Below, in pieces: positions 1 through 64,000 of a DNA stretch of 64,000 nt (within the stretch, counting starts at the first letter, position 1; each line of letters opens with the position of its first letter). The position numbers and the translations under genes are program-made. Origin of the DNA: Xenorhabdus ishibashii (GTDB lineage: Bacteria > Pseudomonadota > Gammaproteobacteria > Enterobacterales > Enterobacteriaceae); NCBI RefSeq assembly GCF_002632755.1, contig NZ_NJAK01000001.1:1860001-1924000 (forward strand). The letters run 5' to 3'. The notes below the pieces were generated by a model. It saw only the letters and a program-made list of their open reading frames with translations. It did no database searches and was not told the DNA's origin.

Positions 1-391
1 TATTCATCTGGTTCAGTTGTAAGATATCCGCTTGTAAAAGAGGGGGAAATTGATTTTCAAACAGTAGCAGCGTCCCTTGTTGCAAAGTCAAACGATGGAG
101 ATTTTTGGGGGACAGTAAATGCTGCCATTTAAAATCGAGATTAATGGTATTGGCGTTGAGAGAGAAAGGACTTTGTTTGTCCCGAATATCAACATGGTTA
201 AACGTTAAGGTAGCAGGTTGCTGCCAACTGTGGCTGATGCTTTCAATACTGACTTGATAATGTCCTTGTTTGCTGAGCCATTGGCTTAACTGTTTAGCGC
301 CCCAATGCGTCTGGACAACAACATAGATAACTATGGTTGCCAAAATTAGTAACACTAAAAGAGTGACAAAAAACTTCCCTAACCACCTCAT
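1..391 (-). CDS. yicH: YicH-like AsmA-family protein, N-terminal part (cut by window edge)
   Basis: Reading the minus strand from the ATG at 391-389 gives about 130 residues that run off the window start. The protein opens with MRWLGKFF and a single hydrophobic segment (about residues 6-26), then THWGAKQLSQWLS and beta-rich sequence, as expected for the N-terminus of AsmA-family proteins. These are inner-membrane anchored with a large periplasmic part and are linked to outer-membrane lipid transport or homeostasis. Lying directly upstream of xanP and gltS matches the E. coli yicH-xanP-gltS order, which supports YicH over other AsmA paralogues. The C-terminal part is outside the window, so integrity cannot be judged. 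Confidence 0.8.
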   Translation of the reverse strand, partial: MRWLGKFFVTLLVLLILATIVIYVVVQTHWGAKQLSQWLSKQGHYQVSIESISHSWQQPATLTFNHVDIRDKQSPFSLNANTINLDFKWQHLLSPKNLHRLTLQQGTLLLFENQFPPLLQADILQLNQMN

Positions 392-473
392 TATTTCACC
401 TCAACAGTGTGACCTTCCAATAGAAGCCCTTTTATGCCGTAAAATAGAGAAGCACTCAATAGATGATTTAGCT

Positions 474-506
474 AAAAAAAGAAAACTCCCGCGGCTAAGG
501 CGGGAG
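474..506 (-). terminator. Intrinsic terminator of xanP
   Basis: A 7-bp perfect stem (CTCCCGC/GCGGGAG, 486-492 with 500-506) is followed on the minus strand by a T-rich run (485 down to 474). It lies just downstream of the xanP stop and upstream of yicH, so it should end the xanP transcript. Confidence 0.85.
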
Positions 507-533
507 AAAAGTATCATACAAAAAATCTGCCAA

Positions 534-1919
534 CTATTTTTCCTGAGGAAAAATCAGGTTAAGCAGAATGGCAGTTAACCCACCTGCGGCAATACCTGAA
601 GAGAGTAAGTTTTTCACCCAATCAGGGGCAAACTGTAAAATCAGTGGTTGTTGAGAGACTCCTAATCCCACGGCCAGAGACAGTGCAATAATCATAATAG
701 AACGTCGATTCAAAGGCTCACGAGAAACAATTCTGATACCAGATGCGGCGATAGTACCAAACATCACAATTGTCGCCCCTCCCAGAACCGGCTCAGGAAT
801 ATGTTGTACAAAACCAGCCACAGCGGGAAACAGCCCCAATAGAATTAACATTAAAGCAATCATGTAACCGACATAGCGACTGGCAACACCGGTTAGCTGG
901 ATCACCCCATTGTTCTGACCAAAACAGGAGTTTGGAAATGTATTGAACACGGCTGATACCATAGAATTGAGGCCATTTGCCAGTACACCGCCCTTAACAC
1001 GCTTCATGTAAAGTGGCCCGCTGACAGGTTGCTCGGAGACATCTGAGGTAGCAGTGATATCGCCAATCGTTTCCAGTGATGTCACCATAAAAATCAAAAT
1101 CAGTGGGATCAACAGATTCCAGTCAAAAGACAAACCATAATAGAGTGGAGCTGGGATAATGATGATTGGTGCATCTTCTTTTGGTGTTGATACGGGCAAC
1201 ATATCCATATACCAGGCCAGCAGATAACCCATTGCCATAGCAATGACCAGAGAAGCAACACGTAAATAAGGGTTATTTTGGCGATTCAGTAACACGATGA
1301 CGGCAAGAACCGTTCCTGCAAGCAGCAAGTTTTCATGTGCGCCAAATGTGCCATTTTGAATTGCAGCATAACCGCCTCCAATCGAGGTTAATCCTACTTG
1401 AATTAATGACAGACCAATAATCATCACCACGATACCGGATACCAGAGGTGTAATGATCCGTCTTGCTAAATGCAACACTCGCGAAAGCAGCACTTCCGTC
1501 ATGGAGGCGAGCATCAGTGTCCCGAACAGAGTAGCCATCATAGTGGGAATATCTACACCGCCATTTTTCAACGCCAGGCCACCCATAATCAGCGGGGCAA
1601 CGAAATTAAAACTGGTGCCCTGAATTGAAAGCAACCCAGAACCAACAGGTCCCCAAGAGCGAATTTGAATAAGTGATGCCACACCTGAGGCAAACAGGGA
1701 CATACTGATAATGCGTTGGGTATCCTGCTCTGGAAGCCCCAGAGCCTGGCAAATCAGCATTGCTGGCGTAATAACAGCCACAAACATAGCCAGTAAATGT
1801 TGGCAGGCAGCAAATAGAGCATGTGGGAACGGTGGCTTATCTTCCAGACGATAGATAAGTTCATTGTTTGAGTTATTGGGAACTTCTGATGAATTGGATT
1901 CACGGGGTAAATTGACCAT
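534..1919 (-). CDS. xanP: Xanthine permease XanP (NAT/NCS2 family)
   Basis: The 461-residue product is nearly collinear with E. coli XanP (463 aa), a proton-coupled high-affinity xanthine importer of the inner membrane. Visible hallmarks are [17 protein letters not shown] in the first third, the [19 protein letters not shown] segment in the substrate-binding region, and the NAT signature region around [19 protein letters not shown]. About a dozen hydrophobic segments are evident. The start is the ATG at 1919, which fits the family N-terminus and leads into the conserved [11 protein letters not shown] segment. It is divergent from gltS, and a PurR-box-like palindrome lies about 53-68 bases upstream of the start. 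Confidence 0.95.
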
Positions 1920-1971
1920 GTTGTGAAATTCCAGATAGACAAAAAGCGCATTTTAATGATTCTCAACAGTA

Positions 1972-1987
1972 AAGCAATCGTTTGCGT
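1972..1987. promoter_or_regulatory. Probable PurR operator in front of xanP
   Basis: The 16-base sequence AAGCAATCGTTTGCGT fits every fixed position of the PurR consensus ANGCAANCGNTTNCNT, as remembered. It sits 53-68 bp upstream of the xanP start codon in the xanP/gltS divergent region, which suits repression of a purine transporter when hypoxanthine or guanine is available. The match is seen directly; the regulatory role is inferred. Confidence 0.65.
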
Positions 1988-2160
1988 AAAGTTTTCATTA
2001 TCAAATGCAGCTTAAATTCGTCACATTTTTAAATGTTTTAACTTGTGTTTATGAGTAATTTTCTTTCTAATCCAACCCTTACCTGCTCTTGGCGTTTTTA
2101 TAGGATGATTATAACGTCGTATTAATTTTACATAACACTAACAATGGATGAGGTACATAA

Positions 2161-3375
2161 ATGTATCATCTAGATATTTATGGCACGCTCGTTGCTGCCA
2201 CACTTGTTTTGCTACTAGGAAGAAAACTCGTACAATCAGTCCCATTCCTTGAAAAATATACTATTCCTGAACCTGTCGCGGGTGGATTATTGGTTGCGTT
2301 AGTTCTGCTGGCAGTTAAACAATCTATAGGTTGGGAAGTCAGTTTTGATTTATCTCTCCAAGAGCCTCTCATGTTGATGTTCTTTGCCACAATCGGCTTG
2401 AACGCTAATCTTGCCAGCCTGAAAGCCGGCGGAAAATCTTTGGTCATTTTTGTCTTCGTGGTTGTTGGCCTGTTATTTGTACAGAACACCGTAGGTATCG
2501 CATTGGCGAAAATGCTTGGCCTTGATCCATTAATGGGATTGCTGGCAGGCTCGATTACACTATCTGGTGGTCATGGAACAGGCGGTGCTTGGGGTAAGGT
2601 ATTCACTGAGCGCTATGGCTTTGAAAATGCAACGGAAGTGGCAATGGCATGTGCAACATTCGGTCTGGTTTTAGGTGGCCTGATTGGTGGTCCGGTCGCC
2701 CGCATGTTGGCGAAAAATACCCAAACCCCAGGATTGGGGGCTGAGGATACCGAGCTGCCGACGGCATTTGAGAAACCTTATACTGGTCGGCTTATTACGC
2801 CATTAGTGATGGTGGAAACTATTGCTATGGTTTCCATTTGCTTATTGGCGGGTAAGTTTATTGAGAAATTGCTACAAGGCACGGCCTTTGAATTGCCGAC
2901 GTTTGTATGTGTCCTGTTTGTTGGTGTCATTCTTAGTAACGGCTTATCTCTGCTTGGTTTTTATCGGGTCTTTGACAGGGCGGTTTCGGTCTTGGGTAAC
3001 GTGAGTTTATCGTTGTTCCTGGCAATGGCCTTGATGAGTCTGAAACTGTGGCAATTGGCTTCCCTTGCGCTGCCAATGCTGATTATCCTTGCCGTGCAGG
3101 CAGTGGTTATGGCTTTATATGCTATTTTCGTCACTTACCGTATCATGGGCAAGAATTTCGACGCGGCAGTATTATCAGCCGGTCACTGTGGTTTTGGCTT
3201 AGGTGCAACACCAACAGCCATCGCGAATATGCAAGCTATCACTGATCGTTTTGGGCCATCACATGTGGCATTCTTACTCGTACCTATGGTGGGTGCATTC
3301 TTTATTGATATCGTCAACGCTGCCGTTATCAAATTGTATCTGTTATTACCGATATTCCCATCTGTAGCAGGTTAA
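2161..3375 (+). CDS. gltS: Sodium/glutamate symporter GltS
   Basis: This 404-residue polytopic inner-membrane protein matches the GltS family, which imports glutamate with sodium. The two inverted halves and their glycine-rich re-entrant loops can be seen: SGGHGTGGAWGKVF near residues 137-150 and SAGHCGFGLGATPTAIANM near residues 338-357. Length and ends agree with E. coli GltS (401 aa). The ATG at 2161 follows a GAGG ribosome-binding site at a normal distance. It is divergent from xanP and convergent with recG, with a shared hairpin between the stop codons. Confidence 0.96.
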   Translation: MYHLDIYGTLVAATLVLLLGRKLVQSVPFLEKYTIPEPVAGGLLVALVLLAVKQSIGWEVSFDLSLQEPLMLMFFATIGLNANLASLKAGGKSLVIFVFVVVGLLFVQNTVGIALAKMLGLDPLMGLLAGSITLSGGHGTGGAWGKVFTERYGFENATEVAMACATFGLVLGGLIGGPVARMLAKNTQTPGLGAEDTELPTAFEKPYTGRLITPLVMVETIAMVSICLLAGKFIEKLLQGTAFELPTFVCVLFVGVILSNGLSLLGFYRVFDRAVSVLGNVSLSLFLAMALMSLKLWQLASLALPMLIILAVQAVVMALYAIFVTYRIMGKNFDAAVLSAGHCGFGLGATPTAIANMQAITDRFGPSHVAFLLVPMVGAFFIDIVNAAVIKLYLLLPIFPSVAG

Positions 3376-3414
3376 ATTAATTTACTTTTGCTTCGCCCAA
3401 TATCTTGGTGAAAT

Positions 3415-3447
3415 ATGCCGCTGAAAAACTCAGCGGCATCTTGGTTT
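3415..3447 (+). terminator. Hairpin terminator between gltS and recG
   Basis: A 10-bp perfect stem (ATGCCGCTGA/TCAGCGGCAT, 3415-3424 with 3430-3439) with a 5-base loop is followed by CTTGGTTTT on the plus strand. It lies between convergent gltS and recG and most likely ends gltS. The minus-strand tail is less T-rich, so bidirectional action is only possible. Confidence 0.75.
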
Positions 3448-5528
3448 TAAGCATGGCTATATTGAGAACGCTCCGGCAACCAGCGTTCAATCAGCGCTTT
3501 GGCATGTTCAGGGTAGCGCTGGTGGATATAGCGGGCGATACGTTGAACTTCAGACAGCATACTTTGATCCCGTAATAAATCCGCGATCCTAAATTCTGCA
3601 TTGCCCGTTTGGCGTGTACCCAGTAATTCACCTGGCCCGCGGATCTCCAAATCTTTCTGGGCAATCACAAAACCATCATTACTGTCCCGTAAAACTTGCA
3701 GGCGGATTTTGGCTGTATTGGTCAGTGGAGTTTTATAGAGCAGGACACAGTGAGAAGCAATGGCTCCACGTCCAACACGACCTCGAAGCTGGTGCAACTG
3801 GGCTAACCCTAGCCGTTCAGGATTATCGATGATCATCAGGCTGGCATTGGGCACATCTACCCCAACTTCGATGACTGTAGTAGCAACCAGCAGTTGTATC
3901 TCACCCTGTTTGAAAGCCTCCATAATGGCTTGTTTTTCTGCCGGTTTCATTCGTCCATGCACTAAGCCAATTTTCAATTCAGGCAATGCCAGTGTCAGTT
4001 CTTCGCTAGTTGCCTGTGCTGCTTGTGCTTCCAGTAACTCAGAATCTTCGATCAGGGTACATACCCAGTAAGCCTGACGGCCTTCATCCAGACAGGCACT
4101 TTTGATACGTTGGATAATGTCGTTTCGGCGAGTATCTGGGATGGCGACCGTTGTGACTGGTGTTCGTCCCGGTGGCAATTCATCAATGATAGACGTATCC
4201 AGATCGGCGTAGGCGGTCATTGCCAATGTGCGTGGAATAGGAGTCGCAGTCATGATCAATTGGTGGGGATGAAAGCCTTGTTCACGCCCTTTTTCCCATA
4301 GGGCCAGACGTTGATGAACACCGAATCGATGTTGCTCATCAATGATAACCAGCGCTAATCCGGCAAATTTTACCTGCTCCTGAAACATGGCATGAGTACC
4401 GACAACCATGCCCACTTGACCACTTGCTATCGCCTCTTGCTGTGCCTGCCGCGCCTTGCCTTTCTGTTTACCAGCCAACCAACCGACCTGAATACCGAGC
4501 GGTTCAAGCCATTGACGGAAGGTATTGGCATGTTGCTCTGCCAAAAGTTCAGTTGGTGCCATCAAAGCCACTTGCTTGCCATGAACAATGGCACGGGCGG
4601 CTGCCAGTGCTGCCACCAATGTTTTTCCCGAACCGACATCTCCTTGTATCAGACGCATCATGGGAACATTTTTTGCCAAATCATGTTCTATTTCTGCAAC
4701 GACACGGGATTGTGCGCCTGTGGGTGAGAATGGTAACTGGCTCAGAAGTTTCTGCTTTAGCGAATCATCTGCCGTTAAGGGGGAAGCATGAAAGCGCTGG
4801 GTTCCAGCCCTGACCGCCAGCATACTTAAATGATGAGCCAGTAATTCTTCCAGAATCAACCTTCGCTGGGCTGGATGCCGGCCATTTTCCAAATCGGCCA
4901 GAGAAGTATCCGGCGGAGGATGGTGCAATGTACGCAGTGCGTCGGGCAGGCTAATGATCTTCTGGCTGAATTCTTCCGGCAGCAATTCATGAATGGCGCA
5001 GGTATCTAATATTTCCAATGCCTGATCGATTAACTTGCGCAGCGTTGCCTGACGCACTCCTTCGGTTGTGGGATAGATGGGCGTTAACGTCTCTTGCTGT
5101 TGGATGCGGTTGGCGTGTTGCTGGACTTTATATTCAGGATGGATAATCTCCGGCCCTTGATTGCCGCGCCGAATTTCCCCATAAGCAACAACGTGCTTTC
5201 CTGCGGCCAGATTATTTTTCATAGCGGCAGTAAAATTGAAGAAACGCAGGGTCAATATACCTGTGCCATCACTGATTTGACAGGTCATAATACGCCGACG
5301 CCCAAATGCCACATTGGTACGTAGTATTTCACCTGTTACCGTAGCATAAGTGCCGGGCAGTAATTCATTAATGGTATACAGGCGGGTTTGATCCTCATAA
5401 CGAAGAGGCAAATGAAAAAGCAGATCCTGTAGATTGACCAACCCTAACTTAGCGAGCTTAGTGACCTGATTGTCTCCAACACCACGCAACGTGGTTAAGG
5501 GTATGGCATCAAGTAGTTGGCCTTTCAT
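3447..5528 (-). CDS. recG: ATP-dependent DNA helicase RecG
   Basis: The 693-residue protein has the full RecG layout. It starts with the wedge/OB domain (TTLRGVGDNQVTKLAKLG, then an OB-fold around residues 60-150). The helicase domain follows with Walker A GDVGSGKT (about residue 290), the DEQH box (about residue 395), TATPIPRTLA, and the C-terminal helicase motifs VATTVIEVGVDVPNA and QLRGRVGRG. RecG remodels stalled replication forks, R-loops and recombination intermediates. In E. coli the operon runs spoT-trmH-recG; here only a stub of trmH is left in front of recG. A GGAG ribosome-binding site precedes the ATG at 5528. Confidence 0.97.
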   Translation of the reverse strand: MKGQLLDAIPLTTLRGVGDNQVTKLAKLGLVNLQDLLFHLPLRYEDQTRLYTINELLPGTYATVTGEILRTNVAFGRRRIMTCQISDGTGILTLRFFNFTAAMKNNLAAGKHVVAYGEIRRGNQGPEIIHPEYKVQQHANRIQQQETLTPIYPTTEGVRQATLRKLIDQALEILDTCAIHELLPEEFSQKIISLPDALRTLHHPPPDTSLADLENGRHPAQRRLILEELLAHHLSMLAVRAGTQRFHASPLTADDSLKQKLLSQLPFSPTGAQSRVVAEIEHDLAKNVPMMRLIQGDVGSGKTLVAALAAARAIVHGKQVALMAPTELLAEQHANTFRQWLEPLGIQVGWLAGKQKGKARQAQQEAIASGQVGMVVGTHAMFQEQVKFAGLALVIIDEQHRFGVHQRLALWEKGREQGFHPHQLIMTATPIPRTLAMTAYADLDTSIIDELPPGRTPVTTVAIPDTRRNDIIQRIKSACLDEGRQAYWVCTLIEDSELLEAQAAQATSEELTLALPELKIGLVHGRMKPAEKQAIMEAFKQGEIQLLVATTVIEVGVDVPNASLMIIDNPERLGLAQLHQLRGRVGRGAIASHCVLLYKTPLTNTAKIRLQVLRDSNDGFVIAQKDLEIRGPGELLGTRQTGNAEFRIADLLRDQSMLSEVQRIARYIHQRYPEHAKALIERWLPERSQYSHA

Positions 5529-5561
5529 ACGATTTCTCCGTCAGTGTGATTTATTTCCTTG

Positions 5562-5684
5562 CTAATGGGTACGAATAACGGCGGATACGTTATGGGGTTT
5601 GTGAACTTCTTCTAAACAGATTGTCAGGTCAGGTTGACGCATTGCCATCATCTGGCAAATGCGTGCGTAACGTTTTGGATTCAT
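5562..5684 (-). pseudogene. trmH: Remnant of tRNA (Gm18) 2'-O-methyltransferase gene trmH
   Basis: The minus-strand ATG at 5684, five bases after the spoT stop, opens 40 codons starting MNPKRYARICQMMAMRQPDL and ending HKPHNVSAVIRTH before a TAG stop. This closely matches the first 38 or so residues of E. coli TrmH (229 aa), including the HNVSAIIRT segment at the start of the SPOUT fold. The other roughly 190 codons, with the AdoMet-binding knot, are absent, and recG begins 33 bases later. Such a stub cannot be an active methyltransferase. It looks like an internal deletion that kept the operon joined from spoT to recG. Confidence 0.9.
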
Positions 5685-5689
5685 AACCT

Positions 5690-7804
5690 CTAGTTTCGGT
5701 TACGGCTGACTCGCATCACATCTGGCATGATACGTATCTTACGCATGATATTCGCTAGCTGGATGCGGTCTTTGGTCGTCAGCCTGATGAAAGCACAATA
5801 GACGCGACCATCTTTTTCCTCTGTATTCATGCTTTGAATACTGGAGTTGACATCGTTAATGGCAGCAGTCAGATTTGCCAGCGCTCCTTGGTGGTTAAAC
5901 ATATCGACTTTAATTTCAGCAATAAAATCGCTATTAATATCTTTATCCCACTCAACTGGCATGAATTTTTCCGGCTCTTTCTGATATCCACGGATATTGC
6001 GACAGGATTCGTGGTGGATGACTAAACCTTTTCCTGGGCTGATATGGGCAATAATCGGGTCGCCTGGAATTGGGCGACAACATTTGGCAAAGGTAATCAA
6101 GATGCCGTCAGCGCCCTTGATAGGAAGTTTACGGGAAGGATTGCCGTTATTGTTCGGTACTTTCTCTGGTGAGCCCAATAATAAGTTGCGGGCGACAACC
6201 ACGCTCATGGCATTACCCAATCCGATTTCCGCTAATAAATCATCCAAAGTAACGAGCTTCATTCTTGCCAGCTCTTTGTTGATATTTTCTTGCGGAATAT
6301 CGGCAATTTTCGTGCCGTTACCGAGTGCATGATTAAGTAAACGGCGTCCCAAACTGATGGAATCATCCCGTTTCAGGTTTTTCAATAACTGGCGGATCTT
6401 GGCTCGCGCTTTGGAACTAACGACAAAGTTCAGCCATGCAGCATTAGGACGTGCTCCTGGCGCAGTAATAATTTCGACAGTTTGCCCACTGTTAAGCGTT
6501 TGTGAGAGAGGATAAGGCAGACGATCAACGCGTGCACCAACACAGGCGTGACCGATATCGGTATGGACGGCATAGGCAAAATCGACAGGAGTCGCGCCCG
6601 CCGGTAACTCAACAATTCGTCCTTCAGGGGTAAAAACGTAAATCTCATCAGGGAACAAATCAGATTTAACACTTTCAATAAATTCAAAAGAGCTGCCGGC
6701 ACTTTGTTGGAGTTCTAACAGGCTCTGCATCCAACGTTGGGCACGAACCTGCGCAGTCGTACCGGATTCCCCTTGTTCTTTATAGGCCCAGTGTGCGGCA
6801 ACCCCCATTTCCGCCATTTGATCCATATCTTCGGTACGGATCTGAACTTCGACGGGCACCCCATGCGGGCCTATCAGGGAGGTATGAAGGGATTGATAGC
6901 CGTTGGCTTTGGGAATGGCAATATAATCTTTCACTCTGCCAGGGCGTGGCTTGTACAAACTGTGCATTTGCCCCAATACGCGGTAGCAGGTATCAAGATT
7001 ATTGACGATGACACGAAAAGCGTAAATATCCATGATGGAATGGAAACGCTGTTCTTTCAGGCGCATCTTACGATAGATTGAGTAGAGATGTTTTTCGCGG
7101 CCACTGACTGTACAGGGGATGCCGGCATCCGTTAACCTGCCTTCAATCTCCGACAGAATTTTCTGGATCATCTCTTTACGATTACCGCGGGCGGCTTTCA
7201 CAACCTCTTTGATCACGCGGTAACGGTTTGGATACAGGGCTTCAAACCCAAGTTCCTCCAGCTCCGTTTTTAGGTGATGAATACCCAGACGATGAGCCAG
7301 CGGACTATAAATTTCCAGCGTTTCCCTGGCAATGCGTCGCCGTTTATCGGGGCGCAGTGAGCCAAGGGTACGCATATTGTGTGTACGGTCTGCCAGTTTG
7401 ATCAAAATGACGCGGATATCCTGCACCATCGCCATGATCATTTTGCGGAAATTTTCAGCTTGTGCTTCCTTTTTATCACGGAAGTTCAGCTTATCCAGCT
7501 TGGATACACCTTCCACCAATCCGGCAACGGCCGTGCCAAATAACTGTTCTATATCCTGAAATGTTGCAGGAGTATCTTCAATGACATCGTGCAACAGTGC
7601 TGCCATAAGTGTTTCATGGTCAAGGCGCATTTCAGCCAAAATACAGGAAACGGCAACAGGGTGAGTGATGTACGGCTCACCGCTGGAACGGGTTTGCCCT
7701 TCGTGGGCATCCCGCGCAACCACATAGGCCTGTTTAAGCAGATCAATTTGATCTTCAGGCAAATATTTCAGAACTATCTGATTCAGGCTTTCAAACAGGT
7801 ACAA
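5690..7804 (-). CDS. spoT: Bifunctional (p)ppGpp synthetase/hydrolase SpoT
   Basis: At 704 residues it matches E. coli SpoT (702 aa). The N-terminal HD hydrolase domain shows H72-D73 in LLHDVIEDT, with HEGQTRSSGEPYITHP before it. The RelA/SpoT synthetase-like domain follows (FHSIMDIYAFRVIV onward, about residues 240-350). Next come TGS (VFTPEGRIVELPAGATPVDFAYAVHTDIGHACVG), a conserved-cysteine region (FAKCCRPIPGD) and a C-terminal ACT domain. It sets ppGpp levels during carbon, fatty-acid and iron stress. It is expressed in the gmk-rpoZ-spoT operon, with 18 bases between rpoZ and spoT. Confidence 0.97.
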   Translation of the reverse strand: MYLFESLNQIVLKYLPEDQIDLLKQAYVVARDAHEGQTRSSGEPYITHPVAVSCILAEMRLDHETLMAALLHDVIEDTPATFQDIEQLFGTAVAGLVEGVSKLDKLNFRDKKEAQAENFRKMIMAMVQDIRVILIKLADRTHNMRTLGSLRPDKRRRIARETLEIYSPLAHRLGIHHLKTELEELGFEALYPNRYRVIKEVVKAARGNRKEMIQKILSEIEGRLTDAGIPCTVSGREKHLYSIYRKMRLKEQRFHSIMDIYAFRVIVNNLDTCYRVLGQMHSLYKPRPGRVKDYIAIPKANGYQSLHTSLIGPHGVPVEVQIRTEDMDQMAEMGVAAHWAYKEQGESGTTAQVRAQRWMQSLLELQQSAGSSFEFIESVKSDLFPDEIYVFTPEGRIVELPAGATPVDFAYAVHTDIGHACVGARVDRLPYPLSQTLNSGQTVEIITAPGARPNAAWLNFVVSSKARAKIRQLLKNLKRDDSISLGRRLLNHALGNGTKIADIPQENINKELARMKLVTLDDLLAEIGLGNAMSVVVARNLLLGSPEKVPNNNGNPSRKLPIKGADGILITFAKCCRPIPGDPIIAHISPGKGLVIHHESCRNIRGYQKEPEKFMPVEWDKDINSDFIAEIKVDMFNHQGALANLTAAINDVNSSIQSMNTEEKDGRVYCAFIRLTTKDRIQLANIMRKIRIMPDVMRVSRNRN

Positions 7805-7822
7805 GGCAGACCTACCGTAAAA

Positions 7823-8098
7823 TTAACGACGACCTTCAGCGATGGCAGAAACGGCTTTGATTTCTGCGGCTTCTTGTTCTTGCTGTTCCTGACGTTCACG
7901 AACATCGAGAATTTTGTTGTTGATAAGACCTTGCTCGATTTCACGCAGGGCAATAACAGTCATCTTATCGTTTTCTTCTGGAACGAGGGGATCTTTGCCA
8001 CCTACTTGCAATTGGCGTGCTCGGCGAGCAGCGACCAACACCAGGTCAAAACGGTTACCAATTTTTTCTACTGCGTCTTGAACAGTTACGCGTGCCAT
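7823..8098 (-). CDS. rpoZ: RNA polymerase omega subunit
   Basis: The 91-residue product opens with [20 protein letters not shown] and includes [10 protein letters not shown], the near-invariant omega core, and ends in a Glu/Ala-rich tail; length matches E. coli (91 aa). Omega binds the beta-prime subunit, helps assemble RNA polymerase and forms part of one ppGpp site. Its place between gmk and spoT is conserved across Enterobacterales. Confidence 0.97.
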
Positions 8099-8152
8099 AT
8101 GAGTGCTACTCCACAGATAAATAAATGACTGGGCATAATACTGAAACTTGGT

Positions 8153-8908
<756 letters not shown>

Positions 8909-9092
8909 TTAACAAACGGGCATTAATGAGATTTTTTGCGAGATATTTTCAGCAAAAGTAGTCGTTTGCAGAAATTGCACATTTATTTTTCGAAACATTC
9001 CGCAAACTTCTTTTTTGCCACTTGGTAAAAATTTTCCTGCTTTTTATTCTTTGTCCGTATGTTGCGAATCAATTTTTAGGAAGCCATTTTAA

Positions 9093-10877
<1,785 letters not shown>

Positions 10878-10890
10878 GAGCAAAGAAATA

Positions 10891-10908
10891 GGGGCAAATG
10901 GTTGCCCC
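10891..10908 (-). terminator. Small hairpin between convergent ligB and yicG
   Basis: A 7-bp stem (GGGGCAA/TTGCCCC) with a 4-base loop lies between the two convergent stop codons. On the minus strand it is followed by TATTTCTTTG, a weak T-rich tail, so it may end yicG. The plus-strand side has no T run. Confidence 0.45.
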
Positions 10909-10925
10909 AGAGGTTAACAGCGGTA

Positions 10926-11543
10926 TCAGTGGTCTGTGCCATCGTAATTGAAGATAGGTAATCCAAGACGATAACGAATAGCAATCAATCGTGCAGCCAG
11001 TCCCGCAACAAGCGTAATCAAGATGACGATATCCGGGGGTAATGGTGTATGTAGTAAAGCAATATAAAGCCAGGCGGCTGCAAAAGAGACACCGGCATAA
11101 ATCTCTTTTTGGAATACCAGAGGAATGGTATTGCAAAACATATCGCGCAATACGCCACCAAAAACGCCAGTGATGACGGCTGCAATGGCGGCAATAATCG
11201 GGCTGTAGTGCATATCCAACGCGATTTGTGCGCCAATGATGGAGAAGACAATTAAGCCAATTGCATCAAGAATGAGAAACAGACGGCGTAGGTGTTTCAT
11301 CATGGGAGCAACCCAGATAGTGAGTACGGCAGCACAGGCAACGGTCACTATATATTCTGGGTTTTTTACCCAGCCGAGGGGATAGTGCCCCAAAATAATA
11401 TCACGGACGGTGCCACCACCGATGGCTGTCACGGAAGCAATAATGATAACGCCGAATACATCCATTTTTCGGCGACCTGCGGCTAAAGCGCCTGTCATGG
11501 CCTCTGCCGTAATACCAATAATATAAAGGACACTAAGTAGCAT
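10926..11543 (-). CDS. yicG: YicG, TRIC-type (UPF0126) inner-membrane protein
   Basis: From the ATG at 11543 the 205-residue product starts [20 protein letters not shown] and matches E. coli YicG (205 aa) throughout. It has two UPF0126 repeats, each carrying a glycine signature ([11 protein letters not shown] and GGVLRDMFC), and about seven hydrophobic helices. The prokaryotic TRIC family forms trimeric cation channels, so a potassium-channel role is possible but untested for YicG. The frame continues 27 codons upstream, but that extension is polar and atypical, so the inner start is preferred. Confidence 0.92.
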
Positions 11544-11678
11544 AAATTTAATTACATGAAATATAACGTAGAAGTAAAGGGTACTGTTGAAATAATAACG
11601 TCTCGACTGAAATTTTTTAGCCAAATTTGAATAAAATTAGTTTTTATTATCCGAAACCTCGCAAAATAAGGCAGCAAA

Positions 11679-12968
11679 ATGGTTTTTAAGGAACGTCAAA
11701 TTACATTCGATAGTCGTAGCCATCAGATAACTAATATAAATGTTTGGACACCAGACAGCCAATGGTTGGTATACGATGTTCGTCCACATGGTGCATCTTT
11801 TACAGGTTTAACGATAGAAAAAATTCATGTTAATCATGGGAAAAATGAAATTATCTATCAGGCAAAGGATGGCGCGCATGTCGGTGTTGTGACTGTGAGC
11901 CCACAAGAGCCAATTCATTATGCCTTTATTCATGGTCCGGAAAAACCCGATGCGCAGTGGCAATATGATTTTCATCATCGCCGTGGTGTCATTGTTTCCG
12001 ATGTGCAGCCAAATGTGGCAATTAATATTGATGCAATGGATATTACTCCACCTTATACTGCTGGCGCTTTGCGCGGTGGAACACACGTTCACGTTTTCAG
12101 CCCTGATGGCAGTCGTCTAAGCTTTACCTACAATGATCATGTGATGCATGAATTAGATCCTGTGTTTGATTTACGCAATGTGGCAGTGGCCATCCCTTTG
12201 CGAGCTGTGATGCCAGCCAAAAAACATCCAAGGGAATATGGGGGGAGTTATTTTTCGGTTGTAGTTAGCGAAACTACGGCTTACCCGCGTCCCGGAAGTG
12301 ATGACATAAATCGAGCTTATGAAGAAGGATGGATTGGGCAGCGAGGATATCGTAAAGATAATGGCCAATGGCAACGTTGGGCGCTGGCTTTTATTGGGGA
12401 CACATATACCATCAATGGCGAAAAAATACCGGAAATTTATCTCGCTGATTTACCTGAAAACGACGACGATTATGCTATAGCAAGCGACCAACCTCTGGCT
12501 GGTACAGAAACAACATTACCAGCTCCACCTGCTGGAGTGAAACAGAAACGTTTGACTTTTACGCACGATAATCGCTGGCCAGGAGTGATGAATGTTCCAC
12601 GTCATTGGCTAAGAACATCACCGGATGGCAGTAAAATTTGTTTTCTGATGAAAGATGAAAAGGGAATTGTCCAGCTATGGTATATCTCACCAAATGGAGG
12701 TGAGCCAATGCAGATAACTTACAGCAAAAACAGCATACAATCTGCATTTAGCTGGGATAGTCACGGGCGGTTTATTGCCTGTGTTTGTGACAATAGCGTT
12801 GTACTCTGTGATAGCCAGACTGGAAAAATTCAGCGTTTAACAGAACGCACTGATAATGCACCTTCCGCTGATGCGATAGTAATATCACCAGATGATCGTT
12901 ATGTCGCTTTTATGCGTGATATTGACGGTTACCGACAGATATTTGTAGTGGAAACAGGGATTAATTGA
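11679..12968 (+). CDS. yidR: YidR, DUF3748 beta-propeller-like protein
   Basis: The 429-residue protein matches YidR of E. coli (about 415 aa) along its length. It contains TNINVWTPDSQWLVYDVRP, FHHRRGVIVS, and the repeated pattern SPDG..I.F...D that marks WD40/TolB-like beta-propeller blades (for example near SPDGSRLSFTYND and SPDDRYVAFMRD). No signal peptide is evident. The function is unknown; the fold resembles oligogalacturonide lyase and TolB-type propellers. It is convergent with yidQ, the same pairing as in E. coli. Confidence 0.9.
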   Translation: MVFKERQITFDSRSHQITNINVWTPDSQWLVYDVRPHGASFTGLTIEKIHVNHGKNEIIYQAKDGAHVGVVTVSPQEPIHYAFIHGPEKPDAQWQYDFHHRRGVIVSDVQPNVAINIDAMDITPPYTAGALRGGTHVHVFSPDGSRLSFTYNDHVMHELDPVFDLRNVAVAIPLRAVMPAKKHPREYGGSYFSVVVSETTAYPRPGSDDINRAYEEGWIGQRGYRKDNGQWQRWALAFIGDTYTINGEKIPEIYLADLPENDDDYAIASDQPLAGTETTLPAPPAGVKQKRLTFTHDNRWPGVMNVPRHWLRTSPDGSKICFLMKDEKGIVQLWYISPNGGEPMQITYSKNSIQSAFSWDSHGRFIACVCDNSVVLCDSQTGKIQRLTERTDNAPSADAIVISPDDRYVAFMRDIDGYRQIFVVETGIN

Positions 12969-12988
12969 AACAAAAGATATAGCAAAAT

Positions 12989-13019
12989 GGGCATCGCTGG
13001 TTAATGGTGGGTGATGCCC
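12989..13019 (-). terminator. Hairpin between convergent yidR and yidQ
   Basis: A 7-bp stem (GGGCATC/GATGCCC) with a 17-base loop lies between the two genes. On the minus strand it is followed by ATTTTGC, so it would best serve yidQ. There is no T run on the plus strand. Confidence 0.4.
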
Positions 13020-13061
13020 GATAATATGCTGATATATCTCACTATGTTTCAATTTTAACAA

Positions 13062-13409
13062 CTACGTCTCGTGGTCTACAGTTTTTGGTGTAGGCAATAT
13101 GATAACTGAGTTTTTATTGAGTCGCTCTATACGATGCTTAGGAGATTGTTCTGAATTATCTTGATCGGAACGAATATAATCGTAGGGAAGCAGAAGCGTG
13201 TCCAGGAAAGCAGAAAATGGCAGGTCTATCGCAAGCAATGGCTTCATAAGCCATCCCGTTCTGTCATCTTGCAGCATGCCAATATTGGCTTTTGCTCCGG
13301 CATAGTAACCGTGGTAGGGACCGCTGTGGGTCATTATGCTGGAACAGCCTGTAACAAGTAACCATCCTAATGTGGTACATAGTAATAGAAGCATTTTACA
13401 ATTTTTCAT
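13062..13409 (-). CDS. yidQ: YidQ/YceK-family lipoprotein
   Basis: The product of about 115 residues has a lipoprotein signal: a hydrophobic stretch LLLLCTTLGWLLV ending in a lipobox with the cysteine of TGCSS. The YceK/YidQ family motif PLLAIDLPFSAFLDTLLLPYD follows. The family consists of small outer-membrane lipoproteins of unknown role. An ATG lies immediately upstream at 13412; the second ATG is preferred because GGAA then has a little more room as ribosome-binding site. In E. coli the neighbouring genes are ibpA and ibpB, which are absent here. Confidence 0.85.
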   Translation of the reverse strand: MKNCKMLLLLCTTLGWLLVTGCSSIMTHSGPYHGYYAGAKANIGMLQDDRTGWLMKPLLAIDLPFSAFLDTLLLPYDYIRSDQDNSEQSPKHRIERLNKNSVIILPTPKTVDHET

Positions 13410-13412
13410 CAT

Positions 13413-13962
13413 TTCCGTGATCTCAATGAGTTAATTTGCCAATGTTCAGATACTTATTCGCTATTAACGCCACTTTTCCAAAAGCATGACAGGTATAAGC
13501 CTTTAATGCGGTTTATCCTTGAGTACTATTTACTATAGTCAGGTAATATTCAGTTTTCTATATCAATTATCACTAAATTTGATAATTTTTTTGAGTTGAA
13601 TTTAGATTTATTTTTAAGTTCCTTTTTTGATAAGAAAGATCATATAGTTGAAGGAAATAGATGAAATAATTATTTCACTAAATTCATTGATAATTATCAT
13701 CAATCATCAAGGATTATATTGATTGAATTAACCGATATTTATTTTTGAATATTCATCTTTTGCTTTCTATCAAAAAATAAAAATTTTCTCTGTATCAAAC
13801 TGGTTATATAAAAATATGCTTGGTTTAAAGCGATGTGGTTTAAAACACATCACTTACGGTTGATGCATGCCAATATTTAATTGATGGAAACGCCATCATT
13901 TATGGGGAGTAAGGGAAAATGACTAATTTTCCGGATGATTAACCTTTGGTAAAGGAAGCGAG
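13413..13962. other. AT-rich stretch without an intact gene, upstream of the yidE remnant
   Basis: No supportable coding frame was found in these 550 bases. In E. coli the space between yidQ and yidE holds ibpA and ibpB; I see no trace of these small heat-shock genes. A 12-bp palindrome TGATAATTATCA lies near 13688-13699 and a short inverted repeat GATGTG/CACATC near 13832-13851. Confidence 0.6.
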
Positions 13963-14136
13963 TTATGTGGAATGCTGGCAGGTGCTATGACGGATCTCCC
14001 TGCTCTGGCTTTTGCTAATGGGATTCATAGTACCAGCGGGGCAGCGGCATTGTCATATGTGACAGTCTATCCATTGGCGATGTTTTTGAGGATCATGTCT
14101 CCTCAAATTTTGGTTATTATTTTCTTGGCGTTATAA
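13963..14136 (+). pseudogene. yidE: C-terminal remnant of the AspT/YidE-family transporter gene yidE
   Basis: A plus-strand frame from 13963 to the TAA at 14134-14136 reads [20 protein letters not shown], continues [20 protein letters not shown] and ends [15 protein letters not shown]. This is the characteristic C-terminus of YidE (about 553 aa in E. coli). Only about 58 codons remain; the frame meets a TGA at 13936-13938 upstream and the other roughly 490 codons are missing. It lies where yidE would follow yidQ in the E. coli order, so it is debris from a deletion that also removed ibpAB. Confidence 0.88.
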
Positions 14137-14424
14137 TTTATGTTGTAAAATATAATTGTTTGATTCATTAAATGTGCTTTAGATCACAGAATGTTACCTA
14201 ATTGTCTTGATCTGGTCTCAATTTGAGATAGTAGGGGCAATTTAAAGTATAAAATCCCTGCTTATTCAATTCATTAGAATAAAATATTTCTGGTTAAATA
14301 TACGCAGTTCAGGGAAAGGTATAAAAACAAGGAGTGTTTTCCTTTCCTATTGTGTGTGAAGAATTCTTTTTGGATTCTAATAACTACTGTCCTGTTCGCA
14401 GGTAAAAGTCCTCGTTATCATTTT

Positions 14425-14458
14425 GCTCCCTCCCCCTAAAATGAGGGAGCTTTTTTTT
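14425..14458 (+). terminator. Strong orphan intrinsic terminator, possible small-RNA 3' end
   Basis: An 8-bp perfect stem (GCTCCCTC/GAGGGAGC) with a 10-base loop is followed by eight T residues on the plus strand, an ideal Rho-independent terminator. The only plus-strand coding trace upstream is the yidE remnant ending at 14136, and avtA on the other strand gets no T run from it. Either it is the old yidE terminator or it ends a small RNA from the roughly 290 bases between. TATAAA-like boxes near 14251 and 14319 could be -10 elements. Confidence 0.85.
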
Positions 14459-14473
14459 ATTTTATTGGCAAGA

Positions 14474-15730
14474 TCAGCATCCTGCTTCCTGATGCGCTAT
14501 CTCAATCTCTTCAGACAGAATACGAACGCCTTCTTCTATTTTTTCAATATCAGGAACATAGTTCATTCGCATACATTGATGGGCATGTGGCCAATCATGT
14601 TCCAGCCCCGGAAAGAAGAAATGTCCCGGCACCATCAGCACCTTGCGTTTCTTTAACCGCTGATAAAGCTCTTCCGTCGTGATTGGTAAGTCCTTGAACC
14701 AGAGCCAGAGAAATATGGCGCCTTCCGGTTTATGGATAAGGCAGCGATCTTCCGATATATGGCGCCGAATGATTGTAATCACGTTATCTACCCGCTGCTT
14801 GTAAAACGGTTGAATAACATTTTGTGACAGACGGAATAGGTCGTTGCGCTTAATCATTTCCAGTGCGATAGCTGGCCCAGCCCCCCCAGGAGCCAGACTA
14901 ATAATGCCATTCATGTTACTGATAGCACTGATGATTTTTTCATTAGCGATAATGATACCGCAGCGGGAACCTGGCAGTCCCAGTTTGGACAGACTCATGC
15001 ACAGAATAATATTGTGATTCCACAGCGGGGTAGCGTCACTGAAGATAATACCGGGAAATGGCACACCGTAGGCATTATCTATCAGTAGGGGGATCTGGTG
15101 CTGTTGAGCCAGACTGTCCAAGCGCAGTAATTCTTCGTCGGTGATCACGTTGCCTGTTGGGTTGGTCGGACGAGAGACACAAATCAGGTTAATGTCTTCG
15201 GTAATATTCAGGTGATCGAAATCAACGTGATATTTAAATTGGCCGTTGGGCAATAATTCAATATTCGGTTTATTAGCGACAAATAATCCTTCATCTAAAC
15301 CTGAATCCGAATAGCCAATATATTCTGGAGCAAGAGGAAATAAAACGCGCTTTATTGAGCCGTCTTCAGTACGACCGGCCAGCAAGTTAAACAGATAAAA
15401 AAAGGCGCTTTGGCTGCCATTAGTCAGGGCAATGTTTTGTGGTTGGATGTCCCAGCCGAGCTTTTCTCTTAGCTCTTGGGCCAGCGCCGTTATCAAGGTG
15501 TTTTTCCCTTGTGGGCCGTCATAGTTACATAGTGTTTCACTTAATTGACCGTCTAACGCCATGTCAGTCAATATCTGCTGGAAATATTCATCCATTTCCG
15601 GGATATGTGCAGGATTTCCACCACCTAACATAATTGCACCAGGTGTTCTCAGACCTTGGTTGAGATCATTCATCAGACGGGTAATTCCCGAATCTTGTGT
15701 AAATTTGTTTCCGAATTGCGAAAATTTCAT
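14474..15730 (-). CDS. avtA: Valine--pyruvate aminotransferase AvtA (transaminase C)
   Basis: The 418-residue product aligns end to end with E. coli AvtA (417 aa): MKFSQFGNKFTQDSGITRLM, PGAIMLGGGNPAHIPEM, NYDGPQGK, and the PLP-lysine segment SLSKLGLPGSRCGI. It belongs to the class I/II aminotransferases and exchanges amino groups between valine and pyruvate, yielding alanine and 2-oxoisovalerate. It stands alone on the minus strand beside the yidE scar, so backbone segments that are apart in E. coli are joined here. Confidence 0.95.
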   Translation of the reverse strand: MKFSQFGNKFTQDSGITRLMNDLNQGLRTPGAIMLGGGNPAHIPEMDEYFQQILTDMALDGQLSETLCNYDGPQGKNTLITALAQELREKLGWDIQPQNIALTNGSQSAFFYLFNLLAGRTEDGSIKRVLFPLAPEYIGYSDSGLDEGLFVANKPNIELLPNGQFKYHVDFDHLNITEDINLICVSRPTNPTGNVITDEELLRLDSLAQQHQIPLLIDNAYGVPFPGIIFSDATPLWNHNIILCMSLSKLGLPGSRCGIIIANEKIISAISNMNGIISLAPGGAGPAIALEMIKRNDLFRLSQNVIQPFYKQRVDNVITIIRRHISEDRCLIHKPEGAIFLWLWFKDLPITTEELYQRLKKRKVLMVPGHFFFPGLEHDWPHAHQCMRMNYVPDIEKIEEGVRILSEEIEIAHQEAGC

Positions 15731-15861
15731 AGTGGCGTTAGCGTCTGTTTTTTTGTATGAGAATAAAACACCATACCCTGCTCATTAATAGGGTGCAATG
15801 GGGTAAAAGTGTTATTTTTGTTTATTTTTACGTGCTAATGTTAATTTTTCACCACAGTAAT

Positions 15862-16425
15862 TTATTTTCTACATAAACAATTTATGAGGTGATCATTGAC
15901 CAAACCTGCTGCCTGCATAAAAGCATAGCAAGTGGTGCTACCAATAAATTTAAATCCTCGCTTTTTTAGTGCCTTTGCAAGCTCATCGGAATTGGTTGTT
16001 TTAGCAGGAACTTCTGATAAATTTCGCCAGTGATTAACTTGTGGGGAGTCATCGACGAAACGCCAGATAAAAGCGCTAAAGTCTTCACCTTGTTCAGCCA
16101 TTTTTAGGTAAGCGTGGGCATTATGGATAATCGCATTGATTTTGGCTCGATTACGCACGATGGCAGGTTCTTTCATGAGTCGCTCAACGTCAGTTTCATC
16201 CATTTTGGCGATTTTGGCCGGATCAAACTGATGGAAACATTTTCTATACCCTTCCCGTTTTTTCAGTATGGTGAACCATGATAAACCGGCTTGTTGTCCT
16301 TCCAGACAAATCAGTTCGAAAAGTTGCTGGCTATCCCTCAGAGGTATCCCCCATTCGTTATCGTGATAGGCCAGATAATCAGGGTCAGATGTTACCCAAC
16401 CGCAGCGAGTGATTTCCTTGCTCAT
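15862..16425 (-). CDS. tag: DNA-3-methyladenine glycosylase I (Tag)
   Basis: The 187-residue product has the E. coli Tag length and its signature: CGWVTSDPDYLAYHDNEWG at the N-terminus, CLEGQQAGLSWFTILKKR, the FHQFDP segment, and KKRGFKFIGSTTCYAFMQA with GLVNDH near the end. The Zn-binding set (N-terminal Cys and His, C-terminal His and Cys) is present. It removes 3-methyladenine from alkylated DNA by helix-hairpin-helix glycosylase chemistry. It is divergent from glyQ. Confidence 0.96.
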   Translation of the reverse strand: MSKEITRCGWVTSDPDYLAYHDNEWGIPLRDSQQLFELICLEGQQAGLSWFTILKKREGYRKCFHQFDPAKIAKMDETDVERLMKEPAIVRNRAKINAIIHNAHAYLKMAEQGEDFSAFIWRFVDDSPQVNHWRNLSEVPAKTTNSDELAKALKKRGFKFIGSTTCYAFMQAAGLVNDHLINCLCRK

Positions 16426-16618
16426 GAACCGTACTTACCCCAGATAATGGTTGATAATCACACCAATATTAGCTGTGTAAATATACAAGTAAAGAAACTT
16501 GAATAAGATTTTTTTATATCGCGGCAAAATTGAGAGTGATCAGTGCTGTATATCTTACATCCAGAGGGTATACTGGCCTCTTTCGTTTAAATTCATATGT
16601 ATCGCGTGCGGGTTCAAC

Positions 16619-17527
16619 ATGCAAAAGTTTGATACCAAAACCTTTCAGGGGCTCATCCTGACATTACAGGATTATTGGGCGCATCAAGGCTGTACCATTG
16701 TCCAACCATTGGATATGGAAGTCGGTGCAGGAACCTCTCATCCTATTACCTGTCTGCGTGCTTTGGGGCCAGAGCCTATTGCCGCAGCTTATGTGCAACC
16801 TTCGCGTCGTCCAACTGACGGTCGTTATGGCGAAAACCCAAACCGCCTCCAGCATTACTATCAATTTCAGGTTATCATCAAGCCATCTCCAGATAACATT
16901 CAGGAACTCTATCTTGGCTCTTTGAAAGCGTTAGGACTCGATCCGACTGTTCACGATATCCGCTTTGTTGAAGATAACTGGGAAAACCCAACCTTGGGCG
17001 CCTGGGGACTGGGTTGGGAGGTTTGGCTGAACGGTATGGAAGTCACCCAGTTTACTTACTTCCAGCAAGTTGGTGGACTTGAATGTAAGCCAGTGACTGG
17101 TGAGATTACTTACGGGTTGGAACGTCTTGCGATGTATATTCAAGGCGTGGATAGCGTTTACGATCTGGTATGGAGCGATGGCCCGCTGGGTAAAACCACC
17201 TATGGTGATATTTACCACCAGAATGAGGTTGAGCAGTCTACTTACAACTTCGAGCACGCCGATGTGGATTTCCTGTTTACCTGCTTTGAGCAATATGAGA
17301 AAGAGGCTCAGGAATTACTGGCGCTGGAAACTCCGCTGCCATTGCCCGCTTATGAGCGCATTTTAAAAGCGGGTCATACCTTCAATTTGCTGGATGCCCG
17401 CAAAGCGATTTCTGTGACAGAACGTCAGCGCTATATCCTGCGCATCCGTACCCTGACTAAATCGGTTGCTGAAGCTTATTATGCCTCCCGCGAGGCGCTT
17501 GGCTTCCCTATGTGTAACAAGAAATAA
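16619..17527 (+). CDS. glyQ: Glycyl-tRNA synthetase alpha subunit
   Basis: From the ATG at 16619 the 302-residue product starts [20 protein letters not shown], as in E. coli GlyQ (303 aa). It carries class II motifs such as [26 protein letters not shown] and [10 protein letters not shown]. The frame remains open for 40 codons upstream, but that part is unrelated, so the inner start is used. GlyQ is the catalytic alpha chain of the alpha2beta2 enzyme that charges tRNA-Gly. glyS follows after nine bases. Confidence 0.97.
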
Positions 17528-17536
17528 GAGGCCATC

Positions 17537-19606
17537 ATGATTCAACAGACTTTCCTTGTGGAAATCGGCACAGAAGAGCTACCGCCAAAGGCGTTGCGTT
17601 CATTGGCTGAATCCTTTGCGGCCAATTTTGAGGCCGAACTGAATAACGCCAATCTGGGTCATGGTGAAGTTAGTTGGTTTGCGGCTCCTCGCCGTTTGGC
17701 ACTGAAAGTAGCAAATTTGGCGGCAGCACAGGCTGATCGTGAAGTTGAAAAGCGTGGCCCTGCGATTGCTCAGGCGTTTGATGCAGAAGGTAAACCAACC
17801 AAAGCCGCAGAAGGTTGGGCGCGTGGTTGCGGTATCACCGTTGATCAGGCTGAACGCATGGTAACGGACAAAGGGGAATGGTTGCTCTATCGTGCCCAGG
17901 TCAAAGGCCGCGAAGCAAAAGAGCTGCTGGCGGATATGGTGAGCAGTTCTCTGAGTAAGTTACCGATCCCTAAGTTGATGCGTTGGGGCGATAAACAGAC
18001 CCAGTTTGTTCGTCCGGTACATACGGTCACTATGCTGCTGGGCAGCGAAGTGGTTGAAGGCGAAATTCTGGGGATTCAATCGGATCGCATTATTCGTGGT
18101 CACCGCTTTATGGGTGAGGCGGAATTTACTATTGAGAATGCGCAGCAGTATCCCGCTATTTTGCAGGAGCGTGGTCGGGTTATCGCAGATTACGAAGCTC
18201 GTAAGGCGATAATCAAGCGTGATGCAGAGCAGGCGGCAATGCAGCTTGGCGGGGTTGCGGATCTGAGCGACAGTTTGTTGGAAGAAGTGACTTCTCTGGT
18301 GGAATGGCCAGTTGTACTAACGGCGAAATTCGAAGAAAAATTCCTGCAAGTTCCTGCTGAAGCGCTGGTTTATACCATGAAAGGTGACCAGAAATATTTT
18401 CCGGTTTACGATAAGGCCGGCAAATTGATGGCGAACTTTATCTTTGTCACCAATATTGAATCTTCTGATCCTCAGCAAATTATTTCAGGTAACGAAAAAG
18501 TTGTTCGTCCACGTCTGGCGGATGCAGAATTCTTCTTCAAGACTGACCGTAAACAACGTTTGGAAGACAACCTGCCTCGTTTAGAGAGCGTTTTGTTCCA
18601 GAAACAACTGGGAACACTGCGTGACAAAACTGATCGAATTCAGGCTCTGGCTGGCTGGATTGCGGAAAAAATCGGTGCAGATGTCAATCATGCGACTCGT
18701 GCAGGTCTATTGTCCAAATGTGACCTGATGACCAATATGGTGTTTGAATTCACCGATACGCAAGGCGTAATGGGAATGCATTATGCGCGTCATGATGGGG
18801 AAGCCGAAGATGTGGCACTGGCACTGAATGAACAGTATCAGCCACGTTTCTCTGGTGATGCATTGCCATCAACAGGGGTTTCCTGTGCCGTTGCCATTGC
18901 CGATAAAATGGATACTTTGGCGGGGATCTTCGGGATTGGTCAGCATCCGAAAGGGGATAAAGACCCGTTTGCTCTGCGCCGTGCGGCATTGGGTGTTCTG
19001 CGCATTATCGTTGAGAAAAAATTGCCTCTTGACCTCCAGACGTTGGCAGAAGAAGCGGTACGTCTGTATGGTGACAAGCTGACCAACGAAAAAGCGGTGG
19101 ATGATGTGGTTGAGTTTATGCTCGGCCGTTTCCGCGCCTGGTATCAAGAACTGGGTTATAGCGTTGATACTATTCAGGCGGTACTGGCACGTCGTCCGAC
19201 TCAACCGGCAGACTTTGATGCCCGTATGAAAGCGGTTACGCATTTCCGCACCCTGGATGCAGCCGTTTCTTTGGCAGCGGCCAATAAACGCGTTTCCAAC
19301 ATTCTGGCGAAATCAGAAGAACAGTTGAATGACACTGTTCTTGCTTCCGTATTGAAAGCAGCAGAAGAGATCCAACTGGCGACACACCTTGTGGTGTTGA
19401 AAGAGAAACTGGCGCCTTTGTTTGCCGAAGGTAACTATCAGGATGCGTTGGTTGAATTGGCTTCCCTGCGTGAAGTGGTGGATGCGTTCTTCGACAATGT
19501 GATGGTTATGGATGAAGACAGTCAAGTCAGGGTCAATCGTCTGACGCTGTTAAGTGAATTGCGTGACCTGTTCTTGCGTGTCGCCGATATTTCACTGCTC
19601 CAGTAA
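17537..19606 (+). CDS. glyS: Glycyl-tRNA synthetase beta subunit
   Basis: The 689-residue product matches GlyS (E. coli 689 aa). It shows [20 protein letters not shown] at the N-terminus, the [14 protein letters not shown] and RGHRF segments, the HD-like region [20 protein letters not shown] and [15 protein letters not shown], and a C-terminal DALR-type anticodon domain. It supplies tRNA recognition to GlyQ. The ATG follows an AAGAGG ribosome-binding site, and a strong terminator lies 42 bases past the stop. Confidence 0.97.
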
Positions 19607-19647
19607 TTTCTGATTGATTGGGGTAGTGTCAATCAGTTTAATCGAAC

Positions 19648-19678
19648 AGCCTTACCTTTTAGGGTAAGGCTTTTTTTT
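19648..19678 (+). terminator. Intrinsic terminator of glyQS
   Basis: A 9-bp stem (AGCCTTACC/GGTAAGGCT, 19648-19656 with 19663-19671) with a short loop runs into an eight-T tract. It lies 42 bases downstream of the glyS stop. Confidence 0.92.
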
Positions 19679-19750
19679 GTCTGTAATATCGCCTATAACG
19701 GCCGCTTTGGATGGTTTGTCGCCAATTGATTGCTTATCCTTAAAAAGGTA

Positions 19751-19779
19751 TTGACGGTTTGTAGCTCTGGCAGTAAGAT
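19751..19779 (+). promoter_or_regulatory. Sigma-70 promoter of tRNA-Pro with GC-rich discriminator
   Basis: TTGACG (19751-19756) and TAAGAT (19774-19779) are separated by exactly 17 bases and end 12 bases before the mature tRNA. The bases just after the -10 box are GCGC, typical of stable-RNA promoters under stringent (ppGpp/DksA) control. Confidence 0.8.
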
Positions 19780-19791
19780 GCGCTTCGTTTT

Positions 19792-19868
19792 CGGCGAGTA
19801 GCGCAGCTTGGTAGCGCAACTGGTTTGGGACCAGTGGGTCGGAGGTTCGAATCCTCTCTCGCCGACCA
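19792..19868 (+). tRNA. tRNA-Pro (anticodon UGG)
   Basis: A 77-base cloverleaf is complete. The acceptor stem is CGGCGAG/CTCGCCG, the anticodon stem ACTGG/CCAGT encloses TTTGGGA with anticodon TGG, the T arm carries GGTTCGAATCC, and 3' CCA is encoded. It agrees with E. coli proM as I remember it. It is a single-gene unit with its own promoter and terminator, located between glyS and dppA. E. coli has a different proline tRNA, proK (CGG), near dpp. Since the UGG isoacceptor can read all or most CCN codons, this may be the main proline tRNA. Confidence 0.97.
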
Positions 19869-19879
19869 GCATTCAGAAA

Positions 19880-19904
19880 CCCCGCTCTTATGAGCGGGGT
19901 TTTT
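19880..19904 (+). terminator. Terminator of the tRNA-Pro gene
   Basis: An 8-bp GC-rich stem (CCCCGCTC/GAGCGGGG) with a TTAT loop and five T residues starts 12 bases after the encoded CCA end. Confidence 0.93.
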
Positions 19905-20031
19905 CTATATCAAACAACCCAATAAACGCCTTTTCATAAAGATCCTGTAAACATTTTCTGTATATTCTGGTCAGCTTCGAAAATTTTTCATCTATGCTGA
20001 CATCATCGTCTACTCCTCCTGATATTCTTTC

Positions 20032-20115
20032 TCATTGCTGAACTCCGTCAACAGTTTTATCTGTCAGTTGGCTTAAATGTGTTTTCGTCTCGTGCATATT
20101 TGCTTGAATAGCCAT
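20032..20115 (-). pseudogene. Remnant of a Phd/YefM-family antitoxin gene
   Basis: On the minus strand an ATG at 20115 with an upstream GGAG opens 27 codons reading MAIQANMHETKTHLSQLTDK then TVDGVQQ and a TGA. The first 20 residues match the conserved N-terminus of Phd/YefM-type antitoxins (consensus-like V..HEAKT.LSQL.D). Intact members have about 75-90 residues, so only the start survives; the same frame continues after the stop with unrelated sequence. No toxin gene is visible. It lies 160 bases downstream of a tRNA gene, a usual site for mobile-element debris. Confidence 0.7.
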
Positions 20116-20450
20116 GATATTATGCTCCAATAAGTTAAATATTCTCATCTTATATATTCCCACCTTCTTCATAAGCCATGATGCTCATTGTTTAAGCATG
20201 TGGTCACAAATTCAAAATTATCATCACCAGAGATAAATTCTTTCTGCTTGCTTAATATTTAGTTGATTTGTCTATTCTGTGTGCTTTATGTCATGTTTTT
20301 TAACCATTGTTGTTAATAATTCTTTTCTTTTGTGTTTTTCTTATGTTTCTGGTGTTGTGTGTGATGATGTTGACGTCAGGCATAACAATTGATTAATTGA
20401 TAAGCGAAAAATAATAAAACAAGCTAAACATCACAAACGGGGTTTAAGTA
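20116..20450 (+). promoter_or_regulatory. dppA upstream region and mRNA leader
   Basis: This AT-rich stretch holds no supportable gene. Directly before the dppA ribosome-binding site lies a C/A-rich segment, ACATCACAAAC (20428-20438). Such sequence in dppA leaders is the target of the small RNA GcvB in E. coli and Salmonella, so post-transcriptional control is plausible. A TTGACG hexamer near 20369 could be a -35 element, but no convincing -10 partner was found. Confidence 0.5.
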
Positions 20451-22061
20451 ATGACAATTTCCAAGAAAAAACAGTCTGGTTTGTTAAAACTGGGTGTCGG
20501 TCTCGTTGCTCTGGCTGTCACAGCCAGTATTCAGGCTAAAACGTTGGTCTATTGCTCTGAAGGGTCTCCTGAAGGCTTTAACCCACAGTTATTCACTTCT
20601 GGTACAACTTATGATGCTAGTTCAGTTCCAATCTATAATCGTTTAGTGGATTTTAAGCTGGGCACCACAGAGATTATTCCTAGCCTTGCTGAACGATGGG
20701 ATGTGAGTGAGGATGGTAAAGTTTATACCTTCCATTTACGCGAAGGTGTGAAGTGGCATAGCAATAAGGAGTTCAAACCTACCCGTGATTTTAATGCTGA
20801 TGATGTGATTTTTACTTTTATGCGCCAGAAAGATAAAAATCATCCGTACCATCAGGTTTCGGGTGGCAGCTACGAATATTTTATTGGTATGGATATGGGG
20901 AATATCATCAGCAAAATAGAAAAAGTCGATGATTATACCGTCCGCTTTGTCCTGTCACGCTCTGAAGCACCTTTTATGGCCAATCTAGCGATGGATTTTG
21001 CGTCGCTCATGTCCAAGGAATATGCTGATGTGATGATGAAAGCAGGAACTCCCGAGAAAGTTGACCTGAATCCCATTGGTACAGGTCCATTCCAGCTAGT
21101 GCAATACCAAAAAGACTCTCGAATTCTCTATAAGGCCTTTAAGGATTATTGGGAAGGGCCAGCTAAAATTGATCGCTTAGTCTTCTCCATTACGCCTGAT
21201 GCTTCTGTGCGTTATGCAAAATTGCAGAAAAATGAATGTCAGGTTATGCCGTATCCAAACCCTGCGGATATCTCCCGCATGAAGCAGGATAAAAACATTG
21301 TCTTGCTGGAACAGGCTGGCTTGAACGTGGGTTACCTCTCTTTCAATGTCACCAAGCAGCCATTGGATAGCGTGAAAGTGCGTCAGGCACTGGCTATGGC
21401 GGTGAACAAAGACGCCATTATTGAGGCTGTATATCAGGGCGCAGGGCAGAAAGCGAAAAATCTGATCCCTCCTACAATGTGGAGCTATGACAATGACATT
21501 AAAGACTACTCTTATGATCCCGCCAAAGCGAAGGAATTGCTAAAAGAGGCCGGTTTCCCGAGTGGTTTTGAAACTGATTTGTGGGCGATGCCAGTACAGC
21601 GTCCGTATAACCCGAATGCCCGTCGCATGGCGGAAATGATTCAGGCCGATTGGGCGAAAATTGGTGTTAAGGCCAAGATTGTCAGCTATGAATGGGGTGA
21701 ATACCTGAAACGCGCCAAAGATGGTGAACCGCAAACTGTTTTGTTTGGATGGACAGGAGATAATGGCGATCCTGATAACTTCTTTGGCACTTTATTTAGC
21801 TGCGCTGCCAAAGAAAGGGGTTCCAACTATTCCAAATGGTGTTACAAGTCATTTGAAGACATTATCCAGCCAGCACGTGAAACCGCTGATACCAACAAGC
21901 GTACAGAGCTTTATAAACAGGCGCAGGTTGTCATGCACGAGCAAGTTCCTGCAATAATCATTGCCCATTCCACGGTTTATGAACCTATCCGTAAAGAAGT
22001 GAAAGGTTATGTAATTGATCCTTTTGGTAAACATCATTTTTACAACGTTGATCTCAAATAA
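20451..22061 (+). CDS. dppA: Dipeptide ABC transporter periplasmic binding protein DppA
   Basis: The 536-residue product is a full-length cluster C solute-binding protein. A Sec signal peptide (basic MTISKKKQ, hydrophobic core, cleavage likely after SIQA at residue 29) precedes KTLVYCSEGSPEGFNPQLFTSGTTYDASS, the usual start of mature DppA. It binds dipeptides in the periplasm, delivers them to DppBCDF, and in E. coli also serves haem uptake and peptide chemotaxis. It is first in dppABCDF and separated from dppB by a hairpin, which fits higher expression of the binding protein. Confidence 0.96.
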   Translation: MTISKKKQSGLLKLGVGLVALAVTASIQAKTLVYCSEGSPEGFNPQLFTSGTTYDASSVPIYNRLVDFKLGTTEIIPSLAERWDVSEDGKVYTFHLREGVKWHSNKEFKPTRDFNADDVIFTFMRQKDKNHPYHQVSGGSYEYFIGMDMGNIISKIEKVDDYTVRFVLSRSEAPFMANLAMDFASLMSKEYADVMMKAGTPEKVDLNPIGTGPFQLVQYQKDSRILYKAFKDYWEGPAKIDRLVFSITPDASVRYAKLQKNECQVMPYPNPADISRMKQDKNIVLLEQAGLNVGYLSFNVTKQPLDSVKVRQALAMAVNKDAIIEAVYQGAGQKAKNLIPPTMWSYDNDIKDYSYDPAKAKELLKEAGFPSGFETDLWAMPVQRPYNPNARRMAEMIQADWAKIGVKAKIVSYEWGEYLKRAKDGEPQTVLFGWTGDNGDPDNFFGTLFSCAAKERGSNYSKWCYKSFEDIIQPARETADTNKRTELYKQAQVVMHEQVPAIIIAHSTVYEPIRKEVKGYVIDPFGKHHFYNVDLK

Positions 22062-22086
22062 TTCTTACTGTTGAGCTGTTGTGATT

Positions 22087-22120
22087 AACCATCCTCCCAG
22101 ATTTTTCTGTGGGGATGGTT
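22087..22120 (+). terminator. Intercistronic hairpin between dppA and dppB
   Basis: An 8-bp perfect outer stem (AACCATCC/GGATGGTT) extends inward as imperfect pairing around a T-rich loop. No long T tract follows, so it is more likely an attenuator or mRNA-stabilising element that keeps dppA transcript in excess over dppBCDF than a full terminator. Confidence 0.6.
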
Positions 22121-22157
22121 TCGCTTCTCTGAGGTATTTAAAAAGGGAACTCAGGAT

Positions 22158-23177
22158 ATGCTGCAATTTATCCTCCGACGTCTAGGGTTAGTGATCCCGA
22201 CGTTTATTGGTATTACGCTGCTGACTTTCGCGTTTGTGCACATGATACCTGGTGATCCCGTGCTGATTATGGCGGGAGAACGTGGTATTTCTGCTGAACG
22301 TCATGCCCAATTATTGGCTGAAATGGGGTTGGATAAGCCTCTCTGGGAGCAATATTTTCATTACATCAATGGCGTATTGCATGGTGATTTGGGGATCTCG
22401 TTGAAAAGTCGCATTCCTGTGTGGGATGAGTTTGTTCCGCGTTTTAAAGCGACTTTCGAACTGGGCATCTGTGCCATGTTATTTGCCATCGCTGTCGGTA
22501 TTCCAGTCGGGGTATTGGCGGCAGTCAAACGGGGTTCTGTCTTTGATCACACCGCAATTGGTTTGTCATTGACCGGCTATTCCATGCCAATTTTCTGGTG
22601 GGGGATCATGCTGATCATGCTGGTCTCAGTCCACTGGAATTTGACCCCTGTTTCTGGCCGAATCGGTGATAGTGTGTTTATTGATGACAGCAATCCCCTG
22701 ACAGGATTTATGCTGATTGATACGCTGATTTGGGGTGAGGAGGGCGATTTCACTGATGCTGTTATGCACATAATCCTGCCTGCCATTGTGCTGGGAACGA
22801 TCCCGTTAGCCGTCATCGTGCGCATGACACGCTCTTCTATGCTAGAAGTGCTGGGAGAAGATTATATCCGTACTGCCCGGGCAAAAGGGTTGAGCCGCAT
22901 TCGTGTCATTATTGTTCATGCGTTGCGTAATGCTTTGTTACCCGTGGTCACAGTGATTGGTCTGCAAGTGGGTATCATGTTGGCCGGTGCCATTCTGACA
23001 GAAACGATTTTCTCATGGCCAGGATTAGGGCGTTGGCTGATTGATGCCCTGCAACGTCGTGACTATCCGGTAGTACAGGGTGGGGTATTGTTGGTAGCGA
23101 CCATGATAATTCTGGTCAATCTGGTGGTTGATTTGTTGTACGGCATTGTCAATCCGCGCATTCGTCATAAAAAATAG
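22158..23177 (+). CDS. dppB: Dipeptide ABC transporter permease DppB
   Basis: The 339-residue inner-membrane protein starts MLQFILRRLGLVIPTFIGIT and has six hydrophobic segments and the permease EAA loop (EVLGEDYIRTARAKGLSRIRVI) that contacts the ATPases. Length and sequence match E. coli DppB (339 aa). It forms the translocation channel with DppC. A GGGAAC-type ribosome-binding site precedes the ATG, and dppC begins six bases after its stop. Confidence 0.97.
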   Translation: MLQFILRRLGLVIPTFIGITLLTFAFVHMIPGDPVLIMAGERGISAERHAQLLAEMGLDKPLWEQYFHYINGVLHGDLGISLKSRIPVWDEFVPRFKATFELGICAMLFAIAVGIPVGVLAAVKRGSVFDHTAIGLSLTGYSMPIFWWGIMLIMLVSVHWNLTPVSGRIGDSVFIDDSNPLTGFMLIDTLIWGEEGDFTDAVMHIILPAIVLGTIPLAVIVRMTRSSMLEVLGEDYIRTARAKGLSRIRVIIVHALRNALLPVVTVIGLQVGIMLAGAILTETIFSWPGLGRWLIDALQRRDYPVVQGGVLLVATMIILVNLVVDLLYGIVNPRIRHKK

Positions 23178-23183
23178 GAGCAC

Positions 23184-24101
23184 ATGATGACTCAAGCAAC
23201 TGAGCCTGTCGTATCGGGTGTAGTATCGGGTGCACCGAAATTAATGACGCCTCTACAGGAATTTTGGCACTACTTTAAGCGTAACAAAGGCGCAGTGATT
23301 GGCCTTGTCTATATTGTCCTGATGCTGCTGGTTGCATTATTGGCGGGGATATTAGCGCCGCATGGTCCGGCAGAACAGTTCCGTGATTCCTTACTGACGC
23401 CTCCGGTATGGCAGGAAGGTGGAAGCTGGCAATTTATTCTCGGCACCGATGATGTTGGGCGCGATATTCTGTCTCGCCTGATGTATGGGGCACGCCTTTC
23501 ATTATTGGTTGGCTGCCTGGTCGTGGTGATGTCACTTATCATGGGGATTATTCTGGGGGTATTGGCGGGATATTTCGGCGGTATGGTAGATACTATTATC
23601 ATGCGTATCGTCGATATTATGTTGGCCTTGCCAAGCCTGCTACTGGCATTGGTGCTGGTGGCGATCTTTGGCCCATCAATTGTCAATGCGTCATTGGCAC
23701 TGACTTTTGTCGCCTTGCCCCACTATATCCGTCTGACAAGAGCGGCGGTATTGGTGGAAGTTAACCGCGATTATGTGACTGCTTCCCAGGTAGCCGGTGC
23801 GGGAGCCGTACGTCAGATGTTTATCAATATCCTGCCAAACTGCCTTGCGCCGTTAATTGTGCAAGCGTCATTAGGGTTTTCAAACGCTATTCTTGATATG
23901 GCGGCCTTAGGGTTTCTGGGAATGGGGGCACAGCCACCGACTCCGGAATGGGGAACCATGCTGGCCGATGTTTTGCAATTTACCCAGAGTGCGTGGTGGG
24001 TTGTGACCTTTCCGGGGCTGGCTATCCTGTTGACGGTACTGGCATTTAACCTGATGGGGGACGGGTTGCGTGATGCACTTGATCCCAAGCTCAAGCAGTA
24101 G
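23184..24101 (+). CDS. dppC: Dipeptide ABC transporter permease DppC
   Basis: The 305-residue protein matches DppC (300 aa in E. coli). It has a cytoplasmic N-terminus, MTPLQEFWHYFKRNKGAVIGL, a large periplasmic loop with FILGTDDVGRDILSRLMYGARLSL, and the EAA motif VEVNRDYVTASQVAGAGAVRQMF. The ATG at 23184 is preferred because AGGAG lies six to eight bases ahead; the following ATG is a possible alternative. It pairs with DppB in the membrane. Confidence 0.97.
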   Translation: MMTQATEPVVSGVVSGAPKLMTPLQEFWHYFKRNKGAVIGLVYIVLMLLVALLAGILAPHGPAEQFRDSLLTPPVWQEGGSWQFILGTDDVGRDILSRLMYGARLSLLVGCLVVVMSLIMGIILGVLAGYFGGMVDTIIMRIVDIMLALPSLLLALVLVAIFGPSIVNASLALTFVALPHYIRLTRAAVLVEVNRDYVTASQVAGAGAVRQMFINILPNCLAPLIVQASLGFSNAILDMAALGFLGMGAQPPTPEWGTMLADVLQFTQSAWWVVTFPGLAILLTVLAFNLMGDGLRDALDPKLKQ

Positions 24102-24114
24102 GGGGGATTGAGAA

Positions 24115-25095
24115 ATGGCATTATTGAATGTAGACCAATTGTCGGTGCATTTCGGGGATGAAGATATCCCATTTCGCGCCGTTGACCGTATTAGCTACTG
24201 TGTTGAGCAGGGAGAGGTTGTCGGCATCGTTGGAGAATCCGGCTCAGGTAAATCAGTCAGTTCATTGGCGATTATGGGGCTGATTGATTATCCGGGCAGA
24301 GTTATGGCAGAAAAACTGGAATTCGGTGGCCGTGACCTGACCAAAATTTCAGAAAAAGAACGTCGGCAGTTGGTGGGAGCAGAAGTCGCGATGATTTTCC
24401 AAGATCCTATGACTAGTTTGAATCCGTGCTACACCGTCGGTTATCAGATTATGGAGGCCTTGAAAGTCCATCAGGGTGGCAACCGGAAAACGCGACATCA
24501 GCGGGCAATCGACTTATTGACCTTGGTAGGTATTCCCGATCCGGTCTCTCGTCTGGATGTTTATCCACATCAATTATCGGGAGGGATGAGCCAGCGTGTG
24601 ATGATCGCGATGGCTATCGCATGTCGTCCAAAGCTCCTGATTGCCGATGAACCGACAACAGCTCTGGATGTCACCATTCAGGCGCAAATCATCGAATTGT
24701 TGCTGGAATTACAGCAGCAGGAAAACATGGCATTACTCTTGATCACCCACGATTTGGCACTGGTGGCAGAAGCCGCCCATCATATTATTGTGATGTATGC
24801 CGGACAGGTGGTGGAAATTGGCAAGGCAACGGAAATCTTCCGCGCACCTCGCCATCCTTATACGCAGGCATTATTGCGGGCATTGCCGGAATTTGCGGTG
24901 GATAAATCCCGTTTGGCATCGTTGTCTGGCGTTGTTCCCGGAAAATATGATCGCCCGATGGGGTGCCTGCTCAATCCCCGTTGCCCCTATGCCAATGAGT
25001 ATTGTCGTCAGGAGGAGCCGCCATTGAAATCAATGAGAGGGCGTCAGGTTAAATGTCACACGCCACTGGATGATCAGGGGAGGCCAACAGTATGA
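24115..25095 (+). CDS. dppD: Dipeptide ABC transporter ATPase DppD
   Basis: The 326-residue nucleotide-binding subunit has Walker A GESGSGKS (about residue 40), the Q loop [12 protein letters not shown], signature LSGGMSQRV, Walker [14 protein letters not shown] and the switch histidine in LLITHD. The C-terminal oligopeptide-ABC extension carries three cysteines ([15 protein letters not shown]) that may hold an Fe-S cluster, as reported for some Dpp ATPases. It works with DppF. Its end overlaps the dppF start by four bases (ATGA), indicating coupled translation. Confidence 0.97.
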
Positions 25096-26108
25096 ACATT
25101 CCACAAAGCAGAGAGCAGGAGAAGGCCGAAGCACCTTTACTGAAAGCCACTGCATTGAAGAAATATTATCCAGTGAAAACAGGCTTATTCTCGCCTGAGC
25201 GTATGGTTAAAGCGTTGGATGGTGTCTCATTTGAACTGGAAAAAGGTAAAACGCTGGCGGTTGTTGGTGAATCGGGCTGTGGAAAATCCACATTGGGTCG
25301 CCTGCTGACCATGATTGAAAAACCGACTGATGGGGAGCTTTATTATCTGGGGCAAGACCTGTTGGTGCCAAATAAAGAAGCAGAAAAGCTTCGTCGCCAG
25401 AAAATCCAGATTGTATTTCAAAATCCTTATGCTTCCTTAAATCCCCGGAAAAAAGTGGGACAAATTTTGGAAGAACCATTGCTGATTAATACTTCACTTA
25501 CTGCGAGCAAACGTAAGGAAAAAGTCTTACAGATGATGGCGAAAGTAGGACTAAAACCGGAACATTATGCGCGTTATCCACACATGTTTTCTGGTGGTCA
25601 GCGTCAGCGTATCGCCATTGCCCGCGGATTAATGTTAAACCCAGACGTGGTGATTGCAGATGAACCCGTTTCAGCGTTGGATGTTTCCGTGCGAGCGCAG
25701 GTTCTGAATTTAATGATGGATTTGCAGCAGGAGCTGGGATTGTCTTACGTCTTTATATCCCATGATCTCTCAGTCGTCGAACATATTGCTGATGAAGTAA
25801 TAGTAATGTATTTGGGACGCTGTGTTGAAAAAGGCAGTAAAGAAATGATTTTCAACAATCCGCGCCATCCTTACACACAGGCATTATTGTCGGCGACGCC
25901 TCGCCTTAATCCTGAACTGCGCCGTGAACGTATTAAGCTGACGGGAGAGCTGCCAAGCCCGATGAACCCGCCTTCGGGATGTGCTTTTGCTGCTCGTTGT
26001 CGTCGCGCATTTAGCCAATGTACCCAATTCCAGCCTAAGTTAAAGCAATATGGCGGACAACTGATCGCATGTTTTGCGGTCGAACAGGATGAAAACCCAT
26101 CCATCTAA
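25092..26108 (+). CDS. dppF: Dipeptide ABC transporter ATPase DppF
   Basis: The 338-residue ATPase shows Walker [11 protein letters not shown]-loop [15 protein letters not shown], signature FSGGQRQRI, Walker [16 protein letters not shown] and the switch motif FISHDLS. The C-terminal extension has a cysteine-containing segment ([15 protein letters not shown]) like that of DppD. Length is near E. coli DppF (334 aa). It is the last gene of the dpp operon, and a hairpin with a T tail follows. Confidence 0.97.
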
Positions 26109-26135
26109 TCGTACCTGACCGCGGTATAACGTTTG

Positions 26136-26168
26136 ACACCCTTTGAACGCTGAGCCTAAGGTGTTTTT
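26136..26168 (+). terminator. Probable terminator of the dpp operon
   Basis: An imperfect stem, ACACC(C)TT pairing with AAGGTGT and one bulged C, encloses a 14-base loop and is followed by TTTTT. It lies about 28 bases after the dppF stop. Confidence 0.6.
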
Positions 26169-26381
26169 GGGAAGTTGTTGTAGAGTCGATTATAGTCGAT
26201 TTTAGTATGAACGTTATACAATCGCTTATCGAGTGATGCCGTTATATCCCGGTCATTTTCTTTCTTGCATCGCTATTCATCAAAATAAGACGACCGCAAG
26301 TAAAATCAAGTATACTCACCCCCATTGTTAAGATGTATTGGTCAATGTTTTCACTATTAGTTTGGTATTGGTTTGGATAAG

Positions 26382-27107
26382 ATGAAATTGCGTGTCAAAC
26401 GTTCGTTAACCATTAAACAGATGGCCGCAGTGACCGGAGTCACTTTGGTTACCATTGCTATTTTCATCACCATCCAGTTATCTCATTTATTACAACAACG
26501 GAAAGATGACTATATCAGCCAGCTTAATAATGCGGCTGTACAAATCCAGACACCTTTAGCAGAAGCATTGTTAAGTTCAGATCTCAATAAAGCGAAAACA
26601 CTATTGATTGGTTTGAAGACCTCGGGCATTCTGGGGCGAGCCGATGTGCTATTACCTGATAATATTCGGGTGATGAGCCTGGATTTTGCAACTCATCGCC
26701 CTATACCTGAACTGGCAAAGAAGGTTTTTGGTATTCCTGTTGAGGTCAATATTCCTCTCTATGTTTATGGTGTTTCGCCAAAAACAGCGGAATCACAGGG
26801 GCACCTTATTTTGCAGGTTGATTCCAATCGAGTGTATCGTTTTGCTTTGAATACACTGGCATTAATGTTGACCACTTATTTATTACTCGCACTGATTCTT
26901 ACGGTGTCGATAAGCTGGTGCGTAAATCGCATTATCGTCCATCCATTGCGCGATGTTGCGCGAGAACTGAATGAAGAACAGCCGCCAAGGCCTATGTCTT
27001 GCCCTAAAAGCCATCAGGATGATGAGCTGGGAATGCTGGTAAAAGGCTATAATCGTCAGGTTAATAGCAGAAAACGCCATCAAAATGAAACCTTACAAGA
27101 TGAATAA
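26382..27107 (+). CDS. Truncated HmsP/YhjK (PdeK)-type protein: sensor and HAMP only, no GGDEF or EAL
   Basis: The product of about 241 residues (ATG at 26382; an in-frame TTG lies three codons earlier) starts MKLRVKRSLTIKQMAAVTGV and closely follows the N-terminus of Yersinia HmsP / E. coli YhjK. It has one transmembrane helix near the start, a periplasmic sensor (LLQQRKDDYISQLNNAAVQI, TLLIGLKTSGILGRAD), a second helix (TLALMLTTYLLLALILTVSI) and a HAMP-like segment ending DDELGMLVKGYNRQ. Family members have about 650-670 residues with GGDEF and EAL domains that act on cyclic di-GMP; here a stop follows soon after HAMP. The downstream neighbour is yhjJ, as at the yhjK locus. It could be a pseudogene or a stand-alone membrane sensor. 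Confidence 0.85.
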   Translation: MKLRVKRSLTIKQMAAVTGVTLVTIAIFITIQLSHLLQQRKDDYISQLNNAAVQIQTPLAEALLSSDLNKAKTLLIGLKTSGILGRADVLLPDNIRVMSLDFATHRPIPELAKKVFGIPVEVNIPLYVYGVSPKTAESQGHLILQVDSNRVYRFALNTLALMLTTYLLLALILTVSISWCVNRIIVHPLRDVARELNEEQPPRPMSCPKSHQDDELGMLVKGYNRQVNSRKRHQNETLQDE

Positions 27108-27194
27108 TGGTCTAATCCTTGATGATAATATTTAGGGATGGCTGATTGTCTTAGGTTTTGCAGGATAAAATTCAACAGGTAGGGGTAAGTGAAC

Positions 27195-28661
27195 ATGCTG
27201 GGCAACAAAATCGGGTATTTTATTGGTGGTGTGATCCTGGCTACAACTTATTTGGTACATGCTGAGACCTTGCAACCTGATCCGGCCTGGCAACAAGGCA
27301 AACTTGAAAATGGATTCAGTTGGCAAATCCTGCAAACACCACAGCGGCCTAACGACAAAATACAGTTGCGGTTATTGGTAAAGACAGGTTCATTGTCTGA
27401 GAAAAACCAGCAACGGGGCTATACCTACCTGATTCCCAAAATCGTCTTATCCAGCAGTAAAGATTTATCATCGCAGAAGCTGGAAAATTTATGGCACAAT
27501 GCGATGGATACTAAAAATCTCTTTCCACCTGCCATTGTTTCCTATGATTTCACCCTTTATAGCCTGAGCCTGCCAAATAATCGCCCCGAACTATTGCAAG
27601 ATGCATTGATATGGTTATCCGACATTGCTGGTGGTGCGGTATTTACACCAGAAACATTGGCACAAGCGATGAAAGGGGATGCGCATCTTGTAACGACTTT
27701 TCCATCTGATATCCAAGATCCAGTATGGCGTATGCGTTTGCAAGGTTCGACGCTTATCGACCATGATCCGGGGATGTCCGTATCAGTGCCTGTAGATGTA
27801 AAAAAAGTCGAGAATTTCTATCATCAATGGTACACGCCGGACGCGATGACGCTGTATATCGCAGGGAATGTTGACAACAGATTACTGTCAGAGCGGATTA
27901 ATCAGGCATTTGCGTCATTGGGGGGAAAACGGCAGACACCAGTGCCCGTTCCTACGTTACTGCCACTGAAAGCAGCAACGATTGGTGTAGTGAGTGATAA
28001 GGCCACACAGGATCGCTTGTCTTTGACCTGGAATCTGAACTGGTTGCCGATTAACGATTCTCAAACCTTGATTCAATACTGGTTAAATGACCTGACGCGT
28101 GAAGCGCTTTACCGTTATCTGCAATTAGGGCTAAAGAACAAGGATGAGATGCAGTTAGGTTTGGATTGCCGGGTGCTATATCAGAGAGCGAACTGCTCAT
28201 TAAATTTGGATTCCCCTACGGATAAGCTGATGGGTTCCACACTTTATCTGGCTTCCCAACTGTCATCATTGCGGGAAAATGGATTACCACAGGAACAATT
28301 TGATGAACTCCATGCTCAGAAGCGGAGCCAGCTCCAGCAGCTATTTGCTATGTATGCCCGCATCGATACCGATGTTCTGATTAACCAACGTCTGTTGTCA
28401 CAGCAAAATAATGTGATAGATATTGCCCCTGAACAATTCCAACGGTTAAGACAGGCATTTTTATCCTCCCTGACACCACAACTTTTGAATAAAAAACTGC
28501 AAGAGATGTTGTCGCAAGAAATCTCTTTTATTCTGGTGCAACCAAAAGGTGAAACCCCAGTTGATGTGAGTGAAATTAAAAATAGCTTTAATCAGATTAT
28601 GAGACCGGGACCACTGCCGGAAAAACTGAAAGAGCCTAAAACAGTGAGCGATAGGGAATAA
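27195..28661 (+). CDS. yhjJ: YhjJ, M16-like peptidase homologue without the zinc motif
   Basis: From the ATG at 27195, with AGGGG nine bases upstream, the product has 488 residues. A Sec signal peptide (IGYFIGGVILATTYLVHA) is followed by ETLQPDPAWQQGKLENGFSW, the usual start of an M16 repeat. Where active M16 enzymes have HxxEH, this protein reads GYTYLIPKIVLSSS, so zinc-dependent proteolysis is unlikely, as also holds for E. coli YhjJ. The second M16 half begins near residue 195 (VKKVENFYHQWYTPDAMTLYIAG). It is presumably a periplasmic protein of unknown role. Confidence 0.88.
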   Translation: MLGNKIGYFIGGVILATTYLVHAETLQPDPAWQQGKLENGFSWQILQTPQRPNDKIQLRLLVKTGSLSEKNQQRGYTYLIPKIVLSSSKDLSSQKLENLWHNAMDTKNLFPPAIVSYDFTLYSLSLPNNRPELLQDALIWLSDIAGGAVFTPETLAQAMKGDAHLVTTFPSDIQDPVWRMRLQGSTLIDHDPGMSVSVPVDVKKVENFYHQWYTPDAMTLYIAGNVDNRLLSERINQAFASLGGKRQTPVPVPTLLPLKAATIGVVSDKATQDRLSLTWNLNWLPINDSQTLIQYWLNDLTREALYRYLQLGLKNKDEMQLGLDCRVLYQRANCSLNLDSPTDKLMGSTLYLASQLSSLRENGLPQEQFDELHAQKRSQLQQLFAMYARIDTDVLINQRLLSQQNNVIDIAPEQFQRLRQAFLSSLTPQLLNKKLQEMLSQEISFILVQPKGETPVDVSEIKNSFNQIMRPGPLPEKLKEPKTVSDRE

Positions 28662-28745
28662 GAAGGTAAACGGGGTTCATTCCTCCATTCATATTGGTGC
28701 ATTTGCCTTGAGGCTCTTTTCAAGACACGTCTCAGGAGATAACTT

Positions 28746-30890
28746 ATGCCTAACTTTTCACACAGAAAAATATTACGGGCTGCGGCTATCGGGGCAGACA
28801 ATCCATCACTACCCGCCTCGATTCACAAAGCGCTAGCCATCCCCGCCAACAACCGAACCGGTACTATTAATGATGTGGAGCATGTGGTGATCCTGATGCA
28901 GGAAAACCGCTCCTTCGACCATTATTTCGGCACCTTGCCTGGCGTTCGTGGTTTTAGCGACCGTATCACCATTCCACTTCCCGATGGGCGCAACATCTGG
29001 CAGCAACAGGGAGATGGACGGTTGGTCTTGCCTTATTATCTGGACAGCCGATGCGGTAATGCACAGCGGGCTGGTGGTACGCCTCATTCCTGGGGGGATG
29101 AACACTCCGCTTGGGACAATGGCCGTATGAATGCCTGGCCAACCTATAAAACAACAATCTCAATGGGCTATTACTGCCAGAGCGAGCTGCCGTACCAGTT
29201 TGCTTTAGCCAACGCCTTTACCTTGTGTGACGCATATCATTGTTCGATCCATGCAGGAACCAATCCCAACCGTCTTTTCCTCTGGAGCGGCACCAACGGC
29301 CCCAGTGCCGCTAACGTTGCCGCAGTGATCAATGAATGGGACACTCCTGGTCCTCCAGAGGAAGGATATACATGGAAAACCTACCCAGAGCGACTGGAGG
29401 AGAACGGTATTAGCTGGAAAGTTTATCAATACCTGCCGGACAACTTCGGTGATAACCCGCTGGCTGGTTTCCGCCAGTACCGTGCTGCCAGCGTCGAGGC
29501 CGGTAATCCGGCACAGCCGCCGCAGGATTTCAACGATTTTGTCCCCTACAGTGATGAACTGAACGATAAGATCCCGCTGTATAAGGGCAACGGCAATACT
29601 CTGCCGGCTGCCAGCGGTGACGATTTTGAAACGATACTGGCCGGATTCCGTGCCGAGGTGAAGAAGGGCAAACTGCCACAGGTAAGCTGGATAGTTGCAC
29701 CGGAGGCCTATTGTGAACATCCAGTACCTTCCTGTCCTGTACAGGGTGGCTGGTTCATTCAGGAGATCCTCAATGCGCTGACAGAAGACCCGCAGGTGTG
29801 GAGCAAAACGGTACTGCTGGTGAATTTCGATGAGAATGATGGTTTCTTTGACCACATACCTTCGCCCTCTGCACCGTCGCAACGGAAAGACTGTAGTTTC
29901 GCCGGCAAATCCACAGTACCATTTGACACCGAAATCTTCCAACACCCAGCCCCAGATGGCTCGCAGGGGCAGCCGTCACCAGATGGGCTTATTTATGGCC
30001 CTGGGCCGCGGGTGCCTATGTTGATACTGTCACCCTGGAGTCGTGGAGGTTGGGTTAACTCACAGGTATTCGATCACACCTCAGTCCTACAGTTTTTGGA
30101 AAAGCGTTTCCGTGTACGCGAGCCGAATATCAGCGATTGGCGGCGTGCAGTGTGCGGTGATCTCACTTCAGCGTTCAACTTTGTCAATCCCAACAATGAA
30201 GTGCCTCGTTTGCCGGCCATCACGCGACAGGCAGCAGACAGCCTGCGCCGGTGCCAAGAGGAGTTACCACGGGTGCCGTTACCGGAGGTTGGAAAGCAAC
30301 AATTGCCGTATCAATGGCGACAGATTCGCCCATCCCGCGCGTTGCCTTACCGACTTAATGTTGAAGCCTCGGCTTATCCCGATAAAGGTTTGCTGACACT
30401 GAGCTTTCACAACACAGGCGAACAGGGTGTGGTATTTCATGTTTACGACAGACTGCATCTGGATGATATCCCGCGGCGTTATACTGTTGAAGCAGGTAAG
30501 TCGCTTAGTGATGACTGGCAGACGGCAGATAACTATGATCTCTGGTTGCTAGGACCCAACGGCTTTCACCGTGCGTTGAGCGGCTCACTGACACAGCGAC
30601 AGCCAGAAGTGAGCCAAATCGAGAATAATACCTGCCTGCAACTAGAACTGAACAATCCGAGTGACACAACGGTGGAGATCACGATAAGACGCTGCCCTTA
30701 TACATTGCAGGGACCATGGCACATTGAAATGCCCGCGGGAAGCTGTCACAGCCAGACTTTTGACATCCGCATCAGTGGTGGCTGGTACGATATTTCACTG
30801 GTGGGGCCAAAAGGGTGGTACCGCCGCTTGGCGGGTAGACTGGAAAACGGTGAGCACAGCATCAGCGATCCATTGATGGGAGAGGAATAA
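28746..30890 (+). CDS. Phosphocholine-specific phospholipase C (PlcH/PlcN family)
   Basis: The 714-residue protein is of the bacterial phosphoesterase family (PF04185). The catalytic signature VVILMQENRSFDHYFGTLPG lies at about residues 47-67, with LCDAYHCSIHAGTNPNRLF, VNFDENDGFFDH, GPRVPMLILSPWSRGG and DHTSVLQFLEKRF further on. Two C-terminal DUF756 repeats follow (about 530-620 and 630-705). Such enzymes cleave phosphatidylcholine or sphingomyelin and are usually exported by Tat. Here the N-terminus is MPNFSHRKILRAAAIGADNP directly before the mature-like SIHKALAIPANNRTGT; the twin arginine and most of the hydrophobic core are missing. AGGAG precedes the ATG. It lies inside an otherwise E. 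coli-like backbone and looks richer in G and C, suggesting acquisition. Confidence 0.9.
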   Translation: MPNFSHRKILRAAAIGADNPSLPASIHKALAIPANNRTGTINDVEHVVILMQENRSFDHYFGTLPGVRGFSDRITIPLPDGRNIWQQQGDGRLVLPYYLDSRCGNAQRAGGTPHSWGDEHSAWDNGRMNAWPTYKTTISMGYYCQSELPYQFALANAFTLCDAYHCSIHAGTNPNRLFLWSGTNGPSAANVAAVINEWDTPGPPEEGYTWKTYPERLEENGISWKVYQYLPDNFGDNPLAGFRQYRAASVEAGNPAQPPQDFNDFVPYSDELNDKIPLYKGNGNTLPAASGDDFETILAGFRAEVKKGKLPQVSWIVAPEAYCEHPVPSCPVQGGWFIQEILNALTEDPQVWSKTVLLVNFDENDGFFDHIPSPSAPSQRKDCSFAGKSTVPFDTEIFQHPAPDGSQGQPSPDGLIYGPGPRVPMLILSPWSRGGWVNSQVFDHTSVLQFLEKRFRVREPNISDWRRAVCGDLTSAFNFVNPNNEVPRLPAITRQAADSLRRCQEELPRVPLPEVGKQQLPYQWRQIRPSRALPYRLNVEASAYPDKGLLTLSFHNTGEQGVVFHVYDRLHLDDIPRRYTVEAGKSLSDDWQTADNYDLWLLGPNGFHRALSGSLTQRQPEVSQIENNTCLQLELNNPSDTTVEITIRRCPYTLQGPWHIEMPAGSCHSQTFDIRISGGWYDISLVGPKGWYRRLAGRLENGEHSISDPLMGEE

Positions 30891-30945
30891 GATAGTCGTG
30901 CCTGATATGCAAAAAACGGAAAATGGATTCTATCTATCGTCCTAA

Positions 30946-30965
30946 GGGGCGGTTTAACCCGCCCC
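30946..30965. terminator. GC-rich hairpin between convergent phospholipase and tautomerase genes
   Basis: A 7-bp stem (GGGGCGG/CCGCCCC) with a 6-base loop lies between the convergent genes. Its T tails are weak on both strands (GATTTAAA on the plus side), so it may act bidirectionally at modest strength. Confidence 0.5.
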
Positions 30966-31000
30966 GATTTAAATAGTTAATGCTTTCTGAAACTCTTAAC

Positions 31001-31207
31001 TCACTTCTTCGCGGCAACCCGTAACTCAGTCACGTTTTTACCCCCAATACCCCAATTATCCGTTTCTACTTCATCAATAATCACAAAAGTCGTTGCCGGA
31101 TTTTTCCCAAGTACATCTACCAGCAATTGGGTTGCACCTTCAATGAGTTGTTTTTTCTGCTCAGCGGTTGCGCCTTCACGGGTAATTCTGATGTTCACAA
31201 ATGGCAT
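31001..31207 (-). CDS. 4-oxalocrotonate tautomerase-like enzyme
   Basis: The 68-residue protein starts MPFVNIRITREGATAEQKKQ, so after Met removal the N-terminal proline that serves as the catalytic base of the 4-OT family is exposed. The rest (LIEGATQLLVDVLGKNPATTFVIIDEV) fits the beta-alpha-beta monomer of this superfamily. AAGGAG precedes the ATG. The family keto-enolises small 2-oxo or related acids; the physiological substrate cannot be told from sequence. It is a single-gene unit upstream of yhjD's 3' end. Confidence 0.9.
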   Translation of the reverse strand: MPFVNIRITREGATAEQKKQLIEGATQLLVDVLGKNPATTFVIIDEVETDNWGIGGKNVTELRVAAKK

Positions 31208-31282
31208 AAAAATGACTCCTTTTTGGGTTTGTTATATACAAGTAGGTACAGCAAAAACACTCTTACTTATTGATATATATGT

Positions 31283-32260
31283 TTATTTGGCTTTCTTCTC
31301 TTCCGCGGTGGCGATCCACGCGGCGCAAAACAGAGTCAGGCGGGCAAAGAAGTAGAAAAATGCCATTAAGCCAATCACCGAACCAAAAGCAGCACCAGAA
31401 GGAGAGCTGGCAAGGCGTGGCAGCATCATGGTCATAATAGATTTGATGACTTCAAATCCAATGGCTGCCATTAAGGTGCCTTTGAACAGGGCTGTTCTTT
31501 CAGGGCGATGACGTGGCAAGATCCACAATATCCAAAGGAATAACAAATAATTGGCTGAAATAGAAATAGTCATGCCAATTGATGTCCATGCAGGCCGGAG
31601 CCATTCGATACCCTCCAGTCCCAGAGCGTGGACGATAGTGGCTTGGGCAGAGCCTGCTATGGAAGTCAGAGAAAGAGTGATGACCAACGCAAATAGCAGG
31701 CCGAATAAGGAGAAAAAGTCGCGAATATACTGGAAGTAAATTTTCTCCTTATCTTCATGATTGCGTTCCCAAACATCTCTGGATTGGGCGAGTATTGCCT
31801 CGCGTAAATTTCCGACCCAGTTCATACCTGAATAAAGAGCGATCGCCAACCCCGTCAATCCTACAGTCGTTCTTTGGTTGATTGCCGTGTCTACGCTGTT
31901 TTTCAGCGTGTTGGCGAGAGTGGGATCGCTGATACTATTGGCGATACCATTGATCAAACGTGCCAGTAAGTCAGGATTGGAGGCCAGCACAAAACCTGCG
32001 ACGGCAAAAGAGAGCATCAGAATTGGGATTAAGGATAGAAACGAAAAATAGGTGATGGCAGCACCAAATTGGCTACCCATTCGGTCATTGAAACGTTGCG
32101 CCGCCCGAATAAAGTGGGCGATAAAAGGAATTCGTCGGATGGCATTGCCAATACGGATGGTTACGGAAAGCGCTTTTTTACTGCCATATAGCCCTTTCTC
32201 TAATGGTGTAAGATCCTTCCCTGTATTGAGTTGTTCCCTTTTTGCATGGTTACCTGGCAT
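31283..32260 (-). CDS. yhjD: YhjD, YihY/BrkB-family inner-membrane protein
   Basis: From the ATG at 32260, with AGGGG just upstream, the product has 325 residues. It matches YhjD of E. coli (337 aa): RIPFIAHFIRAAQRFNDRMG, QFGAAITYFSFLSLIPILM, LAIALYSGMNWVGNLREAI and SPSGAAFGSVIGLMAFFYFFARLTLFCAAWIATAE. About six membrane helices are evident. YhjD has been linked genetically to export of lipid IVA-type LPS precursors in Kdo-deficient E. coli. The frame is open 21 codons further upstream, but the family start and the ribosome-binding site favour the inner ATG. Confidence 0.92.
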   Translation of the reverse strand: MPGNHAKREQLNTGKDLTPLEKGLYGSKKALSVTIRIGNAIRRIPFIAHFIRAAQRFNDRMGSQFGAAITYFSFLSLIPILMLSFAVAGFVLASNPDLLARLINGIANSISDPTLANTLKNSVDTAINQRTTVGLTGLAIALYSGMNWVGNLREAILAQSRDVWERNHEDKEKIYFQYIRDFFSLFGLLFALVITLSLTSIAGSAQATIVHALGLEGIEWLRPAWTSIGMTISISANYLLFLWILWILPRHRPERTALFKGTLMAAIGFEVIKSIMTMMLPRLASSPSGAAFGSVIGLMAFFYFFARLTLFCAAWIATAEEKKAK

Positions 32261-32334
32261 TACATCCCCTGGTGAAAAAACATGTATGCGGAAAAAGAGT
32301 AACAGGCAAAATGGAAAAGGCAACTAATGAAGAA

Positions 32335-32372
32335 ATATCAAAAAATACGGTAGCCTTGTAGTGGCTACCGTA
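32335..32372 (-). terminator. Intrinsic terminator of the TpsA haemolysin gene
   Basis: A 10-bp perfect stem (TACGGTAGCC/GGCTACCGTA) with a 7-base loop is followed on the minus strand by TTTTTTGATATTT. It lies 28 bases past the stop codon of the large exoprotein. Confidence 0.9.
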
Positions 32373-32399
32373 TAGGAGATCAATCGTTGATCACGATGA

Positions 32400-35300
32400 T
32401 CAATTTAATTGACGACCCTTAACTTCACTATGGATTGCCGGAAGTTCAGTATCGTGACCCTCATTTTTCACAAAAGGAACTTTACCAGAGAAAATGTCTT
32501 TTTGTGCAGAGGTTGCCAGACCGGTGAGGGAGCCGGGTACATCAACGCCTAAGTTTTTGCCCTTATCGTATCCGGCGATAGATTGGTGGTTAGTTTGCAA
32601 GGTATTCAGCGAAACCGCACCTTGTGCGCTATCAATTTTGCTGCCCACTAAAGAGGTTGTTCCAGAGACATCCAGATCAACCCCTTGAGTGCCGGTCAAT
32701 GTTGTCTGTTTACCGACAATTTCTCGATCGAGAGTATCGTAATTGCCTTTGAGTTTGCCATCAAAGCCTTTGAATGTGGCTTTCAATTGATCTGTCAAAC
32801 TGGGTGCTTTATCTCCGGTTTTAGTGTTGTTAGCCGACGCGGTTTCAACAACTTCTTTAGCAGCCGCATCCCCTTTGACGGTTTTGCTATAACCCAAGCC
32901 AGCATCCAGACCCACATTCAGGCTATGAGTGCTGTCCTTGCGGCTTTCGACATTGAAATTGCCACCGACGTTGCCCGTTACCTGATCCGCAGCCACATTA
33001 GCGCCTTTGAGTGAGGTATCTCCCGCGCTGGTCAGTGTGACATTACCACCGGAAACCTGTGCATTACGGTGTGTGGTCTGATCCAATTGGTTAACGCCAA
33101 ATTTCAATTCACCGCCGATGTTATATTTGCTGTCGATAATTCTGTTAGCCGGATCGTCGCTTGCCGCCGTACCGTCTCCCCCTCCTTTGCGGGCTGTAGA
33201 GGACATACCGCCTTTCGCTTTAGCATCGACGTTCCAACCATTGGCGTTGGCACTATCCTGAGCCGAAATCAGCTCGATTTTCCCACGCTGTGCAGTTAAA
33301 TCTACCTGCTTGCCGGAAACATTAGCACCTTGTAACGTCAGGTTATTGCCTGCATTCAGATTTACCCCCTGATCACCAGTGATATTGCTGGTTTGGGCGG
33401 TAGTATTGTTCTGATTGTCGGTGTTATAACCACCACCTAGGCTGCCACTGAAATTCTTGCCATCAGGGTTGGTTCCCACGGTCAGAGAAGTCTCCCCATT
33501 GTAACCATTGCTTTGTTTCTCATTGCGGTTAGTGGCCTGATTGAACTGAATATTTCCTCCTGCATTAACGTTGGCTGAACCTTCGCCTGCATTGATTGAG
33601 GTGCCTTGGTAGCGTGCATCTCTGGTCACCTGAACATTAACACCGTTTTGGGCATTGATGTTGCTGGTCACTGCACTGGTATTGTTGTTGGATGTTTCTT
33701 GATAGCTGCCACTGCCTTTGCCATTAACGGAGATATCTGCACCGGTTGTGGTGTAGACGCGCAAGCTGGCATTGCCAGTGGTATCAGCGGTATGGGCGTT
33801 TTGGCTATTGATTGCCGCTTCACTGGTATGGCTGCCAGCAGTCAGCGAAACACCGCCTTTGTTAGTCTGGTATTGCGTACCTTGGTCGTAGATATCACCA
33901 TTCGTGGTAGCTTTGACATCGCCCGCCTGAATGGTTGTCACTACCGCATTGGACTGATGGTTATTGGTGTAATGGCTGTTGCCATTCATCGCCAGTTCAA
34001 TACCGGCATTAGGCAAACCGGTCTTTGTGATGGCAGTATCTAGTTTTTTATCTGCGGCAGCTTTGGCGGTTTTTTCCATAGGACGGGTGGTTGCACTGTA
34101 ATCGGCAGTCCCGCTAATTTCTCCACCTACCTGTAATTGGCTGGTTGAGCTAGATTCGGTATTGGCCGTTGCTACATTTTTAATGCTGCCGGCATTCGCC
34201 TGATAAGAGCCTTGTACTTGGTGATCCGTACCTTGTTGCTTCAATTCACCCACTGCATTCAGCCCAAGATTGCCAGTCACCTGAGTTTTCGTCACCTCTG
34301 CTGTTGTTCGGCTGTTGGATTTTCCATTGCTGTTGTAGTTTCCTTCAACACCACCACCGAGCTTGTCCATGCCACCAGTGACAAACACACTGCCGCTCAG
34401 CTTTTCTTGTGAGGTTGAGGTTGATGTGCTGTTTTCTCCAGCCAACAACGCAATGTTATTGCCGGTAATTTTCGCATCGCCCAGAGTTGTGACCAATTTA
34501 GAACCAGTCACGGTGACATTTTGACCTGCATTGACGGTAAGGTGGCCACCATTCAATTCGGACAGGCGTTGTGTTGTGCTGTCATCTTGCTGTTTATCGG
34601 TTGTGTGTTCAAAACCCACACCAGCACGATATTGGTTATCTTTCATATCCTTGGTGTAGTACAGCCAGTCAAGGTTGGTTTTTTCCTGCTGGTACTGATT
34701 CTTCTCACCATAATTCAGGATATTAATATTGCCTGACGTATTTAGTTGTAGTTCGCCAGCACTTTTTGCCAGACTGCCAATGACATTGATGTCTTTATTA
34801 CTGAGTAATTTCAGATCTGCATCAGAAATCAATTGACTACCGGAAGATTTTTGCTGTTCGTTGTGTTCTTTATTCGTATTTTTGGTGATGTTGAAGATGG
34901 TTCCTTTTCTTTCATCCACCTCTTTAGAAATATTGCTGACTGCATTATCGATAGTTAACTGCCCTTCATTGGCTGAAACATAAGCGCCTTTTTGGGCTTT
35001 GACCTTACTGCCCGTAATGGTGACACCATTTTCACCAGACAGCAGCAAGAGCTCGCCCGCCGTCACTTCTGAAATATGATGGGTTTCTGACTTATCGCGG
35101 TTATCTTTTTTGCTGCCACCCGCAATACCGCGCCAATAGGTTTTATCCTTGGTAATTCTCTGATCATCAACGAGGGATTGCACAGTAATGTTGGCTTTCT
35201 GACCCGCAGAGATAATCAGGTTTTTGCCTGAGTTAATGTGGGTTCCTGCAATGTCAACATCGCCTTTCGCCTCGATACCTAAAACCCCGCCTGCGCTTAA

Positions 35301-36788
35301 TTCATTGCCGGTACTTCTTTGGGTAGTATTGACTTCATTCCAATTACCCGTTTGCAGTGATGCTGAATGGTTCTTTTTATATCCCTTCTCTGAGGTCATT
35401 TCTGATTCTATCAGACCTGCCAGCTTCACATCTTTTTGGGCTGATACGTACAATCGGTTACCGGCTTTGATTTTACTGCCAAGGACTTCTACATTGCCTT
35501 CACTGGCGGCCAAATGGACATTTTCACGGGCGTTGATGGTATTGCCTTCGTATTGATGTTTTTCACTCTCATGGGTGACATCGTATTGCCAAGACATTTT
35601 CCATTGATTGTTGGTGCTACGGTCAAGTTGATGAAGCTGTTGCCCATCCAGTTTCAGGTTGGTGCCAGTCAGTTTGACACTATCCCCTTCAATATCAGTT
35701 GCCATTACCTGATTGTTTTGTTTAGCCACCAGCGTGATGTTCTTGCCTGCTAATTGGGTACGGGCAACAGATTCACTGCTTTGCTTTTGTTCGGTATAAA
35801 TACCACTAAAAATGCTTTGGTGATTATCACTGCCCGTTTCGTTTGATGGAGATTGGTTCAGGCGTCCTTGGGACAGCACATTATTACCGCTCAAGGTAAT
35901 ATTCCCGCCTTTTAGCACCGCCGCTTCCAACTTCACATCACCGTAGGATTCAACTTCAATGCCATTATCGGCAGTGACTTGGCCTTTTAAATTGACTCCG
36001 CTCCCTTCCGCCGTGTTCAGCAAACGAATGCGTCCTGCCCGCATACTGCCCAAATAATAACTATCGAGTGCGCCAATATTCGCTTGCTGGATATCCAGAA
36101 TGCGGCCATCGGTCGAAATCTTGTTATTCCCTGTTGTGATATTGAGATTTTTTGCGGTGATCACCTGACCGTTGATGTCAATTTTGGGGGCAATCAGATT
36201 CAGCACATCATTATGGGATAAGCCATTGTTTTTGATATTCAGGGAGTTCAGATTATCAAAGGTGTTGAAGCCTTGCAGTATCCCATTTTCCACCAATGGG
36301 TTGCCGACGACCAATGACGCCTGATTGGTATTGATAAAACCACAGCCGTTACAAGTGATACCGTTAGGGTTTGCCAGTACATAATCGGCAGCGATACCAA
36401 ATACTTCCTGTTCGCCGAGCAGGAGTGAAGGATTGCGGCTGATAACCTCATTTAAGATCACACTGGCAACTTGTCCATTGAGGTTACTGTTGGCAGATAA
36501 TTCACCTGCCAATTGTGATGTTCCATTTTCCAAAGAGTTATTGAATACCGCTCCCATTTGATTGACGTTGAAATCCTGATATTGGTTATGTGATAACCCT
36601 GATTCGGAAGGCGCAACGATATCGACCACAGTTGCACCGGTATCAGCCTGGATAACATTCGGGCTGTGGGCAGCGTCGCCACCAGGCGTAATTCCATTGG
36701 CAAAACTGACAGAACTGGTTGCCAGAATAATTGCCATAGAGGCGGCAAGCTTTCCTGTTGGAGATAATTTAAATTTTTTATTTTTCAT
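32400..36788 (-). CDS. xhlA: ShlA/HpmA/XhlA-type two-partner secretion haemolysin (TpsA)
   Basis: The 1462-residue exoprotein has a signal peptide (KLAASMAIILATSSVSFA) and an N-terminal TPS domain (VVDIVAPSESGLSHNQYQDF, GAVFNNS, NPNGI near residue 140). The two-cysteine segment TCNGCGFINTNQAS is typical of the ShlA/HpmA haemolysin subgroup. The rest is a long stretch of beta-helix repeats (GGNITLSGNN, GNNIALLAG, GNVTLTSAGDTSLKGANV). Length is close to the Xenorhabdus and Photorhabdus haemolysins XhlA and PhlA as I recall them. It is secreted through the partner encoded just upstream. The C-terminus is not a recognisable CDI toxin tip, so pore formation is more likely than contact-dependent inhibition. 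Confidence 0.85.
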   Translation of the reverse strand: MKNKKFKLSPTGKLAASMAIILATSSVSFANGITPGGDAAHSPNVIQADTGATVVDIVAPSESGLSHNQYQDFNVNQMGAVFNNSLENGTSQLAGELSANSNLNGQVASVILNEVISRNPSLLLGEQEVFGIAADYVLANPNGITCNGCGFINTNQASLVVGNPLVENGILQGFNTFDNLNSLNIKNNGLSHNDVLNLIAPKIDINGQVITAKNLNITTGNNKISTDGRILDIQQANIGALDSYYLGSMRAGRIRLLNTAEGSGVNLKGQVTADNGIEVESYGDVKLEAAVLKGGNITLSGNNVLSQGRLNQSPSNETGSDNHQSIFSGIYTEQKQSSESVARTQLAGKNITLVAKQNNQVMATDIEGDSVKLTGTNLKLDGQQLHQLDRSTNNQWKMSWQYDVTHESEKHQYEGNTINARENVHLAASEGNVEVLGSKIKAGNRLYVSAQKDVKLAGLIESEMTSEKGYKKNHSASLQTGNWNEVNTTQRSTGNELSAGGVLGIEAKGDVDIAGTHINSGKNLIISAGQKANITVQSLVDDQRITKDKTYWRGIAGGSKKDNRDKSETHHISEVTAGELLLLSGENGVTITGSKVKAQKGAYVSANEGQLTIDNAVSNISKEVDERKGTIFNITKNTNKEHNEQQKSSGSQLISDADLKLLSNKDINVIGSLAKSAGELQLNTSGNINILNYGEKNQYQQEKTNLDWLYYTKDMKDNQYRAGVGFEHTTDKQQDDSTTQRLSELNGGHLTVNAGQNVTVTGSKLVTTLGDAKITGNNIALLAGENSTSTSTSQEKLSGSVFVTGGMDKLGGGVEGNYNSNGKSNSRTTAEVTKTQVTGNLGLNAVGELKQQGTDHQVQGSYQANAGSIKNVATANTESSSTSQLQVGGEISGTADYSATTRPMEKTAKAAADKKLDTAITKTGLPNAGIELAMNGNSHYTNNHQSNAVVTTIQAGDVKATTNGDIYDQGTQYQTNKGGVSLTAGSHTSEAAINSQNAHTADTTGNASLRVYTTTGADISVNGKGSGSYQETSNNNTSAVTSNINAQNGVNVQVTRDARYQGTSINAGEGSANVNAGGNIQFNQATNRNEKQSNGYNGETSLTVGTNPDGKNFSGSLGGGYNTDNQNNTTAQTSNITGDQGVNLNAGNNLTLQGANVSGKQVDLTAQRGKIELISAQDSANANGWNVDAKAKGGMSSTARKGGGDGTAASDDPANRIIDSKYNIGGELKFGVNQLDQTTHRNAQVSGGNVTLTSAGDTSLKGANVAADQVTGNVGGNFNVESRKDSTHSLNVGLDAGLGYSKTVKGDAAAKEVVETASANNTKTGDKAPSLTDQLKATFKGFDGKLKGNYDTLDREIVGKQTTLTGTQGVDLDVSGTTSLVGSKIDSAQGAVSLNTLQTNHQSIAGYDKGKNLGVDVPGSLTGLATSAQKDIFSGKVPFVKNEGHDTELPAIHSEVKGRQLN

Positions 36789-36831
36789 ATAATTACCTTA
36801 TTTGCTTCTTTATTGCCATGTGCAGTGCTCT

Positions 36832-36872
36832 GGGGATCATGGTTCCAGAAAATTATGCTAGAAATGATCCCC
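36832..36872 (-). other. Intercistronic inverted repeat between tpsB and tpsA
   Basis: GGGGATCAT (36832-36840) and ATGATCCCC (36864-36872) form a perfect 9-bp stem with a 23-base loop in the 125-base gap between the transporter and exoprotein genes. No T tract follows on the minus strand, so it is not a classical terminator; it may affect mRNA processing or the ratio of the two products. Confidence 0.55.
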
Positions 36873-36913
36873 ACAACTGGCTGCGGTTAAAAAACATCAA
36901 ATGGTTCAAAAAA

Positions 36914-38584
36914 CTAAAAAGTGTAAGAAAAGCGGGTTAACAGTTGCATAGGTTCATCCGTGTCCCTACTTTGGTGAGAAAGAAATTTGCCTCGGCTGAA
37001 CTCAACATCTGCAAATAGTTGCTGATAGCGTAGTGTCAAACCTGCACTTAATCCGGCACTGCTTTTCCATCCATCCTGACTGCGGTAGCCTTTAACCTGA
37101 CCGATATCCACGCCGGTACGCAGCGAAAGTGAGCCTTTGCCAATGGGGATAGAGTGGGAAAACGTATTTCTCAAATACCAGCCATTATCAGCCGATGACA
37201 CATTTTTGCTGAATCCTCGTACGGCATTACGGTCGGTCATATTTATCCACTCAACACCTGGTAGCCCGCTTTCGCTGTACTGGGTATAAAATTGGCTACT
37301 GAATTGGTAAGGCACAGAAAAGAGTGTGAAACGCTGCTGTAAATTTGCCGATAATTTCCCTTTGGTAAACTGCTTATTCAGGCTGGCTGTAGAGGTTTGG
37401 GCGCCGAACCACGGCATTCCCTGCTCAATACTCATATTGAGGGAGATCAATCCTGAAGGGATAATTTGTAAATGGCTAATACCTAGCTCGAGGACACTCA
37501 ATGTCTGACTACTGACGGAGAGTCTGGCATCCTGAAAATGGTTTGTGTAATTCTTATAAACAAATTGAGTGTTTAATGTACTAATTTGCGATTGGTTACG
37601 ATGAAAGACCCAATCGGCGCGAATACCTGTTTGTTGTGAATTCCCGTACAATTTGGCCAAATTTATATTTAAACGGGGATGGCTGGTGTATTGGGAATAA
37701 CTGTTGAATCCACTCAATGTTACGGCTCCATAGGGGAGCAAATAGAGCAGAGTATAGGCGCGATTATATTGGGTACTGGGTTTATCTACGGTACTGGCAC
37801 CGCTGAGACTCACAAAGTCAGATAGCCCCAATGGACTATCGACGCTGGCATTGAGTCGCGTGATCCATTTTCCCGTGTTTTTCTGTCCATAATTATCGGT
37901 TGTGGTGGTGATTCTCCACGGGGAAGCGTGCTGATTGTGCAGCCTGATGATGGAACCACCATTAACTGTCCCTGGCAGAATATCGAGAGTGGTTTTGTTT
38001 GATTGCAAACGATTTGCCTGATCCAGTCCTTGATCAATTTGATTCAGGTTGAGTGGCTTATTTATCAAACGTGGGAATAGTGTTTGGCTATTGACCCAGC
38101 GGTCATCTCCCTCTATCGCCTCGACAAAACCTTCAACGACATTGATCCCTAGCTCGCCATTGGTATTGGGGGGAATAAATTGTACCCGTGCCGTAATATA
38201 GCCTTTGGCAATATAAAGATTAGTGATTTCCGCTGACAGCTTGTTGATGTCATTGCTGGTAATACAGTTATCTGGCAGCGCACTGAGTGTGTTCAAATCT
38301 TTTAGGGAGAGTAAAGTAATGCCTTGAAGGTAAACGCCATGAACAGCTAAACAGGGCGGTGCTTCCTCCAGCACGGGTGAGACAGTTTGTGGAGAAACGC
38401 TATCTGTGCGATTAATCAATCCTTGATGACGGCGTTCTTCAATTAATTGGTCTATTTCCCGTGAACTATCCTGTAAGGTTCTTCTGGCTTCATCTGTAGG
38501 GAACGCTGGGTTAAGCATGTCAGACGCTGCGCTCACCTGAAATGCAGAACATAATAAGATGAAGATTGTTGTCCTTTTAATCAT
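36914..38584 (-). CDS. xhlB: TpsB outer-membrane transporter/activator (ShlB/XhlB type)
   Basis: From the ATG at 38584 the product has 556 residues; an in-frame TTG lies four codons upstream. A signal peptide (TTIFILLCSAFQVSAA) is followed by a POTRA region (about residues 80-220: CLAVHGVYLQGITLLSLKDL, LYIAKGYITARVQFIPPN, GINVVEGFVEAI). A C-terminal 16-strand-type barrel contains the family motif VRGF (NAVRGFSKNV) and ends in aromatic F (RFSYTF). It secretes, and in this subgroup activates, the linked haemolysin. Order tpsB then tpsA is usual. Confidence 0.88.
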   Translation of the reverse strand: MIKRTTIFILLCSAFQVSAASDMLNPAFPTDEARRTLQDSSREIDQLIEERRHQGLINRTDSVSPQTVSPVLEEAPPCLAVHGVYLQGITLLSLKDLNTLSALPDNCITSNDINKLSAEITNLYIAKGYITARVQFIPPNTNGELGINVVEGFVEAIEGDDRWVNSQTLFPRLINKPLNLNQIDQGLDQANRLQSNKTTLDILPGTVNGGSIIRLHNQHASPWRITTTTDNYGQKNTGKWITRLNASVDSPLGLSDFVSLSGASTVDKPSTQYNRAYTLLYLLPYGAVTLSGFNSYSQYTSHPRLNINLAKLYGNSQQTGIRADWVFHRNQSQISTLNTQFVYKNYTNHFQDARLSVSSQTLSVLELGISHLQIIPSGLISLNMSIEQGMPWFGAQTSTASLNKQFTKGKLSANLQQRFTLFSVPYQFSSQFYTQYSESGLPGVEWINMTDRNAVRGFSKNVSSADNGWYLRNTFSHSIPIGKGSLSLRTGVDIGQVKGYRSQDGWKSSAGLSAGLTLRYQQLFADVEFSRGKFLSHQSRDTDEPMQLLTRFSYTF

Positions 38585-39144
38585 GGAAATACCCAAATGA
38601 CAATAGTTGATAGGAAAGATATCGTGTTGGGTTAGGTTTAAACATCCTGGTTTATTAATTAGGCATTAGAGCATAGAAAATCTTTTATGTTGCTCTGATT
38701 AACAAGGGAGTTTTGTTAAGAATTATAATTTCTAGTTATAAATTTACATTAGTTATTTATGATAATTCATTTTAGTTATGTACTATCTCAATGTGAAGAG
38801 TTAAGTTAAATTTAATTTTGGTTAATCAATGTTTCAGCAGAATAATGAGGTGAAATTAGAGTTTTTTTGTATTTTTAGCTTTCTATTTGAACGTTTTACT
38901 TATGGATTGTTAATGAAAGGTATTGAGGTGGAGGGAATATAAGACGTAAGAACAGATATTTTTTAGCCGGATGGTTTGTCTACGAATTAATCATGCATGT
39001 GATTATAAATTCACCGATTTTTATTTATTTTGAAAATAATTACTATACGAAAACCTGACAGAAGAAAAAAAACAGAAAAACAAATATAAAAAATAAAAAT
39101 AGGAATTAAAGTAAATTTATGGTTTTTTAATATATTTAATTTAT
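38585..39144. other. AT-rich non-coding region upstream of the haemolysin operon
   Basis: No convincing reading frame was found in these 560 very AT-rich bases between tpsB and hcp. It must hold the haemolysin promoter on the minus strand. The composition suggests an H-NS-silenced, horizontally acquired segment. No clear promoter could be picked out by eye. Confidence 0.6.
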
Positions 39145-39173
39145 TCAGCCAATGAATAATATTCATTGGCTGA
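39145..39173 (-). terminator. Hairpin downstream of hcp
   Basis: A perfect 13-bp stem (39145-39157 with 39161-39173) with a 3-base loop lies 33 bases past the hcp stop. The minus-strand tail is A/T mixed rather than a pure T tract, so it is probably a stabilising or terminating structure of the hcp mRNA. Confidence 0.65.
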
Positions 39174-39206
39174 AAAGTTATTACTTAATATTTAATGAAT
39201 AAGATA

Positions 39207-39725
39207 TTAAGCAACAATCGGTGCGCGCCAGTCGTCAGCACCAGAAGTGCCCGCAGTAGTGTGTTCCCAGGTAATCTTACGATAAGAAAGAGATACACGA
39301 ACTAATTGGGTGAATTCTGATTTAGCTGGATCTTGGCAGTGTGGCATTTTGCAATCGATATCAACGATAGTTGCATCTTCCAGTTTTGTAGTAAAGAAAT
39401 GCTCTTGTTTACCTTCGATTGAAGTACGATACCATTTCAATTCTACAGTAGGCAGCATTTCGCCAGAAGCCAGTGCGTTGTACAGCAGAGGAACTGATTT
39501 ATTCAACGCAACGGTAAAGCGGAATGGTTTATGCGCACGCTGGCCAGAAGGTTGTCCTGACTGTGGATCAGTTGGGACAGTTACGATGTGGTCAAATTCT
39601 TGAACCAGCATTTCGTCTTCGTGACCCTGAACAAAGATATTACCTACGGATTCAGCAGTGAATGAGCCAGCGGTAATATGACCCTGAGTTTTACCATGGA
39701 TGGAAATATAACATGGAGTTGGCAT
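39207..39725 (-). CDS. hcp: T6SS tube protein Hcp (TssD)
   Basis: The 172-residue product is of the Hcp1 family. It starts MPTPCYISIHGKTQGHITAG, contains VQGHEDEMLVQEFDHIV and KPFRFTVALNKSVPLLYNAL, and ends with the conserved YRKITWEHTTAGTSGADDW. Hexameric rings stack into the inner tube propelled by the TssBC sheath and can carry effectors in the lumen. It is transcribed away from tssB as a monocistronic unit with AGGAT ahead of the ATG and a long stem-loop after the stop, fitting the high expression tube protein needs. Confidence 0.96.
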   Translation of the reverse strand: MPTPCYISIHGKTQGHITAGSFTAESVGNIFVQGHEDEMLVQEFDHIVTVPTDPQSGQPSGQRAHKPFRFTVALNKSVPLLYNALASGEMLPTVELKWYRTSIEGKQEHFFTTKLEDATIVDIDCKMPHCQDPAKSEFTQLVRVSLSYRKITWEHTTAGTSGADDWRAPIVA

Positions 39726-40655
39726 ATGAATATCCTATAAAAATTTACCAATATTAGTGTAAGTGTTCGTTCCTTACGTGATTATTCCATTTATTAACCA
39801 AATGCTAATTAGATGAAATTATCGCTTGCCAAACACTCGAAGCGAATAATAAAGCTGAAATTGTCTAATGCAAAGTTATTTGAAAAATGCAACATATGCT
39901 CTACTTCAATGACAAATAAAAATTTTATAATTATTGCCGTTGTAATATTTATAGCTGATTTTTTATAAACAATGAGTTTCTTTGACTGGTTTAAAAATAA
40001 TCTGTGATTTTTTTGTTTTCTTAACTGAATGATATTTATGGTATTTTTGTTTTTTACTTAGCTGTTTTAGTATGATCATTTGAAAAGTGTTATCTAGATC
40101 AAAAAAATGAAAATAACTTGAGTTTTTATGGTATTTAATTAATAAAAACAAAATAAAAAATGATATTGACGGTAATGATTAATAGTGAATTGAAAGGTTA
40201 TATTTTATTCAATTGAATATGAAAAATATTTCTTTTGATGCAAGTGATAGATAATTGGATCAAATGCTCTTAGAGAGTGTAAAACCAAATTTTTCTCTAT
40301 TTTTAGAGAGGAAAAATGTTTATAAATTGCTTTGCATTGGGATGTGTAGATTAAAAGCTTGAATAGAGGTATTTATCAATTTGTGTTTTGGCTTTACATC
40401 AAAAAAATAAAATGTCAAACTCGAACTTGACGATTTCTCGTATCGATGTTATTTCCACGATTGCATAGGGTATATCTGATTATTTAACTATATATTGATA
40501 TAAAACTATTCGTGCCTACAAATATAGTTGTCTTCTTTAGCCTATTTTTTAGGAAGATTTTCTGTATTTATTATATGGGTGAACATTGGAGTCATTCTCT
40601 CACCAATAATGGGTTGTTAGACAGTTCATGGTTGTATTAGCCAAAGGATTCAAAT
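39726..40655. promoter_or_regulatory. Long AT-rich divergent regulatory region between hcp and tssB
   Basis: These 930 bases carry no supportable gene; the only longer frame (minus strand, 39963-40151) is low-complexity Lys/Asn/Ile sequence. The region must contain promoters for both hcp and the tssB-tssM operon. TTGACG at 40427-40432 with TTATTT 16 bases later is a weak sigma-70 candidate. I saw no convincing sigma-54 site (TGGCAC-N5-TTGC). Confidence 0.5.
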
Positions 40656-41153
40656 ATGAGTAAGAATAGTCCAGGTAGCGTAGCTCCGAAAGAAAGAATT
40701 AATATTAAGTATGTTCCTAATACTGGTGACCAAACCGCAGAAGTTGAATTACCTCTGAATCTATTGGTTGTTGGTGATTTGAAAGGAAAAAGCGAAGATA
40801 CGCCAATTGAAGAGCGGCAGACAGTTTCTATCAATAAGAACAACTTTAATGCCGTAATGAATGAAGCGAACATCAACCTAACTTTTAACGTTCCTAATCG
40901 TCTCGATGAAAAAAGCGAAGAAGATCTGCCAGTTAATCTGGAAATAAAATCGCTGAATGATTTTTCACCGGATAATATCGCGAAGAAAGTACCTGAATTA
41001 AATAAACTTCTCGAACTGCGTGAGGCATTGGTTGCATTAAAAGGCCCATTGGGAAATATCCCAGCATTTCGTGCTCGTTTGCAGTCACTGCTGGATGATG
41101 AATCCGTTCGTGAGCAACTCCTGAAAGAACTTGAAATCGTCAATAAAAAATAA
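40656..41153 (+). CDS. tssB: T6SS contractile sheath small subunit TssB (VipA)
   Basis: The 165-residue protein shows the TssB pattern: GSVAPKERINIKYVPNTGDQ, VELPLNLLVVGDLKG, the N-rich middle and the helical ELNKLLELREALVALKGPLG tail. It forms the sheath with TssC that contracts to fire the Hcp tube and is disassembled by ClpV. It starts the long plus-strand T6SS operon; tssC follows after 20 bases. Confidence 0.96.
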   Translation: MSKNSPGSVAPKERINIKYVPNTGDQTAEVELPLNLLVVGDLKGKSEDTPIEERQTVSINKNNFNAVMNEANINLTFNVPNRLDEKSEEDLPVNLEIKSLNDFSPDNIAKKVPELNKLLELREALVALKGPLGNIPAFRARLQSLLDDESVREQLLKELEIVNKK

Positions 41154-41173
41154 CTGGTTAAAGGAATTTTTAA

Positions 41174-42652
41174 ATGGCTCAGCACGAAGAAAACAGCACA
41201 GCTATTGCTTCTGGCGCAACGACTTCCTTGCTTGATGAAATTATGTCTCAAGCGAGAATGACTCCGGAAAATGATGGCTACTATATTGCTAAACAAGGTG
41301 TTGCTGCGTTTATCGGTAGCATCCTGGATACTGGCTCTAACGACGAACCAATCAACAAACTGCTTGTTGATAAGATGATCGTTGAGTTGGATAAAAAGCT
41401 CAGTGAGCAGATGGATGAAATCATGCACGCTAAGCAGTTCCAGGAATTGGAATCTTCCTGGCGTTCACTGAAAATTTTGGTGGATCGCACTGATTTCCGT
41501 GAAAACATCAAAATCAATATCCTTCATGCTACTAAAGATGAACTGTTGGAAGATTTTGAATTCTCTCCTGAAATTATTCAGTCCGGCTTCTACAAACACG
41601 TTTATTCTTCAGGCTACGGCCAGTTCGGTGGTGAACCTGTTGCTTCCGTCATCGGTAACTACGCGTTTAACAATACTACGCCTGATATCAAATTGATGCA
41701 GTATGTCAGTTCGGTGGGGGCGATGGCTCATGCGCCATTCTTGTCTTCCGTTTCACCGGAATTTTTTGGCATTAACAGCTTTACTGAGCTGCCTGCCATC
41801 AAGGATCTTAAGTCTGTCTTTGAAGGCCCTTCACATACTAAATGGCGTGCGCTGCGTGAGTCAGAAGATTCACGTTACTTAGGCCTGACCGCACCACGTT
41901 TCCTCCTGCGTCTGCCTTATTCCAATGTTGAAAACCCAATCAAGAACTTCAACTATCAGGAAAATGTTAGCCGTGACCACGAACATTTCTTGTGGGGTAA
42001 CACTGCGTACTTGTTAGCTAGTTGTCTGACTGACAGCTTCGCTAAATATCGCTGGTGTCCGAACATCATTGGTCCACAGAGCGGTGGGGCTGTGAGTGAT
42101 CTGCCAGTTCACCTGTATGAAGCGATGGGGCAAATTCAGGCGAAAATCCCAACAGAAGTTCTGGTCACCGATCGCCGTGAATTTGAATTGGCGGAAGAAG
42201 GCTTCATTACCCTGACCATGCGTAAGGGTAGCGATAACGCAGCATTCTTCTCGGCAAACTCCGTTCAGAAACCAAAAGTGTTCCCAAATACTCGTGAAGG
42301 GAAAATTGCGGAAACCAACTACAAGTTGGGTACTCAGCTCCCATACATGTTCATCATCAACCGTCTGGCTCACTACATCAAAGTGTTGCAGCGTGAACAG
42401 ATTGGTTCCTGGAAAGAGCGTCAGGATCTGGAGCGCGAACTGAACATGTGGCTGAAACAGTACATCGCTGATCAGGAAAACCCACCAACTGATGTTCGTA
42501 GCCGCCGTCCTCTGCGTGCTGCTGAAATCAAGGTTCTGGATGTTGAAGGTGATCCAGGCTGGTATCAGGTGGCGATGCAAGTTCGTCCGCACTTCAAATA
42601 CATGGGTGCAAGCTTCGAACTGTCTCTGGTTGGACGTTTGGATAAGGAATAA
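41174..42652 (+). CDS. tssC: T6SS contractile sheath large subunit TssC (VipB)
   Basis: The 492-residue protein carries the TssC core: QFQELESSWRSLKILVDRTD, DFEFSPEIIQSGFYKHVYSS, GQFGGEPVASVIGNY, and RWCPNIIGPQSGGAVSDLPV with the C-terminal LSLVGRLDKE. Length matches the family (about 490-500). It is the larger of the two sheath proteins. tssE starts two bases after its stop. Confidence 0.97.
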   Translation: MAQHEENSTAIASGATTSLLDEIMSQARMTPENDGYYIAKQGVAAFIGSILDTGSNDEPINKLLVDKMIVELDKKLSEQMDEIMHAKQFQELESSWRSLKILVDRTDFRENIKINILHATKDELLEDFEFSPEIIQSGFYKHVYSSGYGQFGGEPVASVIGNYAFNNTTPDIKLMQYVSSVGAMAHAPFLSSVSPEFFGINSFTELPAIKDLKSVFEGPSHTKWRALRESEDSRYLGLTAPRFLLRLPYSNVENPIKNFNYQENVSRDHEHFLWGNTAYLLASCLTDSFAKYRWCPNIIGPQSGGAVSDLPVHLYEAMGQIQAKIPTEVLVTDRREFELAEEGFITLTMRKGSDNAAFFSANSVQKPKVFPNTREGKIAETNYKLGTQLPYMFIINRLAHYIKVLQREQIGSWKERQDLERELNMWLKQYIADQENPPTDVRSRRPLRAAEIKVLDVEGDPGWYQVAMQVRPHFKYMGASFELSLVGRLDKE

Positions 42653-42654
42653 TC

Positions 42655-43095
42655 ATGGCTGCGCTGTACAGTTGGAACAGAGGCAGCTCTGCCAGTCTGT
42701 TCGAGCGCATTCAAGGGAAGAGCTCCGGCTCTTCCCGTCAGTCAAGGATGCGTGCACTACTTGATTCTATCAAAAAGCATTTAAATGAAGTGCTAAATTC
42801 CCGTCCTGGTGCCTGCCAAAGTGCCGTTGATTTAGGGGTTATCGATCTCAATGACGCGACCGCGACATCGGTGGATTTCAAGCAAAGTATCGAGTGGGAG
42901 ATTGAAGAGTGCATCAGAAATTATGAGCCAAGAATATCAGCGGTTTCTGTCAGCGCCATCAATGATGATTCAGATCCGTTGTTGTTGAGCTTTCATATCA
43001 GCGCTGAAATCTCTTTGGATGATATCAACGACCTTGTGGAATTCAGCATCCAGTTGGATAACAACCGGCGCTATTGCCTGGAGCGAACTCAATAA
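42655..43095 (+). CDS. tssE: T6SS baseplate protein TssE (gp25-like)
   Basis: The 146-residue product is a gp25-like wedge protein of the baseplate. It has LFERIQGKSSGS, MRALLDSIKKHLNEVLNSRPG, the conserved EECIRNYEPRI signature and a C-terminal beta segment. TssE nucleates sheath assembly. It sits directly between tssC and tssF, with one-base-scale spacing on either side, as part of a tight operon. Confidence 0.95.
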   Translation: MAALYSWNRGSSASLFERIQGKSSGSSRQSRMRALLDSIKKHLNEVLNSRPGACQSAVDLGVIDLNDATATSVDFKQSIEWEIEECIRNYEPRISAVSVSAINDDSDPLLLSFHISAEISLDDINDLVEFSIQLDNNRRYCLERTQ

Positions 43096-44928
43096 ATGTC
43101 ATTTGAAAAATATTTCAGAGATGAGTTGAACTATCTGCGACAACTGGGGAAAGAAGCCGCAGTTGAGCGCCCTCATCTTGCCGCATTTTTGTCAGAACAG
43201 GGTTCTGACCCCGACGTTGAGCGCTTGCTTGAAGGTTTTGCCTTCCTGACTGGCAATCTGCGGGCAAAGATTGATGATCAATTCCCTGAATTGACCCATG
43301 GTCTGCTCAATATGCTGTGGCCGAATTATCTGCGTCCAACCCCCAGCATGACCATCATCGAATATACCCCCGATGAGAGTGTGGTGACGAAAGCGACACA
43401 GGTCAAGCGTGGCACACAGATTATGAGCCATTCGCTGTCGACTCAAGATGATATTTATTCGCACGAAAAGTCGGATAGCAAAAAAGACGATCATGGTCGC
43501 TGCACCTTTACCCTCTGTCGTGATGTTTGGCTTTTTCCGTTTTCCATCCATGATATTTCCGTCAATAACAGTAATGAGACCGGAATTATTGGCCTGAATT
43601 TTACGTCGAAAACAGAGCTGAATCTGCATGAGTTGGAACTGGACAAACTGCGGTTTTATTTGAGCGGTGATAACTATACCACTTCGCAGCTCTACTTCTG
43701 GCTTTGTTATTACTTTAGAAAAGCAGAGCTGGTGGCAGGCGATACCGTGATCCCCCTGCCAGATTTTGATTTTGTGCCTGTAGGATTTGAGCGGGAAGAT
43801 GCGTTATTGCCTTACCCGAAAAACGCCTATATGGGATATCGCATTTTGCAGGAATATTTCTGTTTTGCGGAGAGCTTCCTGTTTTTTGATGTGAAAGGCT
43901 TCCCGAAACTGCCGGAAGATCTCAAGGCCAAAGATTTCAAACTGAATTTACATTTTTCTCAGGCATTGCCACCAGAAGCCAAGATTCGCCATGACACTTT
44001 TCGCCTGCATTGCACGCCGGCAATTAACCTGTTCCCAATGGACAGTGAAGCGATTGAACTCAATGGCAGCCAGACTGAATACCCGTTGAAAGCCAGTTAC
44101 AGCTTGCCAGATAACTATGACATTTTCTCGGTTGATGGCGTAGAAAGCTGGCTGACAGGGGAAAATGGTGAGCGCAGCCGTGCTCGTATTGGTGAGCGTG
44201 CTTATACCCCGTTTGAAAGTTTCAATCATCAAATAGATAACGAAGATGAACATTCGATGCGTTATTACCGTATTCGGGTGAAAGAGTCTCCTTTCCGTAG
44301 GGGGCTTGAACATTTTATCTCATTTGTACGGGGAGATGAGGCGGATTTACTCAGGTTCAAGTTAAAAGAAAACGTTTCGATCAGATTGACCTGTACCAAC
44401 CGTGAATTGCCTTTAGAGTTGCGGGTTGGCGACATCAATTACCCTTCAATCGGCAGCCCGTCATTTGCGACATTCCGCAATATTACGCGGCCGTCAGTGC
44501 CTCTCTATCCCTTGTTGGATGGCGGTTTACACTGGTCACTACTGTCAAATATGTCGCTCAACTATATGTCATTGCTGGATAAGGATGCCCTAAAGCAGGT
44601 GCTGCGTACCTACGATTTCCCAAGTATTCATAACCGACAGTCCAAGCGTTCATCGCAGAAACGGCTTGATGCTATTGAAAAAATTGAAACAGAGCCGACA
44701 GATCGTCTGTTCCGTGGTCAGCCTGTGCGTGGATTGCGCTCAACACTGTATATCCGGCAACAAGCATTCAGCTCGGAAGGCGAGCTTTATCTGTTTAGCA
44801 CGATCCTGTCACGATTTTTCTCACTGTATGCCAGTGTCAATGCGTTTCATATGTTGAAGGTAATCAATTTAGATAATCAGGAATGTTATGAATGGCCGGT
44901 ACAGATAGGTCAACACTCGTTGATGTAA
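43096..44928 (+). CDS. tssF: T6SS baseplate protein TssF (VasA)
   Basis: The 610-residue product begins YFRDELNYLRQLGKEAAVER and contains GSDPDVERLLEGFAFLTGNL and FPELTHGLLNMLWPNYLRPT, the TssF/ImpG hallmark N-terminus. Its C-terminal portion, TDRLFRGQPVRG then LYLFSTILSRFFSLYASVNA, matters because the small ORF at 60548 resembles it. With TssG, TssE and TssK it forms the baseplate wedge. The end overlaps the tssG start by 37 bases. Confidence 0.96.
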   Translation: MSFEKYFRDELNYLRQLGKEAAVERPHLAAFLSEQGSDPDVERLLEGFAFLTGNLRAKIDDQFPELTHGLLNMLWPNYLRPTPSMTIIEYTPDESVVTKATQVKRGTQIMSHSLSTQDDIYSHEKSDSKKDDHGRCTFTLCRDVWLFPFSIHDISVNNSNETGIIGLNFTSKTELNLHELELDKLRFYLSGDNYTTSQLYFWLCYYFRKAELVAGDTVIPLPDFDFVPVGFEREDALLPYPKNAYMGYRILQEYFCFAESFLFFDVKGFPKLPEDLKAKDFKLNLHFSQALPPEAKIRHDTFRLHCTPAINLFPMDSEAIELNGSQTEYPLKASYSLPDNYDIFSVDGVESWLTGENGERSRARIGERAYTPFESFNHQIDNEDEHSMRYYRIRVKESPFRRGLEHFISFVRGDEADLLRFKLKENVSIRLTCTNRELPLELRVGDINYPSIGSPSFATFRNITRPSVPLYPLLDGGLHWSLLSNMSLNYMSLLDKDALKQVLRTYDFPSIHNRQSKRSSQKRLDAIEKIETEPTDRLFRGQPVRGLRSTLYIRQQAFSSEGELYLFSTILSRFFSLYASVNAFHMLKVINLDNQECYEWPVQIGQHSLM

Positions 44929-45944
44929 TCACTGAACAGGATCCTGCCACACCGTTGGCATTGGACATCTCACAGTACAACTTTTACCAGTTGGTTGAGC
45001 TGCTTAACCAGTTGGCGGTAGCGTGGGATAAAACCGGAGAGACAGATCGCCCTGATCTGGAATCTGTCCGCTTCCGTTCCAGTGCCAGTCTGGCATTTCC
45101 GACTCGGGACATCATCTCGCTTACGCAATCCAAAAAGGGATACTTCGAACTGGAAGTTTCCTTTATGGGGTTGCATGGCAGCCAGTCCCCGATGCCTGGC
45201 TATTATCTGGATTCATTGGCATGGGAAGATGCCCAGGGAGAAAACCGTTTGACGGATTTTCTCAACATTTTCAACCACCGTTTAATCACGATCCTGCATC
45301 AAATTTGGCGGAAATACCGCTATTACATCTGCTTCAAGAAGGGTGGAGAAGATAATTTTTCCCAACGCATGTTTTCTCTGGTTGGGTTAGGCAGTGATGT
45401 CAACCGCCGGATGCTGAACATCAACCACAGCAAGATGCTGGCGTACGCCGGATTACTGGCAAGTCCCGGACGCTCGCCAGAAGTCATATGCAGCCTTGTT
45501 TCCCACTGTTTTGATTTGCAGGACGTTACGCTGCACGGCTGGCAATTTAGGAAAGTCATTATCCCGGTAGATCAGCAGAACCGTCTGGGGGGAACCAATA
45601 AGGGACTGAAAACGGTTGATAACGAGTTATCGGTATTGGGAGAAAACTTCACCATTGGTTCTTGGGTTGGGGATTATAGCGGTAAGTTTTTGCTTAGTAT
45701 CAATGACTTGACTCGTGATAGGTTCCTTTCATTCCTGCCTGATGGCAAAAACTATCTGCCGTTGGTGATGTTCATATCTTTTGTCATGCGCAGCCAGTTT
45801 GCCTGGGAACTACGTCTTAGTCTGGCTGAAAATCAGGTCAGCGGCATGGTATTGGGGGCAAAGCAGAATAACCACTTGGGGTGGACTAGTTTTCTCGGTG
45901 AACCGGAAAAGAAACCCTCTGTCATCATTTCAGTTATGGAATAA
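44892..45944 (+). CDS. tssG: T6SS baseplate protein TssG (VasB)
   Basis: The 350-residue product matches the TssG/ImpH family. It has FYQLVELLNQLAVAWDKTGE near the start, VRFRSSASLAFPTRDIISL, then FMGLHGSQSPMPGYYLDSL and FLNIFNHRLITILHQIWRKY. It pairs with TssF in the wedge complex. The ATG at 44892 lies inside tssF, so the two genes are translationally coupled. Confidence 0.95.
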   Translation: MAGTDRSTLVDVITEQDPATPLALDISQYNFYQLVELLNQLAVAWDKTGETDRPDLESVRFRSSASLAFPTRDIISLTQSKKGYFELEVSFMGLHGSQSPMPGYYLDSLAWEDAQGENRLTDFLNIFNHRLITILHQIWRKYRYYICFKKGGEDNFSQRMFSLVGLGSDVNRRMLNINHSKMLAYAGLLASPGRSPEVICSLVSHCFDLQDVTLHGWQFRKVIIPVDQQNRLGGTNKGLKTVDNELSVLGENFTIGSWVGDYSGKFLLSINDLTRDRFLSFLPDGKNYLPLVMFISFVMRSQFAWELRLSLAENQVSGMVLGAKQNNHLGWTSFLGEPEKKPSVIISVME

Positions 45945-45949
45945 CGACC

Positions 45950-47245
45950 ATGGAAAAACATCAACCAATCCTTTCATTGCGGGTTCTTAACAGTGAACAG
46001 TTAGAAAGTGGTAAAGCCGCCAACTGCCAGTTTTCGACACAGGGTGGTACGGTCGGTAGCAGTGAAAGCCACCTTTGGTCTGTGCAGGATCAGCAAGGCA
46101 ATGTCTGCCCGTCACAATTTGCCATTAAATGGCAGGATGGGGCATTTTGCCTGCAAGTATTTGCTGAATCAGTACAAATCAACAATGCAACTTTGACGCC
46201 TGAGTCGGGTTTGATCCTGTTACAACAAGGCGATCAAATCAAAGTAGGTAATTTGTCGATCAAGAGCCATATCAGTTTTTCTGAGGCAGATCGCGTTGAT
46301 CCATCAATGATATCCCCCGAATCATTGGTTTCCAGCTATAGCAACCCATTGGATGCCATGATGGAAGGTGCACCCGTACAAAAATCTGTGTTTGCCAACG
46401 ATGAAGGTATTGCGCCAACGGTTATGCATCGTTTCAGTGATGATCCACTGCGGGTACTTGATAGCGAGAGCCTGACCACATTGAAACCCAAGGTTGAGGC
46501 TGATGATACGGAACAACTTTTGCCACCGGATCATTACCAGAACCCTCCATTTGCTAACCCTATTTCTGATAACCGAGGCAGTGTTATGGATCAGGAGTTC
46601 CTTGATTTACCGGACATCGATTCCGACAGACAATATGAAAGTATGGATGTTGACCATGTCGCCATTACCCCTCTCATGCGTGGTCTGGAAGCTCGTTTGC
46701 CTTTGCACGACAGTCAGCAGGCAAATGATTTTCTGCAAGAGATGGGCAAAACCATGAAAGCGGCCATTGAAGGGTTATTGGCTCTCCAGCGTGAACAACA
46801 CGGGTTACGTGATAAACAGCTTCGGCCTATCGAAGATAACCCGCTGCGCCTGAATATGGATTATGACACGACCATGCAGGTGATGTTCTCTGATCAGAAA
46901 AGTCCGGTTCACCTCTCCGCTCCGGCCGCCGTAGCGGAAAGCCTGCAAAACCTGCAATTACACTATCAGGCTAACCGTACTGCTATTTCTGCCGCACTAG
47001 ACACCATGCTGGAAGCCTTTTCTCCAGAACAATTGCTCCGTCGTTTCTCACACTATCGTCGTAGCAACGAAGCCAGGAATAAAGATGCTTCCTGGGCTTG
47101 GGAAATGTACACCAACTATTACCGCGAATTGTCTTCCAGTCGCCAACAAGGATTCGAAAAATTATTCCGCGAGGTGTATGAGCAGGCTTATGACCGCGCA
47201 TTGCGTCAGGGCTTGGAGGAATCCAGCAATGACACATTCCGCTAG
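45950..47245 (+). CDS. tagH: FHA-domain T6SS protein (VasC/TagH/ImpI type)
   Basis: The 431-residue product has an N-terminal forkhead-associated domain (about residues 1-105), with the phosphothreonine-loop residues in GGTVGSSESHLWSV and SVQINNATLTPESG. A long variable linker follows, then the C-terminal T6SS FHA-associated domain (ARLPLHDSQQANDFLQEMGK and FSHYRRSNEARNKDASWAWE). Related proteins tune T6SS assembly by binding phosphorylated partners, but no PpkA-type kinase or PppA-type phosphatase is encoded in this cluster. It overlaps tssJ by 17 bases. Confidence 0.9.
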   Translation: MEKHQPILSLRVLNSEQLESGKAANCQFSTQGGTVGSSESHLWSVQDQQGNVCPSQFAIKWQDGAFCLQVFAESVQINNATLTPESGLILLQQGDQIKVGNLSIKSHISFSEADRVDPSMISPESLVSSYSNPLDAMMEGAPVQKSVFANDEGIAPTVMHRFSDDPLRVLDSESLTTLKPKVEADDTEQLLPPDHYQNPPFANPISDNRGSVMDQEFLDLPDIDSDRQYESMDVDHVAITPLMRGLEARLPLHDSQQANDFLQEMGKTMKAAIEGLLALQREQHGLRDKQLRPIEDNPLRLNMDYDTTMQVMFSDQKSPVHLSAPAAVAESLQNLQLHYQANRTAISAALDTMLEAFSPEQLLRRFSHYRRSNEARNKDASWAWEMYTNYYRELSSSRQQGFEKLFREVYEQAYDRALRQGLEESSNDTFR

Positions 47246-47783
47246 TCGCCGTGTATGGGCTGTAGGGATTTTATTGCTGTCAGTGATGTTACTAAACGGC
47301 TGTAGCAGTGCATGGAACGCAACAAAAAAAGTGGGCCAGGTCATTTGGGATCCTTCCACACCGGTAGGTAAACCCGATGAGCAGGCTTCTGTTGCCAACA
47401 TTACATTGCTGGCCGAACCCGACATCAACCCCAATGAAAGCGGAGAAGCGGCTCCTGTTGAAATGAATTTGGTTTACCTCAGTGAGGATTCACGCTTTCT
47501 GGCAGCCGACTATGACCAGCTTGATAGCGACAAACTCGAAAAAGCACTGGGGAAAAACTATATCGATCATCAGGATTACACTCTGTTGCCAGGGCAATAC
47601 AAGCCTCTGGAACAGATAGCATTGGAAAAGAAAAACCGTTACATCGGTGTCATCGTTCACTATGCAGATGCAAATCAATCTGAATGGAAAAAGATCATCC
47701 GAGTAAAAGACATCGGTCGCCATTACCACATCTTGGTGCATGTCAGAAATAACGACGTCGAACTTAGAAAAGAGGAGGAGTAA
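47229..47783 (+). CDS. tssJ: T6SS outer-membrane lipoprotein TssJ (VasD)
   Basis: From the ATG at 47229 the 184-residue product has a lipoprotein signal (VWAVGILLLSVMLLNGC) with the lipidated cysteine in NGCSS. TssJ sequence follows: NITLLAEPDINPNESGEAAP, VEMNLVYLSEDSRFLAADYD, and the C-terminal GVIVHYADANQSEWKKI. It tethers the TssLM complex to the outer membrane. The frame is open further upstream inside tagH, but the lipobox fixes this start. Confidence 0.94.
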   Translation: MTHSASRRVWAVGILLLSVMLLNGCSSAWNATKKVGQVIWDPSTPVGKPDEQASVANITLLAEPDINPNESGEAAPVEMNLVYLSEDSRFLAADYDQLDSDKLEKALGKNYIDHQDYTLLPGQYKPLEQIALEKKNRYIGVIVHYADANQSEWKKIIRVKDIGRHYHILVHVRNNDVELRKEEE

Positions 47784-47785
47784 TC

Positions 47786-49138
47786 ATGCCAGGTAAAAAT
47801 CGGGTGATTTGGCACGAAGGATTATTCATCAAACCACAACATTTTCAGCAACAACAAAAACATATTGATTATCTGGCACATAGCCTTGTTTCAGTATTAA
47901 CACCTTATGCTCACGGTTTCAGCTCCCTGAGCATCAATGATGATTTGCTCAAACTGGGACGTATCGGAATTACCGAAGCCAGCGGCATTATGCCTGATGG
48001 CACCGTCTTTTCTGCGCCTAGCCAGGATTTACTGCCAAAACCGTTGGATATCGAAAATGTCAATGATCTGAAAAGCAAAGATATTTATCTGGCGTTGCCA
48101 ATGTCCAGCGATACTATTCGGGAAATTGCTGATCGGGATGCAGAAATAAAAAGTGCGGTGCGTTATCGTGAATTTCCCTCTGACGTCCGTGATCTCCATA
48201 CCAAAGGCGGTGATTCCTTTGCCCTTAACCTGGCCCAATTGACGCCAGTTCTGATGCAAGGCTCCGAGGACATGAGTGCTTACACCACGATTCCACTATG
48301 CCGCATCAAAGAAAAACAAAAAGATGGCAACATTGTTCTGGATAACGAATTTGTCCCGACTTGTTTGTCTATCTTCGTCGCTGACAAACTTAAGCGTTTC
48401 ATGGTGGAAATTGATGGCCTGCTGACAGAGCGTTCAAGAACACTGGCGAAACGCATTGGTTCTCCAGGTCAGCAAGGGGTGGCGGATGTAGCAGAATTCA
48501 TGATGCTGCAATTACTCAACCGCGTTCAGCCGTTATTCAACCATTATGCAAAACAAACCGTTTTGCACCCACTGCATTTATATACCGAGCTACTCCAGAC
48601 TTGCGGTGAGTTGAGAACATTCACCGATGCAAGCCGTCTGCCAGGAAATATATTGGCGTATGACCACAATAACCTGACAGATACCTTCCAGGATGTGATG
48701 CACGCAATTCGTGATGCGTTAAACGTGGTTCTGACCCCACGTGCAACTTCGATTGCGCTGAAACAGAACGAAGGGGGTATTCGTGTGGCAACGCTTCACG
48801 ACAACGATTTGTTGCGCAAATCCGAATTCGTACTGGCAATCAGTGCCAGCACACCGCAGGAACAGTTGCGTCGCCAGTTCGTCCAGCAAACCAAAGTTAC
48901 ATCGATGGAGAAAATCCGCGATCTGGTCAGCGTTCAGTTGCCGGGCGTGCCATTGATTGCCTTGTCTGCTGCGCCTCGTCAGTTGCCGTATCACTCTGGA
49001 TATACCTACTTCCGTCTGGATCAGAAAAGTCCGGCGTGGAAAGAGATCCTGCAAGGAAATTCCATCGCGTTCCACGTATCAGGGGATTTCCCTGACTTAG
49101 ATATGCAGCTCTGGGCTATCAGGGGCGGTAAGGAATAA
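47786..49138 (+). CDS. tssK: T6SS baseplate-membrane connector TssK (VasE)
   Basis: The 450-residue product has the TssK/ImpJ start NRVIWHEGLFIKPQHFQQQQ and internal motifs NLAQLTPVLMQGSED, IPLCRIKE and LPGVPLIALSAAPRQLPY. It forms trimers that resemble phage receptor-binding proteins and link the baseplate to TssL and TssM. GAGGAG lies ahead of the ATG, and tssL begins two bases after its stop. Confidence 0.96.
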   Translation: MPGKNRVIWHEGLFIKPQHFQQQQKHIDYLAHSLVSVLTPYAHGFSSLSINDDLLKLGRIGITEASGIMPDGTVFSAPSQDLLPKPLDIENVNDLKSKDIYLALPMSSDTIREIADRDAEIKSAVRYREFPSDVRDLHTKGGDSFALNLAQLTPVLMQGSEDMSAYTTIPLCRIKEKQKDGNIVLDNEFVPTCLSIFVADKLKRFMVEIDGLLTERSRTLAKRIGSPGQQGVADVAEFMMLQLLNRVQPLFNHYAKQTVLHPLHLYTELLQTCGELRTFTDASRLPGNILAYDHNNLTDTFQDVMHAIRDALNVVLTPRATSIALKQNEGGIRVATLHDNDLLRKSEFVLAISASTPQEQLRRQFVQQTKVTSMEKIRDLVSVQLPGVPLIALSAAPRQLPYHSGYTYFRLDQKSPAWKEILQGNSIAFHVSGDFPDLDMQLWAIRGGKE

Positions 49139-49140
49139 TC

Positions 49141-49908
49141 ATGAGTGATATCAATGTTGACAGTCCGTCACTGGAAAAGTCTGAAACGCTGAAAACGTTT
49201 CAGCGCCAGTATCAGCTACCGTTGCGTGGTGAAAGCCTCAACCCAATGATCGATGCCGCCACCCCTTTGCTGGGGATGGTCTTGCGTTTGCAGGATATGA
49301 CTGATCAGGCACTTCCAGACAAGCTTTACCAACAGGTTGTTACTGACATTCGAGCCATTGAGCAGTATCTGCAAACCAAGGGTTATGAACCCGGCGCGAT
49401 TGTTTCATTCCGTTACGTACTGTGCACCTTCATTGATGAAACTGCGTTGGGGCACGGCTGGAATAGCCAAAATGGCTGGTTGAAGCAATCACTGTTGGTG
49501 CACTTCCACAATGAAACTTGGGGAGGAGAAAAGGTCTTTGTATTGCTTGAGCGTTTGATGGGAGAGGCTCAGCGCTACCAGCATTTGCTGGAATTCATTT
49601 ACCTTTGCCTCTGCCTGGGGTATCGCGGGCGCTACAAAGTGAGTACCCAGAAAAGCGATGACTTCGAGCGCCTGTTCCGTCGTTTGCAACAACAGCTTCA
49701 CTCACTGCGTGGGGATGCTCCGCCAACCACGCTGTATGTCAACGTCAACGAGAGTAATGCGCGTTATCGCCTGAGCAGACGATGGACTATCAAGCACCTG
49801 TTTGTGATTAGCGTGGGCTTGCTGGTGGCTATTTATAGCTTTTATGCCATTCGCCTCGGTGATCAAACCCAAGACATATTAAAGCAGCTAAGTAACTTAT
49901 TGAGATAG
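49141..49908 (+). CDS. tssL: T6SS membrane-complex protein TssL (DotU/VasF)
   Basis: The 255-residue product is a DotU-type protein. It has a cytoplasmic hook domain (NPMIDAATPLLGMVLRLQDM, RYVLCTFIDETALGHGWNSQ, LLEFIYLCLCLGYRGRYKV) and one C-terminal transmembrane helix (LFVISVGLLVAIYSFYAIRL). No OmpA-like peptidoglycan-binding extension follows, so anchoring must depend on TssM/TssJ or another protein. It works with TssM in the inner membrane. Confidence 0.95.
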   Translation: MSDINVDSPSLEKSETLKTFQRQYQLPLRGESLNPMIDAATPLLGMVLRLQDMTDQALPDKLYQQVVTDIRAIEQYLQTKGYEPGAIVSFRYVLCTFIDETALGHGWNSQNGWLKQSLLVHFHNETWGGEKVFVLLERLMGEAQRYQHLLEFIYLCLCLGYRGRYKVSTQKSDDFERLFRRLQQQLHSLRGDAPPTTLYVNVNESNARYRLSRRWTIKHLFVISVGLLVAIYSFYAIRLGDQTQDILKQLSNLLR

Positions 49909-49917
49909 GAAGTCGCC

Positions 49918-52617
49918 ATGATCCAGATTGATCTGCCTACCCTTGTGAATCGTTTAAACCCGATGACCCGCCACGCACTGGAAGCTGCTGCGGCATCTTG
50001 CGTCAGCCAGCAACAACCTGAAATTACGGTTGCGCAACTACTGTTGCAAATGCTCGATACGCCACTCAGTGATGTGCGACTCATCCTAAGTAAAGCAGAT
50101 ATCGATAAAGATCTGCTGAAAGAACAGCTCGATCAGGTAATGACGCACCATCAATCGCTTGTACAGGCCTACCCCAATTTTTCCCCAATGCTGGTGGAAT
50201 GGTTGCAGGATAGCTGGCTGTTGGCGTCTACTGAGATGCAACATTCCGAACTACGCAGTGGCGTTATGCTGATTGCGTTGCTATTCAGCCCGTTGCGTTA
50301 TTTGGCACCACAAACTGCGCGTTTGCTGGCTGGTATCAACCGCGAATTAGTGCGCCAAAATTTTGCTGAATGGACGAATGGCTCGGCTGAACAGCCTTTT
50401 GCGGATAACAGTAATAAAGATGGGCAGGGCGTACATCCGGCAAACAGCGACAATTTGCTGGCTCGCTTTACCCAAAACATGACCGAACAGGCACGTCAGG
50501 GCAAGCTTGATCCGGTTTTGTGCCGCGATAATGAAATCGATCTGATGATCGACATTCTTTGCCGTCGCCGCAAAAACAACCCCATCGTCGTGGGTGAGGC
50601 GGGTGTTGGTAAAAGCGCCCTGATTGAAGGTTTGGCATTGCGCATTATTGACGATCGCGTACCGGAAAAATTGCGCAATAGTGAACTGATGACACTGGAT
50701 CTGGGAGCATTGCAGGCAGGGGCAGCAGTTAAAGGTGAATTTGAAAAACGTTTCAAAGGCATCATGGCTGAAATTAGCCAATCTTCAAAACCCATCATCC
50801 TGTTTATTGATGAAGCCCATACCCTGATCGGTGCGGGTAACCAGGCGGGGGGATTGGATATCTCCAATTTGCTGAAACCCGCTCTGGCTCGTGGTGAACT
50901 GAAAACCATCGCCGCCACCACATGGAGTGAATACAAGAAATATTTTGAAAAAGACGCCGCGCTGTCCCGTCGTTTCCAACTGGTGAAAGTCTCTGAACCG
51001 ACCGCAGATGAAGCGACCGTTATTATGCGCGGTTTGCGTGCTATCTACGAACAGGCGCATGGTGTGCTGATTGATGATGAAGCACTGAAAGCCTCTGCGG
51101 TATTGAGTGATCGCTATCTTTCCGGCCGCCAACTGCCAGACAAAGCCATTGATGTGCTGGATACTGCCTGTGCCCGTGTTGCCATTAACCTGACTTCACC
51201 ACCGCGCCAAATCTCCTCGTTAACCACCGAATTGCACCAGATGCAAATGGAAATCGACGTGTTGGAGAGGGAGCAACGCATGGGGCTGAATATCCATGTC
51301 GAGCGATTGGCGGAGTTACAAAACCAGCAACAAGAAGTTCAACAACAACTTACTGAGCTGGAAAATCGCTGGCAACAGCAGCAAGAATTGGTGAAGCAAA
51401 TTATCGAACTGCGCAGCCAATTATTGGCTGACGATATTGCCGAAAATGCGGACAAACATCAAGCGACCGGACAAGATGAAACCGCAGAAGAAGCAGAGGT
51501 AGCAGAGGTAGCAGAGGTAATAGAAGAAGCTGACGACGAACTATCCTTGATCGAAAAACTGGCGAATCTCAATACCCAGTTGGCAGAACTACAACAGCAG
51601 CAAACGCTGGTTTCCCCACATGTGGATAAGACGCAGATTGCCGCAGTGATTGCCGAGTGGACGGGGGTACCATTGAACCGTTTATCACAAAGTGAACTGT
51701 CCATCGTCACTGAATTACCTACTCACTTGGGACAAAGCATCAAGGGGCAGAAAATTGCGATCCAGTGCTTGCACAAACATTTACTGACAGCTCGTGCGGA
51801 TTTGCGCCGTCCGGGGCGTCCTCTTGGGGCATTCCTGTTAGTAGGACCAAGTGGTGTCGGTAAGACAGAAACCGTTCTGCAAATTGCGGAACTGATGTTT
51901 GGTGGCCGTCAATACCTGACCACCATCAATATGTCCGAGTTTCAGGAAAAACATACGGTTTCCCGTCTGATCGGTTCACCTCCAGGTTACGTGGGATACG
52001 GCGAGGGGGGTGTACTGACCGAAGCTATTCGTCAAAAACCGTATTCAGTTGTCTTGTTGGATGAAGTGGAAAAAGCTCATCCTGACGTATTGAACCTGTT
52101 CTATCAGGCTTTCGATAAAGGGGAACTGGCGGATGGGGAAGGGCGCATCATCGACTGTAAAAACGTCGTATTCTTCCTGACGTCAAATCTGGGTTATCAA
52201 ACCATCGTAGACAATGCTGAGCAGCCAGCACAGATCAACGACCTGCTTTACCCTGAATTGGCAGCATTCTTCAAACCAGCTCTGTTAGCGCGTATGGAGG
52301 TGATCCCTTACCTGCCGTTGGGGCATGAAACGCTGAAAACCATTATTCAGGGCAAACTGGCTCGGCTGGATACCCTGCTGACTCAACGTTTCAACGCAGA
52401 AGTCACTATTAGTGATGAGGTATCCGAAGAGATCCTGCAACGTGCTACCCGCGCGGAAAATGGTGCTCGCATGTTGGAGTCCATCATTGATGGCGCACTG
52501 CTACCGCCAGTGTCATTACTGTTATTGCAGAAAATGGCCGTGGGTACACCAATCAAGGCCATTCGCTTAACCGTGATTGAACATGAATTCCACGCAGAGG
52601 TTGAGGAGGCGGCATAA
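49918..52617 (+). CDS. clpV: T6SS sheath-recycling AAA+ ATPase ClpV (TssH)
   Basis: The 899-residue Hsp100 protein has an N-domain (residues 1-160), first AAA+ module with Walker A GEAGVGKSA near residue 226 and Walker B ILFIDEAHTLIG, a coiled-coil middle region rich in Gln, and second AAA+ module with Walker A GPSGVGKTE near residue 642 and VVLLDEVEKAH. It extracts TssC from contracted sheaths. The middle region carries an acidic insertion built on three perfect nine-base repeats (51493-51519). Its TAA shares one base with the next ATG. Confidence 0.96.
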   Translation: MIQIDLPTLVNRLNPMTRHALEAAAASCVSQQQPEITVAQLLLQMLDTPLSDVRLILSKADIDKDLLKEQLDQVMTHHQSLVQAYPNFSPMLVEWLQDSWLLASTEMQHSELRSGVMLIALLFSPLRYLAPQTARLLAGINRELVRQNFAEWTNGSAEQPFADNSNKDGQGVHPANSDNLLARFTQNMTEQARQGKLDPVLCRDNEIDLMIDILCRRRKNNPIVVGEAGVGKSALIEGLALRIIDDRVPEKLRNSELMTLDLGALQAGAAVKGEFEKRFKGIMAEISQSSKPIILFIDEAHTLIGAGNQAGGLDISNLLKPALARGELKTIAATTWSEYKKYFEKDAALSRRFQLVKVSEPTADEATVIMRGLRAIYEQAHGVLIDDEALKASAVLSDRYLSGRQLPDKAIDVLDTACARVAINLTSPPRQISSLTTELHQMQMEIDVLEREQRMGLNIHVERLAELQNQQQEVQQQLTELENRWQQQQELVKQIIELRSQLLADDIAENADKHQATGQDETAEEAEVAEVAEVIEEADDELSLIEKLANLNTQLAELQQQQTLVSPHVDKTQIAAVIAEWTGVPLNRLSQSELSIVTELPTHLGQSIKGQKIAIQCLHKHLLTARADLRRPGRPLGAFLLVGPSGVGKTETVLQIAELMFGGRQYLTTINMSEFQEKHTVSRLIGSPPGYVGYGEGGVLTEAIRQKPYSVVLLDEVEKAHPDVLNLFYQAFDKGELADGEGRIIDCKNVVFFLTSNLGYQTIVDNAEQPAQINDLLYPELAAFFKPALLARMEVIPYLPLGHETLKTIIQGKLARLDTLLTQRFNAEVTISDEVSEEILQRATRAENGARMLESIIDGALLPPVSLLLLQKMAVGTPIKAIRLTVIEHEFHAEVEEAA
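51493..51519 (+). repeat. Three tandem nine-base repeats inside clpV
   Basis: GCAGAGGTA occurs three times in a row in frame, encoding three Ala-Glu-Val units inside an acidic stretch between the coiled-coil middle domain and the second AAA+ module of ClpV. Copy number could vary by replication slippage without disturbing the frame. Confidence 0.85.
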
Positions 52618-53414
52618 TGAAACAGCGGCTGAAGAGCGCACTAGCGTTATTGGATAATGACACTGTAGAACAACTGGTTGACCATTTTTTGCAGGTCAGC
52701 CTTAGCTCGCGTTTTGATGCCCTGTTGGTTTTTCTGCTGAACATCAACGAAAACAGGTTGGAATGCTACAACTTACCGGAACCTCAACAAACCAGTTCGC
52801 GCCGGTTGCAAGTGGACATTAATGACGTCAATAACCCGTTGATACAGGTATTACGTAAGGGAGCCCCAACTGTTTGGGATTCCCTTAATCACGGGGCACG
52901 CATTGACGATCCACATTTCCGCACATTTATTGCGGAACTGCCGCATAACTGTGGGTTGTACGGCATTCCCCTGTTTGACTGCAATGGACAGGCTTGTGGT
53001 GTGATCGCTATCTTTGCCGAAAATGTCCACCCTTTCACCAACAATGAAAACATGTTCGGTATCTATTGCCATGTCATGCAGCACCGCCTGAAGAAATTGC
53101 AGGAACTCGAACAACTGCGCGGACAGTTACGCCAAATCCGTCAGGTATTTCAGGTTCAACGCCAAAAAGAAAAACAATTGGATGAATTGCTTGCTTCCCT
53201 GAGTGCATCGAAAAAACCAGCGGCGGTCAGCAGTATCTCCGTAGATTACAGTTATATCGATAATCTGCCAAAGGCCATAGAAGAATTTGAAAGTGCCGTG
53301 TTGATTCAACGTCAGCGTCAGTTTGGTAACGACACCAGATTGATTGCACAAAGTCTGGGCATTCCCCAGCGGTCGTTGGTTTACAAACTGGCTAAGTACG
53401 GGTGTAGATTATGA
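52617..53414 (+). CDS. VasH-like regulator lacking the AAA+ sigma-54 activation domain
   Basis: The 265-residue product lies where vasH lies in the V. cholerae T6SS cluster. It has a GAF-like N-terminal part (about residues 30-155: SLSSRFDALLVFLLNINENR, NCGLYGIPLFDCNGQACGVI) and a coiled coil (residues 160-200). The VasH-type tail follows (LPKAIEEFESAVLIQRQRQF) with a Fis-like helix-turn-helix (TRLIAQSLGIPQRSLVYKLA). Full-length VasH-type enhancer-binding proteins have about 500-530 residues with a central AAA+ domain including Walker A and GAFTGA; none of these motifs is present. The frame is intact and coupled to clpV by overlap, so it may act as a DNA-binding protein without sigma-54 activation. 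Confidence 0.85.
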   Translation: MKQRLKSALALLDNDTVEQLVDHFLQVSLSSRFDALLVFLLNINENRLECYNLPEPQQTSSRRLQVDINDVNNPLIQVLRKGAPTVWDSLNHGARIDDPHFRTFIAELPHNCGLYGIPLFDCNGQACGVIAIFAENVHPFTNNENMFGIYCHVMQHRLKKLQELEQLRGQLRQIRQVFQVQRQKEKQLDELLASLSASKKPAAVSSISVDYSYIDNLPKAIEEFESAVLIQRQRQFGNDTRLIAQSLGIPQRSLVYKLAKYGCRL

Positions 53415-54079
53415 ATATTGTTTTAATTATCAGTTCATTACTCGCTTCATTGACAGGGAACCTCAAGCTTGCAGAAGTGGCAGAACCAAAGGAAGTGGTT
53501 GCGGTAAAGGAAGAGCAAAATTTAGATGAACTGCATAAATGCCGTTTTGAGCCGTCTCCTCTTATTCGGCTGGCATGTTATGACAGAGCGTTGAATAACC
53601 TCAAATTTAAAACTGTGCATATCCCCATCGAAAATATGGGGCCTTTATGGCGACAAGCGATGGAACAGGAGATGAAACGCACTGATTACTCTACCAGTTT
53701 CATTGTGACGCAGGGAGAGAACGGTGCGGCACCGATTATCTTGACCACGCCCGCGATTGGAGTACCACCTCCACGTCCCGTGTTAATGCTGAGTTGCATT
53801 GACAGTATCACCCGCTTGCAGGTGGCACTGCCCAAACCCGTGGAGTCAGGGGTTGTCACTGTGGCAACAGACAGAACCGAGTACCGTACAGAATGGTTCG
53901 TGCGGGAGCAGGGTTATTTGTGGGAATCCAGCCGTGGCTTACCGGGCATTGAGGAAATCAAACGCCTGATGGACAACGATCGGATGAGCATTACGGGCAG
54001 TAATGGTAACCAGATAACCTTTAACATTTCTCAGTTGGAGCAGGCAGCGAAGCCATTACGTGCTGCTTGCCGTTGGTAA
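53411..54079 (+). CDS. vasI: T6SS-associated protein VasI (TagO-like)
   Basis: The 222-residue product starts with a probable signal segment (MNIVLIISSLLASLTGNLKL) and contains CRFEPSPLIRLACYDRALNN, the Cys-pair pattern of VasI/TagO family proteins, then LMLSCIDSITRLQVALPKP and WFVREQGYLWESSRGLPGIE. The family accompanies T6SS clusters and is presumed periplasmic; its precise role is unsettled. It overlaps the preceding gene by four bases (ATGA). Confidence 0.88.
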   Translation: MNIVLIISSLLASLTGNLKLAEVAEPKEVVAVKEEQNLDELHKCRFEPSPLIRLACYDRALNNLKFKTVHIPIENMGPLWRQAMEQEMKRTDYSTSFIVTQGENGAAPIILTTPAIGVPPPRPVLMLSCIDSITRLQVALPKPVESGVVTVATDRTEYRTEWFVREQGYLWESSRGLPGIEEIKRLMDNDRMSITGSNGNQITFNISQLEQAAKPLRAACRW

Positions 54080-54084
54080 TCGAC

Positions 54085-55521
54085 ATGGATATCAGAACAC
54101 AATTCGATTGGTTTGGCTCCCTGCTAGCCCCCCTGCCCGACGAACAGATTGGCAAGGCACTGGGAGAAAACGAACCTGCATGGGAATACATTGACAGCGA
54201 AATGATCAAGTTTGGTTCACTGTCACATGGCTTGCTGGATGTTGAAGAGATCCAGCGTCAGGCATTGCAATTGTTGGGGGAAAACAGCAAAGACTTCCGG
54301 CTGATGGTTCATCTGCTGCGTACCCTGCAACATGCCGGAAACGCGGCTGAACTGATCCTCGCCATGGAGCTGCTGGCTGGGTATGTCAAAAACTACTGGG
54401 AAAAAGCCTGGCCAACCAAGCCACAGTTAAAACGCCGGCTGGCGCAGCAAGTACTCAAGCGTTTTGATTCCGCCCAAAGCAGCTTTATTGAACATGCAAG
54501 CAAAAATGAGCGGGATGATGCACAAGGGGCGTTGGCACATCTCGCCCAATGCTGGCATGCCAATGAACCCGATCTTGCCAAAGAAATTGACCAACTGCGC
54601 ATTCGTTACAACCGTCAGCCAGAAGCCGCACCTGTGGAGACAAAACCCGTTTCTGTTGCAACGCCGGTTTCATCTCCCGCTGAATCTGTGGGGCAGGCGC
54701 CACAAGTGGCAACGATGCCAGAAGTAGACGTTAACAGTTCGAGCGAAAAAGCGTGGAAACAGACTTTAATGACGGTTGCCGATCTGCTGTGTGAACGGTA
54801 TCCCGAATTGCCGGTTGGTTATTCCCTGCGCCGCCATGCGGTATGGCACACCATCACCACCGCACCGATGGCGAGTGCGACCGGCAAGACCCCATTGGCA
54901 CCAACTTCCGCCGATCGTACTGCTGATTATTTGGCGAAATTACCGATGGCGGACAACAAATTGCTCCAGCAAATCGAGCAAAGTCTGACGCTTGCCCCTT
55001 ACTGGCTGGATGGCCATGCCATTGCTGCACAAGCCGCATTGCAATTGGGGTATGGAGATGTCGCCCAGACCATTCGTGATGAACTTAATGCCTTTCTGGA
55101 ACGGTTGCCCGTGCTGAAAACCTTAAGTTTTTCTGACATGAGTTCGTTTATCTCCCCTGAAACCCTCGACTGGCTTGCGCCTGAACCTGTGGCAACGGGC
55201 ACGGGTTCCATTTCTGCTGATCAGGAAGTTATCTGGCAATGTTTCCAGCAACAGGGATTGGAAGCAGCCCTAAAAATGTTGGAAGAACACCAGCAACAGT
55301 TAACGGAGCCACGGGATCAATTTTATGGTCAATTGCTCAATGCCCAATTGCTTGAAGAAGCTGGCATGACAGCGCTGGCTCAACAGCATTACCGGAATTT
55401 GTTACACACGGGACAACACATGCAACTTACTCAATGGGAACCCAGCCTGCTGGCTTCATTAGCTGAAAAACTCCCTTCTCCTCTCAAGGATACGGCTTCA
55501 AACAGGAGTGTTAACCCATGA
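54085..55521 (+). CDS. tssA: T6SS protein TssA (ImpA/VasJ type)
   Basis: From the ATG at 54085 the product has 478 residues; a TTG six codons upstream would extend it. The N-terminal ImpA_N domain is seen as SLLAPLPDEQIGKALGENEP, IKFGSLSHGLLDVEEIQRQA and FRLMVHLLRTLQHAGNAAEL. The C-terminal half is of the VasJ type (LTLAPYWLDGHAIAAQAALQ, GLEAALKMLEEHQQQ). TssA proteins prime or cap the growing tail. Its end overlaps tssM by four bases. Confidence 0.92.
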   Translation: MDIRTQFDWFGSLLAPLPDEQIGKALGENEPAWEYIDSEMIKFGSLSHGLLDVEEIQRQALQLLGENSKDFRLMVHLLRTLQHAGNAAELILAMELLAGYVKNYWEKAWPTKPQLKRRLAQQVLKRFDSAQSSFIEHASKNERDDAQGALAHLAQCWHANEPDLAKEIDQLRIRYNRQPEAAPVETKPVSVATPVSSPAESVGQAPQVATMPEVDVNSSSEKAWKQTLMTVADLLCERYPELPVGYSLRRHAVWHTITTAPMASATGKTPLAPTSADRTADYLAKLPMADNKLLQQIEQSLTLAPYWLDGHAIAAQAALQLGYGDVAQTIRDELNAFLERLPVLKTLSFSDMSSFISPETLDWLAPEPVATGTGSISADQEVIWQCFQQQGLEAALKMLEEHQQQLTEPRDQFYGQLLNAQLLEEAGMTALAQQHYRNLLHTGQHMQLTQWEPSLLASLAEKLPSPLKDTASNRSVNP

Positions 55522-58500
55522 AATGGCCCTCTTTGTCATCTTTGGCTCCATTGAAATCAGCTTTGCCGACACTGGCAAAGTTTAAATCTCTGCCTCGCCT
55601 CAAGGCATTGATGGCACTGGTTCTGGCACTGATCCCCTGCTTGCTGTTAATTGCGGTCTGGTGGTGGGGGCCGGAATGGAAACTCCGCAACGATTATCCA
55701 CTGGAAAGCCTCGCGGCGCGCTGGCTGGCGACAGTCATCATTATCATGGTAGTGGTGTTTTGGGTTGGCATGAAGGTGTGGCGTCGCTTGCGGACACTGG
55801 AAAAACTGAACCTTGATGTTGAACTGAAAGTGGTTGATCCGGTACGGGTGGATATTGAACATCAAGATCGTTATCTCGAACACTGGAAATCCCAGTTGCA
55901 ACGCCATCTGGATTCGTACAATTACCTGTATGAACGCCCGTGGTACATCATCGTCGGTAGCCAGAAAAGTGGTAAAACCTCACTGATAAAGGAAGGTTAT
56001 AAACTATCCGAAATCGCGGCACCGGAATATTTGCGTCAGGATGGAGAAGTGCCCCTGATGCTGCGTTGCTGGTTGGGGGAAAAAGCGGTCATCATCGATC
56101 CGAAAGGTCAGTTAATTGACCAGCCAGTCCCGCCTAATAGCGATAAACCGCAAATCAACAGCCGCCTGTGGGAGGCATTGCTGAACTGGTTGGCTGAAAA
56201 CCGTCAGCGCCAGCCACTCAACGGTATTATCCTGACCGTGGATATCCTGCGTCTGATGACTGATAGCCGTGAGCAGCGCGAACGCTATGTAAGGGAGATC
56301 CATCAGCGTCTGCAAGACATTCGCCTGACTTTCCACAGCCAGTTACCGCTCTATTTGGTGATGACCAAAATTGACTTATTGCACGGCTTTGAGGCGATGT
56401 ACCAGTCACTGGATCGTAAATTGCGCGACCAGATTTTGGGCGTGACTTTCAGCCTTAACAACCGCGATGAAAAAGCGTGGCGCAGTGAACTGGAAGAGTT
56501 TTGGAAACAGTGGATGAACAACCTGAATTCGGCGATGCCGGACATGATGCTAAACAACGTGGACGCGAACCAGCGCAGCGCTCTGTTTAGTTTCACCCGC
56601 CAGATTCAGGGACTGTACAGCTACATCGTCCAGATGCTGGAAGATATTCTGTATAACGACGAACACCACCGTCCAACCTTACGTGGCGTTTATTTGACGT
56701 CAGCGCACCAGATGGGGCAGATGGATGACTTGTTCACTCAATCTGCTTCGTCTCAGTATCATCTGGGATTGCAGGCCTTCCCTACTTGGCCGACGGGCGA
56801 TACCCTGCCGTACTTCACAAATTCTCTGTTCGAAGATGTCTTGTTGGCAGAGCCGAATCTGGCGGCCGAAAACCGGATCTGGCTGAGCCGCAACCGTCGT
56901 CAGTTGTATACCTTCTCCGTAGTCAGTGCATCGGTCATTCTGGCGATGTGGGGGGGCTGGCATTACTTCTATCAGAAAAACTATCGGGCAGGTGAAGAAG
57001 TGTTAGCGCAGGCGAAAAACTTCCTGTCCGTCCCACCACCGAAAGGTGATGACCATTACGGTAACCTCCAGTTACCGCTGCTGAACCCAATCAGGGATGC
57101 GACACTGGCTTACGGTAACTATCACGAAAACAAATCCTTCCTGACCGATATGGCGTTATATCAGGGAGGAGGTGTCGGGCCGTATGTAGAAGGCACCTAC
57201 CTGAAACTATTGGAACAACGTTTCCTGCCGGCCTTGATGCAGGGATTGCTGGATGACTTAAATCAGGCACCGGCAGGCAGTGAAGAAAAACTCGAGATCT
57301 TACGTGTCATGCGCATGATGGAAGATGCCAGCAAACGTAACAGTGGTCTGGTGACCCAATACATGCGTGAGCGTTGGAGTAAAGCATTCCACGGCCAGCG
57401 TGATGTACAAGAGGCGTTGTTGACCCATCTGAACTACGCATTGGAGCGGACTGACTGGAAAGACAAACGAGATAAAGGCGAACAGGACGCAACGGATCGC
57501 TTTGTCCCCTTTGTCAAACCGATCCACCAAGCTCAGCAGGAGTTGAAAGCACTCTCCGTCAACCAGCGAGTGTACCAGAACCTGCGCATCAAGGCTCAGG
57601 ACGCCCTGCCCGCACCGATCAACTTGCGTGACCAGATTGGTCCAAGCTTTGACAGCGTGTTTGTGGCCAGCAACGAAAAACGGCTGGTGGTGCCGCAATT
57701 TCTGACCCGCCACGGCCTGATGGATTACTTCGTCCAGCAGGGTAATGAGCTGGTGGAGCTGACGGCAATGGATAGTTGGGTGCTGAACATCAAGAATAAC
57801 AGCCCGGATAAATACGCCGAACAGGCGCCATCACCGGCGAACGATAAGTACAGTGATACCGATCAGTCGCGGATCCAACGCGAAATTACCGAGCTGTACG
57901 TGGCCGAGTACACCGCAACCTGGCGGGCGGCGATGAACAACCTCGAAGTGCGTGACTTTGATGATTTGCCACAAGCCATCAGTGCTATCGAACAGGTGAT
58001 CAGTGGTGAGCAACCCATCAAGCGGGCGCTGCAAATCCTGAGCGATAACACCAATCCACCGATAATAAATAGCGCCTCATTGAGCGACAAGGAAAAACAG
58101 GCGTTGACGTTGAAAGAAGACTATCGCCTGTTAAACCGCATTAGCCGTGACTTTGCACCGGAAACGGGGGTACTGGTTGAGCATGGTGACAAGGGCAGCA
58201 CCTTGCAAAGTGTCTATCAAAAACTGATGGCTCTGCATCGTTACCTGCTGGCGATCCAGAACTCACCAGTACCGGGTAAGGCTGCATTACAGGCGGTACA
58301 AATGCGTCTGGACAAGAACAACAGCGACGCCATTTTTGAAGTGCAGCAGATGGCGAAGAACCTGCCGGAGCCGCTGAACCGCTGGATTGGTGAACTGGCA
58401 GAGCAGGCGTGGCGTGTGGTGATGATGGAAGCGGTTCGCTCGCTGGAAGTGGAATGGAACGACACGGTGGTCAGGCAGTACAAAACCTATCTGGCAGGGC

Positions 58501-59129
58501 GCTATCCGTTCAACCCGAACGCCCGTGAAGAAGTGCCGTTGAGCGAGTTTGATCGCTTCTTCCGGCCGGGCGGGACGCTGGATGCCTTCTACCAGCAAAG
58601 CCTGAAACCGTTTGTGGAGAACAACCTGACCATGGGTACCGATGGCAAGATGCTGATCCGTCCAGACGTTATGAAACAACTGGCAGTGGCGAACCGCATT
58701 CGCACCACCTTCTTTACGCCACAAAACGGCCTCGGCACCCAGTTTGCAGTTGAACCGGTGAGCCTGACCGGCAATAAACGCCGTGCCTTGCTAAACCTTG
58801 ACGGCCAACTGGTGGACTATTCCCACGGTCGCAGCAACGTGGCACGTCTGGTCTGGCCAAACTCCATGCGTGCCGGCACGGAAAGCCAACTGACCCTGAT
58901 GCCGGCGAAAAGCAATCAGGCACCACGCTCTGTCAGCTTTAGCGGCCCGTGGGCTCAGTTGCGGCTGATTAACAGCGGCAAGCTGACCAACGTCCAGCCG
59001 GGCTTCTTTGATGTACGCTTTAGCGTCGATAATGGCGAGATGACCTATCGCATCTATGTGGATGAATCGGACAACCCGTTTGCGGGTGGGCTGTTCAGTC
59101 AATTCAAACTGCCAGACACCCTCTATTAA
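55518..59129 (+). CDS. tssM: T6SS inner-membrane protein TssM (IcmF/VasK)
   Basis: The 1203-residue protein has two N-terminal helices (about residues 31-50 and 69-85), then a cytoplasmic NTPase-like domain with Walker A GSQKSGKTS at residues 147-155 and DRVD-like surroundings (LNGIILTVDILRLM, LYLVMTKIDLLHGFEAMYQS). A third helix follows near residue 460 (TFSVVSASVILAMWGGWHYF) and a large periplasmic part ends the protein, including the IcmF-related and C-terminal beta domains that contact TssJ. It spans the envelope in the TssJLM complex. It is followed by a strong terminator. Confidence 0.96.
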   Translation: MKWPSLSSLAPLKSALPTLAKFKSLPRLKALMALVLALIPCLLLIAVWWWGPEWKLRNDYPLESLAARWLATVIIIMVVVFWVGMKVWRRLRTLEKLNLDVELKVVDPVRVDIEHQDRYLEHWKSQLQRHLDSYNYLYERPWYIIVGSQKSGKTSLIKEGYKLSEIAAPEYLRQDGEVPLMLRCWLGEKAVIIDPKGQLIDQPVPPNSDKPQINSRLWEALLNWLAENRQRQPLNGIILTVDILRLMTDSREQRERYVREIHQRLQDIRLTFHSQLPLYLVMTKIDLLHGFEAMYQSLDRKLRDQILGVTFSLNNRDEKAWRSELEEFWKQWMNNLNSAMPDMMLNNVDANQRSALFSFTRQIQGLYSYIVQMLEDILYNDEHHRPTLRGVYLTSAHQMGQMDDLFTQSASSQYHLGLQAFPTWPTGDTLPYFTNSLFEDVLLAEPNLAAENRIWLSRNRRQLYTFSVVSASVILAMWGGWHYFYQKNYRAGEEVLAQAKNFLSVPPPKGDDHYGNLQLPLLNPIRDATLAYGNYHENKSFLTDMALYQGGGVGPYVEGTYLKLLEQRFLPALMQGLLDDLNQAPAGSEEKLEILRVMRMMEDASKRNSGLVTQYMRERWSKAFHGQRDVQEALLTHLNYALERTDWKDKRDKGEQDATDRFVPFVKPIHQAQQELKALSVNQRVYQNLRIKAQDALPAPINLRDQIGPSFDSVFVASNEKRLVVPQFLTRHGLMDYFVQQGNELVELTAMDSWVLNIKNNSPDKYAEQAPSPANDKYSDTDQSRIQREITELYVAEYTATWRAAMNNLEVRDFDDLPQAISAIEQVISGEQPIKRALQILSDNTNPPIINSASLSDKEKQALTLKEDYRLLNRISRDFAPETGVLVEHGDKGSTLQSVYQKLMALHRYLLAIQNSPVPGKAALQAVQMRLDKNNSDAIFEVQQMAKNLPEPLNRWIGELAEQAWRVVMMEAVRSLEVEWNDTVVRQYKTYLAGRYPFNPNAREEVPLSEFDRFFRPGGTLDAFYQQSLKPFVENNLTMGTDGKMLIRPDVMKQLAVANRIRTTFFTPQNGLGTQFAVEPVSLTGNKRRALLNLDGQLVDYSHGRSNVARLVWPNSMRAGTESQLTLMPAKSNQAPRSVSFSGPWAQLRLINSGKLTNVQPGFFDVRFSVDNGEMTYRIYVDESDNPFAGGLFSQFKLPDTLY

Positions 59130-59167
59130 GGCAGCGGCAGTGAGTCAGCTTTGATAGCAACACTTTC

Positions 59168-59193
59168 CCCTGCCTTCGGGCAGGGTTTTTTTT
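59168..59193 (+). terminator. Strong intrinsic terminator between tssM and vasL
   Basis: A 7-bp GC-rich stem (CCCTGCC/GGCAGGG) closed by a TTCG tetraloop runs straight into eight T residues, 38 bases past the tssM stop. The AAGGAG ribosome-binding site of vasL follows at once. It should end most of the long tss transcript and separate the core genes from vasL and the vgrG module. Confidence 0.93.
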
Positions 59194-59211
59194 AAGGAGA
59201 AAAGCGAGAAT

Positions 59212-60609
59212 ATGAGTGGGCATCCTGAAAATCTTATTATCCGTGCGGGCGGCAGTCCGCTGAATTTGCCAGAATTTGCCGTTATCCGCGATGAAATCAA
59301 CAAAACCAGCCATCCGGCACAGCCGGAAGTGAACTGGCCGTTGGTCGAATCCCTGTCCCTGACGTTATTCAAAACCAACGGGGTCGATTTACAAACCGCG
59401 ATTTACTACACCCTGGCACGGATGCACTTAAATGAGCTGGCAGGGTTCACTGAGGGGTGTGAATTATTGGCAGGGGTTATCGTCAGTGAATGGGATACCT
59501 TGTGGCCGCCTCAGCCACAGGTTCGCACCGACTTGCTGGAATGGTTCCATGCCCGTACCAGCAGTGTACTGCGCCAACTTGATTTTGCCGCCAGCGACCT
59601 GCGGATGATTTACCGCGCTGAACGGGCACTCCAGCTCATTATCGATCGGTTGCAGCAATCCGACCTGAAACGCCTGCCGCGAGTGGAAAACCTGTTGTGG
59701 TTTTTCCAGAACGCGGCGAAAAAACTGGAGAAACCCCGTCAGGCGGCGAAACCGGTGGCGCAACCGGTGCAGATGCCTCCTCTGGTTTACCTGTCTCAGT
59801 CGGAAGGAGAACCGGAAATACCACCGCCTCCGCCGCCACTGCGCCATGAATCCCAGCCTGCGGCTGACAACCAACCGCGAGTACGGGTTCAGTTTCCCGA
59901 ACAGCCCCCGCAGGGACTAAGTGCGTGGCAGGGCTTTGGTCTGGGGGCTTTGTTGGGCTTATTGGTGTTGATGGGCTGCTGGCTGTTGTTCTACAAACCC
60001 CTGCAACAACAACTCCATGCCATCACCGATCAGCCCGCGGGTGACCGGCTGGCGTGGCTATACCAACCTGAACTGGCAGGTTATGCCCGCCAGCTTGAAC
60101 GGCTGGCGGAGACTTCACCACGAGTGACATGGGAGGCAGCCCGTGCCTTGACCGCAACCGCGGAACAGCGGTGGCCACAGTCTCCGGTTCAGCAGCAGGT
60201 GACCCGCCAATGGCAGCAGCAGGTCGTCGCCCGTATTGATAGTGTACCGCTGACAGGGAGTTGGAATACCACCCGTGACCAGCTCCAGCAACTGGCGGAT
60301 AAGATCCTGTTGCAGGAGCGGACTAGGGGCAGCTTCACCCTGTCCTACCTGAAAACGGCTATCTATGACATCCAGCGCAGCCACAGCAGTGAAATTCCGC
60401 TGGAAGAACAGTTGCGCCAGTTAGGTGCCTATGCGGCCAAAGGGGAAATACCCCCGCCGGTATTGCTGAAAGGGATTGATGACCGCTTTAACGCCCTGCT
60501 TGGTCGTTATGATCGGCTGCGTCAGGCGACCGAACAACTGGACAATCATGATAACAAGGCGACCGGACATCCATCGCCCCTTGAGCCGCCAGTTCCGCCA
60601 ACACATTGA
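59212..60609 (+). CDS. vasL: T6SS protein VasL (ImpA-N and VasL domains, membrane-anchored)
   Basis: The 465-residue product has an N-terminal ImpA-like domain (IIRAGGSPLNLPEFAVIRDE, CELLAGVIVSEWDTLWPPQP, RAERALQLIIDRLQQ) and a proline-rich linker (PEIPPPPPPLRHE). One transmembrane helix follows (FGLGALLGLLVLMGCWLLFY, about residues 244-263), and then the VasL domain (WNTTRDQLQQLADKILLQER, GSFTLSYLKTAIYDI). Related TssA-like proteins with such tails help hold the sheath's distal end. It starts after a terminator and so may have its own expression. Confidence 0.9.
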   Translation: MSGHPENLIIRAGGSPLNLPEFAVIRDEINKTSHPAQPEVNWPLVESLSLTLFKTNGVDLQTAIYYTLARMHLNELAGFTEGCELLAGVIVSEWDTLWPPQPQVRTDLLEWFHARTSSVLRQLDFAASDLRMIYRAERALQLIIDRLQQSDLKRLPRVENLLWFFQNAAKKLEKPRQAAKPVAQPVQMPPLVYLSQSEGEPEIPPPPPPLRHESQPAADNQPRVRVQFPEQPPQGLSAWQGFGLGALLGLLVLMGCWLLFYKPLQQQLHAITDQPAGDRLAWLYQPELAGYARQLERLAETSPRVTWEAARALTATAEQRWPQSPVQQQVTRQWQQQVVARIDSVPLTGSWNTTRDQLQQLADKILLQERTRGSFTLSYLKTAIYDIQRSHSSEIPLEEQLRQLGAYAAKGEIPPPVLLKGIDDRFNALLGRYDRLRQATEQLDNHDNKATGHPSPLEPPVPPTH

Positions 60610-60871
60610 CGGCATTGTACAGGTGGAAGAGCGTCTGACTGACCGGATGCGGCGGGGACGCCCCATTCGCGGGCATTTACTCTCACTGACGCTGAACCCT
60701 GATTGTTATCGTAATCAGGGAGAAATGTATCGCTTCTGCCGGTTAATCAATCAGGCACTGGCTTGTTTTATCACCCAATCTTCGTTTGTCATGCTGCAAA
60801 TTTTCACCCCGGACAGTCACAAGGTGCTATGGCAGTTCTGGCATGTCGATGGATTACGCCCGGCCATGTAA
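60548..60871 (+). CDS. Small ORF resembling the C-terminal part of TssF
   Basis: The product of about 107 residues (ATG at 60548, overlapping vasL by 62 bases; the frame extends back to 60476, so the start is uncertain and lacks a clear ribosome-binding site) contains TDRMRRGRPIRG and then GEMYRFCRLINQALACFITQ. These align with the end of TssF in this same cluster (TDRLFRGQPVRG, GELYLFSTILSRFFSLYASV). The N-terminal 500 residues of TssF have no counterpart. A small uncharacterised gene, VCA0122, sits at this place between vasL and vgrG in V. cholerae, so it may be a conserved accessory gene rather than debris. Confidence 0.65.
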   Translation: MITRRPDIHRPLSRQFRQHIDGIVQVEERLTDRMRRGRPIRGHLLSLTLNPDCYRNQGEMYRFCRLINQALACFITQSSFVMLQIFTPDSHKVLWQFWHVDGLRPAM

Positions 60872-60904
60872 GGCATGCATGTCATAACCGATAAGGAATA
60901 AAAA

Positions 60905-62351
60905 ATGAAAAGTGGATTACGTTTTACCTGCCGTATACCAGCCCCAGCCGGAAACCGCGCATGGGGTAGATACGATTTATCAGGTACGGTTAGGCGTCGG
61001 CATGAGTCCGCAGCGCAGTTTGCACAAAGATTTCAACCCGGAGAACCCGCGCTATCACCTCTCCCATATGCACAGCAGCGAAGGCTTTCGTGACTTCGGC
61101 AGCCAGACCCCTTACACCGTGTTTGAAAGTTACGGACGCTTCCAGAAAGATGCCGCCGCCAAACCATTTTTAAAATACCGGCAGGAAGCACTGGACAACC
61201 AGAAACAGACGGGCAGCGGTAGCAGTAACTGCATCAAACTGATGCCGGGCAAAATCTTCGAGATAAAAAATCATCCCCATAAACTGCTTAATGTTCGCTG
61301 GCAGGTAGTCGGTATCAGCCACCACGGGCGTTGCCCGCAGGCATTGGGAAATGATGCCGGTGAAGGCACCACGCTTTCCAACCAGTTCAGTTTTATTTCC
61401 GGTCTGGATGATTACCGCCCGCCTTTCCACTACAAACCGCTGGCAGATGGCGATGAAACCGCCATCGTGGTCGGCCCGGAAGGTGAGGAAATCTTCGTTA
61501 ATAAAGACGGGGCGATTAAAGTCCATTTTCACTGGAACCGCTATGACCAACCCGATGATAGCGCGTCGTGCTGGGTGCGGGTGGCACAGGGCTGGAACGG
61601 TAACGGCTTTGGTTTTATGGCGATACCGCGTATCGGGCAGGAGGTGATTATCTCTTACCTGAACGGCGATATCGACCGCCCCATCGTCACTGGCTGTGTC
61701 TATAACGGCCTGAACCGCCCGCCACTGGATTTACCGGCCCAAAAAACTCGTACCACGTTTAAAACCAAAACCCACAAAGGCAAAGGCTTTAACGAACTGC
61801 GCTTTGAGGATGCGAAAGACAGCGAAGAAATCTATCTCCACGGCCAGAAAGACCTGACTGCCCATATCGAAAATGATGCCTACTGGCACATCAAACATGA
61901 CCAGAAGAGCCGCATCGATAACAACCGTTACCACGATATCCGCGCCGATGACCATCATCAGGTCGCCGGTTCGCGCAAAATCACCACCGAAGGGGATGTC
62001 TCCCACCGGATTGCCGGCAGCCAGCATATCCAGACCGGCGACGCGACTGTGATTGACAGCGGACAGGAAATCCATCTGAAAAGCGGCGGCAAAGTGGTGC
62101 TGGAAGCGGCAGCCGAAATCACCCTGAAAGTGGGCGGCAGTTTTCTGAAAGTCACACCGGGCGGCATTCTCTGCTCACCGATTAATGTTGGACAAGGTTC
62201 AGGCGGCAGCGGGCGCGGGGTTTCACTGCAATTACCGGAAGGCGTGGAGCCATTGCCGGAGGTGGAATTTCCGGTCAAAAAATATTGTGCATTGCAGGCT
62301 CAGGAGAATGCAGCCTGGGTGATTAAAGCCCCGCAGGGAGGACAGTCATGA
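60905..62351 (+). pseudogene. vgrG: VgrG (TssI) with an out-of-frame deletion of the N-terminal hub
   Basis: The ATG at 60905, with AAGGA just ahead, starts MKSGLRFTCRI like a VgrG, but that frame leaves VgrG similarity at once and stops at 61093. VgrG sequence continues in the next frame from about 60920: VLPAVYQPQPETAHGVDTIY, SYGRFQKDAAAKPFLKYRQE, then the gp5-like OB-fold (GEEIFVNKDGAIKVHFHWNR, GFMAIPRIGQEVIISYLNGD) and the needle. A GTG at 60912 would give 479 residues without most of the gp27-like domain; full VgrGs exceed 600. It is probably non-functional as a spike unless frameshifting or partial assembly rescues it. Confidence 0.8.
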
Positions 62352-62848
62352 CTGATTCTACCCAAAAAACAAGCTGGGCAACCTGGCTGGGCGGATCTGA
62401 CAAATCGCCAGTTTACCTGATGATCAACCCGCTTTCGGTGCCTAATCCTGTCAACACGCTCTATGTGAACAACTGGGTTGAACAGGCTTTCCCCCTGTAT
62501 AGCGGTACATCGCTTGCTCACCTGATGGAGCAGGGGCCGTGGCTTATTCAGCCGAAAATGGACTGTCTGTCCACGTTTGCTCGTCTGCTCGACCACCGCG
62601 CGTTCAGTGACGGCAGTTGGGGCTGGGCATACCGTAGCGATACGGGCTGGCAGGCACATCCGCTGGTGTTTCAGGCAATGGAAACGCAGATGGCATTGGG
62701 TGCGGCAGTGGGTACGGCGAGTAATAACGATGGATCATGGGAAACCGAAAGCGCTCCGCCACTGATTTCTGAGAAAGAGAAGCTGTTCATGGCCGCCATT
62801 GTCTCTTCTACACCGACGGACCGGGCACAGTTAGCCTGGGGGCTCTGA
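62348..62848 (+). CDS. Shortened DUF4123 adaptor fused to effector-like sequence
   Basis: The 166-residue product starts in an ATGA overlap with vgrG. Residues 20-75 (SPVYLMINPLSVPNPVNTLY, NWVEQAFPLYSGTSLAHLME, GPWLIQPK) match the start of DUF4123, the Tap/TEC chaperone family that loads effectors onto VgrG and usually has about 250-300 residues. From about residue 105 the sequence (AMETQMALGAAVGTASNNDG, LISEKEKLFMAAIV) no longer looks like DUF4123 and resembles an effector N-terminal region. The stop at 62846-62848 lies where the next reading frame picks up coding sequence, so it is probably half of a frameshifted chimera. Confidence 0.65.
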   Translation: MTDSTQKTSWATWLGGSDKSPVYLMINPLSVPNPVNTLYVNNWVEQAFPLYSGTSLAHLMEQGPWLIQPKMDCLSTFARLLDHRAFSDGSWGWAYRSDTGWQAHPLVFQAMETQMALGAAVGTASNNDGSWETESAPPLISEKEKLFMAAIVSSTPTDRAQLAWGL

Positions 62849-62955
62849 AACGGGCATTTGGCGCTGACAGTGACACGGCTCAACACCAGCTCGAAAGACT
62901 GAAACAACTGGCTGATCAAAAAGGCCGTGCAGAGACCCGTGTTCGCTATCGTTTT

Positions 62956-63891
62956 GTGGAGGATGAGAAGAGCGGAAAAGTGAAGGTGGTTGGTTACCAT
63001 ACCCGCGAAGGAAGTGGTATGGATACGGTTAAAGTGCGTCACGTGAAGCAAACCGCACCGGGAACATACGAATTTCGGGAGGATGGCGCGGATTCGCCTA
63101 TACTGGTCTGGTACACTAACGCGTCGTCAATGTATAAGGCATTATCACCGCAGGAATTACCTCAATATTTTAACCAGCGTGGTACGCCAATCAATGTCAA
63201 CACTGTGCCGCTTGATGATCCGAGCATGACCGGTCAAACACCCGGCCTGGAAATCCCAGAGCAGCCAACGTGGCGGGACGGTGTGATGGGTAACCCGCAG
63301 CAAGATCCGAATGAAATGGCGGGGAACAAAACAGAAACGCCAATATCGGATGGAACAGACCGCGGGCCAACGAAGACGACTACACCGGTACAGGAGAGTG
63401 ATTTCCGAGATTATATTCTGATTTTCCCGATTGAGGGCGTGCCGGCGGTTTATGTTTATTTAAGCTGTCCATATGGTGGAACGGAAAAAGGTAAATACAG
63501 TGGCCGCTCTTATGACCCAACTAAAGCAGGTGGTCCTATTCAGGATTTAGATTGGAGAAATATTGAAATTACACAAGAAGGTATTGACAAAGTTAAACTG
63601 CATACTAGCAGATTTGATGAATCTATTGAAAACCAAATCATGATTGAACGCTTAGAGAAAATTCTAGCTGGAGAAATTACAATAACTGATTACGATAAGC
63701 GATTTTATACACATGAAACAAGAGAGCTAGAGCGTTATAGAGCTTTAGGTGTTCCTGATGGAGCTAATGATCTTATTACATGGAATAATACGCATACAGC
63801 TACACTAGAAGACTATAAGATCAATGAAAAGATAGATTCTTTGTATACTCCTGAAGCTATTGCAATAGCTGCAGAACATGAAGACTATTAA
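62956..63891 (+). CDS. T6SS effector with S-type pyocin domain and polymorphic toxin tip
   Basis: The 311-residue frame (GTG at 62956; an ATG at 63019 has a better AAGGAAG site) has an S-type-pyocin-like domain over about residues 25-170 (VKVRHVKQTAPGTYEFREDG, RDYILIFPIEGVPAVYVYLS). A C-terminal toxin region over residues 170-311 contains IVDL-like PIQDLDW, then YTHETRELERYRALGVPDG and WNNTHTATLEDY. Its His/Glu-rich motifs look catalytic, but I cannot name the toxin family. The same frame is open back to 62773 with plausible protein (GTVSLGALKRAFGADS) but no start codon, so the true N-terminus was probably joined to the upstream gene. The toxin tip from about 63530 is clearly AT-rich. Confidence 0.75.
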   Translation: MEDEKSGKVKVVGYHTREGSGMDTVKVRHVKQTAPGTYEFREDGADSPILVWYTNASSMYKALSPQELPQYFNQRGTPINVNTVPLDDPSMTGQTPGLEIPEQPTWRDGVMGNPQQDPNEMAGNKTETPISDGTDRGPTKTTTPVQESDFRDYILIFPIEGVPAVYVYLSCPYGGTEKGKYSGRSYDPTKAGGPIQDLDWRNIEITQEGIDKVKLHTSRFDESIENQIMIERLEKILAGEITITDYDKRFYTHETRELERYRALGVPDGANDLITWNNTHTATLEDYKINEKIDSLYTPEAIAIAAEHEDY

Positions 63892-63909
63892 TATATGGTG
63901 GATTTCCCT

Positions 63910-64000
63910 ATGAGCTACATAAAAAAAATGATAGAAAATGAATCAATTGAAGATACACTGATGTATCTTTCACTAAAGAAATCTTATCAAACTATAGATC
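63910..64000 (+). CDS. Start of probable immunity gene (cut by window edge)
   Basis: An ATG at 63910 with GGTGG about eight bases upstream opens a frame MSYIKKMIENESIEDTLMYL that runs off the window; an in-frame ATG at 63895 is an alternative. It begins within 20 bases of the toxin stop and shares its AT-rich composition, the normal place for a cognate immunity gene. Only 30 codons are visible, so no family can be named. Confidence 0.6.
   Translation, partial: MSYIKKMIENESIEDTLMYLSLKKSYQTID

Follow-up and report, generated by a model that had tools for sequence, protein, structure and literature searches.

The type VI secretion system (T6SS) cluster in the window, by which we mean the whole 64,000-nucleotide stretch of Xenorhabdus ishibashii DNA analyzed here, encodes at the position of vasH a 265-residue VasH homologue that lacks the AAA+ domain (52617..53414, plus strand; intact open frame). 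This short form is an old conserved state and not a strain peculiarity. In our estimate (probability about 0.6), the VasH derivative is a sigma-54-independent one-component transcription regulator whose most likely target is the hcp promoter.

Domain anatomy and gene neighborhood of the short VasH homologue

The protein begins with a GAF-fold domain homologous to the VasH N terminus (residues 1 to 155; 52617..53081, plus strand), as found by AF2, VIA-align, and hhalign. A long helix, probably a coiled coil, follows (residues 146 to 197; 53052..53207, plus strand; AF2 and hhalign), and then a Fis-type helix-turn-helix (HTH) that matches HTH_8 and forms three helices in the AF2 model (residues 217 to 260; 53265..53396, plus strand). 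By hhalign, residues 1 to 195 align to the VasH N terminus with a probability of 99.2 and an E value of 7.7e-20, the HTH lying outside this alignment; identity to the full-length VasH profile is 31% over 191 aligned columns of the N-terminal domain. In a control VasH row, the PF00158 match starts at residue 198 and the AAA+ lid extends to residue 447, and the long helix of the short protein stops about where AAA+ starts in VasH. Given the N-terminal alignment of residues 1 to 195 and the position of AAA+ at residues ~198 to 447 of VasH, the lost part is therefore the AAA+ domain, almost exactly.

The HTH is homologous to the VasH C terminus. HTH_8 matches were obtained in all 34 short-family members examined (34/34), and full-length VasH frames (513 to 536 aa) match the short-family profile twice, first over positions 1 to ~197 and then further on, with the second match starting between model positions 97 and 208 and ending at 261 to 262. 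The HTH of short forms retains an R-(T/S)-L core in which R252 is invariant, an arginine common to VasH. No HTH or NtrC structure appeared in the VIA-align list, because the GAF part fills it; the sequence profile matches NtrC-type HTH chains at E values of 0.017 to 0.036, with a titin chain matched as well, at 0.0084.

PF00158 was found in 10/10 full-length VasH controls, and was not found in the short protein or among the families matched by short-family members. The Walker A pattern was present in all 18 parsed full-length proteins (from 20 loci) versus 0/43 short forms, and the GAFSGA loop, invariant in the 10 VasH controls, is missing from the window protein. With AAA+ missing, the short protein is not expected to remodel sigma-54 polymerase. 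A first-pass annotation of this DNA had described a VasH-like regulator without AAA+ that keeps the place of vasH, its GAF-like sensor, and its Fis-type tail in an intact frame, and had argued that sigma-54 activation by the known mechanism is closed to it. All of this is supported, and the AAA+ domain that it named as a refuting result was not found by profile search.

The gene lies between clpV (tssH; 49918..52617, plus strand) and vasI (53411..54079, plus strand), and the order of clpV, short gene, and vasI, with the short gene in the vasH position, recurs in 42/42 named loci (Xenorhabdus, Photorhabdus, Yersinia, Serratia, Edaphovirga, Entomohabitans, and one metagenome-assembled genome). 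The hcp gene (39207..39725, minus strand; PF05638 at C1:1899261-1899644) diverges from tssB, the first gene of the main operon (40656..41153, plus strand; TIGR03358). The two are 930 bp apart in the window, one of 28 short-lineage regions that allowed both genes to be parsed; across these they are divergent and separated by 522 to 1,065 bp. Among the control regions with full-length VasH, an Hcp match within ~4 kb before tssB occurred in 1/20, and that match was distant (32%). Because hcp adjoins tssB in the short-form clusters but not, as a rule, in these controls, the promoter difference described below may stem from hcp relocation rather than from domain loss.

Distribution, selection, and ancestry

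A homologue search with a length filter, which hid full-length VasH, returned 33 short homologues, all of 260 to 284 aa (33/33), from Xenorhabdus, Photorhabdus, Yersinia, Serratia, Chania, Entomohabitans, an Erwiniaceae bacterium, and other sources. Within the genus of the window, the short form is present in 29/30 genomes and the last (G443) gave no match. In the family sample, 52/392 genomes matched at an E value of ≤1e-8: 26 were short, 24 were long (open frames of 503 to 684 aa, classed as full-length VasH on frame size rather than on AAA+ in each), and 2 were broken. The broken vasH genes, in G731 and G786, sit beside a clpV that is also split or shortened, unlike the tidy short form. Across the order sample (394 genomes), the family profile matched a short open frame over its full length in 4 genomes; most of the 236 matching genomes gave HTH-only matches to other activators. 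Full-length orthologues in sister strains, the second refuting result named in the first-pass annotation, were not found: all 42 named loci are short, as are the 29 matching genomes of the genus.

The coding sequence is under purifying selection, with a median dN/dS of 0.11 (range, 0.05 to 0.17) in 55 pairwise comparisons among 11 Xenorhabdus sequences. By domain, dN/dS was 0.12 for the GAF domain, 0.08 for the linker, and lowest, at 0.074, for the HTH. A decaying vasH remnant, whether pseudogene, deletion, or assembly artifact, would account for the loss of the catalytic domain, and broken vasH genes with a broken clpV do exist in G731 and G786; against the intact frame, the narrow length range in 33/33 homologues, the ordered loci (42/42), and a dN/dS of ~0.11, we regard this explanation as having almost no chance of being correct. 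In its strain-specific form (deletion or assembly artifact), it is ruled out by the 29/30 genus genomes, the 42/42 loci, and purifying selection. The same data bear on the idea that the protein has ceased to be a transcription factor and instead assists the T6SS in the cytoplasm by binding Hcp or some other component. The VasH GAF domain of Vibrio cholerae is reported to bind Hcp (PMC9972734), which favors such a role; dN/dS is lowest in the HTH, and HTH_8 recognizes this domain throughout the family, which makes the role improbable.

A ClpV tree was built by a quick method (LG+G4, midpoint root) from 37 chosen rows, comprising 18 of the 43 available short-form rows and 19 full-length rows. 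Short and full forms were split by a single change with an SH-aLRT of 99. With the full-length rows of two groups (f21 and f10) taken as the outgroup, which was our choice, the tree corresponds to a single loss. Most simply, then, the whole AAA+ domain was lost once, in the ancestor of an enterobacterial T6SS lineage.

Promoters of hcp with and without full-length VasH

Sigma-54 boxes were scored with a hand-made matrix based on the consensus, for which full-VasH hcp promoters served as the positive control. After duplicate promoters were combined, a box scoring at least 12.5 was found in 38/40 distinct full-VasH hcp promoters versus 1/42 short-form promoters, and a perfect GCAA-N4-TTGC palindrome in 37/40 versus 0/42. 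The full-VasH box reads TGGCAYR-N4-TTGCW and mostly lies 56 to 90 bp before the ATG; many of these promoters carry a pair of palindromes 71 to 72 bp apart. The palindrome is a putative VasH enhancer. A search for a word common to both promoter groups did not succeed: 13 nine-letter words were present in at least 70% of full-VasH promoters, and the most frequent ones of the short-form promoters were only AT-rich.

The contrast in box and palindrome was seen first and then repeated on further genomes of the window's family. There, 19/21 full-VasH hcp loci had a box, 18 of them with palindromes, and the 19th has only 110 bp of upstream sequence. Of 20 further short-form loci, 14 were parsed (3 of them repeating sequences obtained before); none reached 12.5 (0/14) and none had a perfect palindrome. 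Rows that lacked a parsed start or had too little sequence were dropped from the merged counts (1/39 in the main short set, 1/10 in the second short set, and 11/51 with full VasH). Among the dropped full-VasH loci, L134, L135, L136, and L138 have boxes of 12.6 to 15.2, L227 has one of 15.2, and L220 has none (8.2). The 42 short-form promoters comprise two sets of 33 and 9 distinct promoters, divided after g192 (a distant genus) and G691 were seen to differ; the label of the first set as tssB adjacent was seen for part of its loci and is probably untrue for G511. Taken separately, the sets gave boxes in 1/33 and 0/9 and palindromes in none of either.

In the window, the best sigma-54 score over the whole hcp-tssB interval on both strands was 9.0, in agreement with the earlier observation that no clear site is present, and the hcp promoter is missing the VasH-type palindrome. 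Across AAA+-less hcp-tssB intervals, scores were at most 12.6; the marginal words are those of Entomohabitans (12.6 at −114) and Edaphovirga (12.3 at −118). Palindromes with one mismatch numbered 2 sites in 26 short-form promoters versus 5.3 expected. In genomes with full-length VasH, sigma-54 boxes in the 900 bp ahead of tssB scored at most 12.4 and rarely above shuffles; the promoter comparison therefore rests on hcp.

Short-form hcp promoters share a different feature. In the window, the conserved element GCAATAATTATAA (39925..39937, minus strand) lies 86 bp upstream of a sigma-70-like −10 hexamer, TATTAT (39846..39851, minus strand), which is 126 bp before the hcp ATG; a weak −35-like hexamer, TTTGCA (39869..39874, minus strand), is separated from the −10 by a 17-bp spacer. 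No other site in the window matches GCAANWATTATAA exactly. Allowing up to 2 mismatches on the same strand, GCAANWATTATAA occurs in 38/42 distinct short-form hcp promoters (32/33 and 6/9 in the two sets) versus 0/40 full-VasH promoters, a comparison that is descriptive because short-form promoters were used to define the element. An earlier count on both strands gave 33/36 short-form loci versus 11.6 expected and 1/44 full-VasH loci versus 7.2 expected, the expectations being taken from dinucleotide-matched random sequence.

Element and −10 hexamer keep a fixed distance. With the best −10 word taken within 70 to 105 bp, so that two of 35 places fit by chance, the spacing is 86 or 87 bp in 34/38 rows (four of which duplicate another, and all of which are related), while the distance to the ATG varies. 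The −10 words are TATTAT, TATAGT, and, once, TATATT. In Yersinia similis the spacing is 76 bp, one helical turn shorter; for Photorhabdus thracensis and Photorhabdus asymbiotica the script picked another site, and a −10-aligned fit at 86 bp has two and more mismatches; G691 has only a poor element match, at 77 bp. Outside the 38-row table, short-form hcp promoters of g192, a distant genus, have the element at about −172 and the −10 at about −94 (spacing of ~78 bp). In G523, where 13.5 kb separate hcp and the short gene (L195), hcp has no recognizable element (4 mismatches). The −35/−10 scores alone did not exceed those of shuffles in the AT-rich Xenorhabdus promoters (p of about 0.3 to 0.8), and the sigma-70-like assignment thus rests on conserved position.

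The element is AT-rich and combines a TATAAT-like core with GCAA, one half of the palindrome. Retention of this half-site suggests that DNA recognition was partly preserved, though the element could be the site of another regulator or a second promoter. A serious if unlikely alternative is that the GAF sensor was kept while hcp is no longer regulated by the protein, the HTH serving other promoters and the element belonging to a different regulator or a nucleoid protein. The disappearance of the VasH-type palindrome from short-form hcp promoters, the AT-richness of the element with its −10-like core, and the fact that co-occurrence of protein and element can reflect joint inheritance of one locus are all compatible with this alternative. 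It fits less well with the strength of that co-occurrence (38/42 versus 0/40, on an element defined on short-form promoters), and with an element that keeps the GCAA half and has no further exact copy in the window.

Proposed regulation and relation to known systems

The genome retains sigma-54 (rpoN) and nine PF00158 matches. Five are strong (E ≤ 3.2e-62) and correspond to GlrR, NtrC, PrpR, TyrR, and PspF, all five passing the respective NCBIfam cutoffs; the other four are weak (E values of 4e-7 to 1e-4) and lie in frames of 765 to 900 aa that we take to be Clp-type ATPases. No full-length VasH was found in the genome by PF00158, NCBIfam, and the family profile, the last matching the window gene only, and a hidden second VasH is ruled out among these matches. 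In Entomohabitans, a sigma-54 activator located ~5 kb past hcp does not reach the cutoff of any NCBIfam equivalog and is not VasH. A co-regulator whose GAF domain or long helix binds and modulates another sigma-54 activator would find rpoN and five candidate partners in this genome. None of the five is VasH, however, and hcp without a sigma-54 box offers no obvious sigma-54 target, leaving this a very remote prospect. The first-pass suggestion of a competing DNA-binder is likewise unsupported, because there is no full-length VasH to compete with and the hcp promoter lacks the palindrome; its broader view that T6SS control looks rewired agrees with short-form hcp promoters that have lost box and palindrome and carry the new element.

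Under the sigma-54-independent reading that we favor, the GAF domain would sense a signal linked to the T6SS, for which Hcp is one possibility, the long helix would dimerize the short protein, and the Fis-type HTH would bind DNA, most likely at the divergent hcp promoter. The regulator would act on a sigma-70 hcp promoter by ordinary contact or occlusion rather than by ATP-driven remodeling. Dimerization, element binding, signal, and sign of regulation are what we infer for this protein. The element is centered ~90 bp upstream of the expected hcp start, a distance that fits a class I type contact. As for the signal, PMC9972734 reports that in V. cholerae the GAF domain of VasH binds Hcp and reduces hcp transcription as Hcp builds up; Hcp feedback is therefore a natural candidate. 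A fuller version, possible yet doubtful, is that excision of AAA+ produced a one-component sigma-70 regulator whose GAF domain continues to read Hcp within the cell and whose HTH continues to read GCAA, with hcp rebuilt around a sigma-70 core and a single site ~90 bp upstream of its start.

VasH (the VCA0117-type T6SS enhancer-binding protein) and the short form share the place between clpV and vasI, the N-terminal domain, and the Fis-type HTH; they differ in AAA+, Walker A, and GAFSGA, and in the hcp promoter, which has neither sigma-54 box nor palindrome in the short form. Response regulators of the RegA/PrrA/ActR type also combine a sensor with a Fis-type HTH and no AAA+, and Fis is an HTH alone. 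These have a receiver or no sensor instead of a GAF domain, and another ancestry and genomic place. TyrR is a sigma-70-acting enhancer-binding protein without GAFTGA. Other bacterial enhancer-binding proteins (bEBPs) of this kind are NtrC of Caulobacter and Rhodobacter capsulatus and VspR of V. cholerae, as given in PMC10274813. All resemble the short form in bEBP descent and sigma-54-independent regulation. TyrR, and the others as described there, keep AAA+ and lose the loop only, whereas the short form has no AAA+ domain at all and its promoter differs in step; to the extent of that source, complete AAA+ loss goes beyond the known loop-only cases. RovC, the AAA+-free, hexameric, 247-aa activator of the Yersinia T6SS4, is likewise encoded at an enterobacterial T6SS, but its gene flanks the cluster in reverse orientation, and it is not described as VasH derived in the part of PMC7535981 available; the comparison is by description. 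In the open-access literature we found neither a short VasH form nor complete AAA+ loss with a changed promoter.

The sensor and DNA-binding domains stayed under selection across the lineage after loss of the motor. Between related lineages of this secretion system, the difference in the regulator goes with a difference in its likely target promoter. The name "type VI secretion system sigma-54 dependent transcriptional regulator," carried by one short homologue (P0003), is misleading for this lineage, because the short form lacks the sigma-54-activation domain. VasH with its box and palindrome and the short form with its sigma-70-like core and element make up a natural pair for studying the conversion of a sigma-54 circuit into a sigma-70 one. 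If the fuller version is true, identical Hcp feedback would be wired to a different polymerase across the whole lineage.

hcp promoters

In the genomes that encode a full-length VasH, the hcp upstream regions (loci L134-L163 and L210-L231) carry GCAA-N4-TTGC palindromes upstream of their sigma-54 boxes, and in many of these promoters the palindromes are paired, 71-72 bp apart. The palindrome, seen in genomes of several families, is probably a VasH enhancer motif. Among the short-form loci, that of X. koppenhoeferi (L090) has an insertion of ∼130 bp upstream of hcp, on the hcp side of the conserved promoter; despite this insertion, the spacing from the conserved promoter element to the -10 is still 86 bp.

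T6SS clusters in decay

Two loci, L241 (genome G731) and L242 (genome G786), are T6SS clusters in decay. In both, vasH is broken within or ahead of the AAA+ domain, and clpV is split or shortened.

T6SS genes beyond the core cluster

Adjoining the T6SS cluster in the window is a vgrG gene (60912-62351; GTG start, 479 aa). Its match to the VgrG model begins at profile position 189, with the N-terminal part absent, and no ORF resembling this missing part was found just upstream. After this short vgrG lies a 311-aa ORF (62956-63891), which, judged from its position, is likely a T6SS cargo or effector gene.

On another contig of the same genome (C2, about 108657-116650) there is a second hcp gene together with a Clp-like frame of 900 aa; the two suggest a further T6SS, one that lacks any relative of VasH.
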